Positions 1 to 64,000 of a stretch of DNA of 64,000 nucleotides are shown piece after piece. Origin of the DNA: Candida dubliniensis CD36 (taxonomy: Eukaryota; Ascomycota; Pichiomycetes; Serinales; Debaryomycetaceae). The stretch's first letter is position 1, and each line of letters begins with the position of its first letter. The stretch covers positions 124,001 through 188,000 of the forward strand of contig NC_012867.1 in assembly GCF_000026945.1 (NCBI RefSeq). The letters are read 5' to 3'. The notes beneath the pieces are model-generated. The model was not told the origin of the DNA, searched no databases, and was given only the letters and a program-made list of their open reading frames with translations. The translations under genes and the position numbers were made by a program.

Positions 1-1054
1 CAATGTATATATATATACTTTGATTCAAGAAACTAAAAAAAAAGGAATGTATTAGGGCAAGTAAATTATAAGTAAATCTCAATCAAAGTAGGGATGATAT
101 CAATAACAACATATGTGTATTGTATGCAATCTGTGTAGTAACAAAAGAAAAAGAAAATAAAACACGAATCCTAATAATCAATTAATGATATTTGAAGAAT
201 CAAATTGGGTAATTGTGTTGGTTGGAAGATACAATTATAAAAGTAAACAAGATGAAGGTGTAAAAAAAAAAAATTAAGAGAGAGAAGAGAAATAAAAACA
301 GACGGTTTTGGTGGTGGTGGGAAAGAAAAAAAAAAAATTGTTGATCAAAGAATTGGTTAAACCTATTCAAAACTACAGAAAAAAAAATTTTATATATACA
401 TTATTTCTTGCCAATTAGTAAATATTGTACTAACAATAAGAATGCTAGATGAAAATTAATCAACATATACTTTATTACTGCTTACTATTGTTGGTTGGTG
501 GGTGTGTTATTGTATGACTATTGTTCGTTCGTGTTTTCCTGTTCTGGTTTTTGTTCAATTTTATTTGTTTGATGTTTTGGGCGATAATTTTTTTTTTTCA
601 CTCTCTCTCTATTTAGGTTTTAAACTTATTAATTTGTGCGTGTACAATTTAACAAGTATTAAATAACATTTGCTTTGTGTCATATTGGTGGTGGGTGATA
701 ATAATATACATCTGCTGGTAGTATTATCCGTCCTATGGAATTACCCATCTATAAAAATATCAGAATTATCCACTATCTTTTTCAAACCCAGATTCGTTCT
801 TGTAGTGAAAGAAACGCGACATAAACTTTGATACAATTTGATACTGACTTGATGCATTTTAAACCCGACATTAAGATACATACATACATACATACATATG
901 TGTTGTTTCGTAACAACGATCTTGCTTCTGGTGTGAAATGCAAAGTAATGTAATGAACAAGTTATTTTTAGATCCACTTAGAATAGACAATGTGTCAATC
1001 AGTTTGAAGTCTTGTCCATACAGATACAACCATACATTGTTCATACAAGATTAT
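1..1054. other. Intergenic region, no gene seen
   Basis: No reading frame in this stretch resembles a protein. It is AT-rich with A tracts (around 260-275 and 325-340), a CT-rich tract at about 600-613 and a CATA tetranucleotide run at about 874-899. The composition resembles the long 5' flanking regions of regulated Candida genes, so it may be promoter or 5' leader for a gene lying left of the window. That is inference. Confidence 0.5.
874..899. repeat. CATA tetranucleotide microsatellite
   Basis: Six or so tandem copies of CATA/TACA just outside the left edge of the transposon. It causes a spurious minus-strand frame rich in Tyr-Met-Cys-Val. It is a candidate length-variable marker with no assigned function. 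Confidence 0.85.
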
Positions 1055-1063
1055 CATAACCAT
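1055..1063. repeat. Target-site duplication, left copy (9 bp)
   Basis: CATAACCAT directly abuts the left terminal inverted repeat. The same 9 bases follow the right inverted repeat at 3295-3303. A 9-bp direct repeat outside long TIRs is the hallmark of Mutator-superfamily insertion (9-11 bp duplications are typical). Confidence 0.9.
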
Positions 1064-1094
1064 GATGCTATCTATTTTGGCGGTGAATTGACAG
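1064..1094 (+). repeat. Left terminal inverted repeat of the MULE
   Basis: These 31 bases are the exact reverse complement of 3264-3294. Identity stops at position 1063 (mismatch), which coincides with the inner edge of the 9-bp duplication, so the element boundary is sharp. Confidence 0.95.
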
Positions 1095-1948
1095 AAAATT
1101 GCCAATGGCGATAACATGCATATTTGAGCATAAGAATTCTGCATGTTGTACTCCTTTTGTTTACATTTTTTTGTTTACATTTTGCTTACCTCCAAAATAT
1201 CTTTCATCCCTTGCTCTGTCCTTTTTCTTCTTCATGATGATAAATGCCAGGCTGGCGTGACCTCAATTATTTTCCTCTCACCACCACTTTTTTCTCCTTC
1301 TTCTTTCACCATTCGTTCATCAATCCATCAGTTTCCATCATAAATCAATCAAATAGTTACTGCTACTGGGATTACAGATACTTTAAGTCATGATATGTAT
1401 GATTAATACCCTTGTTTTTGAAGAACTGTGCTTACTAACTAACTAATATAGATGAGTTATTGATTTTTGTTTGACCAGTAGGTGTCAAACTTTTGGAATT
1501 GCTATTTGGTGAGTTATAATAATTCAAGAATGGTGTACTTCTATTTGACAATTTCTGTCGGATGTTATTGCTCAAATTGCTTGATGCTAAAGTGGGTTTT
1601 TATGTTGAGGATTGAATAGCGAGTGGCATGTTCATTATCCATGAAATCTTATTATTAGGGCTGTTGAGTGGATCATTTAACTTGATTTGACAGGGGCTTA
1701 GGGCTATTAATTTGCATTTACTCGAAGTTATGGTATGATCTAAACTAGTTTTCCACTTCAACAATTACAGATAGATAAATTGTTAGTGTGATGTACATTT
1801 TCCAGCCAATTTGGATTTATGATTCAATATCAAGGGCACAAACGAGTTTTTATAAAGTATATACTTATTTATAGAGGTTTTGTATTCAATGAGATGAGTT
1901 TAAGTTAATGATTTGATCATAATTAATGTGTCATATCACATAAAGTAG

Positions 1949-2771
1949 CCTAAGGTTTCTCACGGTCACAAGAACGCTGCTGTGGAATACGAGGAATACC
2001 ACTGCAACCGTGGTGATTCCTATACTCAAACAAGTTTAAACCATCAACAAAATCAAAGTGAAGCTGCGAATGAAAACAATATCAACAATGTATTTGCTGT
2101 GAAAAAAAGAAACAGAAAAGAATCCATAAAAATAAACTGTCCAGCAAAAATCATAGTTCAGCAGAAACATAAAGGGGAACAGTGGTTTGCTGATTGGATT
2201 TATCACCATAACCATGATTTTTCAAATAGCTACTACCATAATAGTCGATTAAGCAAAAAAATTGGTTGAAGAATTGAGGATTTCAATACAACAACAAACT
2301 CCAATAGTTGAAATAATCAATTCAATGTTGGATCCAATTTACAGAAGTTGCCAAAATGTGGCTCTGAAATTAAAACAAATTGTAGTTTTTGAAGACAAGC
2401 AGCGACAAAAGGCTATTCATGACCGGATAATAAAAGACTTGCAGCATATTTTATTCAATCCAGAAATACTGAAAATGATATCCAAAGTTTTCTTAACAAA
2501 TATGCATCTTTTGAAAGATTTATAACCTATTTTAATTGAGCTGCTCACTTCACTGCCACCTCCACATCACAATACAACAGCTTTAGCAATTGACAATACA
2601 ACAGCCTCAACAAGTCATAATACAACAGCTTCAACAAGTCAGAATATGCTGAATATATCAAGAATAAGTGCAGATAACTTTGAGAAACTCGATGATATGG
2701 AGAACGGTCTCCCCCAACTATGCGAATTAATTGCTGATATTAAAAGACGAAAGCTATACGAAAAAAGCTAG
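1949..2771 (+). pseudogene. Broken MULE gene with FAR1/WRKY-GCM1-like zinc finger
   Basis: An open frame follows the TAG at 1946-1948 and has no ATG before its stop near 2268. It contains Cys at 2003-2005, Cys at 2138-2140 (context KINCPAKIIV), a Trp and HHNHD (HNH at 2207-2215). The order C, C, W, HNH resembles the FAR1-type DNA-binding domain of MULE transposases, also related to yeast Aft1. At an A7 run (about 2254-2261) the sensible frame moves to another phase and continues (KKLVEELRISIQQ...) to a TAA at 2523-2525. The same phase then reads on as a Thr/Ser/Asn-rich tail with a short tandem repeat (NTTASTS) to the TAG at 2769-2771. A second frame around 2465-2540 also looks coding, implying a further indel. 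There is no DDE domain. I read this as a decayed, internally deleted transposase gene; a captured regulatory gene is the alternative. Confidence 0.7.
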
Positions 2772-3017
2772 TTCAATGATATTTACATAACGTACCTTGT
2801 ACTTAAGAAAGATTTGAAACATTTATCTTCTGGCAAGAGAAACTTATCATATACTAACAAGTCAGAAAAACGAAGGAGATTAAATGAATGAATTGTTCTT
2901 ATTATTTTATATAAAGTTTGATTTTATATGTAGTTGTTTGTTTTATTAAGACTTGAAATGAGAAGCCGAAGAGATGGGGCCGAGTTCAATTCTCTAGTGC
3001 GAGGAAGTAGTACCACT

Positions 3018-3040
3018 TCGACCTAGAGTTGTCGACCTAG
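3018..3040. repeat. Short direct repeat TCGACCTAG x2 inside the element
   Basis: TCGACCTAG occurs at 3018-3026 and 3032-3040, next to a small inverted pair GAAGT/ACTTC (about 3004-3019). It lies in the non-coding right part of the transposon. It may be a subterminal repeat of the kind bound by transposases, but two copies are too few to be sure. Confidence 0.4.
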
Positions 3041-3263
3041 GCAAAGATCAAGGGATAAAGAATCCAAAAAAGGAAATTTAGGGGAGGATAATTGCATATT
3101 TTTTCTATTTATAGTAATAGAAATACTATTTTCGAACCGGCTCCATACATATTTTGCAGTAGAAAAGATGACTCTTTATTGAATTTTCTTCCTAAACTAG
3201 TAACTGAGAATCTGAAAATCACACGAGAAATATGCATGCAGTAATTAAAAAAAAAAGAAATTC

Positions 3264-3294
3264 CTGTCAATTCACCGCCAAAATAGATAGCATC
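3264..3294 (-). repeat. Right terminal inverted repeat of the MULE
   Basis: Exact reverse complement of 1064-1094 (31 of 31 bases). It is followed at once by the second copy of the 9-bp target duplication. Confidence 0.95.
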
Positions 3295-3303
3295 CATAAC
3301 CAT
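3295..3303. repeat. Target-site duplication, right copy (9 bp)
   Basis: CATAACCAT, identical to 1055-1063. Without the element and one copy of the duplication, the flanks join as ordinary intergenic sequence. Confidence 0.9.
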
Positions 3304-4241
3304 CATAAAGAAAGATTTGGTTGTAATTTGTTTCGATTAGAAAACCTCCCGCTTAAAATTGACAAACTAAAAATAAACTATATAATTTAAACCTCGGCGC
3401 GTCTCCACTTACTCATCTCCTTATTTCTATTAATAGGACTTAATCAAAATTCTTTTTTCCAATAACCTCCCTAGAAAATACAATAGCCTTGACATTAATC
3501 ATCATTACCAGCGTTACTACTACTTCAACCTTTAATCTGCTAAAAAACAATATGTCCTTATTCCCCTCCTATTACACTGGTATATTACTGTACATATTTT
3601 TTTTACATTTGTTTCAATAGTAATGCATACATTAAAAGCCACCACAAAGTACAAAACTAAATCAATTTTCAATTTTCAATTTCTTAAATGGTGTAAATCC
3701 TTGCCTTATTTGGTCTAGTAAGGTTATGAGTTTTGTGTAGTTTGTTTTGATGGAGGTTTTTTCCAATTCAGTTTTTACTTCTTATTGGAGTTTTATTTGT
3801 ATGTTAGTGAGTAGCAGAGCTGATTGACTAGAGGCAATTACTAATTGGTGTTCTATCAACTTGATAGAGTGGATACAAATATCAACGAAGATGCTATTAA
3901 TAGGGGTAGAAATAGAGCTTTATTATTATTTTTCGTTGTAATTTTGTACGAAAATTTATTATATTCAATATTGACTTGACGTTTGTGTTGTAATTGGCGA
4001 TACCTAAATAGATTTTTTCTTAGAACGTGTTAAAATTCAACTTTAAAGAGCTGATGCACTAGGCATGATCATCCTATTTGTTATCACATTACTCTATTCA
4101 AACTATAGTACATAAGTTTCCGTTTAATTCAGCAACTCATTTACCTTTGATTGTCTTCAGCTTTGTCTGTGTATCTGTCCAATCTATCAACCCATCAAGA
4201 CTCCAACCTTTTCAACATTTCCTACACCCTACCTCATTCAA
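3304..4241. other. Intergenic region downstream of IMP3, no gene seen
   Basis: AT-rich sequence between the transposon and the 3' end of IMP3. The short frames present (for example around 4078-4326) run antisense into IMP3 or lack protein-like composition. I see no RNA gene. Confidence 0.5.
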
Positions 4242-4793
4242 TTATGCTAAATCAAAATCATCAATTTTATTCTTGTATTTAAGAACATTTCTTTTAATTT
4301 TAGAATTATCTACCCATGTCAAATAATCTTCTAAATTTCTTGTGATTAAATAAGCTGGATCAGTAATTACATTAGGTCCCACTCTAACATGACCTTGTTC
4401 AATAAATTTTACTGCATCACTTATAGTTTCTGCCATTTTCAATCGACACATAACCACACCGATTCTTCTTCGACATAAAATACTCACAGTGACTTTATTT
4501 TCCAAATCAGAAATTTTCGATTTTGTCAGTAATACCCCCATATTATATAATTTTTCTAATAATAATTGTTCATGTTTAATTCTAAATGGATCAGTTGATG
4601 GTAATAATGATAATTTATGAGCTAATTTCCTTATATCACCACATATTTTATTATATTTATGATAATCTTCTCGATTTTGTATATGATATGTTCTCATAAC
4701 TTGAGTGTCTCGATGACCTTGATCTTGTTTCCAGTCAAGAAAATCTACTTTTTTCAATAATTTCTTCTCATGATGTTTTAATGCCCTAACCAT
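4242..4793 (-). CDS. IMP3: U3 snoRNP protein Imp3
   Basis: A 183-residue protein with the Imp3 layout: a basic N-terminus ([21 protein letters not shown]), the segment [19 protein letters not shown], and an S4-type RNA-binding domain in the C-terminal half (roughly residues 108-170, [18 protein letters not shown] ... [10 protein letters not shown]). Imp3 binds U3 snoRNA and helps it base-pair with the pre-rRNA in the SSU processome in the nucleolus, for 18S rRNA maturation. Length matches the family. It is divergent from MRPL6 across 251 bp, and a PAC element lies 60 bp upstream of its ATG, as expected for a ribosome-biogenesis gene. Confidence 0.95.
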
Positions 4794-4853
4794 TATGATA
4801 GTTGTTGAGTGTTTAAATGTTGGAAATGATAGTGTTATAGTAATTGATGATTA

Positions 4854-4861
4854 GCGATGAG
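4854..4861 (+). promoter_or_regulatory. PAC element (GCGATGAG) in the IMP3/MRPL6 promoter
   Basis: GCGATGAG is the core of the PAC motif (polymerase A and C), bound by Dot6/Tod6-type factors at ribosome-biogenesis genes. It sits 61 bp upstream of the IMP3 start and 184 bp upstream of MRPL6. Motif match is seen; function is inferred from the downstream gene class. Confidence 0.65.
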
Positions 4862-4986
4862 AGAGAAACAGAGAGAGATGGGTTTTACTTCTTTTTTTTT
4901 TTTTTTTTCACCTTCTGTACTCTTTTTGAACATTCTGCACGACATACAAGTACAGGTTTTTCTTTTTTCAAGCTTTTTTAAGATTG

Positions 4987-4992
4987 AAAATT
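4987..4992 (-). promoter_or_regulatory. AATTTT growth element upstream of MRPL6
   Basis: AAAATT on the plus strand (AATTTT on the minus), within TGAAAATTTC, 52 bp before the MRPL6 ATG. From published comparative work, mitochondrial ribosomal genes in C. albicans keep an AATTTT-type rapid-growth element that S. cerevisiae lost. The motif is short and common in AT-rich DNA, so confidence is limited. Confidence 0.35.
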
Positions 4993-5044
4993 TCTCACCA
5001 ATCAATAATAATTATACCCTATCAATCCATTTACCATAATACCA

Positions 5045-5740
5045 ATGTTTACGGCGACCAGATCTGCAACCACCACAGCATCTTTTTGTCGGTTGTTTTC
5101 CAGTTCTACAAGAACATTGTCCAATATTGGCAAAAAGCCTATCAAATTATATGAAGGAGTGAATTATTCTATTGAATCAATCCCACTAGAATTTTGTAAG
5201 AAATTCACTAAACGAAACAAAACATTTATTTTAGATAGACAAATCATTACTAATGGACCATTAGGTAAATTACGAGTAGAAATTCCTGAATTTATTAATA
5301 TTTCCCAAACCAATAATGAAAATGATAAATCAATCATTGTATCAGTGAAAAAACCTGAAAACAAAATTCAACGATCATTATGGGGTACATATAGATCAAT
5401 TTTATATAATAATATTATTGGTATTACTGAAGGTCATTTATCAATTGTTAAATTTGTTGGTACTGGTTATCGAGCCATTTTAGAAAAAGATGAAAAAACT
5501 GGTGAAGATATAATTAGTTTAAAAATTGGTTTACCATTCACTCCAAAATTGAAAATACCAAAAGGATTAAAAGTATCATCACCAAATCCAGCAAGATTAG
5601 TTATTGAAGGTTCCGACAAACAACAAGTTAAATTGTTTGCAGCATTTATTAGAGAACATAAAAAACCTGAACCATATAAAGGTAAAGGTATATTTGTTGA
5701 TGATGAGAAAATTGTATTAAAACAAAGAAAAGTTAAATAA
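5045..5740 (+). CDS. MRPL6: Mitochondrial ribosomal protein uL6m
   Basis: A 231-residue protein. The first ~30 residues are rich in Arg, Ser and Thr with few acids (FTATRSATTTASFCRLFSSS), a typical mitochondrial presequence. The rest follows the bacterial L6 fold: KKPIKL near the mature N-terminus, GPLGKLRVEIPEF, and a C-terminal half with IVKFVGTGYRA and the L6 signature-like region FTPKLKIPKGLKVSSPNPARLVIEGSDKQ (quoted in parts: KLKIPKGLKV, VIEGSDKQQV). It belongs to the large subunit of the mitoribosome. It is followed by another mitoribosomal gene, MRPL9, 254 bp downstream on the same strand. Confidence 0.93.
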   Translation: MFTATRSATTTASFCRLFSSSTRTLSNIGKKPIKLYEGVNYSIESIPLEFCKKFTKRNKTFILDRQIITNGPLGKLRVEIPEFINISQTNNENDKSIIVSVKKPENKIQRSLWGTYRSILYNNIIGITEGHLSIVKFVGTGYRAILEKDEKTGEDIISLKIGLPFTPKLKIPKGLKVSSPNPARLVIEGSDKQQVKLFAAFIREHKKPEPYKGKGIFVDDEKIVLKQRKVK

Positions 5741-5917
5741 TTGGATACATGCTATTTTTTTTTCTTTGCATTATATATATATTTATATTATCTACTTGTA
5801 TATATAAACATTTATAAATATATTCCTTACTTACTTATATTGCAATCCTTTTCCTTTTCAACTTCAATCAATCGTCAAGTATTGTGTTGTGTTGTGTGTG
5901 CGTGTGTTAGGGGAAAA

Positions 5918-5928
5918 AAAAATTTTCA
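5918..5928 (-). promoter_or_regulatory. RRPE-type element upstream of MRPL9
   Basis: AAAAATTTTCA is the reverse complement of TGAAAATTTTT, a full match to the RRPE consensus (TGAAAAWTTTT). It is 66 bp before the MRPL9 ATG. In S. cerevisiae RRPE (Stb3) marks cytosolic ribosome biogenesis; in Candida the same element also covers mitoribosomal genes. Confidence 0.55.
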
Positions 5929-5994
5929 AATACTCTCAACAAAATATTCATTTAATAACCACATTCTTTGTCAAACCTAACAACTATAACTAAC

Positions 5995-6876
5995 ATGTTT
6001 AGTCTACCACAACAAACCTTTAAAAGAGGTATTGGGTTGTTGTTGAATCATCAATTTTCATCAAACATCACATCTATACGTAATGTATCAGCAAAAATCA
6101 CATCCATTCATGCCATAACTTCATTGAAAACAACAGCACCAACAAGAAATCATACGGTTCAAGAAAGTACCAAAAGAAAATTATTATTAGAAAGACCAGG
6201 ATTATTTGCCATTAAACGAGGAATGATTACTTGGTTTAATGAAAAAGGTGAACATATTCCAGCAACAGTTTTAGAAGTAGATTCTTGTGAAGTTTTAGGA
6301 TATAAATTATTTAGAGATTTTGGTTATACTGCTGTTATAATGGGTACCATTGATAAATTGAAAAATGTTAAATCAACTAACGATTTAAGAATTTTTGAAA
6401 CGGCAAAAGTTTCTCCCAAACAAAAAATTGGTGAATTTAAAATTCGTTCCATTGATAATGACATTGAATCAAAATTAATCCCTGTGGGTACAGAATTAAC
6501 TGCTGATTACTTCACCGTAGGACAAAAAGTTGATGTTAAAGGTATAACTAAAGGTAAAGGTTTTGCTGGGGTTATGAAACGTTGGGGATTTTCTGGTGGT
6601 AGAGCTACTCATGGTACTTCAAAAGCTCATCGTACTCCTGGTGCTACTGGGGGGAATCAAAATCCTGGTCGTGTTTTCCCTGGTAAAAAAATGCCGGGAA
6701 GAATGGGTAATCGAAATAATACTGGATTCAATTTAGAAGTTTTACATACTGATGGTGAAGCAGGAATATTGATTGTTAAAGGGAATGTTCCTGGTCCTAA
6801 AAAATCAATTATTAAAGTCTATGATGCTATAAAAGAATATGGTAACTCTATAAATAATACCATCAATCAAGAATAG
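5995..6876 (+). CDS. MRPL9: Mitochondrial ribosomal protein uL3m
   Basis: A 293-residue protein. I chose the ATG at 5995 because the in-frame sequence upstream has no other ATG. The first ~55 residues are basic and hydroxylated with no acids, fitting a mitochondrial presequence. The L3 domain starts near residue 60 (RPGLFAIKRGMITWF) and includes the conserved core VDVKGITKGKGFAGVMKRWGF and GGRATHGTSKAHRTPGA (quoted as separate fragments), then GNQNPGRVFPGKKMPGRMG. These loops reach the peptidyl-transferase centre in all L3 proteins. It encodes a large-subunit mitoribosome protein and lies co-directional with MRPL6. Confidence 0.95.
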   Translation: MFSLPQQTFKRGIGLLLNHQFSSNITSIRNVSAKITSIHAITSLKTTAPTRNHTVQESTKRKLLLERPGLFAIKRGMITWFNEKGEHIPATVLEVDSCEVLGYKLFRDFGYTAVIMGTIDKLKNVKSTNDLRIFETAKVSPKQKIGEFKIRSIDNDIESKLIPVGTELTADYFTVGQKVDVKGITKGKGFAGVMKRWGFSGGRATHGTSKAHRTPGATGGNQNPGRVFPGKKMPGRMGNRNNTGFNLEVLHTDGEAGILIVKGNVPGPKKSIIKVYDAIKEYGNSINNTINQE

Positions 6877-7663
6877 TAAATACTGTCGTTTTATCCTACT
6901 TGTATATATATGTTTCTATAAAAATATATAAAATTAAAAATGATCCTTAGTAATTTTGCTGGAATTCTGCAAAAAGATCTCAAGATCAAGTATCACTTCA
7001 GTTATGGGCAAATTGTATGCAAGAGTAGAAGTAAATCAATAAACTCTCTTGTGCTAAATCCTCCCGGCTGTCAATAAATGGTTTACCCATCCTAGTTCTT
7101 TTACTAACATATATAATCATACTATCTAATCTAGAATTCAAAATGGTATGACAATACTTTATACTTACCCGCAAACACATCACCTATAGTCCCACTTTCT
7201 AGTGGACATACAATTTCTTAACTTCATAAAGCTGTCAATATCAGTTTTAACAAGGGATATGAGATGAACCGCACTTATCAACTAGTCACTAAATAACAAC
7301 AACCTAATTATTTCCTTTCTTCTCTTTTAAATATATCAAACCACCTAGCTTAAATATACTTAAAAAAAAAAAATGAAAGAAAATTATATTTTCTTGAACA
7401 AGACAAAGTCTTGAAACAGGTTTCCAAAAAGTAAAAATTTTGATACACCATTGAATGAAGACAATTCCCGGATGGTTCTGGGAAAAGACAAGAACCATGT
7501 ACGTAGGTAAATTGAAATTGATCTTCTGGCGATGAAGAAAGAAGAGAAAGAGAGAAAAAAAAAAATGGGAAAAATTTTTGTTCACTGTAAGCTCTTTAAA
7601 TAGTTTTAAAATATCTATATGGTCGTGTCCAACCCGACACAATTTCAATTTAATAATATATCT
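6877..7663. other. Intergenic region between convergent MRPL9 and ADE1
   Basis: This 787-bp stretch lies between two convergent 3' ends and should hold both 3' UTRs and terminators. The only longer frame (7304-7648, minus) is Phe/Lys-rich, arises from A/T tracts, and is not protein-like. No RNA gene was recognised. Confidence 0.55.
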
Positions 7664-8539
7664 CTAATCTTGCCATTTTTCACCAGTTAAGCTTTCATAA
7701 GCTTCAACGTATTTTTGTTTAGTTTGAGCAGCAATGTCTTCTGGCATTGCAACACCATCTTTGCCAGCAACACCATTGGTGGTTAACCAATCTCTTAAGA
7801 ATTGTTTATCGTAGGATTCTTGCGATTGTCCAAGCTTGTACTTTGCAGCATTCCAAAATCTAGAAGAGTCTGGGGTCAACACTTCATCAACAAGAACAAT
7901 TTTGTCACCATCCAAACCAAATTCAAATTTTGTGTCGGCAATAATAATACCTTTAGTAGCAGCATAGTCTCTTGCCTTGGTATAAAGATCAATAGCAATT
8001 TTCTCAATTCTATCACATAATTCTTTACCAACAATGGCGTCAGCTTGTTCTTTGGTAATATTTTCATCGTGTTCTCCTTGTTCAGCTTTGGTTGAGGGAG
8101 TGAAGATTGGTGTAATTTGTTGTGATTCTACCACATCACCAATTGGAATACCATGAACGGTTTTGCTCTTGGTATATTCTTTCCAACCAGAACCGGTAAT
8201 GTATCCTCTAACAATAACTTCAAGTGGAATCAATTTTAATTTCCTAACAAGTAATGATCTTCCTTCTAATTGGTCACGATACTTTTCCAATTGTGGGTAC
8301 TTTTCAAAAATATCCCCCTTAATTAAATGATTTTCTATAGGTAAAAAGTCAAACCAAAATTCAGATAATTTGGTCAAGATTTTCCCCTTGTTGGGGATAC
8401 CGTTGGCCATAATAACATCGTAGGCAGAAATTCTATCAGTAGCAACAAACAAAAGAGTGTTGTCGTCCACTTGGTAAATATCTCTAACTTTACCCCTGGC
8501 GATTAATGGGAAAGTACCTTCTAAGTTGGTTGAAGTCAT
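7664..8539 (-). CDS. ADE1: SAICAR synthetase (purine biosynthesis)
   Basis: A 291-residue phosphoribosylaminoimidazole-succinocarboxamide synthase, which condenses CAIR with aspartate using ATP in de novo purine synthesis in the cytosol. Diagnostic segments are the N-terminal GKVRDIYQVDDNTLLFVATDRISAYD block (fragments GKVRDIY and TDRISAYDV), LIPLEVIVRGYITGSGW, and the second signature IIADTKFEFGLD, followed by LVDEVLTPDSSRFW. Length equals that of the single-domain yeast enzymes. A TGACTC sequence close to the start may be a Bas1/Gcn4-type site. Confidence 0.97.
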   Translation of the reverse strand: MTSTNLEGTFPLIARGKVRDIYQVDDNTLLFVATDRISAYDVIMANGIPNKGKILTKLSEFWFDFLPIENHLIKGDIFEKYPQLEKYRDQLEGRSLLVRKLKLIPLEVIVRGYITGSGWKEYTKSKTVHGIPIGDVVESQQITPIFTPSTKAEQGEHDENITKEQADAIVGKELCDRIEKIAIDLYTKARDYAATKGIIIADTKFEFGLDGDKIVLVDEVLTPDSSRFWNAAKYKLGQSQESYDKQFLRDWLTTNGVAGKDGVAMPEDIAAQTKQKYVEAYESLTGEKWQD

Positions 8540-8938
8540 TGTTGGTGATGAGCAAAAAAAGAATGTTGACTCGGACTGGTTGTATTTTTTTTTTTTTTTT
8601 TGGTGCGCAATTATTATTTATTCGGTTTTAACTCTGACCAAAACATCATCAGAAAGTTTGACACAATCATTGAAATAGAAAGCTAATAAGACAATCTGAG
8701 TATATCTACTTAGCCCATACTTACATAATCCTACTTTGTACTAATAAACGGTGTATAAAATTTCAAACCAAAAAAAAAAATAAACGCAAACTATATATGT
8801 ATAAATACAACAATTGCTATATGTGATTGATTGATTGATTGTGTGTATGTGTATGATATTTTGTGGGTATGGTAGTATAAGTGTAGTTAGAATTAATTTA
8901 GTGGCATTAAAAAGCGGTAATAACAACTAGGAAGTACT
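8540..8938. other. Promoter of ADE1 and 3' flank of CRM1
   Basis: A 399-bp spacer between two minus-strand genes. It holds a T-rich tract at about 8586-8601, just upstream of ADE1, and a GATT repeat at about 8824-8840. No gene is visible. Confidence 0.5.
8567..8572 (+). promoter_or_regulatory. TGACTC, possible Bas1/Gcn4-type site at ADE1
   Basis: TGACTC is the core bound by Bas1 and Gcn4 at yeast ADE genes. It is only 28 bp from the ATG, closer than usual and probably within the transcribed leader, so this may be chance. Confidence 0.25.
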
Positions 8939-11900
8939 CTATTCATCATCCATTTCAGAAGGTCTAATTAACCCACCTACTTGCATGTCTCGTTCTCTTT
9001 GTAATCTATCTTGTTCTTCTCTTTCTATTTGTTTATCTTCAGCAAACAAATAATCAGTTGGGTCTCCACCAAATTCTTTCAATTGCACCAAGAAATCTCT
9101 CAAAACCGATTTGAATTTGAACAAATCATTATAAACTGTTGTCAATACTTTAAGGAAATTAATTAATTGTACTTCTTGTAAATTATCAAATGCTGATGAT
9201 AATAATTGTGATAAATATTGTTTAAGGAAATCTGAATTAGAAGTCCCCTCGGGAGCTTGATCTGAAGTATATAATGGATATTTTATAACATTATCTTGAA
9301 CCAAATGAATCAATTGAGCTAATAATTGTGCTTGATATCTAAAGCCGGATTTATGATCAGGTTGAGTGAAAACATATAATGTATCAGATAATATTTGGAA
9401 ATAAAAATTCTCATAAAATGCCTTTGTGAATGGAGTGTCACCTAATTTCTCAACATTCTCAATCAATTCTAAAGTCAATGATAATCCATTGTCTTCTACC
9501 TCTCTATTATTATGTTTAAAAGCCCATAATGCAGCATTAATCAATGATTGGAATGCCTCTCCAGATAATTGTAGTAACCCTTGGAATGATTTGGCATTGA
9601 TTTCTTTTAATAATTTATAAAATTCAACTCGATGTTCAGGATATTCAACAAAATCATTTTTGATCATATCCAAAGTACATTCAAACACATTTTGTAAAAT
9701 TAAAACCACTCCATCAGGGATTAAATGACCCGCTTTGGAAACCAATGCCGTCAAACATCTTAATACTTCAGCATCTCTAGCATCAGGAACGTTGGAACTA
9801 TAATCTTCCAAGACTGCTCCAAATAATGGTTGCACCAAATCACGAACAATTTCTTGTAAATTATCAGCTTGATTAATATAAGTTTCAATCATTTTCAAAA
9901 TTTCTTTTTTAATGGTTCTTAATCCTCTCACTTTAGGGGTCTTGGTGGCAATTATTCCATCTTTGGCAACAGCATCAGAAATCATTTGTGAAACAGCTTT
10001 ATATAATGATAACATATCAACATATAATCCACCCAATTGTGAATAAAACCCTGGACCTAAAGCTTTACATACAGCAACATTGGTTTTGATAATATTGGCA
10101 ATGATTTTGACAGTTTCAGTATTACTTAATAACTCAGGATCTTGTCCTGCTTGTTGAATTATTGCTGTCCAGGCCATGTTAGGTAATGCCATCAATTCAC
10201 TCAACAATTTATCACGAGCAGCTTTATTATATTCAGCACTAACAATAATCCCACATGCTTCATAGAATGTGTGCACTTGTTGTGGTTGTAAATCTTCAGT
10301 AATCTGTTGGATTTCTCTAATAATTTCATTGATAAATGGTTCTGTCTCATTTGCTTGCACAGCAACAAAATGTTTCTTACATTTGTGGGTAATCTTAATA
10401 AAAGTATCACAAGCCATATCTTGAACCCCCTCGTGGGTTTCATGCATAAATTCAAACAATTTATTCACAACAGTTTTCAAAAATTTCCAATGAGCTTTCA
10501 AAAATCTTGGGTATTGTCCAACAATATACATGATGTTTGACGCAACCACAGCTTTATTATCTTTACCACGTTTCATTTCTGTCAACGATAACAAATCTTT
10601 AATAACCGAAACCAAAAATCTTTTTTCCATATCTTCATTCATGGCCCCAGATATAGATCCTATAGCCCAACATAAAGTATTAATATTTTGCCATGACCAT
10701 TCACTTTCATCAATTTGTCTTGCCAATTTTTCAATCATAATTTGTTCGGTATCAATAACATTCAAATGAGTAAGATAAACCAACACCTCTCTCATGGATT
10801 TATATAATTGAATGGTATCACTCTCTTTAACAAATTCACGAACAATTTCCCCTTCATCATTTTCAACAATTAAAACTTCTTCTGGTCGGGCCATATTTTC
10901 AATAATAACCAATCTCAATTTAGATAATATTTCCGCATATTGATGTTGTCTCAAGGGGAATTTTTGTAAAAGAGCTGGATCAGGAGCACCACCAGAAGAT
11001 GTTGGTCTCAAACTATTACCATAGGCCAATTGCATCATTGGGGTTAATTCATTGGACGGTAAATCTCTAATTTCTTTAAATAATCCATAAACAAACGTGG
11101 ACCAGAAATCTAAACAAGTCTTGAACAATTCACGTTCCTCAATCCGGGAAAGTTCTAATAAATAGTACAATGAATTTTGTAATAATTCCCCTGCCTCCTT
11201 GTGCTTCTCTAACAATTCTAAATTATTCGACAAAAATGTACACAAGAACATGGCTAAATCTTGTAAAAATGATTGATCACTGGATGAAGCGACTTTGTAT
11301 GATTGTTTCAAATTAGTCGTGATGGGGACTATAGAATAAATTTGTTCCAAAGTGTTTTTGAAATAAATTAAAGTCTTTTCATTATGAGCGGGTAATGAAG
11401 AAACCTCTGTTAAACATTTCATTGAAATTGCTCTGGTATCTGGTGGAGCTAAAAATTTAGTTGATAAAAGATTCAATAAATCTGTTTGGTATATATATTC
11501 GGAAGGGATCCATTGTATGTATTTCAATAATGCATTCAACGTGGCAATAATCAATGACGATTTAGTTGTTTTATCCAATACTTCATAACACAAAGTGAAA
11601 ATTTTTTCAAATTCATTTTTCATACTGACCTTCAATTGTTGAGCCTTGGCTTGAGTTAATTGATCTTGAGAATAATCAAAAACTTCTTCACTTAACAACT
11701 TAAGAATAATCATATTGTTTTCACAAACATTATACGATGACCTAGAACTCATAACAATTTCTGGAATAAATTCAGGCCAATTGTGAGGCCATTCTTGTTT
11801 TAAAACAGAAACTAATGTCAAATCAATCTTATTAATCAAAGCTCTTTGAGTTTCAAATTCTTGCTCATTGTCGCAAAGACTAATAATCATATTGACAATA

Positions 11901-12178
11901 AAATTTCTAATACCAATTCTTTCATTATCAGGTATAGTTTTCCAACGATATTGTATCAATTTGTTTAAAGATGATAAGGCAATATATTTGGATTGAGCAT
12001 TATTTGAGTTTGATAAAATCTTATCGGCAAATTTCCAAGAGTCAGGATGTTCTTGAAATTTGTTCAAAACCAATTGGGCATTCTTTTGATCATTGCCTGA
12101 TCCTTTGAAAAATGTATCAACCGTTTGATCAAATAAATTGATATCCAAATCAGTTGAGAAATCTAATATCGCATCCAT
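8939..12178 (-). CDS. CRM1: Exportin-1 / Crm1 nuclear export receptor
   Basis: A 1,079-residue HEAT-repeat karyopherin exporting leucine-rich NES cargo with Ran-GTP through nuclear pores. The N-terminal importin-beta/CRIME region is followed by an Exportin-1-like domain ([27 protein letters not shown]), an acidic loop region ([17 protein letters not shown]), and the highly conserved cargo groove ([19 protein letters not shown] ... [17 protein letters not shown]). The C-terminus ends in an acidic tail (PSEMDDE). Length equals the family norm. At the position that is the leptomycin-reactive Cys528 in human CRM1, this protein has Thr533 (codon 10580-10582), as in naturally leptomycin-insensitive S. 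cerevisiae. Confidence 0.97.
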
Positions 12179-13125
12179 AGTTACTAGAGGGTAAGATAAG
12201 ATGTATGTCTAGAAAAGGAATTTATATATCTTTTTTTGTTCTTTTTTTTTTTTCTTAGTGTTTTTTTTTTTTTTTTTAGTTTTGTTTTTCTTTCTTTCTT
12301 TCTCTCTCCCCTTTGAGAGTTGAGTTGAATCTTTGGAATGAGTAGTTCAAGTATTTGCAGGAAGAAAAATGTCAAAAACTTCTTCAATGATTGATGACGA
12401 TGTGATGAGAAGGACGGGATGTATTGTTGATATGAATACACTAAATGAACTTCAATAAAATAAAACGATTATTCTTTAAAAAAAAAAAAAACACAGTCTT
12501 GTCAATAATTGATTAAAAATACCAATTTGATTTCAACCAATAAGAATAAAAATGCTTTCTTTGTTTTTAGTCTCGTGTTTAGACTGGGTTTTGACTTGTG
12601 GGTTGTGGTTTGGTTTGTATTGTAAGGATCAGAAATTTCAAGAAAAAAAAAAAAAATTTTTTCTCAATTCTCGCCTCCCCCCTTTCTTTCATTCTCGTTC
12701 AGTTCATTGTTTGTTGATAGTTGTTGAATAGTTGAATGTACTTGTTCACTCATTTTACACCTTTACATGACCTCTTCCTTTCTGCAGCAATTAAGTAGAA
12801 CCGTTTAGCTTAATTTATTGATATTTATATGATATAACTTAGCAATGGATTTATCAATAATTACTGGTATGTATTATTTACTATCTTTTTTTGCAGCTCG
12901 TTCAATAATTGCTATCTATTTATCCTTTTGTTAGTAACTGTCTTGAACACATACATATGACTGGTATAGCAAGCCAGATAAACAATCAACTGATATACCT
13001 CTTTCAGTAACTTCTTGTTGGTCTCTTTTGATGAGTTGTCAAACAAACAAAAGAGAAGAACTTTAGGGCTAAACTATTGCTTCTTTTTTTTTTTGCAACA
13101 CGATCACCACAATTATCTACACCCA
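12179..13125. other. Promoter region of CRM1 and the unknown gene at 13126
   Basis: A divergent intergenic region with T-rich runs next to CRM1 (12230-12300) and a strong A13/T6 tract at 12643-12662. An ATG at 12845 followed 22 nt later by GGTATGT could be a short first exon plus 5' splice site of the downstream gene (see that entry). Confidence 0.45.
12643..12662. promoter_or_regulatory. A-tract/T-tract element in the CRM1 / unknown-gene promoter
   Basis: A14 followed by T6 and C. The same A(n)TTTT(C) arrangement occurs upstream of MRPL9 (5914-5926), COQ1 (20379-20401), YRB1 (22456-22469) and the VHR1-like gene (38131-38151). Such tracts exclude nucleosomes and include AATTTT growth-element cores; a specific factor is not shown. 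Confidence 0.35.
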
Positions 13126-13698
13126 ATGATTGAATTAATTTCTAATTCTAGTCATGATTGGTTATCATGTTATATAATTAAACTTAATATTACTGATCAA
13201 GATAGTTTAGATTTGGAAATCAAACGGTTCTTGACAACAACAATTGCCAATTCACAATTAACAATATTAATAATACTCCAACAAGAAGACGAAGAAGGCA
13301 ACAAAATCGAGCTTTTAAATTATTTACAATTTGAAATTTATAAACAGAGTAGTAAAGATATAGTTGTATCAATTATGACCATACCTAAAGGTTGTGATTT
13401 TTCAATGTTGCTATCTTCTCAATTGAATCAAATTGATGATATTATTAAAGATATTCTGAAATTGGATTTATCGATTGCTTTGGATGTTGTGAATAAAGAA
13501 AAATTGATATTCTTAATGTTAAATATACCTAATTTATTACCATATTTAGAACAACAGCAACAACGACAAGACGATCAGTTTACTATTGAAGAACTTTTCC
13601 AGAATTTTGTCAAACATCACAATTCAATTAAGAATATCTTGCTATCAAATGAGCTAAGAGAATGGCACCATCAACTTTCAAAGGATATACGTAGATGA
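13126..13698 (+). CDS. Small protein of unknown function
   Basis: A 190-residue frame from the ATG at 13126, not recognised. It shows alternating hydrophobic strands (LTILIILQQ, IVVSIMTIPKG) and amphipathic helices (LNQIDDIIKDILKLDLSIALDVV), a Gln-rich stretch (EQQQQRQDDQ), and a basic end. It suggests a small compact alpha/beta protein. The frame stays open upstream to 13015 without an ATG. An ATG at 12845 (MDLSIIT) ends in a consensus-like 5' splice site GGTATGT at 12866-12872, and the AG at 13065-13066 would join it in phase to LNYCFFF. However, no TACTAAC branch point is visible, so the unspliced start is preferred. It is convergent with MDH1 (74 bp apart). Confidence 0.7.
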   Translation: MIELISNSSHDWLSCYIIKLNITDQDSLDLEIKRFLTTTIANSQLTILIILQQEDEEGNKIELLNYLQFEIYKQSSKDIVVSIMTIPKGCDFSMLLSSQLNQIDDIIKDILKLDLSIALDVVNKEKLIFLMLNIPNLLPYLEQQQQRQDDQFTIEELFQNFVKHHNSIKNILLSNELREWHHQLSKDIRR

Positions 13699-13772
13699 TA
13701 TAATATTTTATTGAATATCAAAATCTATGTACTCATAATTAAACTAATGATTATGTTTTTTGTTTTTCTTTT

Positions 13773-14786
13773 TTACTTTTTAGCAAATGAAACACCTTTT
13801 TCGATATTCTTTTGTAATTGTTCAATGGCAACTTCTAACAATTTCTTTTCATCATCAGAAATTTGATTTAAAATATCGTATTTAACTTCAGTAATACCAT
13901 TTTTACCTAATTGAACTGGTAAGGAAAAGAAATCCAAATCTTTAACCAATTTCTTAGCTTCAGATGCACCTTTAATAGATGAATCCAAATTCAAGAAAGT
14001 ACATTCAACAATATCAGATTTACCATTGACAGCAGCTAAAATTGATTCGGCTAATCTATAACCGGCATAAGCCATGGATAAAGTGGCGGAACCAGCACCA
14101 TTCTTGGCTTGAACAACTTCATCACCACCAAATTGAACTCTTTTAATTAATTCCTTCTTTTGTTCTTCAGATAATATATCATAATATTGTTTAGAATTAC
14201 CTAATGAATATAATGGAACAATGGTTTCACCTGAATGACCACCAACAACATTAATATTGAAATCAGATGGTTTAGTTTGATCTGGGAATAATTGAGAAAT
14301 AAATGTATTGGCTCTAACAATATCCAAAGTGGTAACACCAAATAATCTAGCTGGATCATAAACTCCTTTAGCCTTCAAAGTTTGAGCAACAATTGGAACA
14401 GTAGAATTGACTGGATTAGAAATCACCAAGACAAAAGCTTTTGGGGAATTGGCAGCAATACCTTCAGCTAATCCTTGAACAATTGATGCATTAATATTGA
14501 ATAAATCATCTCTAGTCATACCTGGTTTTCTTGGAACCCCAGCAGGAATAATGACTAAATCGGAATCTTTTAATGCAGCAGCTAATGCAGTTTTATCTTC
14601 TTTATCTTTTGGTAAATATGATTGAGTTTTAGAATCAGAATTGATATGAGATAAATCGGCACCAACCCCTGGAACATTGACAACATCAAATAATGCCAAT
14701 TCATCAACATTTGGGTTTAATTTGGTTAATAAAGATAATGGTTGACCAATACCACCAGCAGCTCCTAAAATTGCGACTTTGACCAT
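13773..14786 (-). CDS. MDH1: Malate dehydrogenase (NAD+)
   Basis: A 337-residue malate dehydrogenase starting directly at the NAD-binding strand ([20 protein letters not shown]). It has the substrate-binding Arg loop [17 protein letters not shown], the ISNPVNST segment, and the catalytic His motif [13 protein letters not shown]. It interconverts malate and oxaloacetate. The best relatives are mitochondrial Mdh1 enzymes, yet there is no presequence ahead of the first strand and no C-terminal SKL (it ends SFAKK). The frame remains open upstream to 15050, but that stretch is low-complexity Phe/Tyr-rich and has no cleavable-presequence character. The symbol follows what I recall as the Candida name; location is uncertain. 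Confidence 0.92.
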
Positions 14787-15044
14787 TGTTGTAAGATTAT
14801 ATAAATTGATAAGAAATATAAATAAATAGGTTGAATAAATAAATGAATAAATATATAAAAAGGAAAAAAAAAAAGTGAAAATGAAATAAATTACATCCGG
14901 TGAGAGGAGGATCAAGGGATATAAAGATCCTTTTAAATGATTTTTTTTTGTTTGTTTGTTTCGAGGAGACTTGAGAGAGAGAGATTTGAAAAAAAAAATA
15001 CTGTGTTGGTTAGTTAAATTGCATGTGGACACAACTAACCCCAA

Positions 15045-15050
15045 CCCCAC
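15045..15050 (-). promoter_or_regulatory. Possible Mig1-type GC box upstream of MDH1
   Basis: CCCCAC here and CCCCGG at 15115-15120 match the Mig1 core (reverse complement of SYGGGG). Both lie 260-335 bp upstream of the MDH1 ATG. Carbon-source repression of malate dehydrogenase would fit, but the motif is short. Confidence 0.35.
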
Positions 15051-15080
15051 GCTTTTTTGTTTTTTAACTCAATTTTCGTA

Positions 15081-15086
15081 CACGTG
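15081..15086 (-). promoter_or_regulatory. CACGTG E-box (Cbf1-type) upstream of MDH1
   Basis: On the minus strand the context is AATCACGTGTAC, fitting the Cbf1 consensus RTCACRTG. It lies 295 bp upstream of the MDH1 start. Cbf1 in Candida is tied to respiration and sulfur genes, so regulation of MDH1 is plausible. Confidence 0.4.
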
Positions 15087-17258
15087 ATTCGCTTACATTA
15101 CTTTTTAATTGACCCCCCGGGTTTATGGAAGTTCAATTTAACTGTGGATTTGCATAGAAAAAAAAATGCAAGAATTTCCTGGAGAAAACCTCCGTAACAA
15201 TCCGAAACATGGAGTATAATGTCACATCCTGGTTTTCCCGGGACAAGAATCAATAAGTTGAACACAATTGAAATTTATTTATCTATGCTTAACCGGTCCA
15301 ACTATGCAAAGTCATTTTTGCAATAAATCTTTCTTTCCCCGAGGAGGTCCATATACCATACATACAATTTATTATATATTTTTGGACCCAATTCATCTGC
15401 AATACTAAATCGTTGACGTAGTGTGTTTGTTATTTGGAATATGTCAAAATACAAATATTGTAGACCACATTGCTAAGTACATGACTATAGTAAATTGAGT
15501 ATATGTTACTCCAAAAATAATCCAAGCTCAAAGCAATTGAGTATATCCTGAATTAGAATTTTATGTAAAAAGTAGAAAACCACACTATTCAAATCTGGGC
15601 AAAAGAACCCCCTATTATTTCTAACAATTTTTTTTCTTATAAATTTGGATCAATTGCTCACCTAAAAACAAAGGTACTTACTGAAGATATAGGATAAAGG
15701 CAAAAAAAAAAATAGTTGAAATAGACAAGAATAATTTGGTTTGGCTAATCATTCCTACCAAGCTAATGTTGGTAATACCAGTTCTTTAAAACGATTAGGC
15801 TTTTATAACAGAAACAAACCATGGTTAGTAATTTGTTAAACTCAACAAACTTTATGTTTACAGAATAGTGTAATCAATGACAAATTTTTGAACATTCTAA
15901 TAATGCTAGAGATAATAATAACAAGACAATCAGAAACCATAGTTGTAATTGAGGTACGACAATAATCACTCAATCTTTTTTTGCACTGACGTACTGTAAG
16001 GTGGGAAAAATAAAATTTGGAACTCATTATATTCATTGTTCATTGTTGTCCCATTCTCTTTGTATTATGGAATTTATGGAACCGCCATCACCACACACGT
16101 CAAATAGAATGTTCTTCTTTTTTTTTCACACCCAATCTTACATAGCATAGACGGAGTTCTGAATCCCACCTTCCTTTCTCTCCACCCCTCTTTTTTTTTT
16201 TTTCTTTCCCCTCGTCACACACATACCCACACACACACAGACGAATTTACTTCAAGTTCCACACTTCTTGTTGTTGTTGTTTTATTTTTAAATTATCCCG
16301 ATAATTATCCCGAACAAACACATAAACACTGCAAATAATATTCTAATGGTTATTGCACTACCAGGGGTACCGCTTACTTACTTACTTACTATTCAATCAA
16401 CTCCGTAATATCTATACCCATTTGTGTGGGATCTCTATGGAAACGTGTTTCAAGAAGTTTCACATCTCCAGGTGGGGGGATGAGGAGTGAGTAGACTACA
16501 GAGATTAACTTTCTTTTTGACTCATCATCAACAACCCTTGTTTAATGTCACATTTATATATACACTTTTTCACTTCTTCATCTTCCCCACATTACCAATC
16601 TCCTATACTATGTTTGTCATTTGCATGACTTGTAAAAACTTTAGTCTATCCAAAAAACTTAGATGATTGACTTTCTTTCCTTCTCACATTAAGTAGATTT
16701 GCATCTGCAATAATAAGAAAACTGTAAGACTAATAACCATTGGAGAGAAAATTCAACATTTTTTTTGTAAGAGCGGGAAATGACGAAATAGAAAATAATA
16801 ACAATAACAATTCAAAACAAAACTGAGAATGAATGGAAATATGGATTAACACCAGCACCATCATCAGCACCAGACACACACACTCATACACACATCTACC
16901 TTCTCTTTGTTAGAATCAGTTGATAAACCTACAAACAAAAGACTAATGAACATAATACGAAAGAGTAAAAAAAAAAAAAAGAAACTGTGTATCTCCTGTA
17001 TATAAACTTTTCTCTTTCCTTTGTTTATTTTATTATTGTTGCTTGGCAGAAACAAAGAAAGAAAGAAATCTACGATGACAATTTTGCCGATTAGAAAATG
17101 GAATAAATAGATAACAACTTGTTCAGAATTTTTCAGCTTTTTCAATAAATTCTTCTCCCTTTTTTTTTTAATTACTTACCATACTCCTATATATATATAT
17201 ACCATTTCCATTAGATATTTTGCTACAATTCTTATTAACATTACCACTCCTCTTTATC

Positions 17259-19967
17259 ATGTTTACGAAGAATCATAGAAGAATGTCATCTACTTCAAGT
17301 GATGATGACCCATTTGATGTTGCTGAAAAATATTATGGTGAAGAAAGAAAGAAAAAATTGAATCGTGTTCGAACATTTAGTGCTTTTGAAAGTACTAAAT
17401 TTGGTGCTGGTCCAATATCACCTCTACGGTCCACTTATGAACCACCACCACTGATAAAAGAAACATCAGAGCCATTATCATCATCATCGTCATCATCTCC
17501 ACCCACCTTAACCCCCCAAAGTAGTCAAGTTCAATTCAACCTTGGTGTTGGGAAAACTAAAAATGGTTCAGCAATTCATTCTGATTCTGAATCTGAAGAA
17601 GGAGAAGAAGTAGATCCTGTTAGTAGTGCTACTAAAGGCGAAAGAAATGAAAAGGATCCATTTGATACTACTGATTCTAAATTAGAAAATAATAACTCAA
17701 CTGAGCACTCTTCTACTAGTAGAGAAATCATTCCTCATCCAACTGGATTTCATGGATCTCCAGAAGAACTGGCTCCTAGAAGGAAACCATCAATTATTCC
17801 TATTTATCATGATAATATATCTCGAGATTCAGTTATTAGAAATGCCAATACCCCAACAACGTATAATCGTGAAAAATTCCATTTACGTCGAGGATCATTA
17901 GATGAATCAACTTATGTTAGACCCAAGAAATATTATATCAATGATGTTCAAGGAACTCTTAAAGAATTATTGGCTAATGAAGATACTGATAATAATTGTC
18001 AAATTACAATTGAAGATACAGGTCCCAAAGTTTTACGATTAGGTACTGCCAATTCATTAGGAATTAATCAATCAACAATTAGAGGTACTTACCGGTTAAG
18101 TAATTTATTACAAGAATTAACCATTGCTAGTAGATTTGGTCGTCATCAAATTGTACTAGATGAGGCAAGATTAAGTGAAAACCCCGTGGATAGAATGAAA
18201 CGATTAATTTCTACTTCATTTTGGAATAATTTAACTAGAGTAATCACTAAGGAAAATATTGTTGAAATGGCTAAAGATACGAAAATCAAAGAATCTTGGA
18301 TTGATGAACAAGGTGAATTACATGAAAATCAAGAATCTCATAGAATTTATGTTCCATATAATCGTAAAGATCAATACGATTTTTTCCAATTGATTAAAAG
18401 TCACCGTACAGATGTTCAATTGGATGTACAATATTTACCTAAGAAAATCGATGCCGATTATATTAAATCAATTAATAAAAAACCCGGATTATTATCTATT
18501 GCCACAAGACCCGATCCAGAAACTCCTGGGAATTTAATTAGTTGGCCTTATGTTGTCCCTGGAGGTAGATTTAATGAATTATATGGATGGGATTCATATA
18601 TGGAAACGTTAGGATTATTAACCGATGTTAAAATTGATCCATCGGGTAATCCTTGTAATATTAAACATTTAGAATTAGCTCGTGGTATGGCAGAAAATTT
18701 CATTTATGAAATTCATCATTATGGGAAAATATTAAATGCTAATCGATCATATTATTTAGGTCGATCTCAACCTCCATTTTTAACTGATATGGCATTAAGA
18801 ATTTTTAATAAAACAATAGAAGTAGCTCCTGAATCTATGGATGATGCCATAGATTTTTTGAAACGGGCTACATTAGCTGCTATTAAAGAATATGAAACAA
18901 TATGGTGTGCTCATCCAAGATTAGATGATAAAACTGGACTTTCATGTTATCATCCAGAAGGTAAAGGTGTCCCACCAGAAACTGAACCTACACATTTCAA
19001 TGCCGTATTAAAACCATATCTTGCCAAATATGGAGGGATTGATCAACTTGATTTCATTGAAAAATATAATTCCGGGGAGATTCAAGAACCTGAATTAGAT
19101 GAATATTTCTTACATGACAGAGCTGTTCGAGAATCTGGTCATGATACAAGTTATAGATTAGAAGGGAAATGTGCTTATTTGGCCACCGTTGATTTGAATT
19201 CTTTATTATATAAATATGAAAATGATATTGCCTTTATATTACAATCATTTTTCAATGACAATTTACAAGATCCTTTTGCAAATGATAAAACCCATAGTTC
19301 TAAAATCTGGTTGGAAAGAAGCCATCAAAGGAAATTAAATGTTGATAAATATTTATGGAATGAACAAGATTGTATTTATTATGATTATAATGTTGAATTA
19401 CAACAACAAACAAATTATGAATCAGCGACAACATTTTGGCCTCTTTACGCCAAATTAGCTTCACCAGAACAAGCAGCAAAATTAATTGATCAATCATTAC
19501 ATAAATTTGAAGAACACGGTGGATTAGTTGCTGGAACTTTAAAATCTCGTGGTGAAGTTGGATTAACTCGTCCTTCAAGACAATGGGATTATCCATTTGG
19601 TTGGGCCCCACAACAAATTTTAGCATGGATAGGTTTAGTCAATTATGGATATGATGGAATTGCTCGTCGTTTAGCTTATAGATGGTTATTTATGATGACA
19701 AAATCATTTGTCGATTATAATGGAGTTATTGTCGAGAAATATAATGTAACAAAGGGTGCAGTACCTCATAGAGTAGATGCAGAATATGGTAATCAAGGTT
19801 TAGATTTTAAAGGTGTTGCCACTGAAGGGTTTGGTTGGGTTAATGCTTCATATTTATTTGGTTTAACATTTTTGAATTTATATGCTCAAAGAGCATTAGG
19901 TAGTTTGACTCCTCCTGAAATATTTTTAAGAAATATGCATCCAGAACAACGGAAACAATACAAGTAA
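17259..19967 (+). CDS. NTC1: Neutral trehalase
   Basis: A 902-residue GH37 neutral trehalase hydrolysing cytosolic trehalose to glucose during stress recovery and growth. I use the ATG at 17259; a second ATG at 17283 is possible. The regulatory N-terminus has poly-Ser and several basic phosphorylation-type sites ([18 protein letters not shown]), as in yeast Nth1, where PKA sites recruit 14-3-3 proteins. The Ca-binding motif [12 protein letters not shown] is at about residue 242. Trehalase signature 1, [14 protein letters not shown], starts at residue 434, and signature 2, [10 protein letters not shown], at residue 775. The C-terminus ends [10 protein letters not shown]. The CTG in PPPLIKET (about 17450) should be read as Ser. 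Confidence 0.96.
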
Positions 19968-20626
19968 ATTCAGTTACTAATTTTTCTTCATTCGTTTATT
20001 TGAGTTTTGATTTTGGTTTATTCTTCAATTGTTAGAGTTTATACATATATATATATATATATATGTTTTTTTTTTTTTAATGAATAGAGTTTTATGGTGA
20101 ATTCATTTTGTTATGTTCTTCTTATCCGATTGTGTTATGATGTAAGAGTAAACAATTACTGCAAACTTGAATGAAACATTGAATTGCTGTAAAAAGTGAT
20201 CCTTGTTTGATATTTACTAACAGAATGATTGCGTATGTTCCCATCCAATGGGATGTTTTGGATTTTTAGTTTTTCTTGGTGTATGTTGTGCCGGTGTTTG
20301 TTGTGTGTTGTTGATAGTGAGGAATTTTTCAATTGCTGCTTAATTCAATGAAGGGTGAAAAAAAAAAGGCAAAAAAAGAAAAAAAAAAAAAAAAAAATTT
20401 TCCTATTGGTCCCAATTTCATTTTTCAACAAAGATATATATTCAGCCATTATTAATATTGCTACTACTGTTACTACTAGTTGTATCACACTCTTTAAATT
20501 GCATCGCTAATATACCATTATCATACACTGGAATTAAAACAACAAGGGAGGTGGAATAGTCAGTATAATCTCTACATCTATACATACCTACATACTCACA
20601 CACACATATAGCAAATACCAATAATC
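19968..20626. other. Spacer between NTC1 and COQ1
   Basis: Contains a TA dinucleotide run at about 20045-20064 and an unusually long A tract ending in TTTT (about 20370-20401), both in the COQ1 promoter or NTC1 3' flank. No gene is seen. Confidence 0.5.
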
Positions 20627-22123
20627 ATGCTTTCGTTTAAACAATTCCGAGTATCATCTTCATCATTACTTACTAAAAGAATAAGATCAAGACATCATTC
20701 ATCATCCACATTCAAAACTGCAGTAGAGACTGCAGAAAAATTAGTGACACCACCAACATCGAAATTTCTGGATCCATTTTCTATAGTTAGTCATGAAATG
20801 TCTAATTTAGCTAAATCTATAGCTAATTTAATTGGGTCAGGACATCCTACATTAAATCGTGTTAGTTCATATTATTTTGAAGCTGAAGGGAAAAATGTTC
20901 GTCCATTAATTGTATTAATTTTATCCAAGGCTTTACTGAGAATCCCCATTGAACAAAGAAATAGAATCCCCATTGATACAATTGATGTCACTGAACAAAA
21001 AAGTTTCAATGGTACGCCAACGAAACAAAATAGTACTATTGCTGGGAAATCTATTGATGATTCATTATCACCATTGGCAATTTTACATGGAATAAATCCA
21101 AAAGTGATATTAGATCCCTTATCTAAACCAATGGATAAATTACCAATTATCGGTGGGAGTAATAAACTGGAAGACAAGGAAAACTCTCAGGGACAACTTG
21201 ATATATTACCTAAACAACGTCGATTGGCAGAAATTGTGGAAATGATACATACAGCATCGTTATTACATGATGATGTTATAGATTTATCTGATTCTAGAAG
21301 AGGTAGACCAAGTGGGAATATTGCCTTCACTAATAAAATGGCAGTGTTAGCTGGGGATTTCTTATTGGGGAGAGCTTCAGTGGCGATTGCTCGATTAAGA
21401 AATCCTGAAGTAATTGAATTATTATCAACGACCATTGCTAATTTAGTGGAAGGAGAATTTATGCAATTGAAAAATACTGTGTTACAAAATAATAATAATG
21501 ATGAAATTTTCAATGATGGTGATGTTAAAAGTATCCCACAACCAACTGGTAAAGTACCAACTAAACTTCATCAATATTCAGTACAACAAAAAAATGGAGG
21601 AGATGCTGTTGTTGATCATAACATTAATGTCGAGGCAGCATTTGAATATTATTTACACAAGACATATTTGAAAACAGCATCATTAATGTCGAAACTGTGT
21701 CGTGCAGCAGCAGTATTAAGTGGGTCGCAAGATGATATCATTGAAAATTGTTATCAATTTGGAAGAAATTTAGGATTATGTTTCCAAATTGTTGATGATA
21801 TGTTGGATTACACTAGTAGTGATAAAACTATTGGTAAACCAAGTCAAGCCGATTTAAAATTAGGTTTAGCTACTGCACCAATATTATTTGCTTGGAAACA
21901 AGAACCAAAATTGGGAGAATTGATTGCTAGAAAATTCAATCAACCGGGAGATGTTGAAATTGCTAGAAGAGCCGTCGAAAAATATAATGGAGTGGCTCAA
22001 ACTAAAGAAATGGCAACAATGTATTGTCATCAAGCTTTAAAGAATTTAAGAGTTTTACCAGAATCAGAAGCTAGAAGTGCCTTGGAATTGTTGACTAATT
22101 CTGTTTTAACTCGAACCAATTGA
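20627..22123 (+). CDS. COQ1: Mitochondrial polyprenyl diphosphate synthase (ubiquinone side chain)
   Basis: A 498-residue trans-prenyltransferase that builds the ubiquinone tail in the mitochondrial matrix. The N-terminus is a classical presequence (LSFKQFRVSSSSLLTKRIRS). The first aspartate-rich motif LLHDDVID puts Asp at 215, 216 and 219; the second, IVDDMLD, at 390, 391 and 394. KTYLKTASLMSK and GDFLLGRAS are also conserved. Two Ser/Asn/Lys-rich insertions, near residues 120-195 and 285-335, make it longer than bacterial enzymes. The CTG at 21695-21697 (MSK-CTG-CRAA) sits at a position that is normally Ser in this family. Yeast species differ in tail length, so the exact product is not readable here. 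Confidence 0.95.
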   Translation: MLSFKQFRVSSSSLLTKRIRSRHHSSSTFKTAVETAEKLVTPPTSKFLDPFSIVSHEMSNLAKSIANLIGSGHPTLNRVSSYYFEAEGKNVRPLIVLILSKALLRIPIEQRNRIPIDTIDVTEQKSFNGTPTKQNSTIAGKSIDDSLSPLAILHGINPKVILDPLSKPMDKLPIIGGSNKLEDKENSQGQLDILPKQRRLAEIVEMIHTASLLHDDVIDLSDSRRGRPSGNIAFTNKMAVLAGDFLLGRASVAIARLRNPEVIELLSTTIANLVEGEFMQLKNTVLQNNNNDEIFNDGDVKSIPQPTGKVPTKLHQYSVQQKNGGDAVVDHNINVEAAFEYYLHKTYLKTASLMSKLCRAAAVLSGSQDDIIENCYQFGRNLGLCFQIVDDMLDYTSSDKTIGKPSQADLKLGLATAPILFAWKQEPKLGELIARKFNQPGDVEIARRAVEKYNGVAQTKEMATMYCHQALKNLRVLPESEARSALELLTNSVLTRTN

Positions 22124-22680
22124 TAAGATTGATAGATAAGATAGATAGATATATACTTGCATAAATTTTAACGTTTCATATCTGTACATACTCATACATA
22201 TATATATACATATATCCAATTAGATGTGCCAAATCCTATGGTGGTGGTGGTGAAAGTGGTTGTCAGAACAAAATAAGTTTGGCAATAAATACACGACTAA
22301 CAATTGGTAGTGGTAGTACCTGCTGTTGTTGTGTGATGGCAATGAGAAAATCTCTTTCGTGTAAATTTGTCTAAAAAACTGATCGTCTCATTCACAATTC
22401 AATTTGTTTCTTTCTTGATCTCTCACCAGAAATTAAAAAACCAAAACAAGAAACCAAAAAAAAAATTTTCTTCAAATCTGTTCTCTCATCTATCTAAACT
22501 TATCACATTCAAAGGCCATATTGGATTTCCTTAAAATTAATTATTAAATAGATCAAACTAAGCAATAGAGCTATACTTTTTGTTTACAACTAACTAACTA
22601 ATTACTCGCATATTATTTATTTAATTTAATTTAATTTAAATACAATTACATCTACAACCGCAACCATAACTAATCCAATA
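22124..22680. other. YRB1 promoter region
   Basis: Holds TA-rich runs (22193-22215), an A10-TTTT tract at 22456-22469, and an ATTTA repeat (22616-22640) close to the YRB1 start. No gene is seen. Confidence 0.5.
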
Positions 22681-23325
22681 ATGTCAGCTGAAGATACTAA
22701 ACCAAAGACCGAAGATTCAACTTCTGTTCCAAAGCCACCAACTTCAAATGTTTTTTCCATGTTTGGTGCCAAAAAGGAGAAAAAACCAGAACAAGAAGAT
22801 TCCGACAACAAGAAACCAGTAGAATCCGATAAAAAAGAAGAAAAAGATAGTAGCAAATCTACTGGTGATGACAATGAAGTAGCAGAAGAAGAAGAAGCTG
22901 ATGTTGAATTCACTCCAGTTGTTCAATTGGATAAAAAAGTCGAAGTTAAAACCAATGAAGAAGATGAAGAAGTCTTGTACAAAGTTAGAGCTAAATTGTT
23001 TAGATTCCATGCTGATACAAAGGAATGGAAAGAAAGAGGTACTGGTGATGTTAAATTTTTAAAACATAAGACTACTGGTAAAGTTAGAATTTTGATGAGA
23101 AGAGATAAAACTTTGAAAATTTGTGCTAATCATTTGATTTCCGCTGATTATGAATTGAAACCAAATATTGGTTCTGATAGATCTTGGGTTTATACTGTCA
23201 CTGCTGATGTTTCTGAAGGTGAACCAGAAGCTCAAACTTTAGCTATTAGATTTGGTAATAAAGAAAATGCTGATCTTTTCAAAGAACACTTTGATAATGC
23301 TAAAAAGGAAGCTAAAAAAGATTAA
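22681..23325 (+). CDS. YRB1: Ran-binding protein 1 (Yrb1)
   Basis: A 214-residue protein with a Lys/Glu/Ser-rich disordered N-terminus (residues 1-75) and a Ran-binding domain from about residue 78 to 208. The domain shows [33 protein letters not shown] (fragments [10 protein letters not shown] and [12 protein letters not shown]), [13 protein letters not shown] and [14 protein letters not shown], all typical of RanBP1. It binds Ran-GTP, stimulates RanGAP and dissociates exportin complexes in the cytoplasm. Crm1, the main export receptor of the same cycle, is encoded about 10 kb away. Confidence 0.96.
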
Positions 23326-23982
23326 ATGAAATAGCAAAGGTATTTGGTACTTGTTTTTTTTTTTTTTTTTTTTTTTTTGAAATTGAGTATAACTAGTATT
23401 CCAATGATATTTTAAATAGGGGAGAAGTAATATATATATATATACCGTCATCATTATCATTGGTATCTATCTTTTTGTCCATATCAACAGTTTCCCACCT
23501 CTGAATATATAGTACTTTAATTTAAGTTGTTTAGAAAAAGGTGAAATATAACCATGACTATATGACATGATCTGGATCAAACGGGTCTTGAAGGATTGTA
23601 AAGAAGAATTATCTCACAAACACAGCCAAGTCAATATCAGTTAACTTGGTTTTTAAAAAAAAACTTCGTAAATCAGCAAATCAATTATTCAACTATTGCG
23701 TGCAATGATTAATAATATAAATTGAAACAACTACATAAATAGAGTCCTTCTAATATCTGCTTTTGTTGCCATTCGAAGGTGGTGGTGTTGAAAAATAAAA
23801 GGGCACACGTGCTTAAATGGGGACTGCTGCCAAAAAAAAAATAAAAACTAAAAAATAAATTTCCTTTATCAATTCTACTTCTTCTTTTTTGAACAACGCT
23901 ATTCAATCCAAGTTCTCTTTTCATTTTGAAACTATTCTACTTCACTACAGCCAATCCATAAGATTTCAAGTTAATATTTGCT
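23326..23982. other. PHO81 promoter region
   Basis: Follows YRB1 with a T23-type tract (23354-23378) and carries a CACGTG element at 23806-23811. No gene is seen. Confidence 0.5.
23806..23811 (+). promoter_or_regulatory. Candidate Pho4 site (CACGTG) upstream of PHO81
   Basis: The context GGCACACGTGCTTA contains the Pho4 core CACGTG in the favoured G/C-flanked form, without the 5' T that blocks Pho4. It lies 172 bp upstream of the PHO81 ATG. In S. cerevisiae PHO81 is itself a Pho4 target, giving positive feedback on phosphate starvation, so a functional site is expected. Confidence 0.6.
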
Positions 23983-26900
23983 ATGAAATTTGGAAAATAT
24001 CTTGCTTCAAGACAATTGGAGCTTCCTGAGTATTCAGGTCATTTCATAGATTATAAATCCTTGAAGAAACTTATTAAACAATTGGCAATTCCCTCCACTA
24101 CGACCACTACCACTACTACTTCTATAGATGGAGAGGTAACAATTTCGAATATTCAACAAACTCTTAAAGAGAATAAAGCTTCATTTTTTTTCCGAGTAGA
24201 GCGTGAATTGGAAAAAGTCAATTCCTTTTATCTTGAAAAGCAAGCCAATTTAGCAATCAATTTGAATTTATTACTAATGAAACGTGATGAATTATTTAAT
24301 AAATCAAATCAATATTTAAAGAGACATGGATCAGCAGGGGATGATAGCTCTTTATCAAACGCCGATATAAATTTCCGTAATTCTATTTCATTTTTGAATT
24401 TATATCAAAATTTTAAAAAAATTCATCAAGATTTACTTCGATTACAACAATTTATTGAATTAAATGAAACAGGATTTTCGAAAGTAGTGAAAAAATGGGA
24501 TAAACGTTCAAAATCTCACACTAAGGAGTTATTCATTTCTACAGCAGTAAGCGTTCAACCTGTCTTCCATAAGAATGAAATTAATGAATTGAGTGATTTA
24601 GTCACACAATCATTATTTGATATTGAAAGTATTATGGATGGTGACTATTCAAGTTTACTGAATTATAATGCTTCAACTGGTGTGGTATCCGCTACAGCCA
24701 CCACCACCACCACCACTACAACAACAGTTAGTGGTTCAACACCTCCTGCGCCTGGGTTCAATATTCCAAATGTACCAGGTATTGATGAACATCAAGCAGA
24801 AGAAATTTTCACTAGACACTCTTCCATTGTGAGTAGTCTACCAAACAATAATGAAATTGATGAATTGTACACCAGTTTTGTTAACGTTGCCACTATTAAA
24901 GAACCTGATTTATCATTATTGGCTAGGTGGGTAGAAAAAATTAATAATGGCGGTAGTAAGTCACCAGAACAACCATTTACTCCCGTTGTAAAATATAAAA
25001 TATCGAAAATTTTTTTATTATCAATAAGCAATTTGAAAATTTCAGATTCATTTCTTGAATTGTTTTTACAATTTATTAATTATGACGTTGATTTTAATTT
25101 TATTAATGATGATTTCAATAATAATAAAACAATATTACATCAATGTTGTTCGATACCGACAGCATCGTCACAACTGGATCCTAATCACAACACCAGCAAT
25201 CACCATCCCCATCATGTGACAATTAACAATGGTGTTAAAGTTATTAATTCAACTGATTTGATAAATCATTCTCGCACATTTATTGTTAAATATATTGTTG
25301 AAAAATTGCAGTTCCCCTCTGCAGATGAGAAAACTAAATTATTAGTCCATAAGGATTCTAATGGGAAAACTTGTTTACATTATGCAGCACAAATGAATCG
25401 TCCCGATTTATTAGATTTATTATTGTTGTCATACCCACAATCACATATTGATGAATTGGATAATGATTCTATGTCACCATTACTTTTAGCGATCAAACAT
25501 GGACATTTAAATATTACGAAGAAATTAGTTCGATTTGGCTCCAATCCTTTCCCTAAAGCTAGTAAGGATACTTTACAATATTTACCAATAAATTATGCTT
25601 GTAAATTTGGTGACTACAAGACTTTAGAGTATTTATTATCTAATGCAAAGTCTCAAGAATTGATTGCAAAATTAATTAATCAACAAGATGTCGAAGGTTT
25701 GTTGCCATTACATGTTGCATCAAGACAAGGACATTATAAATTGATAAAATTATTAATTCAGTATGGTGCACAAATTAATAAATTGGATGGATTCAATAAA
25801 TGGACCCCCATATTTTATGCCGCTGCTGAGGGACATGTTAAAACCACTCAAGAGTTGATTAAATTTGGTGCCAAGTTGAATATTATTGATGAGGATGGTT
25901 ATAATGTATTATATTATTGTGTTGTTGAAGGTCATATTGATGTGATTAATGAATTATTGAGTTACTATCAAAAAGGATTTCCATCATCTAAATTGATTTT
26001 AGATTCAGCAAATTCAACAAATTCAACATCTATGTCAATTTTAGGTAATGGCAATGATATGGATTCTGGGGAAGAGGAAGAAGAAGGGGCTCCTGCTACA
26101 ACTGTAACAGCAACAGCAGCAACAACAACAGCTGATGTTGATGCAACATCCTTTAATGAAAGTAACACTAGTAATAATAATGTTGATAGTATACCTGATT
26201 TACAATTACCACCACCTATTTTACCGTTGCGAAGATATGGTCACAACTTTTTGGAGCAAAAAGTTTTAATTGAATTGATTTTCCCATCGGATCAGGTGTT
26301 TATCAATTTGTTTAACTCTACTGCTGATTTGAAACCAGGAAGAATAACCATCACTTCAAATATATCAGATATTGTCCCTAGAAATATTCTTTTGCCCATA
26401 CGGGAAGATAGTTACAACAACAACGGTAATAGCAATAACAACTGTGTTTTCCAAACTGATGTTGACTCATTATGTGAATTTCGAATTGATTTTGAGATTT
26501 TCCCTAAATTCGGTACCCGATTAATTGCTAAAACCACAGCATTATCATTTGAACATATCACTGGAAATTCGCCAGAAATTAATACTGTTCTGCTCCCATT
26601 GTTTGATTTAAGATTAAAAAATATTGGTGAATTAAAATTTAGTTATCAAGTGATTTTCCCTTATTCTGGAACATTATTAGAAACTTCTAAATTTGATACT
26701 TATTGGAAAAGTTCTACTAGTTTTGTTAAAAATCGACAAACTTTGAAATTAAATGCTGCTGGTGGGTTATCACCAAATAATTTCTTATCACCTGGATCAG
26801 TGTCAACCATGCCAATCCCCAACAATACCAATGTCAATACCACTAACAACAATAATAATGGGAATGGGAATGCTGGAGTTGGGGTTGGGGGTAACTCTAC

Positions 26901-27945
26901 TTTAATCCCGTCAACACAATCTATTGTTACTGCAACTTCGTTATCTGGAGAATACCTTCGAATTAAAGTTTGTTTATTAAGTGATGGAACACCTATTGTT
27001 TGTCCTAATTGGTCAATATCAATTACTGATAATATTGATTTGTATTTGCCCAATTTGACTTTAAAACAATTAAACTCAATTACTAATGATTTATTTGATT
27101 ATCCAAGAATTATTCATGATTTATCTCGATTAACAAATAAAGATATTCCATTGATAAAGAAATTATTGCAAATTATTTATTTACCATTGGATTTGGTATT
27201 GGATATTTTAAACATTGATATCAATTTGAATTTAGAGATTGTTTTCCCATCATTATATGAATTGGAAACATTGCCATTTATTAATAATATTCTGAATAAT
27301 TTGAATCAATTTATTGATAATATTTTAAGTAATGTTTTCAATCATATTAGGTCTAATAAAAAACGTCAACAAGAGACACAACATATTCCTAATACTACCA
27401 ATCCTCCTTCTACTAATAACAACAATTATAGATCAATTATTTTCCTTTCTTCAAATTCATTGATTTGTAAAATCTTAAATTGGAAACAACCCAATTTCCC
27501 AGTATTTTTAATCATGGGTGGTATTGCCTTTAATACTAAATTAAATAAATTTGTTAAACGGACAACTAATGGATTAGAAATTACTCCACATGTTTCCCAA
27601 CTGCTTTCTCGTGATGGTCATTTACGTTCACCGTCGTCACCTTCTTCGTTGGAATTGGATGATTTAACTACTAGATCCATTAAAGAAGCAGTTAATTTCA
27701 CTATTAACAACAATTTAATTGGATTGATCACATCGATTCATTTACTAGATTTGGTCCCCAAATTGATCCCTTTGATTAGATCTACAGGATTAATATTAGT
27801 AGCATCAAGTGATGTAATTAATGAAGATAAAGATAAACAAGATGATGAAATATTACGGAAAGAATTGGATTGTTATACAAAAACAGAAATTAATGGGTTA
27901 AGATTTGATGATGTATTAAGTTTCAAAGAAGATATAAGTATGTAA
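23983..27945 (+). CDS. PHO81: Pho81 CDK inhibitor, SPX-ankyrin-GDPD protein
   Basis: A 1,320-residue protein starting with an SPX domain (MKFGKYLASRQLELPEY, HFIDYKSLKKLIKQL, then FSKVVKKWDKRSKSHTK near residue 165). Ankyrin repeats run from about residue 455 to 665 (DSNGKTCLHYAAQMNR, GLLPLHVASRQGHYKLI, NKWTPIFYAAAEGH). The C-terminal third resembles a glycerophosphodiester phosphodiesterase domain but lacks a recognisable HRG catalytic start, as in Pho81. Pho81 inhibits the Pho80-Pho85 kinase under phosphate limitation. Simple repeats encode poly-Thr (24100-24120, 24697-24726) and Asn-rich linkers (26395-26445, 26820-26870), likely length-polymorphic. GDE1, which shares the layout, is the alternative, but the N-terminus and degenerate GDPD favour PHO81. 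Confidence 0.9.
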   Translation: MKFGKYLASRQLELPEYSGHFIDYKSLKKLIKQLAIPSTTTTTTTTSIDGEVTISNIQQTLKENKASFFFRVERELEKVNSFYLEKQANLAINLNLLLMKRDELFNKSNQYLKRHGSAGDDSSLSNADINFRNSISFLNLYQNFKKIHQDLLRLQQFIELNETGFSKVVKKWDKRSKSHTKELFISTAVSVQPVFHKNEINELSDLVTQSLFDIESIMDGDYSSLLNYNASTGVVSATATTTTTTTTTVSGSTPPAPGFNIPNVPGIDEHQAEEIFTRHSSIVSSLPNNNEIDELYTSFVNVATIKEPDLSLLARWVEKINNGGSKSPEQPFTPVVKYKISKIFLLSISNLKISDSFLELFLQFINYDVDFNFINDDFNNNKTILHQCCSIPTASSQLDPNHNTSNHHPHHVTINNGVKVINSTDLINHSRTFIVKYIVEKLQFPSADEKTKLLVHKDSNGKTCLHYAAQMNRPDLLDLLLLSYPQSHIDELDNDSMSPLLLAIKHGHLNITKKLVRFGSNPFPKASKDTLQYLPINYACKFGDYKTLEYLLSNAKSQELIAKLINQQDVEGLLPLHVASRQGHYKLIKLLIQYGAQINKLDGFNKWTPIFYAAAEGHVKTTQELIKFGAKLNIIDEDGYNVLYYCVVEGHIDVINELLSYYQKGFPSSKLILDSANSTNSTSMSILGNGNDMDSGEEEEEGAPATTVTATAATTTADVDATSFNESNTSNNNVDSIPDLQLPPPILPLRRYGHNFLEQKVLIELIFPSDQVFINLFNSTADLKPGRITITSNISDIVPRNILLPIREDSYNNNGNSNNNCVFQTDVDSLCEFRIDFEIFPKFGTRLIAKTTALSFEHITGNSPEINTVLLPLFDLRLKNIGELKFSYQVIFPYSGTLLETSKFDTYWKSSTSFVKNRQTLKLNAAGGLSPNNFLSPGSVSTMPIPNNTNVNTTNNNNNGNGNAGVGVGGNSTLIPSTQSIVTATSLSGEYLRIKVCLLSDGTPIVCPNWSISITDNIDLYLPNLTLKQLNSITNDLFDYPRIIHDLSRLTNKDIPLIKKLLQIIYLPLDLVLDILNIDINLNLEIVFPSLYELETLPFINNILNNLNQFIDNILSNVFNHIRSNKKRQQETQHIPNTTNPPSTNNNNYRSIIFLSSNSLICKILNWKQPNFPVFLIMGGIAFNTKLNKFVKRTTNGLEITPHVSQLLSRDGHLRSPSSPSSLELDDLTTRSIKEAVNFTINNNLIGLITSIHLLDLVPKLIPLIRSTGLILVASSDVINEDKDKQDDEILRKELDCYTKTEINGLRFDDVLSFKEDISM

Positions 27946-28047
27946 TAATATTAAGTTTATGTAGAATTAAAAAAAAAAAAGAAAAAAAAAAAAAACGAGA
28001 GAAAACTATTCATATATGTATAATTATTTATAGTTGAGTTTATTGGT

Positions 28048-28269
28048 TCATTTTCGTCTTCTTGGAGGTGGAGGTGGAGGTGGTGGAGCTTTCTTCTTTA
28101 ATGCCTTTTGCTTTAATGATGAATTAGAGTTCAACGATGAAGTTGAAGAATTATTATTGTTGTTATCATAAATCATCATATTCTGTCTTTTTTCAGGGAT
28201 AGGTAATTTTGGTAAAGGCTTAGAAATTAAATATTCAGAAGGTAAATCAAGAAGGTTATGGTTAGTACG

Positions 28270-28300
<31 letters not shown>

Positions 28301-30312
28301 ATGAATGGTTTGGATTGGGAGTTCTTTCTAGAATTGTATAATAATGAATCTGACATTGAGGTATTGTTTGTAAGTTGGCGAATATTACGATTATGGTTGT
28401 CATTAATTGACATTTTGGAAAATTTGGATAAAAATATATTCCCATTATTTTCCATTATCATATCATTTTTGGGATCATCGTAATTAGTTGTGGTAGTCTT
28501 GCTATTGGTTGCTGTTGATTTCATACTATTTTTTCTTTCTATATTATGAACAGTTGTATGTTTATGATAATCACTTCTTGAAGATGCTCTAACCGATGCA
28601 ACTCTAGTAAATGAATTGGCTAAAGATTCTTTAGAAGTATTAATGTCTTCATTTAATTTAATTTTATCATCTTCCTCTTCTTCGTCTTCTTCAGAGCTAT
28701 GTGTATCTTGAGTTGATTGTGATTTAGTAATGGCGGCTGGTTTTGTACTTTGATCAACTATACCTTGATTGAAGTCTTGATGTTGGGCCAGTTTCTTTAA
28801 CCATTTAACATTCATACATTTTACTGCTAATTTGGAAATACTCAATTCTTCTTCTAATTCAACTGATTTTATTTCTGAATTAATAATTATATTTCGTAAA
28901 GTTTCCAAAATTTCTTGACTTTTATAGCCGTGCCCATTAATTTCACAAAGTTCAGAAAACATTAAAATGGGATATAAAACTCGAAGATAGGTCATTGTTA
29001 AAACAATATTATCATTATAATCCAAATCATTCAATTCTCTTAATAAAATATCAATAAGAATCTTCAAATCATTCAAATATATCAATTTACATGTTGACGA
29101 TGATGTAAATACTAAATATAAAAATTTAAGAATTAATATTTTAATTATATGAGATTCTTCTCGATTCAAGTGATAAATTAATAAATTAATAAATCCCGTT
29201 ATATTATTCAAATTCCCATTGGTTATATTACCCATCATTAATTCATCAAATACTAAATTCTTATTGTTAGTATTATAAGACTTCATTAAAAATTGTTCAT
29301 TAATTAATAATAATAATTTTAATTCTTCGTAGGCTATTAATTTATCTTCGTTATTGAAATCATCAGCATCTAAATCATAATTATTAAAGTTTTCATTGTG
29401 TAATAAATATTGAACTAACGTAGATATCAAATTCTTGTTGTTGTTGTTGCTATTAGCACTGTTGATCAATTCATTTAATTCAATATCAGATAATATTTCT
29501 ATTCGATAGAAATATTCAAATATTATATCACAACTAAATTTCAAAATGACAAATTTCGATTGGTTTTGATCAATTGCCACTATTTCTGTAGTAATAAATT
29601 CTGCCAATATTGACATTATATGAAATTGACTTAAAGTTTGAAATAAATAATCAATATCAATTAACTTCAATCCATCAGTCGCAGTAGCAGTGGCAGTTGT
29701 TGATGCACTATCTGTAGATATTATTGAATCATTCCCGTCAAGGGTATTTTCATCTTCACTATTCTTAATTTTCAATAGCAACAATAAAGTTATACATAAA
29801 AATTCTTTTAAACATTCAGATTCATATTTTACACAAGAGCTTTGATCGTTGACTTCTTCAGTTTCCTCTAGCCATGTTTGAGTGATCTGAGTGAACATAT
29901 TTAAAAATGCCAATATTTTCCCCACACAAAATTGGAAATTCTTAACAAATAAATTAGACGTTAATAGTTTCAAGGCATAATAAGAAATCTCTTCATATGA
30001 TGATGACGGTATTGTTGTTGATGATGATGACGATTTATCTTTACTGCTGGTATTGTATACATTATCCAAAATACATTTAATGAAAATCAGGAAATTCTCA
30101 TTACATTCAGATGAATCACTGTTAATTAATATTGTTGATATTTCCTCTTCAAGGAAATCTCGAGGATTGGAAACTAATGAAACCGTAGATGATGGAAATG
30201 TATGAAGCGGTAATGATAAAGACGATGAATATGGTTCAATTCTTTCTTTGTTATTGTTATTCTCATAGTAGTAGTCAGAGTCATCATTACTGTCTATAAT
30301 GAAACTATTCAT
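28048..30312 (-). CDS. LDB17: Ldb17-like endocytic actin regulator (SPIN90 family)
   Basis: A 754-residue protein; the first ATG of the frame is at 30312. The N-terminal two-thirds is a helical armadillo-like domain (for example LLIYHLNREESHIIKILILKFLYLVF, quoted in parts) of the SPIN90/Ldb17 family, with SRSDYHKH and an acidic EEDEEEEDD stretch after residue 520. The C-terminus ends in a proline tract (KKKAPPPPPPPPRRRK). Ldb17 binds SH3 proteins such as Sla1 through this tract and works with Arp2/3 at endocytic patches. The overall layout and proline tail support the name; the helical core is divergent. Asn and Ser runs are coded by simple repeats. Confidence 0.75.
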
Positions 30313-31414
30313 TACCAACTACTAAATTGTCTTTGTCTTTTTTGCATTCAATGTTGGGAATTAAACTGAATTGAAATGGTTTTGAATGATCTGTTTTTCT
30401 TATAAAGTGTGTAAATGTGAGTGAAGAAAAAATTCCAAAATTCGCTCAATGCCGAAAAAAACTTAAAAAAAAAAAAATCAAAGTTATCTTACGGAAAATA
30501 ACGCAAGCACTCACCCGTAAACAGCCCTCCTCCCCCCACAGCAACCCCAACCAAATACTACAATTAAGTCTTTCCTAGTTATCGTTGCTTATATATATTT
30601 ACAATTAAATTGACTCATTAACCGAGTAAATAGGATTCGATATTTTCTAGCAATATACCCAGTATTGAATATGCAGAAAGATATAATAAAGAGTCCAGAA
30701 CACCACAATCCTTTCTCTTTTTTTTTTTTGAAGTTAATTCTTTTCTGTAAGTAATAATTGCTCAATACTCCGAAACTCTGGGAATGGCAAAAATCATTCT
30801 TCTATTTTGTACTTTCCTTAGTTATTATTATTAAATAGTAGTAGTAGTATTTCTTTTTGTTGGAATAAAAATTATATCTGGTCTTTGTGGTTGGGGTTAG
30901 TTGGTGGAATTTCGGGTGTTTGCATATGGTAGCGTACCACGACGAAACAAATTATTTTTTTTTTCAACTGCAAAAAAGAAATTGCTAACAATTTATTATT
31001 TTTATTATGATTCGGTGATGATCGTGAACTTTCCCCTTGATAATAATAAATGTTGTCAATTTCTTCTTTTGTATAGTTTATGCTTATTCTTGTTGTATCT
31101 CGTTTCTGTTTCTGTTTTATTTTTTTCTTCACATTATTAATGGAACAAAAATGCTAATAAAAATAATAATAGGTAGGCATCGGCAACAACTCGGGTTGGA
31201 TAAAAAAAGAAATAACTAAAGATTTCTTCTGTAGATTCCACGAAAACAGTATTCTAGAAGCTGATAAGGAAAAGAAATCAAAACCTATTTTGCAATTTCT
31301 TAATACCAAACAAGATGATTTGAAAAACTATAAATTCAATTTGTTATCCTTTCCAGTTATTTTTTTTTTTTTTTTGACAGTTCTGTTCTCTTTAACTAAC
31401 ATCAAACAATAACT
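30313..31414. other. Divergent 1.1-kb promoter region of LDB17 and the IFF gene
   Basis: AT-rich with T tracts at 30716-30730 and 31360-31376, the latter just upstream of the adhesin gene. Short frames on both strands near 30870-31220 are low-complexity. No gene is seen. Confidence 0.5.
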
Positions 31415-34400
31415 ATGAAATTGCTTCAAAACATTCTTATCATCTTTGCTTTGCTAACAAACTTTGTTTTTGCCATTGATATTACTGAAAATAGGGTTGA
31501 TCGTGGCTTTGTCACTTTAAGTTTTGGGGAGATTATCATTCACCCAAGTGCATCTTGGTCTATAATTGATAATTCTTTTTCTAATTTTATTGGTAAATTA
31601 GACGTGAAATCTAAAGCAGGTTTATATATTTCCCTGACGTCGCATCTTTTAGCCCTTCAAGTTAGTTTGACTAGTTTACTCCATTCAATTAATAATAGTG
31701 GTGTCATATCGTTCGACTCACGTGTCTCATTGACGCCATCTTCATATGATTTAAGAGGTTTATCATTTACCAACAGTGGGGAAATGTACTTTGCTGCTTC
31801 AGGAAGAGTACCAAGTACCATGTCCCTTACTTCTGCTCTGTGGACCAACACTGGATTATTGCTGTTTTATCAAAACCAAAGAACCTCGGGTGCAGTATGT
31901 CTTGGGTTCCCCTTAGGTTCTATTACCAATAGTGGAAAAATATGTTTGAACAACCAAGTATATCAACAAACAACTCAAATTAAAGGTTCAGGTTGTTTTG
32001 CTGCCAACGGTGATTCCACTATTTATATTGCCAACGTATTATTGTCGGTTTCCGCTAATCAAAACTTTCATTTGGTCGATAAAGACTCTTCTATGATAGT
32101 TCAAGCAATTTCCACAACACAGACATTTAATGTTTACGGATTTGGTAATGGTAATAAAATCGGGTTGACTCTCCCCTTAATTGGAAATATTTTCAACTCA
32201 GCATACAGTTACGATTCCTCCACCGGCATATTGACTTTGCGTAACATTTTGCTCGAACAAAACTTCAATATTGGATTAGGATATGACTCCAATAAATTCC
32301 AAGTAGTCACTGATTCTGGTTCAGGTATTCCTTCCACCATTTGGGGTTCAGTGACATACACTGGACGTGTTCCAACAAGAACTTTGCCCAAGTCTTGTCA
32401 AATTGCCTGTAAGCCAATTCCTGAGGCGCCAGGAGTGAACCCGACCGATTACACGACCACCATCACCAAAACAAATACTGCGGGGAACACCATAACTGAA
32501 ACTGGTGCGGTTACAATTCTGACGGATAAAAGTGGATCATGGTTCACCACAACATCACTTTTCCCAACATTGGCAACTACCACATCTACTTCCATTTCAA
32601 CTACTCTGTCTAATGTGACTCCTATAAAGACGACTGATAATACTTTGGTTGAGCCATTATCAACTGGGGATTACATATCTGCACCAATCTCATCAAGTGA
32701 TTTTATTAGTTTGGAATCTTTGGTTGAGCAAACTTTGTCTAATGAATCCCCTGTTTCATCAAGTGCATATTATGTTAGTCAAGAATCCCTTGCTCCTAGT
32801 GATGCTTCCGCTAGTGACAATTCTTTATTTGCAAGCGAGTCCACCCTCAAAACTGCTAGCGGTTTCCTAATTGCTGAATCGTCAGTTACAGAGTCATACC
32901 TGCAATCTGCTGATTCTGGGTTTTTTGAGATTAGTACATCTTCTGCTATTGAAAATTCATATATTTCAACTCCTTCAAGTGCTGAGAAATCATTTTTTTC
33001 TGAAGAAACACACATGTCACAAGCATCTAGTACTATTGACTCATATACTTATACTAGTGGTTTGTCTTCTACAACAGGGAGTGAATCATATGTTACAGAG
33101 TTATCTCAATTTAGTGAGGTGTCATTGGTAACTGCTAGTGAATCTTTTATTACAAATGAATTAGTTGGAACTGAATCTTCAAATTCTGGAATATCCTTGG
33201 TCTCTGCTAGCGTGTCAACTGACTTGATTGGTGAACCTTCTATTTCTGGTGATACATTATTTGAGTCTGCTAGACAAACAGAATTTATTAAATCATCTTT
33301 CTCTGGTGATTTGGTTTCTGAAAGTGCCAGTGGATCATTTATCAGCTCATATGTTTCCAATGCAAAAACTCGTGATATTTCCAGTGACTCTTTTATTGCT
33401 AGTCAATTTTCTGTTGATGAATCATCATATACCAGTGAAATGGCTTCTGAACGTACTATCGAATCATTTGTTCAAACTTCATTATATTCCATTGATTTTG
33501 CTTCTGAAACAGCTAGTGAATCATCTTCCTCCATGGTTGTACCCTCTGCTTCCACTGAATTACTGTTTGAAACCTCCAGTGAATCCATTATTGCTCAATC
33601 ATATATTTCCAACGACGTGCCACTTGAAAGTGCAAGCCAATCATTTATTGTCAAACCATCTTATTCCGAAATAGCTTTTGAATCTGCTAATGAGTCCATA
33701 AGTTCTACCATTGAAGTTCCCCTTTCAAGTGAAATAATTTCTGAAGCAACTGGCGAGTCAATTATTACACAACCATCCGTTTCTAGTGGGATTTCTCTTG
33801 AAACTACTAGTGAATCTATGCTTTTCAGTGATAGCAGTATTTCCACACTTTTTATTTCCAGTCAAACGTTTCATGAAACTACCAGTGATTCTATTTTAGT
33901 GGTTCCATCGTTCTTTACTAGTGAGGTGCCTTTTGAAACTGATATATATTCATCCATTGTTAGTACGTCACTTGGATCTGAACTGGTCTATTCCAGCAAA
34001 ATCTCTCTTGAAACTCCCAGCGAGTCTTTTATTGCCAGTGAAAATGATGTTAAGGAACCATCATATTCCAATGAAATTATTTTAGAAACTCCTAGTACAT
34101 CTTTCATTGCTAGTGAGACATATACTGTTCAATCATTTGTTTCTGGTGAAGTTTCATTTGAATCGGATAGAGAGTCTACAACATCTGCTAAAGCTATTCT
34201 TGGTGAACTTTCTGTTACCGGTGACTTGCTGTCAGAAATTACTAAGGAATCCCTTGTTGCACAAGAATCTGTTGCTAGTGAATCTATGATATTAAGTGAA
34301 ACAATTATTGTTGAGCCTTCCATTTTCAGTGATTTACTTTTTGAAACTACTAGTCAACCAACTGAAATAGCTTCATCTACAACCAGCGGTTTATACGTTT

Positions 34401-35716
34401 CAAGTACAGAAGAATTATTAGCTTCTAGTGACTCGGCTGTCGATGAATCATCATTTGCTGCAAATTCAATTTCAGCCACCCAAGCTATTAGTTTACCTGT
34501 TGCCAGTGAATCCTTTGTTCTTACAGACTCTATAACCTTTAGTGAAACTAGTTCCCGTTATATCACAATTTCAACTTTTGCTCCTGCTTCTGATAATAGT
34601 GAAAAAGAGTTTAAAACTACTTGGGAAACTGCCAACTTTGATGGCTCTTCTGTTACTGAATCCAGCATATTACCAACTACTGTTATAACATCTTCACCTT
34701 CCGCAACCAATGATGTCGACAATGAGATCACTTCCACTTGGAATTCCATTAGTTCTGATAGCTCAGTTGCTACCGAGTCTGATATTGTTGATCAATACAC
34801 TTCACATTCTACCACTTCAACTTCCCACCCAGCATCAAAATCATTATCAGATCGTATTGAAACTGACTTTATTTCAACATGGACAATTACAGGTTCTTTA
34901 AGTGATGATTCTTCTAGCACCACAAAGCCTACTCCATTTTCTGAATTTTCAAATTCAGATATCACTACTGCAGTTGTATCAACATGGGCTGCTGAAAATT
35001 CCAATTTATTCACTTTAGTTAAATCATCAACTCATTTGTATGTATCCGGAAATTTTATCAGTTCTACTGCCACAATTGTTTCTATTGCCGAACCAATTCT
35101 TACTTCTGATGTTGCTAATACCGAGTATCATTCTATTGGGGACGTCACAAAATCAACTGGATCTGTGTCTAATCAAAAAGCTGCAACCACTCATTACGAG
35201 GGTGGTTTCACTTCTGAGTCTGATATATATACTGTTGTTGCTCCTGGTGAATCGATTCAAGAATTTGGAACTGCTACAATCACAAGTTGTTTTGAATCCA
35301 AATGTTCAGAAAGTATTGTTACTTATATTTCAAATATTTCACATTCAACAGTAACCACAGGTTATGTTAATAGTGTTTCTACAACAGACACCTATGCCAA
35401 CGATTTTTCTGCAACTGGAGATTACGTTGCTAGTGGCCTGTCAAGATCTGCAATGGAAGTGACAAACTCTTTTGCAACCAATACTGATATTTTCTCAACA
35501 TCCACTGCATTGTCTCAAAGTGATTTATTTTACTCAAACAGCTACATTAGTACTGTTACAACTGGACCAATTACATCAAGTGGCTCTTCACAAGCCATTG
35601 AAACTGGGTTATCTTTTGTTACTACTATTCGGTATGAAAATGGATCGACTAATATTTCGACTAAACATTTCAAATTTATGGGTATTGTTGTTAGCATTTT
35701 AATCTTATTCGTTTAG
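31415..35716 (+). CDS. IFF4: IFF/HYR-family GPI-anchored cell-wall protein
   Basis: A 1,433-residue surface protein. It has a signal peptide (about residues 1-20, hydrophobic core [13 protein letters not shown]) and a conserved Hyr1/Iff N-terminal domain to about residue 340, with Cys residues and repeated Gly-rich beta-strand units ([27 protein letters not shown]). A long Ser/Thr/Glu-rich stalk follows. The end, [21 protein letters not shown], is a hydrophobic GPI-attachment signal. From about 33100 to 34560 the stalk is built of imperfect ~22-27-residue units with E-[TS]-x-S-E-S-[FI]. Such proteins are O-mannosylated, linked to beta-glucan and mediate adhesion. Flanking genes PHO81/LDB17 and ARG1 suggest IFF4, but paralogue assignment needs an alignment. 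Confidence 0.85.
33100..34560 (+). repeat. Imperfect tandem repeats in the IFF stalk
   Basis: DNA units of about 66-81 bp encode a pattern of hydrophobic-Ser-Gly/Glu ... E-T-x-S-E-S-F-I (for example [36 protein letters not shown]). The same units make antisense frames rich in DSL/ADS, which explains the many overlapping minus-strand frames. Copy number probably varies among alleles. Confidence 0.75.
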
Positions 35717-36025
35717 ACCAAGGTTGTGTTAAAGTTTAGGTTTTGAATTATTCACCAATCAGATTCTAAGCAAAAGGACATTACATTATAGAATTAAATC
35801 GCATATTTTTTTTTTTTTTGGTTATTTGCTTTAATAGAGTTTTTATACACATTTTAATAATAGAGATATTGTTATTTTAAACCTTATTGAATTGATGTTT
35901 GCTTTTCTTAATCATTCAAGTTCTATACTTGATATTGTTTGGTGAATCTATCATAATAAAACAAAAAAACGTCAATTAAAACAAACTTATACTATTACTA
36001 ATTCCCCTATAAAAAAAAAAATAAT
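35717..36025. other. Convergent spacer between the IFF gene and ARG1
   Basis: 309 bp of AT-rich 3' flank shared by convergent genes, with a T13 tract (35806-35819) and an A10 run (36011-36020). Nothing else is seen. Confidence 0.5.
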
Positions 36026-37276
36026 TTACAAATCCAATGGTTTACCCTTTTCTCTGGCAGCTTCACCGTATTTCTTGATTCTAATGGCTTGCACAGCAAT
36101 AAACCCACTAGTATCTTCTGGAGAAAATCCGGTCAATTCATCCATGGAAGATTCAGTTTCATCATATAATTTTTCAGTATCTGAAGATCTACCTAATATA
36201 GTGACTGATCCCTTGTAAGCAGCAGCTCTAACAACCCCATTAACAGTAATTTGAGATGGAGGAATCATAGAACGAACATATTCTCCTTCTGGTGTGAAAT
36301 ACATACCATTGTATAAGATTTTGGCCCAGGTTGGTGTCACAAATTGATCTCTGATAGCTCTGACTTCACGATCTAAAGTTAACCCTTCTAAATCAACGTG
36401 AGTGTTTCTTAAGATAGTCAAACCTGGAGTTTCATAACAACCTCTAGATTTAATACCAATGAATCTGTTTTCCACAATGTCAATTCTACCAACCCCATTT
36501 CTTCTAGCTAAAGAATTAGCTTCAATGAATAATTCTACTGGATCAGTAACCACTTTTTTACCATCATCCAAGATTAATTTCACTGGCAACCCTTTTTCGA
36601 AAACAACTGAGAAAGTTTCTGGTTTATCTGGAGCATCAGTTGGATCCACAGTTAATTTCCACATATCTTTTGGTGGAGTAGTATCTGGGTTTTCCAAAAT
36701 ACCAGCTTCAAATGAAATATGAGCCAAGTTTTCATCAGTGGACCATGGTTTAGCTTTTGTTTGTGCCACTGGGATATTTTTAGAGGCAGCATAATCCAAA
36801 AGATCTTTTCTACCAGCAAATCTTTGGAAGAATTCTGGATCTCTCCATGGAGCAATAACCACAACATCTGGTTTCAATGCATAGAAACTCAATTCAAATC
36901 TGACTTGATCATTACCTTTACCAGTACAACCGTGAGAAACAGCGAAACATCCATTTTCTTCAGCAACTTTAATTTGTGCTTGAGCAATAACTGGTCTAGC
37001 TAATGAAGTACCCAATAAATAAACATTTTCATAAATGGCATTAGATTGGATTGCTGGGAAACAAACTTTTTCAACAAATTCTTTTCTAACATCAACCACA
37101 ACAAATTTGGTTGCTCCAATGGCTAATGCCTTCTTTTCAGCTTCTTCAAAATCTTCTTCTTGTCCAATGTTGGCTAAGAAAGCAATGACTTCATAACCTT
37201 GTTCTAATAACCAAGCTAAAATGACTGAGGTATCTAAACCACCTGAATATGCTAAACAAACTTTTCCTTTTGACAT
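36026..37276 (-). CDS. ARG1: Argininosuccinate synthase
   Basis: A 416-residue cytosolic enzyme joining citrulline and aspartate with ATP in arginine synthesis. The N-terminal PP-loop AYSGGLDTSVILAWLLEQGY is perfect. GTSLARPVIAQAQIKVAEE, SHGCTGKGNDQVRFEL and the substrate-binding IAPWRDPEFFQRFAGRKDLL (quoted in parts) follow. Length matches the family. A Gcn4-like TGACTAA sits about 200 bp upstream, in line with general amino-acid control of ARG genes. Confidence 0.98.
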   Translation of the reverse strand: MSKGKVCLAYSGGLDTSVILAWLLEQGYEVIAFLANIGQEEDFEEAEKKALAIGATKFVVVDVRKEFVEKVCFPAIQSNAIYENVYLLGTSLARPVIAQAQIKVAEENGCFAVSHGCTGKGNDQVRFELSFYALKPDVVVIAPWRDPEFFQRFAGRKDLLDYAASKNIPVAQTKAKPWSTDENLAHISFEAGILENPDTTPPKDMWKLTVDPTDAPDKPETFSVVFEKGLPVKLILDDGKKVVTDPVELFIEANSLARRNGVGRIDIVENRFIGIKSRGCYETPGLTILRNTHVDLEGLTLDREVRAIRDQFVTPTWAKILYNGMYFTPEGEYVRSMIPPSQITVNGVVRAAAYKGSVTILGRSSDTEKLYDETESSMDELTGFSPEDTSGFIAVQAIRIKKYGEAAREKGKPLDL

Positions 37277-37478
37277 GTTTCTTTTATTATTGTGTGTAAT
37301 AGTAAATACAACAAAAAAGAAAGAAAGAAAAAGTTATATGAAATTTTCTTTCGACAAGTTTTTCACTATCCCTTTTATACTTTGAACAGAATTGCAAGGA
37401 AAAAAAGAAAAATTTTCTTCTTTCATGAATAATAGGTTAAGCGCGGTTAAAAAATTTTTCAATTGTCCAATTACCGAA

Positions 37479-37485
37479 TTAGTCA
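37479..37485 (-). promoter_or_regulatory. Gcn4-like site upstream of ARG1
   Basis: TTAGTCA on the plus strand reads TGACTAA toward ARG1, one base from the TGACTCA optimum. It is about 203 bp upstream of the ATG. The location and gene class support it; the motif is degenerate. Confidence 0.35.
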
Positions 37486-38090
37486 TTGTTTGTGTGGTGC
37501 ACGACATACATTCGTTATCTGGGCAGAAAAATCCTCCAAAAATCGCCTCACTGGGTTAATGCTTCCACAGAAAGTGGAAGAATTGCATAATCACTCTTTG
37601 TTTAGCTTGGTGTGGTGAAATATAATACTGCTTAAAACCTTAAGCTTGGGAATAATTAGTATTTGACATTAATGAAAGATATTTAAAAAGCAAAGCAGGC
37701 ACTAGAATTACTTTTACGCCAAAAATTCTACAAATTATAGCTGAAATAAAGTGCCATTGGAAATATTTGCAATAAATACAATATTTTTTTTTGTTTATGA
37801 GCTCTTGCTAGACAATAATTCAAGAGCCATAACATAAATCCATCTTATAATATCCTCAGAAGTATCAGAGTTCATCAATATTAGTCATTCTTGGGAAATT
37901 GGTTCATCCACACCCATAATAATCACGACTGACTGACTAGTCGTTCGAGAAATTTAAAGTTCCTCTTGTGCATAAACACACGACCCGAGAGGATGACTAA
38001 AAATTCTTAAAGAATAAAATAATGTAGTCATTCGAAATTAGTTTTTCCACTACCTTGACCCCAAATAGAATCAAGACGAATCACGCACCA

Positions 38091-38123
38091 GCAACAACAA
38101 CAACAACAACAACAACAACAACC
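38091..38123. repeat. CAA trinucleotide microsatellite
   Basis: About ten tandem CAA units (AGCAACAACAACAACAACAA and on), followed by an A/T tract, 140-170 bp upstream of the VHR1-like start. It is likely length-variable and within the promoter or 5' leader. Confidence 0.9.
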
Positions 38124-38263
38124 ACAACCCAAAAAAAAAAAATTTTTTTTTACTCACAAATTCTGATTCAGAGTCATGCTTGACTAAAGTCTGTCTATAA
38201 ATGATTTCTTTAGCACCTTTTCCTCATAAACTCAATATATAGTATAAAATACAACAATAAGCA

Positions 38264-39865
38264 ATGGAACAAAATAAGAAATTAGGAGTTACCCATGCTA
38301 TACGAGAAAAACTAAATTTCCGTGATGAAAGATTATGGAAACGTTTTAGTGCCCGAAGGTTAGAATTAATTGACACGCTAGATTTAAGTTCTCGTAAGGC
38401 AAGTGAACAAGAACAAGAAATAAGAAGAGTTTCCGAGATGCTACGATTGGAATTCGACTATCCTGCTTCATATACTTCCGATTTCAATAAATTAGTTCGA
38501 GCAGCAATACAAAGTGTTCGAAGAAATAGAAAACGGTCATCCAAGAAACACACCAGTCCTGAAGAATCTTCTTTGAAAAAGAGAAAGCTAGTTGATAGTG
38601 ATCTGAATGGGAATGGGAATAATACTAATTCTTTTTTGTCAGAAATTGTACGAAATGAAGAAGATGTTTATGATGTGAATTATAATAGAGAAAAAAGATT
38701 CACTAGTGACGATCAAGCAAAAGGCACTATTGAAAATATGACAAAGCCTAGATTGCCACCATTAACTAATTTTAGTATGAATAAGACAATAAATATTCCT
38801 CTGGCAGCTGTTGCTAAAAAGAATATTCTCAATAAAATTGAAAAATCAAGATCATGCAATGAAAGTGTTAATTCAAAACTGGAAAATTTGCAATTTTTAG
38901 GAAAATCGGTGATGTCTACTTGCATTGGTTACATTTTCGAAAAATCTTTCTTGGATTTAAACCCACAATCAATGCTATATTTACGGAATAAATTGAATAG
39001 TGAAGCATCATTGGGTAAATTTTTTCGACAGCTAGATCCAGTGAATACGAGCAGTATAAATGACGAGACAGCAGTGATATCTTTATATACATTATTAGGT
39101 GCCATGGTAAAAGATTTTGGGTTTGAGGACATTATTTTCCCTATTTGTGAGATTTTGTATGCATCAGTGTTGCAAGAATATCCCTTGATGGCGAAAAATT
39201 CCATCCCATTTAGAAGCGAGGACCAGTATTTGGGTAGCAATATTACACATCCACCAGAAAACGATGTCTACTCACTTAATAAACTTGCAGAAGTGGCATC
39301 TCATTTACAGAATACTGGTAGCGATACTTCAATGTCGACTATGGAACCATCAAGAAGCGTAACTCCAACGCCATCGCTAACAAGCTCATACAAGAAGAGA
39401 GTGTATTTGAAATTTTTCAATCAAAAGCTAGAATTTTTGTACCCAGTTAGAATTGCTGCTACACCAAGATACAATGAGCTTTTGGAGAATGCAAAGTCCG
39501 CATTTAAGCTACCAGATACTACAATTGTCTTTAAACACCATGGTAAGATTGTTCAAAGTGATTTGGAATTAGAAAGGGTTTTCAAAAGTGACGAAGATGT
39601 TATTGAACTTGAAATATCTACACATAATCCAATGCCAATTTATGAAATGCACAAGCGATTATCCCAGCAAGGCTATCAACATCCTACTGAATCGCAGCGA
39701 ATTATATTGCCACCTCCCATAAATACAAATGCAACGATGAACAATGGTTCTAATTTGACTTCAAGACTTGGTCTGTTTAATTTCTTGAGTAATTCAGAAG
39801 ATGCTCTGAAACCACCACTACATCCGCAACGACCAATTCTTCCCAACTTTCAACCATTATTATAA
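38264..39865 (+). CDS. VHR1: Vhr1-family transcription factor
   Basis: A 533-residue protein whose first ~90 residues match the Vhr1 DNA-binding family: GVTHAIREKLNFRDERLWKR, FSARRLELIDTLDLSSRKASEQ, then FNKLVRAAIQSVRRNRKRSSKK, a basic stretch with a likely nuclear signal (KKRKL). A helical middle (residues 210-320) and a C-terminal ubiquitin-like segment (RVYLKFFNQKLEFLYPVR ... VIELEIS) follow, then a proline-rich tail. In S. cerevisiae Vhr1 activates VHT1 and BIO5 when biotin is low, and Vhr2 affects amino-acid metabolism. The adjacent downstream gene ACC1 encodes a biotin enzyme, a suggestive pairing. Target genes cannot be read here. Confidence 0.78.
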   Translation: MEQNKKLGVTHAIREKLNFRDERLWKRFSARRLELIDTLDLSSRKASEQEQEIRRVSEMLRLEFDYPASYTSDFNKLVRAAIQSVRRNRKRSSKKHTSPEESSLKKRKLVDSDLNGNGNNTNSFLSEIVRNEEDVYDVNYNREKRFTSDDQAKGTIENMTKPRLPPLTNFSMNKTINIPLAAVAKKNILNKIEKSRSCNESVNSKLENLQFLGKSVMSTCIGYIFEKSFLDLNPQSMLYLRNKLNSEASLGKFFRQLDPVNTSSINDETAVISLYTLLGAMVKDFGFEDIIFPICEILYASVLQEYPLMAKNSIPFRSEDQYLGSNITHPPENDVYSLNKLAEVASHLQNTGSDTSMSTMEPSRSVTPTPSLTSSYKKRVYLKFFNQKLEFLYPVRIAATPRYNELLENAKSAFKLPDTTIVFKHHGKIVQSDLELERVFKSDEDVIELEISTHNPMPIYEMHKRLSQQGYQHPTESQRIILPPPINTNATMNNGSNLTSRLGLFNFLSNSEDALKPPLHPQRPILPNFQPLL

Positions 39866-41241
39866 TTTAGAGAGAGGTAAGAATGTTGTAACAGTGTTAG
39901 TGTGTATAAAAAAAATTGGTTATCAAAATATATATATATTGCGGTAACTGACGTCAAGTATATTGCATATATTTCTACTGTATGTGTGTGTGTGTACTTT
40001 TGTAGCCCTTCTTATTTGTTGGTAAAAAATAAAAATTTGTTGCAAAATGAAACATGAAAAAAAAATTCCAACTGTAATTTTTTTGGGCTTTTTGGTAATA
40101 AGGACACGTCCGTACAAACAACAAAATCTTTTTTTTTCTCCTTTTGGCGTCGAGATCAAAACTTGTTGGGTCAACAATAACTATAGTACTGCTGCTATTA
40201 CTACGATATATTGCCACTCACAGAAAGGGGGTACCTATGGGTGTTTGAATTTAATTGTATAATCCTCACACCCATTCCATGCCTTTTTTGTGAAGTTCAT
40301 ATACATTTAATAAAACTTGTAAATGGATATGTATATAAAATGTTCTGTAACCATAATAATCATCATCCAACAAAAAAGCCATGGTGCAGGTAAGAAAAAA
40401 AAAAAAGTCCGTAAGGTCCGTCCATCCATCCACGCTTTAATGAAAAAACACGTTAAATATATTTGGGTATAGATTCACTATATGCAGTACTCAACAAATT
40501 GAAACCAAACACAATGATTTTGGGAAATCCATTTCATGCAATTAGGGTGATTCTTGTTCTACTTTTCAACAACAACGACAACCCTGCCTTGAAAAATCTT
40601 TACAAATTCAGGTTGATATAATTCTTATTATATTTTACTTTCTTTTTCTTTTCTGTCTTTCTTGTTATATATATATAAACAACCCCAACTTTTTTTTTGG
40701 ATCATTTTTGTATTTGTTTTCCCTTACAGTCAGAGAAACATACTATTTACGAACAACAAATATCCTTTCCCCTAAATTGATTATCTACATTTATTACACC
40801 CTCGGATATAAATCAATTACACTTTTTAGTTCATTTATTCAACTATTAGGGTAACACAACAAGATATTATTTAAAGTTAAATCGCAAATTCGAACAATAA
40901 GAGTATTCAAAGCATTTGCTTACAAAAGGTATGTGCAAAACCAATTGATACAGTTGAGATCAGAAATAAAGTTTAAAGGTTTACAATTGTTGTGTGTGTG
41001 TTAAAGTGTTTAAACTTGTATGATTATTCCTTTTCATTACTTGGGTTGGGGATATCGTGTCGTTAATGTTTCGGAGAAAATTAGAAGAAGGGAACGAAGG
41101 AAAAAAAAAAAAAATAAAGTCTGGAACCACAAACACTTTAAATTGCGAAGTAAAAAAATCCCAACAATATATGAATAAACACTTGAATTATTCACAATAA
41201 CAACAACACTTGCTCTGACTTGATTTATTTCCTCGATTTTT
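39866..41241. other. Long promoter region of ACC1
   Basis: 1.38 kb without a supported gene. It contains TA and TG repeats (39929-39940, 39981-39994), several A/T tracts, and TATATATATA at 40666-40678. Small frames here lack protein-like features. Confidence 0.5.
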
Positions 41242-44200
41242 ATGAGATGCAAATTATCTCTAACAAAGAATACTAACTCACTTGTACATAGATCGCGTTT
41301 CCTAATTGCAAAACCACAACTATATATACCTCATCGTCATTATATCCCATTCAAGAACATATTCAAGTCATTGTTAATGTCAGATCAATCTCCTTCTCCT
41401 AGCCCTAGTCCTAGCGATTCCCTTAGTTATACTACATTACATGAAAGCTTACCACCTCATTTTTTGGGTGGAAACTCAGTTTTGAATGCTGAGCCTTCTA
41501 AAGTTAAAGACTTTGTCAGAGCTCATCAAGGTCATACAGTTATTTCTAAGATTTTAATTGCCAACAATGGTATAGCTGCAGTTAAAGAAATTAGATCAGT
41601 TAGAAAATGGGCTTATGAAACATTTGGTGATGAAAAAGCCATACAGTTCACCGTTATGGCCACTCCAGAGGATTTGGAAGCTAATGCCGAATACATTAGA
41701 ATGGCCGACCAATTCATTGAAGTCCCCGGTGGCACCAATAACAATAACTATGCCAACGTTGATCTCATTGTAGAGATAGCAGAAAGCACAAATGCTCATG
41801 CTGTTTGGGCTGGGTGGGGACATGCTTCCGAAAACCCTTTGTTGCCAGAAAAATTAGCTGCCTCTCCCAAGAAGATTATTTTTATTGGACCTCCTGGGTC
41901 AGCTATGAGATCTTTAGGTGATAAGATTTCATCTACTATAGTTGCTCAACATGCCCAAGTACCATGTATTCCATGGTCTGGTACTGGTGTTGATGAAGTG
42001 AAAATAGATCCAGAAACTAATTTGGTTTCTGTTGCTGATGATGTTTATGCCAAAGGATGCTGTACTAGTCCAGAAGATGGTTTAGAAAAAGCCAAGAAAA
42101 TTGGGTTCCCAGTCATGATTAAAGCTTCTGAAGGTGGTGGTGGTAAAGGTATTAGAAAAGTCGATGATGAGAAGAATTTCATTACCTTGTACAATCAAGC
42201 AGCTAATGAAATACCAGGTTCTCCTATTTTTATCATGAAGTTGGCTGGTGATGCCAGACATTTGGAGGTTCAATTACTAGCTGATCAGTATGGTACCAAC
42301 ATTTCACTTTTTGGAAGAGATTGTTCCGTTCAAAGAAGACATCAAAAGATTATTGAAGAGGCACCAGTCACCATTGCCAGAAAGGAAACTTTCCACGAAA
42401 TGGAGAACGCTGCAGTCAGATTGGGTAAATTAGTTGGTTATGTATCTGCTGGTACCGTTGAATATCTTTACTCCCATGCTGAAGACAAATTTTACTTTTT
42501 GGAATTAAACCCAAGATTGCAAGTTGAACATCCAACCACTGAAATGGTAACAGGGGTAAATTTACCGGCTGCTCAATTACAAATTGCTATGGGTATACCA
42601 ATGCATCGAATCAGAGATATCAGAACTTTGTATGGTGCTGATCCACATACCACAACTAATATTGATTTTGAATTTAAATCAGAGACCTCATTGGTCAGTC
42701 AAAGAAGACCAACACCAAAGGGGCATTGTACTGCTTGTCGTATTACTTCTGAAGACCCAGGTGAAGGTTTTAAACCAAGTGGTGGTTCTTTACATGAATT
42801 GAATTTCCGGTCCTCTTCCAATGTGTGGGGTTATTTCTCAGTGGGTAACCAATCTTCTATCCATTCATTCTCGGATTCTCAATTTGGTCATATTTTTGCC
42901 TTTGGTGAAAATCGTCAAGCTTCAAGAAAACATATGGTTGTTGCTTTGAAAGAATTAAGTATTAGAGGTGATTTTAGAACTACAGTTGAATATTTAATCA
43001 AATTGTTAGAAACTCCAGATTTCGAGGATAACACCATTACAACTGGTTGGTTAGATGAATTAATCACCAAGAAGTTGACTGCAGAAAGACCAGATCCAAT
43101 AGTTGCTGTTGTTTGTGGAGCTGTAACTAAAGCTCATATTCAGGCCGAGGAAGAGAAAAACGAGTACATCCAATCTTTGGAAAAAGGTCAAGTTCCTCAC
43201 AAGAATTTATTGAAAACTATTTTCCCTGTTGAATTTATTTATGAAGGTGAAAGATACAAGTTCACTGCTACCAAATCCTCAGAAGATAAATATACTTTGT
43301 TCCTTAATGGTTCTCGTTGTGTTGTTGGTGCACGCTCATTGTCGGATGGTGGTTTATTATGTGCATTAGACGGGAAATCACATTCTGTGTACTGGAAAGA
43401 AGAGGCATCAGCCACTAGATTATCTGTTGATGGTAAAACTTGTTTATTGGAAGTTGAAAATGATCCAACACAATTAAGAACTCCATCTCCAGGTAAATTG
43501 GTCAAGTATTTGGTTGACAGTGGTGAACATGTTGATGCAGGTCAGCCATATGCCGAGGTTGAAGTGATGAAAATGTGTATGCCTTTGATTGCTCAAGAAA
43601 ATGGGGTGGTACAATTGATTAAACAACCAGGTTCAACAGTTAATGCTGGTGACATCTTGGCCATTTTGGCATTGGATGATCCATCTAAGGTCAAGCATGC
43701 TAAACCATTTGAAGGTACTTTGCCAGCCATGGGTGAGCCAAATGTTACAGGTACCAAGCCAGCACACAAGTTCCATCATTATGCTGGTATTTTGAAGAAT
43801 ATCTTGGCAGGTTATGATAATCAAGTGATTTTGAACTCTACTTTAAAGAGTCTTGGTGAAGTTTTGAAAGACAAGGAATTGCCATACTCCGAATGGCAAC
43901 AGCACATTTCAGCTTTACATTCCAGATTGCCACCTAAATTGGATGATGGATTAACTGCATTGGTCGAAAGAACTCAGAGTAGAGGAGCTGAATTCCCTGC
44001 TCGTCAAATTTTAAAACTCATCACCAAAGCAATTCATGAAAATGGTAATGATATGTTAGAGGATGTGGTTGCACCATTGGTTTCAATTGCCACAAGTTAT
44101 CAAAATGGTTTGATTGAACATGAATACGATTACTTTGCATCTTTGATTAGCGAATATTATGATGTTGAAAGCTTATTTTCTGGTGAAAATGTCAGAGAAG

Positions 44201-47200
44201 ATAATGTTATTTTGAAATTGAGAGATGAAAACAAATCTGATTTGAAGAAAGTTATTGGTATTGGTTTGTCTCATTCACGTGTTAGTGCCAAAAACAATTT
44301 GATATTGGCCGTTTTAGACATATATGAACCATTGTTGCAATCCAATTCATCCGTTGCTGGTTCTATTAGAGAAGCTTTGAAAAAACTTGTTCAATTGGAT
44401 TCTCGTGCTTGTGCTAAAGTTGCATTAAAAGCCAGAGAAATTTTGATCCAATGTTCATTACCTTCCATCAAGGAAAGATCTGATCAATTGGAACATATTT
44501 TGAGATCATCTGTTGTTCAAACCTCGTATGGTGAAATTTTTGCTAAACATAGAGAACCAAATTTGGAAATTATTCGTGAAGTTGTTGATTCCAAACACAT
44601 TGTTTTTGATGTGTTGTCACAATTTTTGATCAATCCAGATCCATGGGTTGCCATTGCTGCAGCTGAAGTGTATGTCAGACGTTCATACCGTGCTTATGAT
44701 TTGGGTAAAATTGAATATCATGTTAACGACAGACTTCCTATTGTTGAATGGAAATTCAAGTTAGCTAGTATGGGAGCCGCTGGAGTAAATGATGCTCAAC
44801 AGGCTGCTGTTGCTGGTGGTGATGACTCAACATCAATGAAACATGCTGCTTCAGTTTCTGATTTGACCTTTGTTGTTGATTCCAAAACCGAGCATACTAC
44901 AAGAACTGGTGTGTTAGCTCCCGCAAGACACTTGGATGATGTTGATGAAACTCTCACAGCTGCATTGGAACAATTTCAACCAGCTGATGCTATTTCATTC
45001 AAAGCAAAGGGTGAAGCTCCAGAATTATTAAACGTTTTGAACATTGTCATTACTAGCATTGATGGTTATTCCAATGAAAATGAATACTTGAGCAGAATTA
45101 ATGAAATCTTGTGTGAGTACAAAGAAGAGTTGATATCTGCTGGTGTACGTCGTGTTACTTTTGTTTTCGCACATCAAATTGGTCAATATCCTAAATACTA
45201 TACTTTTACTGGTCCTGATTATGAAGAAAATAAAGTTATTAGACATATTGAACCTGCTTTAGCTTTCCAATTGGAATTGGGAAGATTGGCCAATTTCGAC
45301 ATCAAGCCAATTTTCACTAACAACAGAAATATCCATGTATATGATGCAATTGGTAAAAACGCACCTTCTGATAAGAGATTTTTCACCAGAGGTATTATCA
45401 GAACCGGTGTTCTCAAAGAAGACATTAGCATTAGTGAATACTTGATTGCTGAATCTAATAGATTAATGAATGATATTTTGGATACATTGGAAGTCATTGA
45501 TACTTCTAATTCTGATTTGAATCACATTTTCATTAATTTTTCAAATGCTTTCAATGTTCAAGCATCAGATGTTGAGGCTGCCTTTGGATCATTTTTAGAA
45601 AGATTTGGTAGAAGATTATGGAGATTAAGAGTTACTGGTGCCGAGATTAGAATTGTTTGTACTGATCCTCAAGGTACTTCTTTCCCATTACGTGCTATCA
45701 TTAATAATGTCTCTGGTTATGTTGTGAAATCAGAATTGTATTTGGAAGTTAAAAACCCTAAAGGTGAATGGGTTTTCAAATCCATTGGTCATCCAGGTTC
45801 CATGCATTTGAGACCTATCTCGACTCCATATCCAGTCAAAGAATCTTTGCAACCTAAACGTTACAAAGCTCACAATATGGGTACTACATATGTCTATGAT
45901 TTCCCAGAATTATTCCGTCAAGCGACTATTTCACAATGGAAAAAATATGGTAAGAAAGTACCAAAAGACGTTTTTGTATCTTTAGAGTTGATCACTGATG
46001 AAACTGATTCCTTGATAGCTGTTGAAAGAGACCCAGGTGCAAATAAAATTGGGATGGTTGGATTCAAAGTCACTGCTAAAACCCCTGAATACCCTCATGG
46101 TCGTCAATTAATTATTGTTGCCAATGATATTACTCACAAGATTGGTTCATTTGGTCCAGAAGAAGATAATTACTTCAACAAGTGTACTGAATTGGCAAGG
46201 AAATTGGGTATTCCAAGAATTTACCTTTCTGCAAACTCAGGTGCTAGAATTGGTGTTGCTGAAGAATTGATTCCATTATACCAAGTTGCCTGGAATGAAG
46301 AAGGGTCTCCTGACAAGGGATTTAGATACTTGTATTTGAGCACTGCTGGTAAAGAGTCTTTAGAGAAAGATGGCAAAGGTGGCAGTGTTGTTACTGAACG
46401 TATTGTTGAAAACGGTGAAGAGCGTCATGTTATTAAAGCTATTATTGGTGCTGATGATGGTTTAGGGGTTGAATGTCTTAAAGGATCTGGTTTGATTGCT
46501 GGTGCCACTTCAAGGGCTTACAAAGATATATTCACTATCACTTTGGTAACTTGTAGATCCGTTGGTATTGGTGCATACTTGGTTAGATTGGGTCAAAGAG
46601 CAATTCAAATCGACGGTCAACCTATTATTTTAACTGGGGCTCCTGCTATCAATAAATTATTGGGTAGAGAAGTGTATTCCTCAAATCTTCAATTGGGAGG
46701 TACTCAAATTATGTATAATAATGGTGTTTCTCATTTGACTGCTAATGATGATTTGGCTGGGGTTGAAAAGATTATGGAATGGTTATCGTATGTTCCAGCT
46801 AAGCGTGGCTTGCCAGTTCCAATTTTGGAATCAGAAGACTCTTGGGATAGAGATGTTGATTACTATCCACCAAAACAGGAAGCCTTTGATGTTAGATGGA
46901 TGATTCAAGGTAGAGAAGTCGATGGTGAATATGAATCTGGGTTATTTGATAAAGACTCATTCCAAGAAACATTGTCTGGTTGGGCTAAAGGTGTTGTTGT
47001 TGGTAGGGCACGTTTGGGTGGTATTCCAATTGGTGTGATTGGTGTCGAAACAAGAACAATAGAAAACTTGATTCCTGCCGATCCAGCAAATCCAGATTCT
47101 ACAGAAAATTTGATCCAAGAAGCTGGTCAAGTGTGGTATCCTAACTCTGCTTTCAAGACAGCACAAGCTATAAATGATTTCAACAATGGTGAACAATTGC

Positions 47201-48063
47201 CATTAATGATTTTAGCAAATTGGAGAGGTTTTTCCGGTGGTCAAAGAGACATGTACAATGAAGTCTTGAAATATGGTTCATTTATTGTTGACGCTTTGGT
47301 TGATTTCAAACAACCTATTTTCACTTATATTCCACCAAATGGAGAATTGAGAGGTGGTTCATGGGTTGTTGTTGATCCAACTATTAACTCAGATATGATG
47401 GAAATGTATGCTGATGTCGATTCAAGAGCTGGTGTTTTGGAACCAGAAGGTATGGTTGGTATCAAATATAGACGTGATAAATTATTGGCAACTATGGAAA
47501 GATTGGACCCAACTTACGGTGACTTGAAAGCCAAGTTTAACGATTCATCGTTGTCTCCAGAAGAACATTCGAAAGTAAGTGCTAAATTGTTTGCTCGTGA
47601 AAAGGCTTTGTTACCAATTTATGCTCAAATTTCTGTTCAATTTGCTGACTTGCACGATAGATCTGGTCGTATGTTGGCCAAGGGAGTTATTAGAAAGGAA
47701 ATCAAATGGACTGATGCTAGACGTTTCTTCTTCTGGAGATTAAGAAGAAGATTGAATGAAGAATATGTTTTGAGATTGATCAGTGAACAAATCAAAGATG
47801 CTAGCAAGTTGGAAAGAGTTGCTAGATTAAAGAGTTGGATGCCAACTGTTGAATACGATGATGATCAAGCTGTCAGTAATTGGATTGAAGAGAACCATAC
47901 AAAATTACAAAAGAGGGTTAATGAATTGAAACAAGAAGTTTCAAGAACCAAGATTATGAGATTATTAAAAGAGGATCCAAATAGTGCAATCTCTGCCATG
48001 AAGGATTATGTTGAAGGGTTATCCAAAGAAGATAAAGAGAAATTCCTCAAGGCATTAAAGTAG
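41242..48063 (+). CDS. ACC1: Acetyl-CoA carboxylase
   Basis: A 2,273-residue multidomain carboxylase making malonyl-CoA. Order: biotin carboxylase (about 100-600; ATP-grasp loop EGGGGKGIRK near 298, RLQVEHPTTEMVTG), biotin carrier domain with EVMKM (biotinyl Lys777), a central regulatory region, then carboxyltransferase N and C lobes (about 1530-2180; SANSGARIGVAEELIPL, GGTQIMYNNGVSHLT, NWRGFSGGQRDMYNEVLKYG). The first 45 residues (MRCKLSLTKNTNSLVHRSRF...) are basic with no acids, like a mitochondrial presequence, and Met46 (41377) begins MSDQSPSPSPSP, like a cytosolic form. Two isoforms from one gene are therefore likely, in contrast to the separate ACC1/HFA1 of S. cerevisiae. Confidence 0.98.
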   Translation: MRCKLSLTKNTNSLVHRSRFLIAKPQLYIPHRHYIPFKNIFKSLLMSDQSPSPSPSPSDSLSYTTLHESLPPHFLGGNSVLNAEPSKVKDFVRAHQGHTVISKILIANNGIAAVKEIRSVRKWAYETFGDEKAIQFTVMATPEDLEANAEYIRMADQFIEVPGGTNNNNYANVDLIVEIAESTNAHAVWAGWGHASENPLLPEKLAASPKKIIFIGPPGSAMRSLGDKISSTIVAQHAQVPCIPWSGTGVDEVKIDPETNLVSVADDVYAKGCCTSPEDGLEKAKKIGFPVMIKASEGGGGKGIRKVDDEKNFITLYNQAANEIPGSPIFIMKLAGDARHLEVQLLADQYGTNISLFGRDCSVQRRHQKIIEEAPVTIARKETFHEMENAAVRLGKLVGYVSAGTVEYLYSHAEDKFYFLELNPRLQVEHPTTEMVTGVNLPAAQLQIAMGIPMHRIRDIRTLYGADPHTTTNIDFEFKSETSLVSQRRPTPKGHCTACRITSEDPGEGFKPSGGSLHELNFRSSSNVWGYFSVGNQSSIHSFSDSQFGHIFAFGENRQASRKHMVVALKELSIRGDFRTTVEYLIKLLETPDFEDNTITTGWLDELITKKLTAERPDPIVAVVCGAVTKAHIQAEEEKNEYIQSLEKGQVPHKNLLKTIFPVEFIYEGERYKFTATKSSEDKYTLFLNGSRCVVGARSLSDGGLLCALDGKSHSVYWKEEASATRLSVDGKTCLLEVENDPTQLRTPSPGKLVKYLVDSGEHVDAGQPYAEVEVMKMCMPLIAQENGVVQLIKQPGSTVNAGDILAILALDDPSKVKHAKPFEGTLPAMGEPNVTGTKPAHKFHHYAGILKNILAGYDNQVILNSTLKSLGEVLKDKELPYSEWQQHISALHSRLPPKLDDGLTALVERTQSRGAEFPARQILKLITKAIHENGNDMLEDVVAPLVSIATSYQNGLIEHEYDYFASLISEYYDVESLFSGENVREDNVILKLRDENKSDLKKVIGIGLSHSRVSAKNNLILAVLDIYEPLLQSNSSVAGSIREALKKLVQLDSRACAKVALKAREILIQCSLPSIKERSDQLEHILRSSVVQTSYGEIFAKHREPNLEIIREVVDSKHIVFDVLSQFLINPDPWVAIAAAEVYVRRSYRAYDLGKIEYHVNDRLPIVEWKFKLASMGAAGVNDAQQAAVAGGDDSTSMKHAASVSDLTFVVDSKTEHTTRTGVLAPARHLDDVDETLTAALEQFQPADAISFKAKGEAPELLNVLNIVITSIDGYSNENEYLSRINEILCEYKEELISAGVRRVTFVFAHQIGQYPKYYTFTGPDYEENKVIRHIEPALAFQLELGRLANFDIKPIFTNNRNIHVYDAIGKNAPSDKRFFTRGIIRTGVLKEDISISEYLIAESNRLMNDILDTLEVIDTSNSDLNHIFINFSNAFNVQASDVEAAFGSFLERFGRRLWRLRVTGAEIRIVCTDPQGTSFPLRAIINNVSGYVVKSELYLEVKNPKGEWVFKSIGHPGSMHLRPISTPYPVKESLQPKRYKAHNMGTTYVYDFPELFRQATISQWKKYGKKVPKDVFVSLELITDETDSLIAVERDPGANKIGMVGFKVTAKTPEYPHGRQLIIVANDITHKIGSFGPEEDNYFNKCTELARKLGIPRIYLSANSGARIGVAEELIPLYQVAWNEEGSPDKGFRYLYLSTAGKESLEKDGKGGSVVTERIVENGEERHVIKAIIGADDGLGVECLKGSGLIAGATSRAYKDIFTITLVTCRSVGIGAYLVRLGQRAIQIDGQPIILTGAPAINKLLGREVYSSNLQLGGTQIMYNNGVSHLTANDDLAGVEKIMEWLSYVPAKRGLPVPILESEDSWDRDVDYYPPKQEAFDVRWMIQGREVDGEYESGLFDKDSFQETLSGWAKGVVVGRARLGGIPIGVIGVETRTIENLIPADPANPDSTENLIQEAGQVWYPNSAFKTAQAINDFNNGEQLPLMILANWRGFSGGQRDMYNEVLKYGSFIVDALVDFKQPIFTYIPPNGELRGGSWVVVDPTINSDMMEMYADVDSRAGVLEPEGMVGIKYRRDKLLATMERLDPTYGDLKAKFNDSSLSPEEHSKVSAKLFAREKALLPIYAQISVQFADLHDRSGRMLAKGVIRKEIKWTDARRFFFWRLRRRLNEEYVLRLISEQIKDASKLERVARLKSWMPTVEYDDDQAVSNWIEENHTKLQKRVNELKQEVSRTKIMRLLKEDPNSAISAMKDYVEGLSKEDKEKFLKALK

Positions 48064-49315
48064 AAATAGTTTTCATTATTTCAAAATTCTGGTGACATTA
48101 ATAATTGTTTTTGTTTTTTTTTTTTTAGATTTAAATATATTATATTATGTAATAAATTATAGAAAGTATTAGGGCTTTAATGTTTGAAAACAAGATGTAT
48201 AACATGGTAAGAAATAAACTTTACCTATGATTTACACTATGGTGGGTTGAGAATACTGTAAAAGGAAATATTCTACAAACAAGGTTCTCGTCAACGAAAA
48301 CACTTGTGTTCCCATTGTCAGAATCACATTTAGAGATATTCTACTATGTATGTGGTAAAATCCTGGTTAGTTAGTTTGTAATTTTTCTTTCTATAAAGCA
48401 AGCTTAATACTATAGACACCTTTCGCCTACGTAGGATCACTCTCGACTTTCATATAATTTAGTGACTAGTTTCTTGATTGAAGGGAGAAAAATCGTTTTC
48501 CTGACAGGGGTAAAGTGGAACAATGAAAACACTGTATTTACCAATCATGTCTAGACAGTTACTCGTCCTTTCATAAAATGTTGAGGATAGTTTTGCACAT
48601 GATCACTTCCTTTCTTTAGTATTTAAAGGAAAGAAAAACCAAGACAAAAAGAAAGATAAATTATACGGAAGGAGAATGAATACAATTTGTCCTTTGTTTT
48701 TTCCGCTGATGGGCAGACTAGAATAGCGATGATTTTGTCTGGAATATAGTATTGTGCTTTATGGTAAAGGACCTCTCGTACCCAACCGTTGAAGTCGTTT
48801 CTTGTATAATAGATTTGTATTATGGTAGTGATGACAGATTAAATTGGGTCTTTTGATATCTGTTTTTTACATTGACTATAAATGTACAACTCAGTTATGA
48901 AGGCTACCTTCTAACTGTTATTAACAATATAAAAATAGCTAACCAATTCTATAGAAATTGGGATTAGTTTAGTATTGAATACAACATGTTAAATATATGG
49001 AATTTATTGTTATAGTTAATACTTCATTATGTATCTTCCATTTTCCACTACAGGTTCAACCTGTGGATTATTTCACTCTGCTCGGTAAAATGTTAAATCA
49101 CAACCAAATACTAATAAGAATTCATTAAACAATTACCATATAATAAACTGTGAAAAATTAACTCCTAAGAATGGGGACGCCAGTACATGTGGTTCAGCAA
49201 TTCCTGAAAGGACCTTTTTTTTTTTTTTGTATGCTTCTATAATTATTGATATTTATACAGATTTTTGTTTTGCAACCATTTTTATGTTCTTATCTTTTTA
49301 TCCACAACAAAGACG
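48064..49315. other. 1.25-kb intergenic region upstream of the subtilase pair
   Basis: AT-rich with scattered stops in all frames and a T12 tract at 49217-49229, about 90 bp before the first subtilase. No LTR, tRNA or gene remnant was recognised. Confidence 0.5.
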
Positions 49316-50518
49316 ATGGTAAATATACTTTTATCCATATGGATCTTAATTTATTTTATGACTGGCCTATCATTTGCAAGTAGTTCTTATTTAGTATCAC
49401 TTCATTCCCAAGAGACTATTGATACATTTATGGCCTACGACGCAACATACCCACAAGATCTTCAAGTTAGCGAGCTAATCAATTCGAAATTTAAGATAGG
49501 CAATTTCTCAGGATTTTCTGGAAGCTTCTCTGAGGACATCATTAAAAGGCTAGAAAGGTGTCCTTTGGTAGATGAAATTGTTCCTGATATCACTGTTAAG
49601 GCTTATGATGCAACGTTTCAAAATCTGGCTCCTAGACACTTGGCAAGGATAAGCAGAAGAAAACGAATGAAGCCAATAAAAAAGTATCCCTATGTTTATG
49701 AATCTGACTTTATTGGTAAGAAAGTGAGTGCTTATGTAATTGATTCAGGAATCGCAATTGGCCATCCCGAATTTCAAGGTAGAGCTAGAACTGGTAAAGA
49801 TTTCACGGATGAAGGACCAGGCGATAAAAATGGTCATGGAACTCATGTTGCCGGATTAATTGGATCTCATACATATGGTGTTGCTAAGGGCGTTCAGATT
49901 ATTGATGTCAAAGCATTAAATTCAAAGGGAACAGGCTCTTTGAGTACTATTCTTGTTGCAATTGAATTTGCGGTGAATCATAGATTACGTTCAGGACGAA
50001 TGGGTGTTGCCAATTTATCATTAGGTGCGTATAAAAACAAACTACTAAACAAGGCAATTGATCAAGCTACTCAGACTGGACTTGTGTTTGTAGTTGCTGC
50101 TGGCAATAACAATATAAATGCATGCTTGACCAGTCCATCGAGTTCCCCTTATGCAATAACTGTTGGTGCCATAGACGATTACAATGACTCAATTGCCAGT
50201 TTTTCAAATTGGGGTGAGTGTGTTGATTTATTTGCCAGTGGTGCTTACGTAAAAAGTGTGAATATTAGAAGTGATTTTAGACCACTGGTACTACTGGGGA
50301 CATCTATGGCTGCTCCTATTGTTACTGGCTTGGTAGCAAACTTGTTAAATGAAGGGGTTGATCCAGAGCTTATAAAGGGACAATTGATAGAAATGTCAAC
50401 AAAACACAGAATCTCCAAATCATCGCTATTTTTAAAAAAAAGAACCCCGAACCGAATTGCGTATAACGGAATTTGCTACAGTTACTATCAGGATGAAGAA
50501 GACTGTTTTTCTGATTGA
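49316..50518 (+). CDS. Secreted subtilisin-like serine protease, copy 1
   Basis: A 400-residue S8 peptidase of the proteinase K/Prb1 type. A signal peptide covers about residues 1-21 (VNILLSIWILIYFMTGLSFA), then an I9-type propeptide (YLVSLHSQETIDTFMAYDA ... CPLVDEIVPDITV). The catalytic triad is Asp in YVIDSGIA, His in NGHGTHVAGL, and Ser in GTSMAAP, with oxyanion Asn in VVAAGNNN. The motif before Ser reads L-GTSM with a CTG codon (50294-50296), which as Ser gives the invariant SGTSM. An unusual basic insertion RRKRMKPIKK follows APRHLARIS. The frame upstream of the chosen ATG has no other ATG. It forms a tandem pair with the next gene and has a Cys-containing tail absent from it (CYSYYQDEEDC). 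Confidence 0.9.
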   Translation: MVNILLSIWILIYFMTGLSFASSSYLVSLHSQETIDTFMAYDATYPQDLQVSELINSKFKIGNFSGFSGSFSEDIIKRLERCPLVDEIVPDITVKAYDATFQNLAPRHLARISRRKRMKPIKKYPYVYESDFIGKKVSAYVIDSGIAIGHPEFQGRARTGKDFTDEGPGDKNGHGTHVAGLIGSHTYGVAKGVQIIDVKALNSKGTGSLSTILVAIEFAVNHRLRSGRMGVANLSLGAYKNKLLNKAIDQATQTGLVFVVAAGNNNINACLTSPSSSPYAITVGAIDDYNDSIASFSNWGECVDLFASGAYVKSVNIRSDFRPLVLLGTSMAAPIVTGLVANLLNEGVDPELIKGQLIEMSTKHRISKSSLFLKKRTPNRIAYNGICYSYYQDEEDCFSD

Positions 50519-50894
50519 TGTTATCGATGTAGAAAAAAAAAAAAAAAAAGCATTTCAAAAAAAACCTAAAAAGAATACGGGAAATCACAATCGAAATTAT
50601 GGTGCCAGATATTCAAATTTTTTACGATACAAAGAACAATCCAATACAATGATATAGCGGGGCAAAGCTTGATTTGATTTAGACTATACCATGGTGGAGT
50701 TGATAAATATGTATTACATTTCACTAAGTAAGATTTTGAATAACAAAATAGTTTTGACAATAAACACAACTCTGGTGACTATGGATATTTTGTTATGATT
50801 AGGCAATATAAATATGTACTGGGTTCCCTTTGAAAGAGGGTTTTCTTTCATCAAAAAAAACGGATCAAACCCTGTTTTATTTGAACTTACGGAA
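50519..50894. other. Spacer between tandem subtilase genes
   Basis: 376 bp of AT-rich sequence including an A16 run (50534-50549). The start of copy 2 is ambiguous, with an in-frame ATG at 50814 inside this stretch. No other feature is seen. Confidence 0.5.
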
Positions 50895-52079
50895 ATGTTA
50901 ATAAATTTGGCATGTGTGTTTATTGCATTAATTGACAAGTGTTTTTCCAATGACCTGTATTTTGTTTCACTCAAAGCAGAAGAATCAATTGACCACTTTA
51001 TGGAATATGATAAAAGATACCCAAAGCATTTGCAAGTGCGAGATTTTATTAGTAACTCAATTGCAATTGGAGATTTCAAGGGATTTTCAGGTAGATTTTC
51101 CAAAGATATTATTGACAGACTAAAAAGATGTCCTTTGGTTCAAGAAATAACCGAAGATATTATGTTTAATGCACTTGATTTTGAAATCCAGGAGGATGCG
51201 CCGAGACATTTAGCCAGAATAAGCAGAAGGAGAAGAATGAAGCCAAACAAGCCCTATCCTTATATGTACGAAACTGAATATCTGGGACAAGGTGTAAATG
51301 CATATGTGATAGATTCTGGAATTGAAGTTGACCACCCTGAATTTCAAGGAAGAGCAAGTGCAGGCTATGATTTTACCGAGGAAGGATCTGGAGATAATAA
51401 CGGACACGGGACTCATGTAGCTGGGTTGATTGGTTCTGCCACGTATGGGGTTGCAAAAAATGTCAGAATAGTTGAAGTGAAAGCATTGAACAGTAAAGGT
51501 GCTGGCTCACTCAGCACGATTTTAGCAGCTATTGATTTTGCAGTTAACCATAGAATAGAATCTGGTAGAAAGGGGGTTGCTAATCTATCTTTGGGAGCAT
51601 ACAAGAATCATATTTTAAACAAGGCAATTGAGCAGGCAACCAATACGGGATTAGTATTTGTGGTGGCAGCAGGGAATTCGAATATTAACGCTTGTATGAC
51701 CAGCCCAGCAAGTTCCAAATATGCAATTACAGTAGGTGCTATAGATGATTACACCGATTCAGTCACTGCTTTCTCTAACTGGGGTGAATGTGTTGACATC
51801 TTTGCAAGTGGTGCATATGTCCGAAGTGTCGATGCACGTAACCACGACAAGACACAAGTTTTATCAGGTACTTCTATGGCTTCACCTATAGTAACAGGTA
51901 TGGTCGCCAACTTGTTGAGCCAAAATGTTGAATCATGGAAAGTTAAATCAGTCTTAATTCGAATGGCTGCTAAGAATAAGATTACCAAGACATCTTTGTT
52001 TTTAAGGAAAAAGACTCCAAACAGAATTTTATACAATGGTGTTCAAGAGAGGGAACTAGAAAATAATGAAGACGACTAA
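50895..52079 (+). CDS. Secreted subtilisin-like serine protease, copy 2
   Basis: A 394-residue paralogue of the preceding gene, same strand. I prefer the ATG at 50895 because MLINLACVFIALIDKCFSND gives a signal peptide; the in-frame ATG at 50814 would add 27 non-signal residues. The I9 propeptide, the triad (Asp in YVIDSGIEVDH, His in NGHGTHVAGL, Ser in SGTSMASP), oxyanion Asn in VVAAGNSN and the family C-terminus TPNRILYNG are all present. The basic insertion RRRRMKPNKP matches copy 1. The tail lacks copy 1's cysteines. Both copies look intact, indicating a tandem duplication old enough to diverge widely outside the motifs. Likely secreted or vacuolar; there is no GPI signal. Confidence 0.9.
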   Translation: MLINLACVFIALIDKCFSNDLYFVSLKAEESIDHFMEYDKRYPKHLQVRDFISNSIAIGDFKGFSGRFSKDIIDRLKRCPLVQEITEDIMFNALDFEIQEDAPRHLARISRRRRMKPNKPYPYMYETEYLGQGVNAYVIDSGIEVDHPEFQGRASAGYDFTEEGSGDNNGHGTHVAGLIGSATYGVAKNVRIVEVKALNSKGAGSLSTILAAIDFAVNHRIESGRKGVANLSLGAYKNHILNKAIEQATNTGLVFVVAAGNSNINACMTSPASSKYAITVGAIDDYTDSVTAFSNWGECVDIFASGAYVRSVDARNHDKTQVLSGTSMASPIVTGMVANLLSQNVESWKVKSVLIRMAAKNKITKTSLFLRKKTPNRILYNGVQERELENNEDD

Positions 52080-52124
52080 AAGAAAAAATGTCAGTTTTAT
52101 CGTTACTGTGCATTAACTACTGGA

Positions 52125-53357
52125 TTATTTAGTTCTTTTAGAAATTGATAAGCAGACGTTTTCTAGAGTCACATCTTTTTGAACATACCAGAATATCTCC
52201 ACTTTGTATTTATCATCCAAAATAGATTTTAAAGCATGAACTCGGGATTCATCGATTAATCTTCTAGCTTTTAACCCAATTTCTTCTCTTTGTTGGCTAT
52301 TGAAACCAAGTATACTATTTTCTTGTGCATCCTTCTTGTCCACTGCCCATGAAACTAATTTCTTCAATATATTGAATGACTGTACAGTTTTGAAATCGTG
52401 GTCGTGCAAATACTTCCTAGATTGTGGTAGTAATTGGTCCAAGGAGCATACATGGCGACAGCACATTGCAATCAAGGCACCTCCAAATTGATCATTCAGC
52501 AATAGCGTCGAATTGAATATCAGTTTCAACGTGAGATCAGTTGCTGCTCCGCATAAATGTTTCGAAATCGCGACAACTTTATTAATCTTTAGGTCAACGA
52601 GAAATTTATCTAAATTCAAGTCTTTGATGTCTATCTTGCTCCTTTTTATTTGTGGCTTGATGTGTACTGCTTCGGAATCAGAAATGATCTTGCTGTCGGC
52701 TTTCAATCTGTTCTTGCCCCGATCAATTAATCCAAACCCATAAGTACATGAACTGCTAGTCCTTTGTTGTAATATACATTGATTCAAGTATCTCAGTAAT
52801 TCACCTTTACCAGCACCAAACTCTAAGTAAAAAAATGAGTTATTGAGTAAACCCATCAGCTCCATGTTGGCAATTATGGAATTTTGTTGTATGGGGTGTT
52901 TCTGATTGGTTTTCTCTTGCAATCTTGTTTCCAATCCCTCATGATGAAGTATCCTAAACTCTAGTGGTTCAAATTGTATTTTTTGCAAGATGTGAATGCA
53001 CTTTTCCATCAATTCAGTATTTTCCTCTTCCTCCTCATTACCCAATTCAAAGTTTTCAGCGTTGTTTAACTGTTTATTGAAATCAAGTTCATAACATGAG
53101 TTGGTATTCTCCTTTGGTCTATCGTTACATTTTCTCAAATGTTGTTTCAAATCCTTTTTCCACACCGTATGACTGGAACTAAAGGGACAAGCTATTCTTT
53201 CTCCATTAAAATTTTCATCATGAATCAAGTGTTCTGAACAATATTTTGCATCTTTCTTACGTAACATTTTGCATCTTCTATTCTTTTTAGGTAAAATATA
53301 TTCACAGGTTAAGACATTTTGTTCTACCTTTCTTTTCTTTGTTTCTTGTGCTGTCAT
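52125..53357 (-). CDS. TRM13: tRNA 2'-O-methyltransferase Trm13
   Basis: A 410-residue protein. N-terminal zinc fingers: CEYILPKKNRRCKMLRKKDAKYCSEH (CCCH type; residues about 18-43), then a CHHC U11-48K-type finger (ACPFSSSHTVWKKDLKQHLRKC). The SAM-binding methyltransferase core follows: FYLEFGAGKGELLRYLN, IDRGKNRLK, and the family motif VAISKHLCGAATDLTLKL with MCCRHVCSL. Trm13 methylates the 2'-O of position 4 in the acceptor stem of several tRNAs. It is divergent from BUD22 across 176 bp, a shared translation-related promoter. Confidence 0.93.
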   Translation of the reverse strand: MTAQETKKRKVEQNVLTCEYILPKKNRRCKMLRKKDAKYCSEHLIHDENFNGERIACPFSSSHTVWKKDLKQHLRKCNDRPKENTNSCYELDFNKQLNNAENFELGNEEEEENTELMEKCIHILQKIQFEPLEFRILHHEGLETRLQEKTNQKHPIQQNSIIANMELMGLLNNSFFYLEFGAGKGELLRYLNQCILQQRTSSSCTYGFGLIDRGKNRLKADSKIISDSEAVHIKPQIKRSKIDIKDLNLDKFLVDLKINKVVAISKHLCGAATDLTLKLIFNSTLLLNDQFGGALIAMCCRHVCSLDQLLPQSRKYLHDHDFKTVQSFNILKKLVSWAVDKKDAQENSILGFNSQQREEIGLKARRLIDESRVHALKSILDDKYKVEIFWYVQKDVTLENVCLSISKRTK

Positions 53358-53491
53358 TATTATTAGATGATTGGTTTGTTACCAGAATTGTATCAAAGAT
53401 ATTCACCTCTTCAACAACTAAATAATGAACTGCGAAAAAACACTGAAAAAAAAATTGAAATTCTATTTTTCGATTCTGTTATTTTTGGTAT

Positions 53492-53499
53492 CTCATCGC
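53492..53499 (-). promoter_or_regulatory. PAC element (CTCATCGC) in the TRM13/BUD22 promoter
   Basis: Reverse complement GCGATGAG, matching PAC, 35 bp upstream of the BUD22 ATG. An A9 tract with TGAAAAAAAAATT nearby (about 53441) may play the RRPE part. This is the same pairing seen at IMP3. Confidence 0.6.
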
Positions 53500-53533
53500 T
53501 TCTTCTCTTTATACGTTCTACATCAAACACATA

Positions 53534-54904
53534 ATGAAGACAAACAATTATATGTGGAAACTTGATTTGTTAGAATCAAAGTTTAATAGATCTACACCCA
53601 GATTTCCTCATACCAAAAAATTATTAATTGCAATTAATCACAATCACAAATTATTGAAGAAAATCCCTAAATCACCAGAGGATGCCCAAGAAGAAATAGA
53701 AAATATAAAATCTGATATATTCCAAAAGAAATATCATTCAGCATATTCAAAATTATCAAAAGAAGTGGAGAAAAAGACTATACCGGTGGAAGATAAAGAA
53801 TTTGTATCGAAATTGATTACATCAAAGCTAATAAAAATAATTCAAATCGCTTGCTTAAACTCCAAAGAATTGAAAACAAATCCCCCAACATATATTGGAC
53901 AACACCTTCGAGAAATTATAATTGATAAGTCAAATGAATATAACCCTTCGAGTTTTTACATCACTTTCTGTCAAAATGATAAGGCTGTGAATAACTTTGT
54001 TGCCAATTTATGGAACAATAAGAATGTAAAGAAGATTTTGGATGAAATTGAATGGTCATTCAGAGTGGTTCGTGGAAATTTGACAAGACAAGAGAAGGAT
54101 TCGAGAATTAAAACTACTGGCGGTAAGGTGAATTTGAAGGACAATGAAGGTAGTAATGGAGAAGACAGTAGCGAAGACGAAAACGGGTCTTTAGATTTAG
54201 ATGATGCTTATGACAAGTTTGCTATTTATGATGACAATGAAAATGGATCGGAAGGTGAAGGTCAGCAACCGGAACTAGATCCTAATGTCAATTACAATGA
54301 AGTTACAGATGAAGAGCCCTCAGATGAAGAGACGAAAGAGGACTCGTCGGATGATTTTTTCGAAGATGAGCCACCAAAGAAGAAACAGAAACAGAATGAG
54401 GACAGTAAAAAATCATTCAATCTTCCCCAACTTGCCTCTGGTTATTTTTCTGGAGGCTCTGATGATGAAGAAGAAGAATATGATGATGCTGATAACGATA
54501 AAGTAGTAAAAGAAATAACAACACAGAGAAAGAATCGAAGGGGTCAAAGAGCAAGACAAAAGATATGGGCCAAGAAGTATGGTAAAGAAGCAAAGCATGT
54601 CAAAAAGAATCAAGAAATACTTGCAAGCGAAAGACAACGTAGACAATTGGAGTTTGAAGAAAGACAACGTAAGCGTGAATTGAAAGCAAAATTATTAGCT
54701 GAGAAACAACAAACTGGTGCTAACGCATTACCACTTGGTGAAAGAAAATCTACTACCAGCACCATACCACAGCAACTGCTAGGTTCTACCAATACTGCTA
54801 CAGCAGAGGAAAAAGCTATCCATCCTTCCTGGGAGGCAAAGAGATTAGAAAAGGAAAAACTCAAGAATGTTAAATTCCAAGGTAAAAAAGTTGTTTTTGA
54901 TTAG
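53534..54904 (+). CDS. BUD22: Bud22-like ribosome biogenesis protein
   Basis: A 456-residue nucleolar-type protein. The N-terminal helical half (LDLLESKFNRSTPRFPHTKK) is followed by an acidic Asp/Glu/Ser-rich centre (residues 215-320, for example GSNGEDSSEDENGS, SDDEEEEYDDAD). A basic helical C-terminal domain ends in the family block QRKNRRGQRARQKIWAKKYG ... HPSWEAKRLEKEKLKNVKFQ, then GKKVVFD. This tail is diagnostic of Bud22/SRFBP1 proteins, which are needed for 18S rRNA maturation in the small-subunit processome. The PAC element in its promoter fits. Convergent with GTB1, whose stop is 13 bp away, so the 3' UTRs overlap. Confidence 0.9.
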   Translation: MKTNNYMWKLDLLESKFNRSTPRFPHTKKLLIAINHNHKLLKKIPKSPEDAQEEIENIKSDIFQKKYHSAYSKLSKEVEKKTIPVEDKEFVSKLITSKLIKIIQIACLNSKELKTNPPTYIGQHLREIIIDKSNEYNPSSFYITFCQNDKAVNNFVANLWNNKNVKKILDEIEWSFRVVRGNLTRQEKDSRIKTTGGKVNLKDNEGSNGEDSSEDENGSLDLDDAYDKFAIYDDNENGSEGEGQQPELDPNVNYNEVTDEEPSDEETKEDSSDDFFEDEPPKKKQKQNEDSKKSFNLPQLASGYFSGGSDDEEEEYDDADNDKVVKEITTQRKNRRGQRARQKIWAKKYGKEAKHVKKNQEILASERQRRQLEFEERQRKRELKAKLLAEKQQTGANALPLGERKSTTSTIPQQLLGSTNTATAEEKAIHPSWEAKRLEKEKLKNVKFQGKKVVFD

Positions 54905-54917
54905 CCAGTAATTCTTC

Positions 54918-56357
54918 CTATAGTAATTCATAATTTATTCTAAATCTATTTTGTATTTCCTGTTCAGTGATTGGGTGACACCATGCTTCTCCTTTGATGA
55001 TAAACTTGTAGCTACATTTCTCTGGTTCACCGACTGAAACTAATTCTGGTCCCTTGCCACATTCGAATTCAATTACTGCCGATCTTTGTGGACCATTCCA
55101 ACATTTGGCTCCTCTATCAAAATATATCATTCCGTTCTCATACTTTTTGTAATTGCCAATCAACACATCATCCTGGACCACCGAGTGTAAAAGGTTGATT
55201 CTGTAGGTATATGCTCCTAATTTTTTGTTAATTATAGCCAGATCAAATGCTCTCAAAATATCATCAGAGCCATAGTCGTTACTTAAATTCTTCTTAATAT
55301 CATCAATTTTGGATTCAATCTTGTTGATTTCCTGTTTTTGTTTATCAATCTGGTTTAGTAATTGATCATTTGACAATGTTGTTTTGACTTGTAGTTGTGG
55401 TTTTGTCAAAAACGTGTTTGTAAAAAGCTGAAAGTAGTGATGAATCATGTTTCTAATGGTTGGTTGTGAATATATGTTTTCACTATTACCAACTAAACTC
55501 TTGGCTTTTTCTGATAACTCCAGAAGTATAGCGTTGGTTTCTTTGATGTCTTCAACAACGTCCTCGTCTTTATTCGATAAATATTCCTGATATTTGTGAA
55601 TTGATTCTTTGACTGCAGGATCATTGAAATTTGGATTATATTCCTGTGATAATTTTTCCAAAAGCTTTTCTAAAGATTGAATTCTACTCTCCTGTTTCAA
55701 TAGATCCCTTTTATGGACTTCTAATTTGTTGGCGAGATCACTAATATGGTCTCCTAATACATCAAACACGGATGTTTCTTGTTCATTGCTATTCTCTAAT
55801 TGGACTTCCAACTCATACAAATGGGATTTTCTCAGTGGTAATACAGCTTCCAATTTTCGTAATTCATTCACCAATTGTTTTCTTTTTCCTTGAGCTAATT
55901 CAATTAGGGCTTGTTTCTTTTTCAATGCATCATTAATGAAACTTTCAAGTTGGTTTTTGTACTGTTCATATTGATGATGGATGTTTTCACATTTATCTTC
56001 ACAAATGCCTTGTTCATCAGATCCATCGCAACAAATATCATAATCACAAACCCCGTCATCTACTTTAAATTGATCAATAAAATTAGGGAAATGACCTTTG
56101 TTTGCACAATAGAATTTAAATGGTGGATTAGGACAAGCATTAGTACCTGGTTCGTCAGATCCATCAGGACAATCACAGAAGTTATCGTTAATTTGGTCAT
56201 AGGTTAAACGAATTGAAGAATCGTTCAAGCACCGCCAATATTGTTTACCATTTTCAATAATAGGCTTGTACAAATCTTGATTCTCTGGACTGACGCCTCT
56301 GATTTCTCCTAACACAAATGTCACCAAGCAATAGAATGTAAGTAAATGTTGAAACAT
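54918..56357 (-). CDS. GTB1: Glucosidase II beta subunit
   Basis: A 479-residue ER lumen protein. The signal peptide is about residues 1-17 (FQHLLTFYCLVTFVLG). Cys-rich LDL-receptor-class-A-like modules follow (DNFCDCPDGSDEPGTNACP, DGVCDYDICCDGSDEQGIC), then a long coiled coil (residues 125-360). A C-terminal MRH lectin domain contains YENGMIYFDRGAKCWNGPQR, FECGKGPEL and AWCHP. The beta subunit recognises mannose on N-glycans and aids glucose trimming by the alpha subunit in glycoprotein quality control. The C-terminus (RFRINYELL) has no HDEL, so retention would rely on the alpha subunit. Confidence 0.94.
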   Translation of the reverse strand: MFQHLLTFYCLVTFVLGEIRGVSPENQDLYKPIIENGKQYWRCLNDSSIRLTYDQINDNFCDCPDGSDEPGTNACPNPPFKFYCANKGHFPNFIDQFKVDDGVCDYDICCDGSDEQGICEDKCENIHHQYEQYKNQLESFINDALKKKQALIELAQGKRKQLVNELRKLEAVLPLRKSHLYELEVQLENSNEQETSVFDVLGDHISDLANKLEVHKRDLLKQESRIQSLEKLLEKLSQEYNPNFNDPAVKESIHKYQEYLSNKDEDVVEDIKETNAILLELSEKAKSLVGNSENIYSQPTIRNMIHHYFQLFTNTFLTKPQLQVKTTLSNDQLLNQIDKQKQEINKIESKIDDIKKNLSNDYGSDDILRAFDLAIINKKLGAYTYRINLLHSVVQDDVLIGNYKKYENGMIYFDRGAKCWNGPQRSAVIEFECGKGPELVSVGEPEKCSYKFIIKGEAWCHPITEQEIQNRFRINYELL

Positions 56358-56489
56358 TGTTTGTCAATAGCAAAGTATGTCGAATAAGCAAGGGGGGGGT
56401 GATTTTTCAAACTGGAGTATTTTTTTTTCCCTGTTTATGCTGAACGAAAAATACATTCGAATTCCTTCAGTTTTTGGACATGAAAATTG

Positions 56490-57881
56490 ATGCCAAATAA
56501 TATAACAACAATTAGATATAAACGACAAATACGGCCGTTGCTATCTAAGATACATACTTTAAATGATTTGTATTCTAAAAACGCGCTGTTGTTTGAATTT
56601 GACGTTTCCAAAATCGACATAAACAAACAGATTAAAAGCACAGTTGATGATGACGATTATCACCCCAGAAAAAAGACGAAAACGATATCACCAGAAGAAT
56701 CAATAGAGCCAGACTTTTACAATCCTAGAACTCCCGAAGAAAGACTCAAATCATTAAGACGTTATGTATCATCCGAACTATTTAAAGCCTATACCGAGTT
56801 GTTTTCGATATTAAAACCTCTACTAATTTCTTTGGCCCCACCTGATTGTACTTGGACACTTGCTACCAGATGTGCATTCGAAATAGGCAAAGAAATGGCC
56901 GAATCAACAACAACCACTTATTATCGTCTTAATAATGTGCATTTATTTGATCCTGATCTTGTGCATCCTAGTATTAAAGAATTGTATGATGAGTTGTATG
57001 GGGACATTGATGATTGGATTGATATGGAACCAGTTTTAGTTACGAGCAATTATAGGAGGTATTTACTTACTGGATATGTCAGTAAACTTTTGGTGATACA
57101 TTCCCAGACTACATTATACATGTTTCTTCCTGTGCTACTACATTGGCTATCACATCAAAGTTCGTATCTACGACACTTGGGACAATTACTAGGCAATGAT
57201 TTCTTTTGTTTCCCTGACAATTCAACAACTAACATTGAGGAGTTGAATGGATTAAAATTTAATAATACTTTGCAAATGTTTTGGACTTTGTACGGGATTA
57301 ATTATTGGAAACCATTTTTGAATAGGACCACTCTATCGGTTGTATTACCATACAAGATTTCTTTGGATATGTTTGATGGGCTAGAAGATACACATCAGTT
57401 ACCAAAAGGCTATTACAGAAGAGAGTTGTATGCAATGTTTCAAAGTTGTCTCAATTACAATATAATAGTTATGATAATGGTTAAAATATTCCAAAAAGCC
57501 CGCAAGAAATGCAAGACTTATGAAGAAGCATACCAGCATTTTAAAAACATTTACATTTCGACTTTGGAAATGGCGTGTAATTGGTTGCCTTTCTATAGCA
57601 CTATTTTCCCAAATAATAAGATAATTTTCAATTCAATAAGGCAACTAGAACGATTTATGCAGAGTAAGTTGAAAGTATTGTCTGGTCAAGGAGGAAAGTA
57701 TATGTTATTATATAAGAAATCACAAGGCTTTTTCGAATCACTTGACGCTATACTGTATTATTATCTTTATCCTGAACGGAAAATTACTTTGAGTTCAGTG
57801 GATACCATTGCCAAGACAGCAGTTAAGTTGAGAATTGACAATCATAAATTTCTAGCTTGGTTAAATAAAAACGCCTATTAA
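56490..57881 (+). CDS. Protein of unknown function, 463 aa
   Basis: Not recognised. The ATG at 56490 begins MPNNITTIRYKRQIRPLLSK. A Lys/Arg patch (HPRKKTKTISPEE, near residue 60) resembles a nuclear localisation signal. The rest (residues 80-460) is a continuous helical domain, with no signal peptide or repeat, containing RTPEERLKSLRRYVSSELF, LLISLAPPDCTWTLATRCAF, FLPVLLHWLSHQSSYLRHL and FESLDAILYYYLYPERK. It could be a nuclear complex subunit; that is inference from the basic patch alone. It is divergent from GTB1 (132 bp) and convergent with OAR1 (28 bp). Codon use and composition are like its neighbours, so it is an ordinary conserved-looking gene. Confidence 0.85.
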   Translation: MPNNITTIRYKRQIRPLLSKIHTLNDLYSKNALLFEFDVSKIDINKQIKSTVDDDDYHPRKKTKTISPEESIEPDFYNPRTPEERLKSLRRYVSSELFKAYTELFSILKPLLISLAPPDCTWTLATRCAFEIGKEMAESTTTTYYRLNNVHLFDPDLVHPSIKELYDELYGDIDDWIDMEPVLVTSNYRRYLLTGYVSKLLVIHSQTTLYMFLPVLLHWLSHQSSYLRHLGQLLGNDFFCFPDNSTTNIEELNGLKFNNTLQMFWTLYGINYWKPFLNRTTLSVVLPYKISLDMFDGLEDTHQLPKGYYRRELYAMFQSCLNYNIIVMIMVKIFQKARKKCKTYEEAYQHFKNIYISTLEMACNWLPFYSTIFPNNKIIFNSIRQLERFMQSKLKVLSGQGGKYMLLYKKSQGFFESLDAILYYYLYPERKITLSSVDTIAKTAVKLRIDNHKFLAWLNKNAY

Positions 57882-57909
57882 CCTAAAGGCCCTAATCAAT
57901 TTTTGACGT

Positions 57910-58596
57910 TTATTTATCTAATATTATGCATTCTCCATTCAATTTTGTATCTTGTAGTATTCTGATAGCTTCATTCGCTACTGATTCAATCAGAACCAGA
58001 TTTATATCTGCTACTGCTTTATTCCCCATATCTGTTTCTTTGACTAATCCAGGCATTAATGCATTGACCCTAATTTTCCCTCTTAATTCTTTCCCTAGAC
58101 TCTTGGTAAACCCTAATAAGCCAGCTTTAGACGCAGCATACACTGATGTTCCAGGTATAAAATGTTCAGTCATTGATAATACTGAAGAAATATTTAATAT
58201 TGTTGGATCAGAACCTTTTTGGCGAAGCATATCTTTTACCACCATTTGACTTAGTAGTATCGGAACAGTTAAATTCAAATTAATAGTAGTAAGAATTTCT
58301 TCTTGTGTCATGCGAAGTAATAAGGAATGATTAGTAACTCCAGCGCAGTTTATTAATATTGTTGGAGATCCGAAATTTAGTTCTTGTGGATTGTGTAATA
58401 GACTTGTCAAATCTAATGGGTGATATGTATGTGTCTGACCATAATCAGTGGATAATTTCAGTAGTGATTGTTTTAATGTTGCTTCATTTCTAGCTAATAA
58501 TGTCACTGTCGCTCCTTCAATGGCTAATTTCTTACTAATAGCAAATCCAATTCCTCGAGATCCCCCTGTAACTAATGCTGTTTTACCTCTAAACAT
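57910..58596 (-). CDS. OAR1: 3-oxoacyl-[ACP] reductase (mitochondrial FAS II)
   Basis: A 228-residue short-chain dehydrogenase from the ATG at 58596; the open frame upstream has no ATG. The Rossmann motif is TALVTGGSRGIGFAISKKLA. Then come LINCAGVTNHSLLLRMT, Ser in ILNISSVLSM, the catalytic Tyr-x-x-x-Lys in GTSVYAASKAGLLGFTKSLG, and NALMPGLVKETDM. The combination INCAG-T, GTSVYxASKA and PGLVK-TDM matches yeast Oar1, which reduces 3-oxoacyl-ACP in mitochondrial fatty acid synthesis, feeding lipoic acid. A generic SDR is the alternative. Substrate for this pathway is malonyl-CoA, which the possible mitochondrial ACC1 form would supply. Confidence 0.82.
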   Translation of the reverse strand: MFRGKTALVTGGSRGIGFAISKKLAIEGATVTLLARNEATLKQSLLKLSTDYGQTHTYHPLDLTSLLHNPQELNFGSPTILINCAGVTNHSLLLRMTQEEILTTINLNLTVPILLSQMVVKDMLRQKGSDPTILNISSVLSMTEHFIPGTSVYAASKAGLLGFTKSLGKELRGKIRVNALMPGLVKETDMGNKAVADINLVLIESVANEAIRILQDTKLNGECIILDK

Positions 58597-59295
58597 CTTC
58601 AAAATGAGGAAATAGGTTTCTGAAGACAAAGCTTGTTAAAAAAAATATTGAAAAAAAAAAATAGAAGATTAAAAAGTTGAAAAAACAATTTGGGGGACAA
58701 AAAAATAATAAATGCTCTCAGCAGGATTCGAACCTACGATCTCCTCATTACTAGTGAGGTGCCTTACCAACTTGGCCATAAGAGCTTGATTTCTGGTGGA
58801 TAAAATTCTAGATCTTTTTTGAAGTGACTATTGTATTAAAATCAATTCTTGTTCATGACAGGTTTGATAGAATTATTTTAGTTCTATTCCTTTTGCTTTG
58901 GTTTCCAGGAAGAAGGAAGCGTTTTAAGATGAATGTATTAATCTAAGCTGGCAAAGTCAAATGCTTTCATATAAAAATACTTGGGAAGCAAAAATAGTTT
59001 TTGATGTGATTTAGAGAAAATCTGACACCAAATTCCCGATTTACTTTCACGATAATAATATCTCAATTAAAGATCTTCATAATCTGAACACTGACCAATT
59101 ACTCTATTTCCATCCAAATCATTTATATGCTAGCTAGCATAAAAAAACATATTTTATTAAATACGAAAGCAGTTTATCTATAACAGAAATACAAGGAAAT
59201 ATACAATTTCCATTCAGCTAATTATTCTCATATCTTTGAAAAATGAAAGCATTTAAGGCCAACATAGATGGTAAGTTACTCATAAAACAATATCA
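58597..59295. other. Intergenic region carrying tRNA-Thr
   Basis: Apart from the tRNA gene at 58713-58785 the region is AT-rich. The stretch 58786-59295 (upstream of the tRNA and at the 3' side of the mannosyltransferase) has no gene or recognisable LTR, although tRNA flanks are common LTR sites. Confidence 0.5.
58713..58785 (-). tRNA. tRNA-Thr (AGT anticodon)
   Basis: A 73-nt cloverleaf without intron. The acceptor stem GCTCTTA pairs with TGAGAGC, with discriminator A. The D-arm includes TGGCCAAGTTGGTAAGGC (A box), and the anticodon stem-loop is CCTCA-CTAGTAA-TGAGG with AGT at the centre. The T-arm carries GGTTCGAATCC (B box). A run of T on the coding strand follows the 3' end (plus-strand A run 58699-58705), a pol III terminator. 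Confidence 0.97.
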
Positions 59296-60942
59296 CTATC
59301 TTAATAGTTTGTCCCACCCCATGGTATCTTTCGATAACTCACAATACTGTTGAGATAAAAATGTTGAACATTCACTCAATAACCTGCTTTCCAAAACCAA
59401 ATCAACGGATTCATCATTCAATCTTTCCCGGCTAAACTCTAAAACTTTGGTTATATAAGTTAACCAACCTTTAGCATTAATCATTTTGTTAGTTTTGTCT
59501 GCTTCACTAAATGTCACACTCATATAGTCGTCTTTTGTAAATGCCAAACTATTTGGAATTAACACCAGTTTACCATCACTGCAGGTTGATTTGCCAGGAT
59601 TCCATGGTTCAGGATTGATATTGAAATCTAGCAAATCAGATACATAGTTTAACTGATACTGATCGGATTTTTTGCTGCGGGAAATCAAGATAAGATGGGG
59701 TCGATATAATTCTCCAACACAACCACAATTTGTGATATGGGATCTTGCAATACCAAACCAATATTTTCGAGATCTCAAATGCTTTGGCAATGATTTTGAT
59801 GGAATCTCCACCAAATTTGTACCACCACGCAATTTACCAGCATTTTCATTAGATTTGTCATTAAAATCGGGACCACTTATTTTCTGACAATCCCCGTTAT
59901 CAATATTACATCTGAGTATTCTCAAGGGGAAATTATAAACAAAATTGAGATTGTTACCATCCATGAATGGTGCCCAATTCTTTTCTTTTTCTCTTGGAGC
60001 ATAATTTTCAATTGACAAACGAATAATACGATGTGGGTCATGTAATGGTCTATAAATATGCATTGCTCTCTTCCAATCTACTTCTGTGCTTAAAGAGTTG
60101 AATGCAATTAATGGCTCTTGAATTCGTACACCATTTTCATTAGAATATTCATGCAAAATTACTCTTGGATCTTCTGCACCCAATATCACCTTCTCATCTT
60201 CTTTACCTTCATCAATATCATGAGGCAATATAGTAGGGAATTCAAGTTCAGAAAAAGGAAATTTCTTGCCAGTTAATTCAACCCAATTTTTATCAAACAC
60301 TTGTCCAGCCAACACAGAAATTGTTGGATTGTTTCGTGTACCTTTTTTGGAATAGGCGATTCTATTAACCATAAAGTAAACACCATATTTGTCCAACCAA
60401 ACTGCAGACCCACAAAACTTGTACCATTTTCTCTCTAAAATACTTTCTTCAACTTCATTTTCATTATCTTGAAAGAATAAATCATAAATCTTATTTGAAG
60501 AACGGAGTTGGTTTAATTTACCTCTAAAGAATTTCAAGTCTCCTGGTTTGTTCAAATTTACAGCTTGACTTACTTGAAGGTTTATATCTTGGTCATAAAC
60601 AATAGTATCACATTTCAAATTCTTTGTGGCAACTTGATTTTTAAACGTGTAACCTGAAACTTTTATTGGTGTGTAGTCTACCTGGCCCTGTTGCTGTGTT
60701 GCGGTGATGGGATCAATACTAAGTGTGTTAGCTGTGTTGTCATGACTTAGCTCAATGGTAAGTGAGTTAATAAAACAGTAAAGAATATTCAAATTTAGTA
60801 ATGCAATTAAACATTGTAAACAAAAGGATACTTTATTTGCACCAGAATATCCTTTGATGGGAAATCTTTTGAAAAACACTAATGATATTGGAGAAATCAA
60901 TATTAGGAGTGCTAGATAAAATGCTAAATCAGACTCAAACAT
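59296..60942 (-). CDS. Beta-mannosyltransferase (BMT/WRY family, GT91)
   Basis: A 548-residue type II Golgi membrane protein; the ATG at 60942 is the first in frame. Hydrophobic segments lie at about residues 5-22 (LAFYLALLILISPISLVFF) and 35-57 (VSFCLQCLIALLNLNILYCF). The lumenal domain contains the family hallmarks KWYKFCGSAVWLDKYGVYFM, LGAEDPRVIL, EDWKRAMHIYRP-like VDWKRAMHIYRPL, GNNLNFVYNFPLRIL and RSHITNCGCVGELYRPHLIL (all separate fragments). BMTs add beta-1,2-mannose to cell-wall mannan and phospholipomannan in Candida. I cannot say which of the several paralogues this is. Confidence 0.92.
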   Translation of the reverse strand: MFESDLAFYLALLILISPISLVFFKRFPIKGYSGANKVSFCLQCLIALLNLNILYCFINSLTIELSHDNTANTLSIDPITATQQQGQVDYTPIKVSGYTFKNQVATKNLKCDTIVYDQDINLQVSQAVNLNKPGDLKFFRGKLNQLRSSNKIYDLFFQDNENEVEESILERKWYKFCGSAVWLDKYGVYFMVNRIAYSKKGTRNNPTISVLAGQVFDKNWVELTGKKFPFSELEFPTILPHDIDEGKEDEKVILGAEDPRVILHEYSNENGVRIQEPLIAFNSLSTEVDWKRAMHIYRPLHDPHRIIRLSIENYAPREKEKNWAPFMDGNNLNFVYNFPLRILRCNIDNGDCQKISGPDFNDKSNENAGKLRGGTNLVEIPSKSLPKHLRSRKYWFGIARSHITNCGCVGELYRPHLILISRSKKSDQYQLNYVSDLLDFNINPEPWNPGKSTCSDGKLVLIPNSLAFTKDDYMSVTFSEADKTNKMINAKGWLTYITKVLEFSRERLNDESVDLVLESRLLSECSTFLSQQYCELSKDTMGWDKLLR

Positions 60943-61950
60943 TTCCAGATCTTTAATAAAAGTATATCTTATTATATGTGGATAAATTTCTATTAAAAAA
61001 ATAAAGAAAAAGTCAAAAAAAAAAATTGGGATAATAAAACCAAAAAAAAAAAAGAGAAGGGAAAACCATATTACAATCAACACTGAGATTTAAACCATAA
61101 AGGAAATGTTAAATGCTTAATGTTTAATGTTGAATGAGATTGTGAATACAAGAGTAAATTGAACAACGTTTTCAGTTCTTTGTTGGTTATGTAACTTTTT
61201 TTTTTTATTACCTTGTTGTCTTATTGTTTAAAGATTATAACCAGATTTGATTATTGATATCCTTAAGGATTAATACTTATAACTCAACTAAAAACGCGTC
61301 AACACTAATTATATGGCTAAAAAGTGGTAAACTGTTGTTACTACTATGTGTACCTTGCGCCTCATTCTCTTACATATATATTAATACTAAATCTATTTCA
61401 TGTTTTTTAGTTTAGTTTTGCTTGTGTCCTTTTCTTTGAAACCCGACTTTAATTTTTTCATTTTTGGTTCATACACACACACACAAGCAATTTTAACTGG
61501 TTATTCCAGTTTCATTCGAAAACAATGGTCGTTGCTACATCAACTCTCCTCCTCCTGCTGTATTTGAACCTCTTTTTAATATCCGTTTTACGAATAATTA
61601 TTCTATATCAAATACTGAATGTCTAATATAAAGCCCTACATTGATAAACAATGTAAAAACCCAATGACTTCTGCACCTTCAGTATCTAGGCACAAAAAAC
61701 ATAATACCTGCATATATGTTTAGATTTTAAAACTAAAGTTCACTCTTGTGACACAAAATGAGTTTTCTTTTGAAAGAGAGTTGCTATCGAAGCTCCAAGC
61801 CAATGGATACATTGATCCTACCAGAGTAGAAGGCGGAACTCATTGGATTTGTGATTTATTTTCATGAAGTGCTGGCAGTGCAATGCTTTATACGCTACAC
61901 AATAACAGTTGTCTCGGACCAAGCACGAGTAAAACTACTATCTAATCCAC
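60943..61950. other. Convergent-side intergenic region with an orphan reading frame
   Basis: The BMT promoter occupies the left part with A tracts (61015-61052) that read as Phe-rich codons. CA repeats occur at about 61472-61484. A coding-like stretch without a start lies at 61724-61867 (separate entry). Nothing else was recognised. Confidence 0.45.
61724..61867 (+). pseudogene. Orphan C-terminal-like reading frame (47 codons), possible gene relic or last exon
   Basis: After a TAG at 61721-61723 the frame is open for 47 codons to TGA at 61865-61867. It reads as a well-balanced peptide, ELLSKLQANGYIDPTRV then EGGTHWICDLFS, unlike the low-complexity noise of nearby intergenic DNA. No ATG lies in frame. 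TTTAG directly before it could serve as a 3' splice site, but no branch point or upstream exon is convincing. It may be the tail of a decayed gene, or chance. Confidence 0.3.
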
Positions 61951-63372
61951 TCACACGGCTGTGCCGTACATTACCTCTTTCCATTCCAATAATTTGTTGA
62001 TAAATACCATTGGTTTACCAATTATTTTGGGTATACTTCTTTTTGCTGTTGCGTTTGTCTTGCTTAATTCCAAATGACCTTGTAAATGTCCAATCAATCG
62101 AGTTAATATCGCATTACCATCTTCATCCTCACCTATATCATCTAGAAACTTGTTTTGGTGATTATAGTAATACCATGCCGTCAACCAGAGCACCTTGTTA
62201 AACATCGGGAATCTGAACTTTGTTGGAACTTTTGTCGCTCTTTCAATTTCATTAATTTTCAATTGCATTACCATATCTCTTATAGTCAAGTAATTACCTC
62301 CTATCACAATTGAATCTTGTGGTGTGTGTACAGCATGTATCCAACCACTGGGGATGATAAAAAGATCACCAGGCTTTAGGTTGACCTTAAACCCATCATT
62401 TGGCTTGATCTTCTTTTTATTCTTTGTTATTGTATATTCAGGATACCAAATAAAGTTTTGCGAAGGCTCTAGGCACCAAGATTTATACAATTCCAAATTA
62501 TTGTCTGTTGGTGGGAAAAACAAAAATGTCTTGGCCCCACTTAATACTGTGTAGTATACCGAAGTGCCACCAAAATCAATATGGAAATCAGTGAATGAAT
62601 TCTTCACAGACATGAGACAGTATTTGGTGACTTTACTTCTCTTTTGTTCATCCTCTTCAATCCACACTCGATCCACTACATCCATGTCTCGAACACACTT
62701 GGGTCGTGTGAAGTTAGCTCCAAATTTTGCAACATCAGATATCTCCAACGATATCACATTTCTAATTCTATCGCGTTTCTCTTCACTAGTCTTGAAATAT
62801 TCTCGCCATTGCTTCAATCTCCAAGGTGGAGATATACCTTGCTGTGATATCACATCCATCACTTCCAATGGTGTATCTTCTCCGCAACAATCCGTGATAT
62901 AATCAATTGTAATTTCCTTTTTGTCAACGGGGAATTGCATTCCATTTTGGGTCAAGTTTGCTTGTGGGATAAGAATTGGTTTCTCCATGTGTGTGTCTAA
63001 TGCATACGTTTTCGTAAGCTTATCAGTCACATTAAGATTTGTTTCTCCCTTAAAGTTCAAAAAATTGTGTAAATGGAAATGGTTTGACTTGTCAATTGCA
63101 AATGTATCTCCTTCATTCAAAGATTGATAGTCAATAGATACCCGAGCACGTTTGGATTTTCTTTTATATGTGGATTCTCCATATTTAGGTACACATTCGG
63201 GACAATGGTAGATAACTATCTGATTTATTTCTTCAGTAGGAAGGTTCAAACAATGGACATGGTACCATATTTTGCATTTGGAACACTGAACCCACGAAGT
63301 TTTGTCTTCTTCTTTCTCAGTGGTATGGCTGTGTGCTCTACACAAGGGACATGACTCAGAATTAATTGGCAT
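61951..63372 (-). CDS. JHD1: PHD-JmjC histone lysine demethylase (Jhd1/KDM2 type)
   Basis: A 473-residue nuclear protein. An N-terminal PHD finger covers residues ~8-60 (CPLCRAHSH, WVQCSKCKIWYHVHCLNL, YHCPECV). A JmjC domain has the Fe(II) ligands His264 and Asp266 in TDFHIDFGGTSVYYTVLSG and His346 in IPSGWIHAVHTP. Lys in SGAKTFLFFPP is the likely 2-oxoglutarate contact. This domain pair and length match Jhd1, which demethylates histone H3 Lys36. All key residues are present, so an active enzyme is expected. Confidence 0.93.
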   Translation of the reverse strand: MPINSESCPLCRAHSHTTEKEEDKTSWVQCSKCKIWYHVHCLNLPTEEINQIVIYHCPECVPKYGESTYKRKSKRARVSIDYQSLNEGDTFAIDKSNHFHLHNFLNFKGETNLNVTDKLTKTYALDTHMEKPILIPQANLTQNGMQFPVDKKEITIDYITDCCGEDTPLEVMDVISQQGISPPWRLKQWREYFKTSEEKRDRIRNVISLEISDVAKFGANFTRPKCVRDMDVVDRVWIEEDEQKRSKVTKYCLMSVKNSFTDFHIDFGGTSVYYTVLSGAKTFLFFPPTDNNLELYKSWCLEPSQNFIWYPEYTITKNKKKIKPNDGFKVNLKPGDLFIIPSGWIHAVHTPQDSIVIGGNYLTIRDMVMQLKINEIERATKVPTKFRFPMFNKVLWLTAWYYYNHQNKFLDDIGEDEDGNAILTRLIGHLQGHLELSKTNATAKRSIPKIIGKPMVFINKLLEWKEVMYGTAV

Positions 63373-63940
63373 TATTGAGTTTGGTGGTAAAGTATTCTAT
63401 GGTGTAATTTCAAAGGAAGATGAAAATATCATCAGTTTTGGATGTTGCTCGATTGTTTTGATATTTTTTTTTCTTTCTGGCACGTCTAGTTCGTGTTTCT
63501 GGAGAAACACTATTGAGCCCGTTTTTAGTGAAGGTCCGTGAATAACCGCAGACTTCGTACGACCATAAGCTTTTTTTCAAACCAAATCAGCTAGCGCAAG
63601 ACTTGGCTATTGAACAAAGTATAAATTAGCCTCTGATTCAAATAATATAATCTACATTAGATAAGACTAAAAGAAAAGGGTATGTTTTAGATTAATGATT
63701 TCTTCAAAAGATTTCCAGAACATATATTATCTACAAGATCATTTTTAATATTCGAAATAATTTAAAGAATTAGAAAATATAATAATACAAATATAAAACG
63801 TCATAATACAGAGCAAAACAGTAAGCAAAAGCGAACAATATCAAAAACTATTAGGATACATGATTTAAAGGGCCACCACTCGCTTAACAATAGCATGGTT
63901 GTTGGACACACACGGGAGACTATACCAAATTCAATACACC
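63373..63940. other. JHD1 upstream region, no gene seen
   Basis: AT-rich promoter or flank sequence. The plus-strand frames that begin inside JHD1 and run to about 63541 are antisense shadows. No RNA gene was recognised. Confidence 0.5.
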
Positions 63941-64000
63941 TCATAACATGAAAACCACAGAAATAGCCAAAAGTACAAATACTATTACAGTTCTAGTTAA
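63941..64000 (-). CDS. C-terminal end of a membrane protein, cut by the window edge
   Basis: Reading leftward from the window edge, the minus strand encodes LTRTVIVFVLLAISVVFML followed by TGA (plus-strand TCA at 63941-63943). This is a 17-residue hydrophobic run right at the C-terminus, as in tail-anchored proteins or a last membrane span. Only 19 codons are visible, so this could be chance in AT-rich DNA. Confidence 0.4.
   Translation of the reverse strand, partial: LTRTVIVFVLLAISVVFML

Follow-up and report, generated by a model that had tools for sequence, protein, structure and literature searches.

A probable non-autonomous Mutator-like element family with perfect terminal inverted repeats in Candida dubliniensis CD36

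The element in the window and its ends

We analysed a stretch of 64,000 nucleotides from the genome of Candida dubliniensis CD36, hereafter the window, which corresponds to C1:124001-188000 (contig C1; coordinates given without a contig are those of the window). It holds on its plus strand an entire copy, 2231 bp long (1064..3294), of a Mutator-like element (MULE) delimited by terminal inverted repeats (TIRs) and a target-site duplication (TSD). The 31-bp left TIR (1064..1094, plus strand) and the 31-bp right TIR (3264..3294, minus strand) are identical at 31/31 bases, or at 35/37 when extended, and the same letters, CATAACCAT, are found directly outside both of them, as the left TSD at 1055..1063 and as the right TSD at 3295..3303. 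The initial annotation had reported 31/31 TIRs with a 9-bp duplication at 1055..3303, and these coordinates proved exact.

Between the ends, a remnant frame of 106 codons (1949..2266, plus strand) carries a FAR1-type DNA-binding segment, detected with PF03101 and with a MULE-derived profile; all translations used code 12, in which CTG encodes Ser. The inner gene continues in a different frame with a second open piece (2253..2522, plus strand), whose profile match is not above background, and then with a third (2526..2768, plus strand), a C-terminal-like tail whose likeness to transposase tails was judged by eye only. Alignment with the other copies described below placed a 51-bp segment absent from 4/7 copies at 2260..2310 (plus strand; gap placement approximate) and 24-bp tandem units at 2567..2646 (plus strand), three of them in the window copy, two copies being 24 bp shorter. 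Known RNA families were searched for inside the element at E <= 1, yielding none. The sole tRNA predicted by ARAGORN in the window is a tRNA-Thr (AGT) outside the element, on the minus strand at 58713-58785.

No exact inverted repeat in the window exceeds the TIR pair in length when arms are required to lie 0.3-10 kb apart and low-complexity sequence is filtered out. Two controls rule out a chance repeat: the longest exact inverted repeat reached 14-19 bp in 40 first-order Markov simulations of the window passed through the same filter, and, among the seven loci that carry the element, exact 9-mers were present at 0/23,548 shifted end pairs.

Independently of the full-length search described below, these loci were also recovered by searching the whole genome (14,618,422 bases, 8 contigs) for the 31-bp end, as the initial annotation had proposed. 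Permitting up to 3 mismatches, we found 14 sites, all of them exact and together forming seven inverted pairs, each with direct repeats of 9-10 bp, and 0 sites for a reversed control pattern of the end. When the end was shortened to 20 bp, again with up to 3 mismatches, a single additional site was found, compared with 3 for the reversed control. All seven copies thus have 31/31-bp TIRs at both termini. Every copy also has an exact TSD, of 9 bp in 6/7 copies (CATAACCAT, TAAAGTAAG, TGATTAATC, GAAAAAATA, TATTGAAAC and TGAAATCAT, on the fetched strand) and of 10 bp in the remaining one (CTATTACTAC, fetched strand). These lengths fall within the 8-11 bp stated for MULE target duplications in PMC6446971. 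A search of viral contigs, from which near records may have been omitted, returned 0 exact matches to the 31-bp end.

Dispersal and divergence of the seven copies

A genome search with positions 1055-3303 as query detected at least seven full-length copies, including that of the window, spread over contigs C1, C3, C4 and C5 and ranging in length from 2170 to 2249 bp. The other six are 95-99% identical to the window copy as reported by the search tool, which counts gaps. Counting substitutions only, divergence over the 21 copy pairs ranged from 0.27% to 2.11%, with the window copy and the copy at C4:1583072 as the closest pair (6/2231 sites, 0.27%). The 51-bp gap is common to four copies, and the 24-bp gap is found in two of those four. 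Substitutions were detected in 79/2252 columns of the family alignment and in 0/62 TIR columns; since only about 2 variable TIR columns would be expected, their invariance does not by itself imply selection. None of the seven copies lies within an ATG-started frame of at least 120 codons, the nearest such frames being 292, 397, 487, 569, 947, 1407 and 2279 bp away.

Their high identity could in principle reflect segmental duplication or an assembly artefact instead of transposition. We consider the probability of this negligible: the 14 flanks of the seven copies (about 1.5 kb each) share no similarity with one another at E 1e-4, and the explanation is refuted by the exact target duplication that each copy has of its own at its TIR ends. 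Perfect ends at seven genome sites therefore indicate fairly recent movement, and we conclude that the family is recently mobile. Recent mobility had been proposed from the window copy in the initial annotation, which counted the lack of any other copy as an argument against it; six further full-length copies exclude that case and, with their unrelated flanks and individual 9-10-bp duplications, support the proposal. A protein search using a 179-aa piece of the inner gene as query identified 3 near copies (163-180 aa) among 15 candidates, all 3 on contigs no longer than 2370 bases.

At one locus, the element copy C4:1583072-1585319 is bracketed by two open frames, L049:1514-2593 (359 aa) and L049:6807-7895 (362 aa, in the coordinates of the extracted locus). 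Both match PF25640, a small capsid protein family of dsRNA viruses (E 4.2e-113 and 3.8e-100 respectively), and the two share 34% identity across an alignment of 205 positions. Judging from these matches, they appear to be endogenous RNA-virus capsid-like genes with the transposon between them.

A DNA-binding remnant and no catalytic domain

The segment starting at 1982 matches FAR1 (PF03101) with an E-value of 3.1e-4 and 21.8 bits, below the cut-off of 28.1. We also used a profile of eight MULE-related DNA-binding segments, taken from seven loci of the same genome and from protein P0007 and including zero members of the window family. It matched the window remnant (E 7.6e-8) and was found in 7/7 family copies (E 3.5e-9 to 6e-6), against a background in which the best of the 1241 other window frames scored 0.62. 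With profiles of the transposase middle and tail, the element pieces did not rise above background, so the transposase origin is demonstrated for the DNA-binding part only. TIRs, 9-10-bp TSDs, dispersed copies and a DNA-binding remnant matching MULEs together bear out the initial identification of the element as Mutator-like.

The DNA-binding segment lies in a 179-codon frame that is open in 4/7 copies; the window copy is one of the three in which it is broken, in agreement with the broken internal gene previously described for the window copy. Because of the open copies, we considered whether the element still encodes a DNA-binding-only protein, acting as a transposition repressor or a host gene, an option for which it also speaks that five other MULE-related lineages of this genome match the DNA-binding region with no catalytic match. 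We regard it as very unlikely. No ATG was found ahead of the segment in the four open frames, and substitutions are equally dense within the frame and outside it (19/537 variable columns, compared with 27/854, 19/352 and 14/390 elsewhere, hence not rarer). The scorable changes in the frame (n=18) comprise 10 nonsynonymous and 8 synonymous ones, where a ratio of about 3.06 is expected, which amounts at best to weak constraint, and four of the 18 sit at the 51-bp gap. Internal deletions that spare the ends account for the same pattern with no function being invoked. We therefore read the 179-codon frame as a passive remnant, possibly under weak constraint. An AlphaFold model of the DNA-binding remnant had a mean pLDDT of 34 and was unusable.

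The catalytic domain was sought by several routes. Searching the whole genome with the MULE DDE transposase profile (PF10551) at E <= 1 gave 4 matches, none within the seven copies, but this search overlooked at least one frame, the 1005-aa frame on C7 described below. Because the model is weak for the transposases of this host (24.3 and 25.3 bits on two intact ones, against a cut-off of 27.6), an absent match is weaker evidence here than usual. Queried by tblastn with 12 transposase frames or pieces of the host, the seven copies showed nothing convincing beyond the DNA-binding part; the best matches outside it were to the tail (E 0.018) and to a post-catalytic stretch (E 0.21). An X-padded protein query recovered 0 full-length relatives among 80 candidates at E <= 1. 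The initial reading can accordingly be refined: the element is non-autonomous, with no catalytic domain found in 7/7 copies.

Transposases that might act on it were looked for in the same genome, which has three long open MULE-transposase frames, of 1059, 843 and 1005 aa. Two are intact, with D, D, CxxH, E and SWIM-like motifs identified by pattern matching, a pattern that we take to define MULE transposases: the 1059-aa frame at C3:2018908-2022084 and the 843-aa frame at C5:291123-293651. The open 1005-aa frame at C7:1066.2-1068.1k aligns with residues 216-573 and 680-902 of the 1059-aa transposase, which are the spans holding the catalytic and SWIM-like motifs. Broken or partial transposase genes are present at C3:836.7-839.3k, C1:1854-1856k, C3:2025-2026k and C7:1030k. 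A protein search with the 843-aa transposase retrieved one protein among 3711 candidates.

We found no autonomous MULE sharing the 31-bp ends in the genome, as all 14 ends belong to the seven deleted copies. Scans for a TIR and TSD around the C5, C3:2018.9k, C3:837k and C1 transposase genes, with a tolerance of up to 5 mismatches in 20 or 8 in 25, recovered the window element and found no convincing pair at these genes; imperfect ends such as those of family B (see below) would escape such scans. TIR-like arms at the C5 gene were rejected as poly-A/T, an imperfect 38-nt pair flanking the C3:2018.9k gene was rejected for having no clean duplication outside it, and all pairs from a relaxed TIR scan had 6-8 mismatches in 25. 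At the C7:536k relative, a match of 12 bp was put down to chance. Any trans-acting partner among these genes is thus putative.

Origin, relatives and significance of the family

Taken together, these observations lead us to interpret the element, with a probability of about 0.92, as a non-autonomous MULE that arose by internal deletion, kept its ends and a DNA-binding segment, lost the catalytic domain and is moved in trans. An internal deletion of a MULE would have left both ends and the DNA-binding part of the transposase gene in place; a MULE transposase encoded at another locus would then bind the 31-bp ends, excise the element and reinsert it with a stagger of 9 bp, rarely 10 bp, and repair would convert the stagger into the target duplication. 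The ends, duplications and copies are directly observed, while we infer the action of a transposase, the excision and any present-day activity; the family probably moves in trans.

A parallel case, which displays such an origin more directly, was found in a second family, family B, whose ends we located only through the exact 9-bp duplication. Its two copies, of about 6 kb each, lie at C2:1848703-1854663 and C3:84112-90074, have imperfect TIRs and exact 9-bp TSDs (CTGTCTGCC and TTCAGAATC, one per copy), and are 99.6% identical across the 5574 bp compared. A single comparison of the family B DNA-binding frame with the 1059-aa transposase showed the two to be related (29% identity across 120 residues, E 1e-12), tblastn of the 1059-aa protein on the C2 copy covered residues 105-335 only, and the two copies yielded no catalytic match. 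At C7:1065.3-1068.5k, two abutting family B pieces are matched at 99% with about 1.9 kb in between, and this extra sequence overlaps the 1005-aa open frame; the comparison gives the pattern that would be expected from internal deletion of a MULE parent. Family B resembles the window family in its 9-bp TSDs, its DNA-binding remnant and the lack of a catalytic match, and differs from it in its size of about 6 kb, its imperfect and dissimilar TIRs and its two copies, and also in that a locus 99% related to it contains a long transposase frame.

Duplications of 8-10 bp are also made by other superfamilies, of the hAT, P, Merlin and Rehavkus type. Because the catalytic domain is missing, we base our assignment on the TIRs, the length of the TSDs and the DNA-binding remnant, and an element of one of these superfamilies that acquired a FAR1-like fragment could be imagined. 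We consider this highly improbable, as the 9-10-bp TSDs, the 31-bp TIRs and a remnant matching MULE loci of the same genome fit a MULE directly, and family B, of similar anatomy, has a relative that keeps a long MULE-type frame.

Together with the window family and the short copies of family B, the loci C7:535.8k, C2:1744.8k, C7:582k and C6:617k make up six candidate lineages of DNA-binding-only MULE derivatives, those at C7:582k and C6:617k being known from match positions only. At C7:535754-536699 lies an 84%-identical relative of the 843-aa gene (C5:291123-293651) with its catalytic middle deleted. The frame at C2:1744803-1745981 is intact and encodes 392 aa; its FAR1-type segment scores 25.4 bits against a cut-off of 28.1, and a catalytic match is absent. 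We read it as a MULE-derived gene, possibly domesticated. A 589-aa open frame at C7:581953-582999 matches the 1059-aa transposase at residues 93-166 and 198-386, likewise with no catalytic match. Outside the family, the nearest relative of the window-family DNA-binding segment is C6:617114-617407, part of a 208-aa open frame (44% identity over 93 residues, E 7.7e-17); searches with the 1059-aa and 843-aa transposases listed no C6 match. It is conceivable, if unlikely, that the MULEs of this host have been repeatedly reduced to DNA-binding-only forms, some of which may be transposition repressors or emerging host regulators. Were this so, the genome would offer a live version of the path from transposase to transcription factor.

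The family can be set beside known elements. In maize, Mu1-type elements are non-autonomous, have kept their ends and lost their transposase, and are moved in trans by an autonomous element. The window family is like them in its retained ends, absent transposase and probable movement in trans, and unlike them in that their TIRs, of about 200 bp, are far longer and their matching autonomous partner is known, none having been found here.

Closer in host range, MULEs with 9-bp duplications have already been reported from C. albicans and Yarrowia lipolytica. Phantom-Ca, a group 2 MULE of C. albicans with a 9-bp TSD, a 34-bp TIR, one ORF and no zinc finger (PMC6446971), shares with the window family a Candida host, the 9-bp TSD and a short TIR (34 bp as against 31 bp); in contrast to Phantom-Ca, the window family has no catalytic ORF and carries a FAR1-type remnant, a comparison made by description only. 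Cmut1, a Mutator-like element on chromosome R of C. albicans (PMC6593122), is likewise a MULE of a Candida host. Scanning four Cmut1 primers against 16 loci gave at best 14/20 or 15/21 bases, which says nothing on kinship. Mutyl of Y. lipolytica (PMC5014426), also a budding-yeast MULE with a 9-bp TSD, is 7.4 kb long, with imperfect 22-bp TIRs and MudrA and MudrB, whereas the window element is 2.2 kb long, with perfect 31-bp TIRs and no transposase.

Among the literature matches listed, no title or beginning of an abstract gave an account of the window family, which may already be named in Repbase. According to a 2020 review, the DNA transposons of C. albicans, including its MULEs, were not characterized in detail (PMC7175516). 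What the window adds is a compact, cleanly preserved family in the sister species of C. albicans. The several long open MULE-transposase frames of the genome make the identity of the enzyme that moves the family a testable question, and because the TSDs are readable and the closest pair of copies differs at so few sites (6/2231), the presence or absence of each copy can be scored directly, strain by strain.
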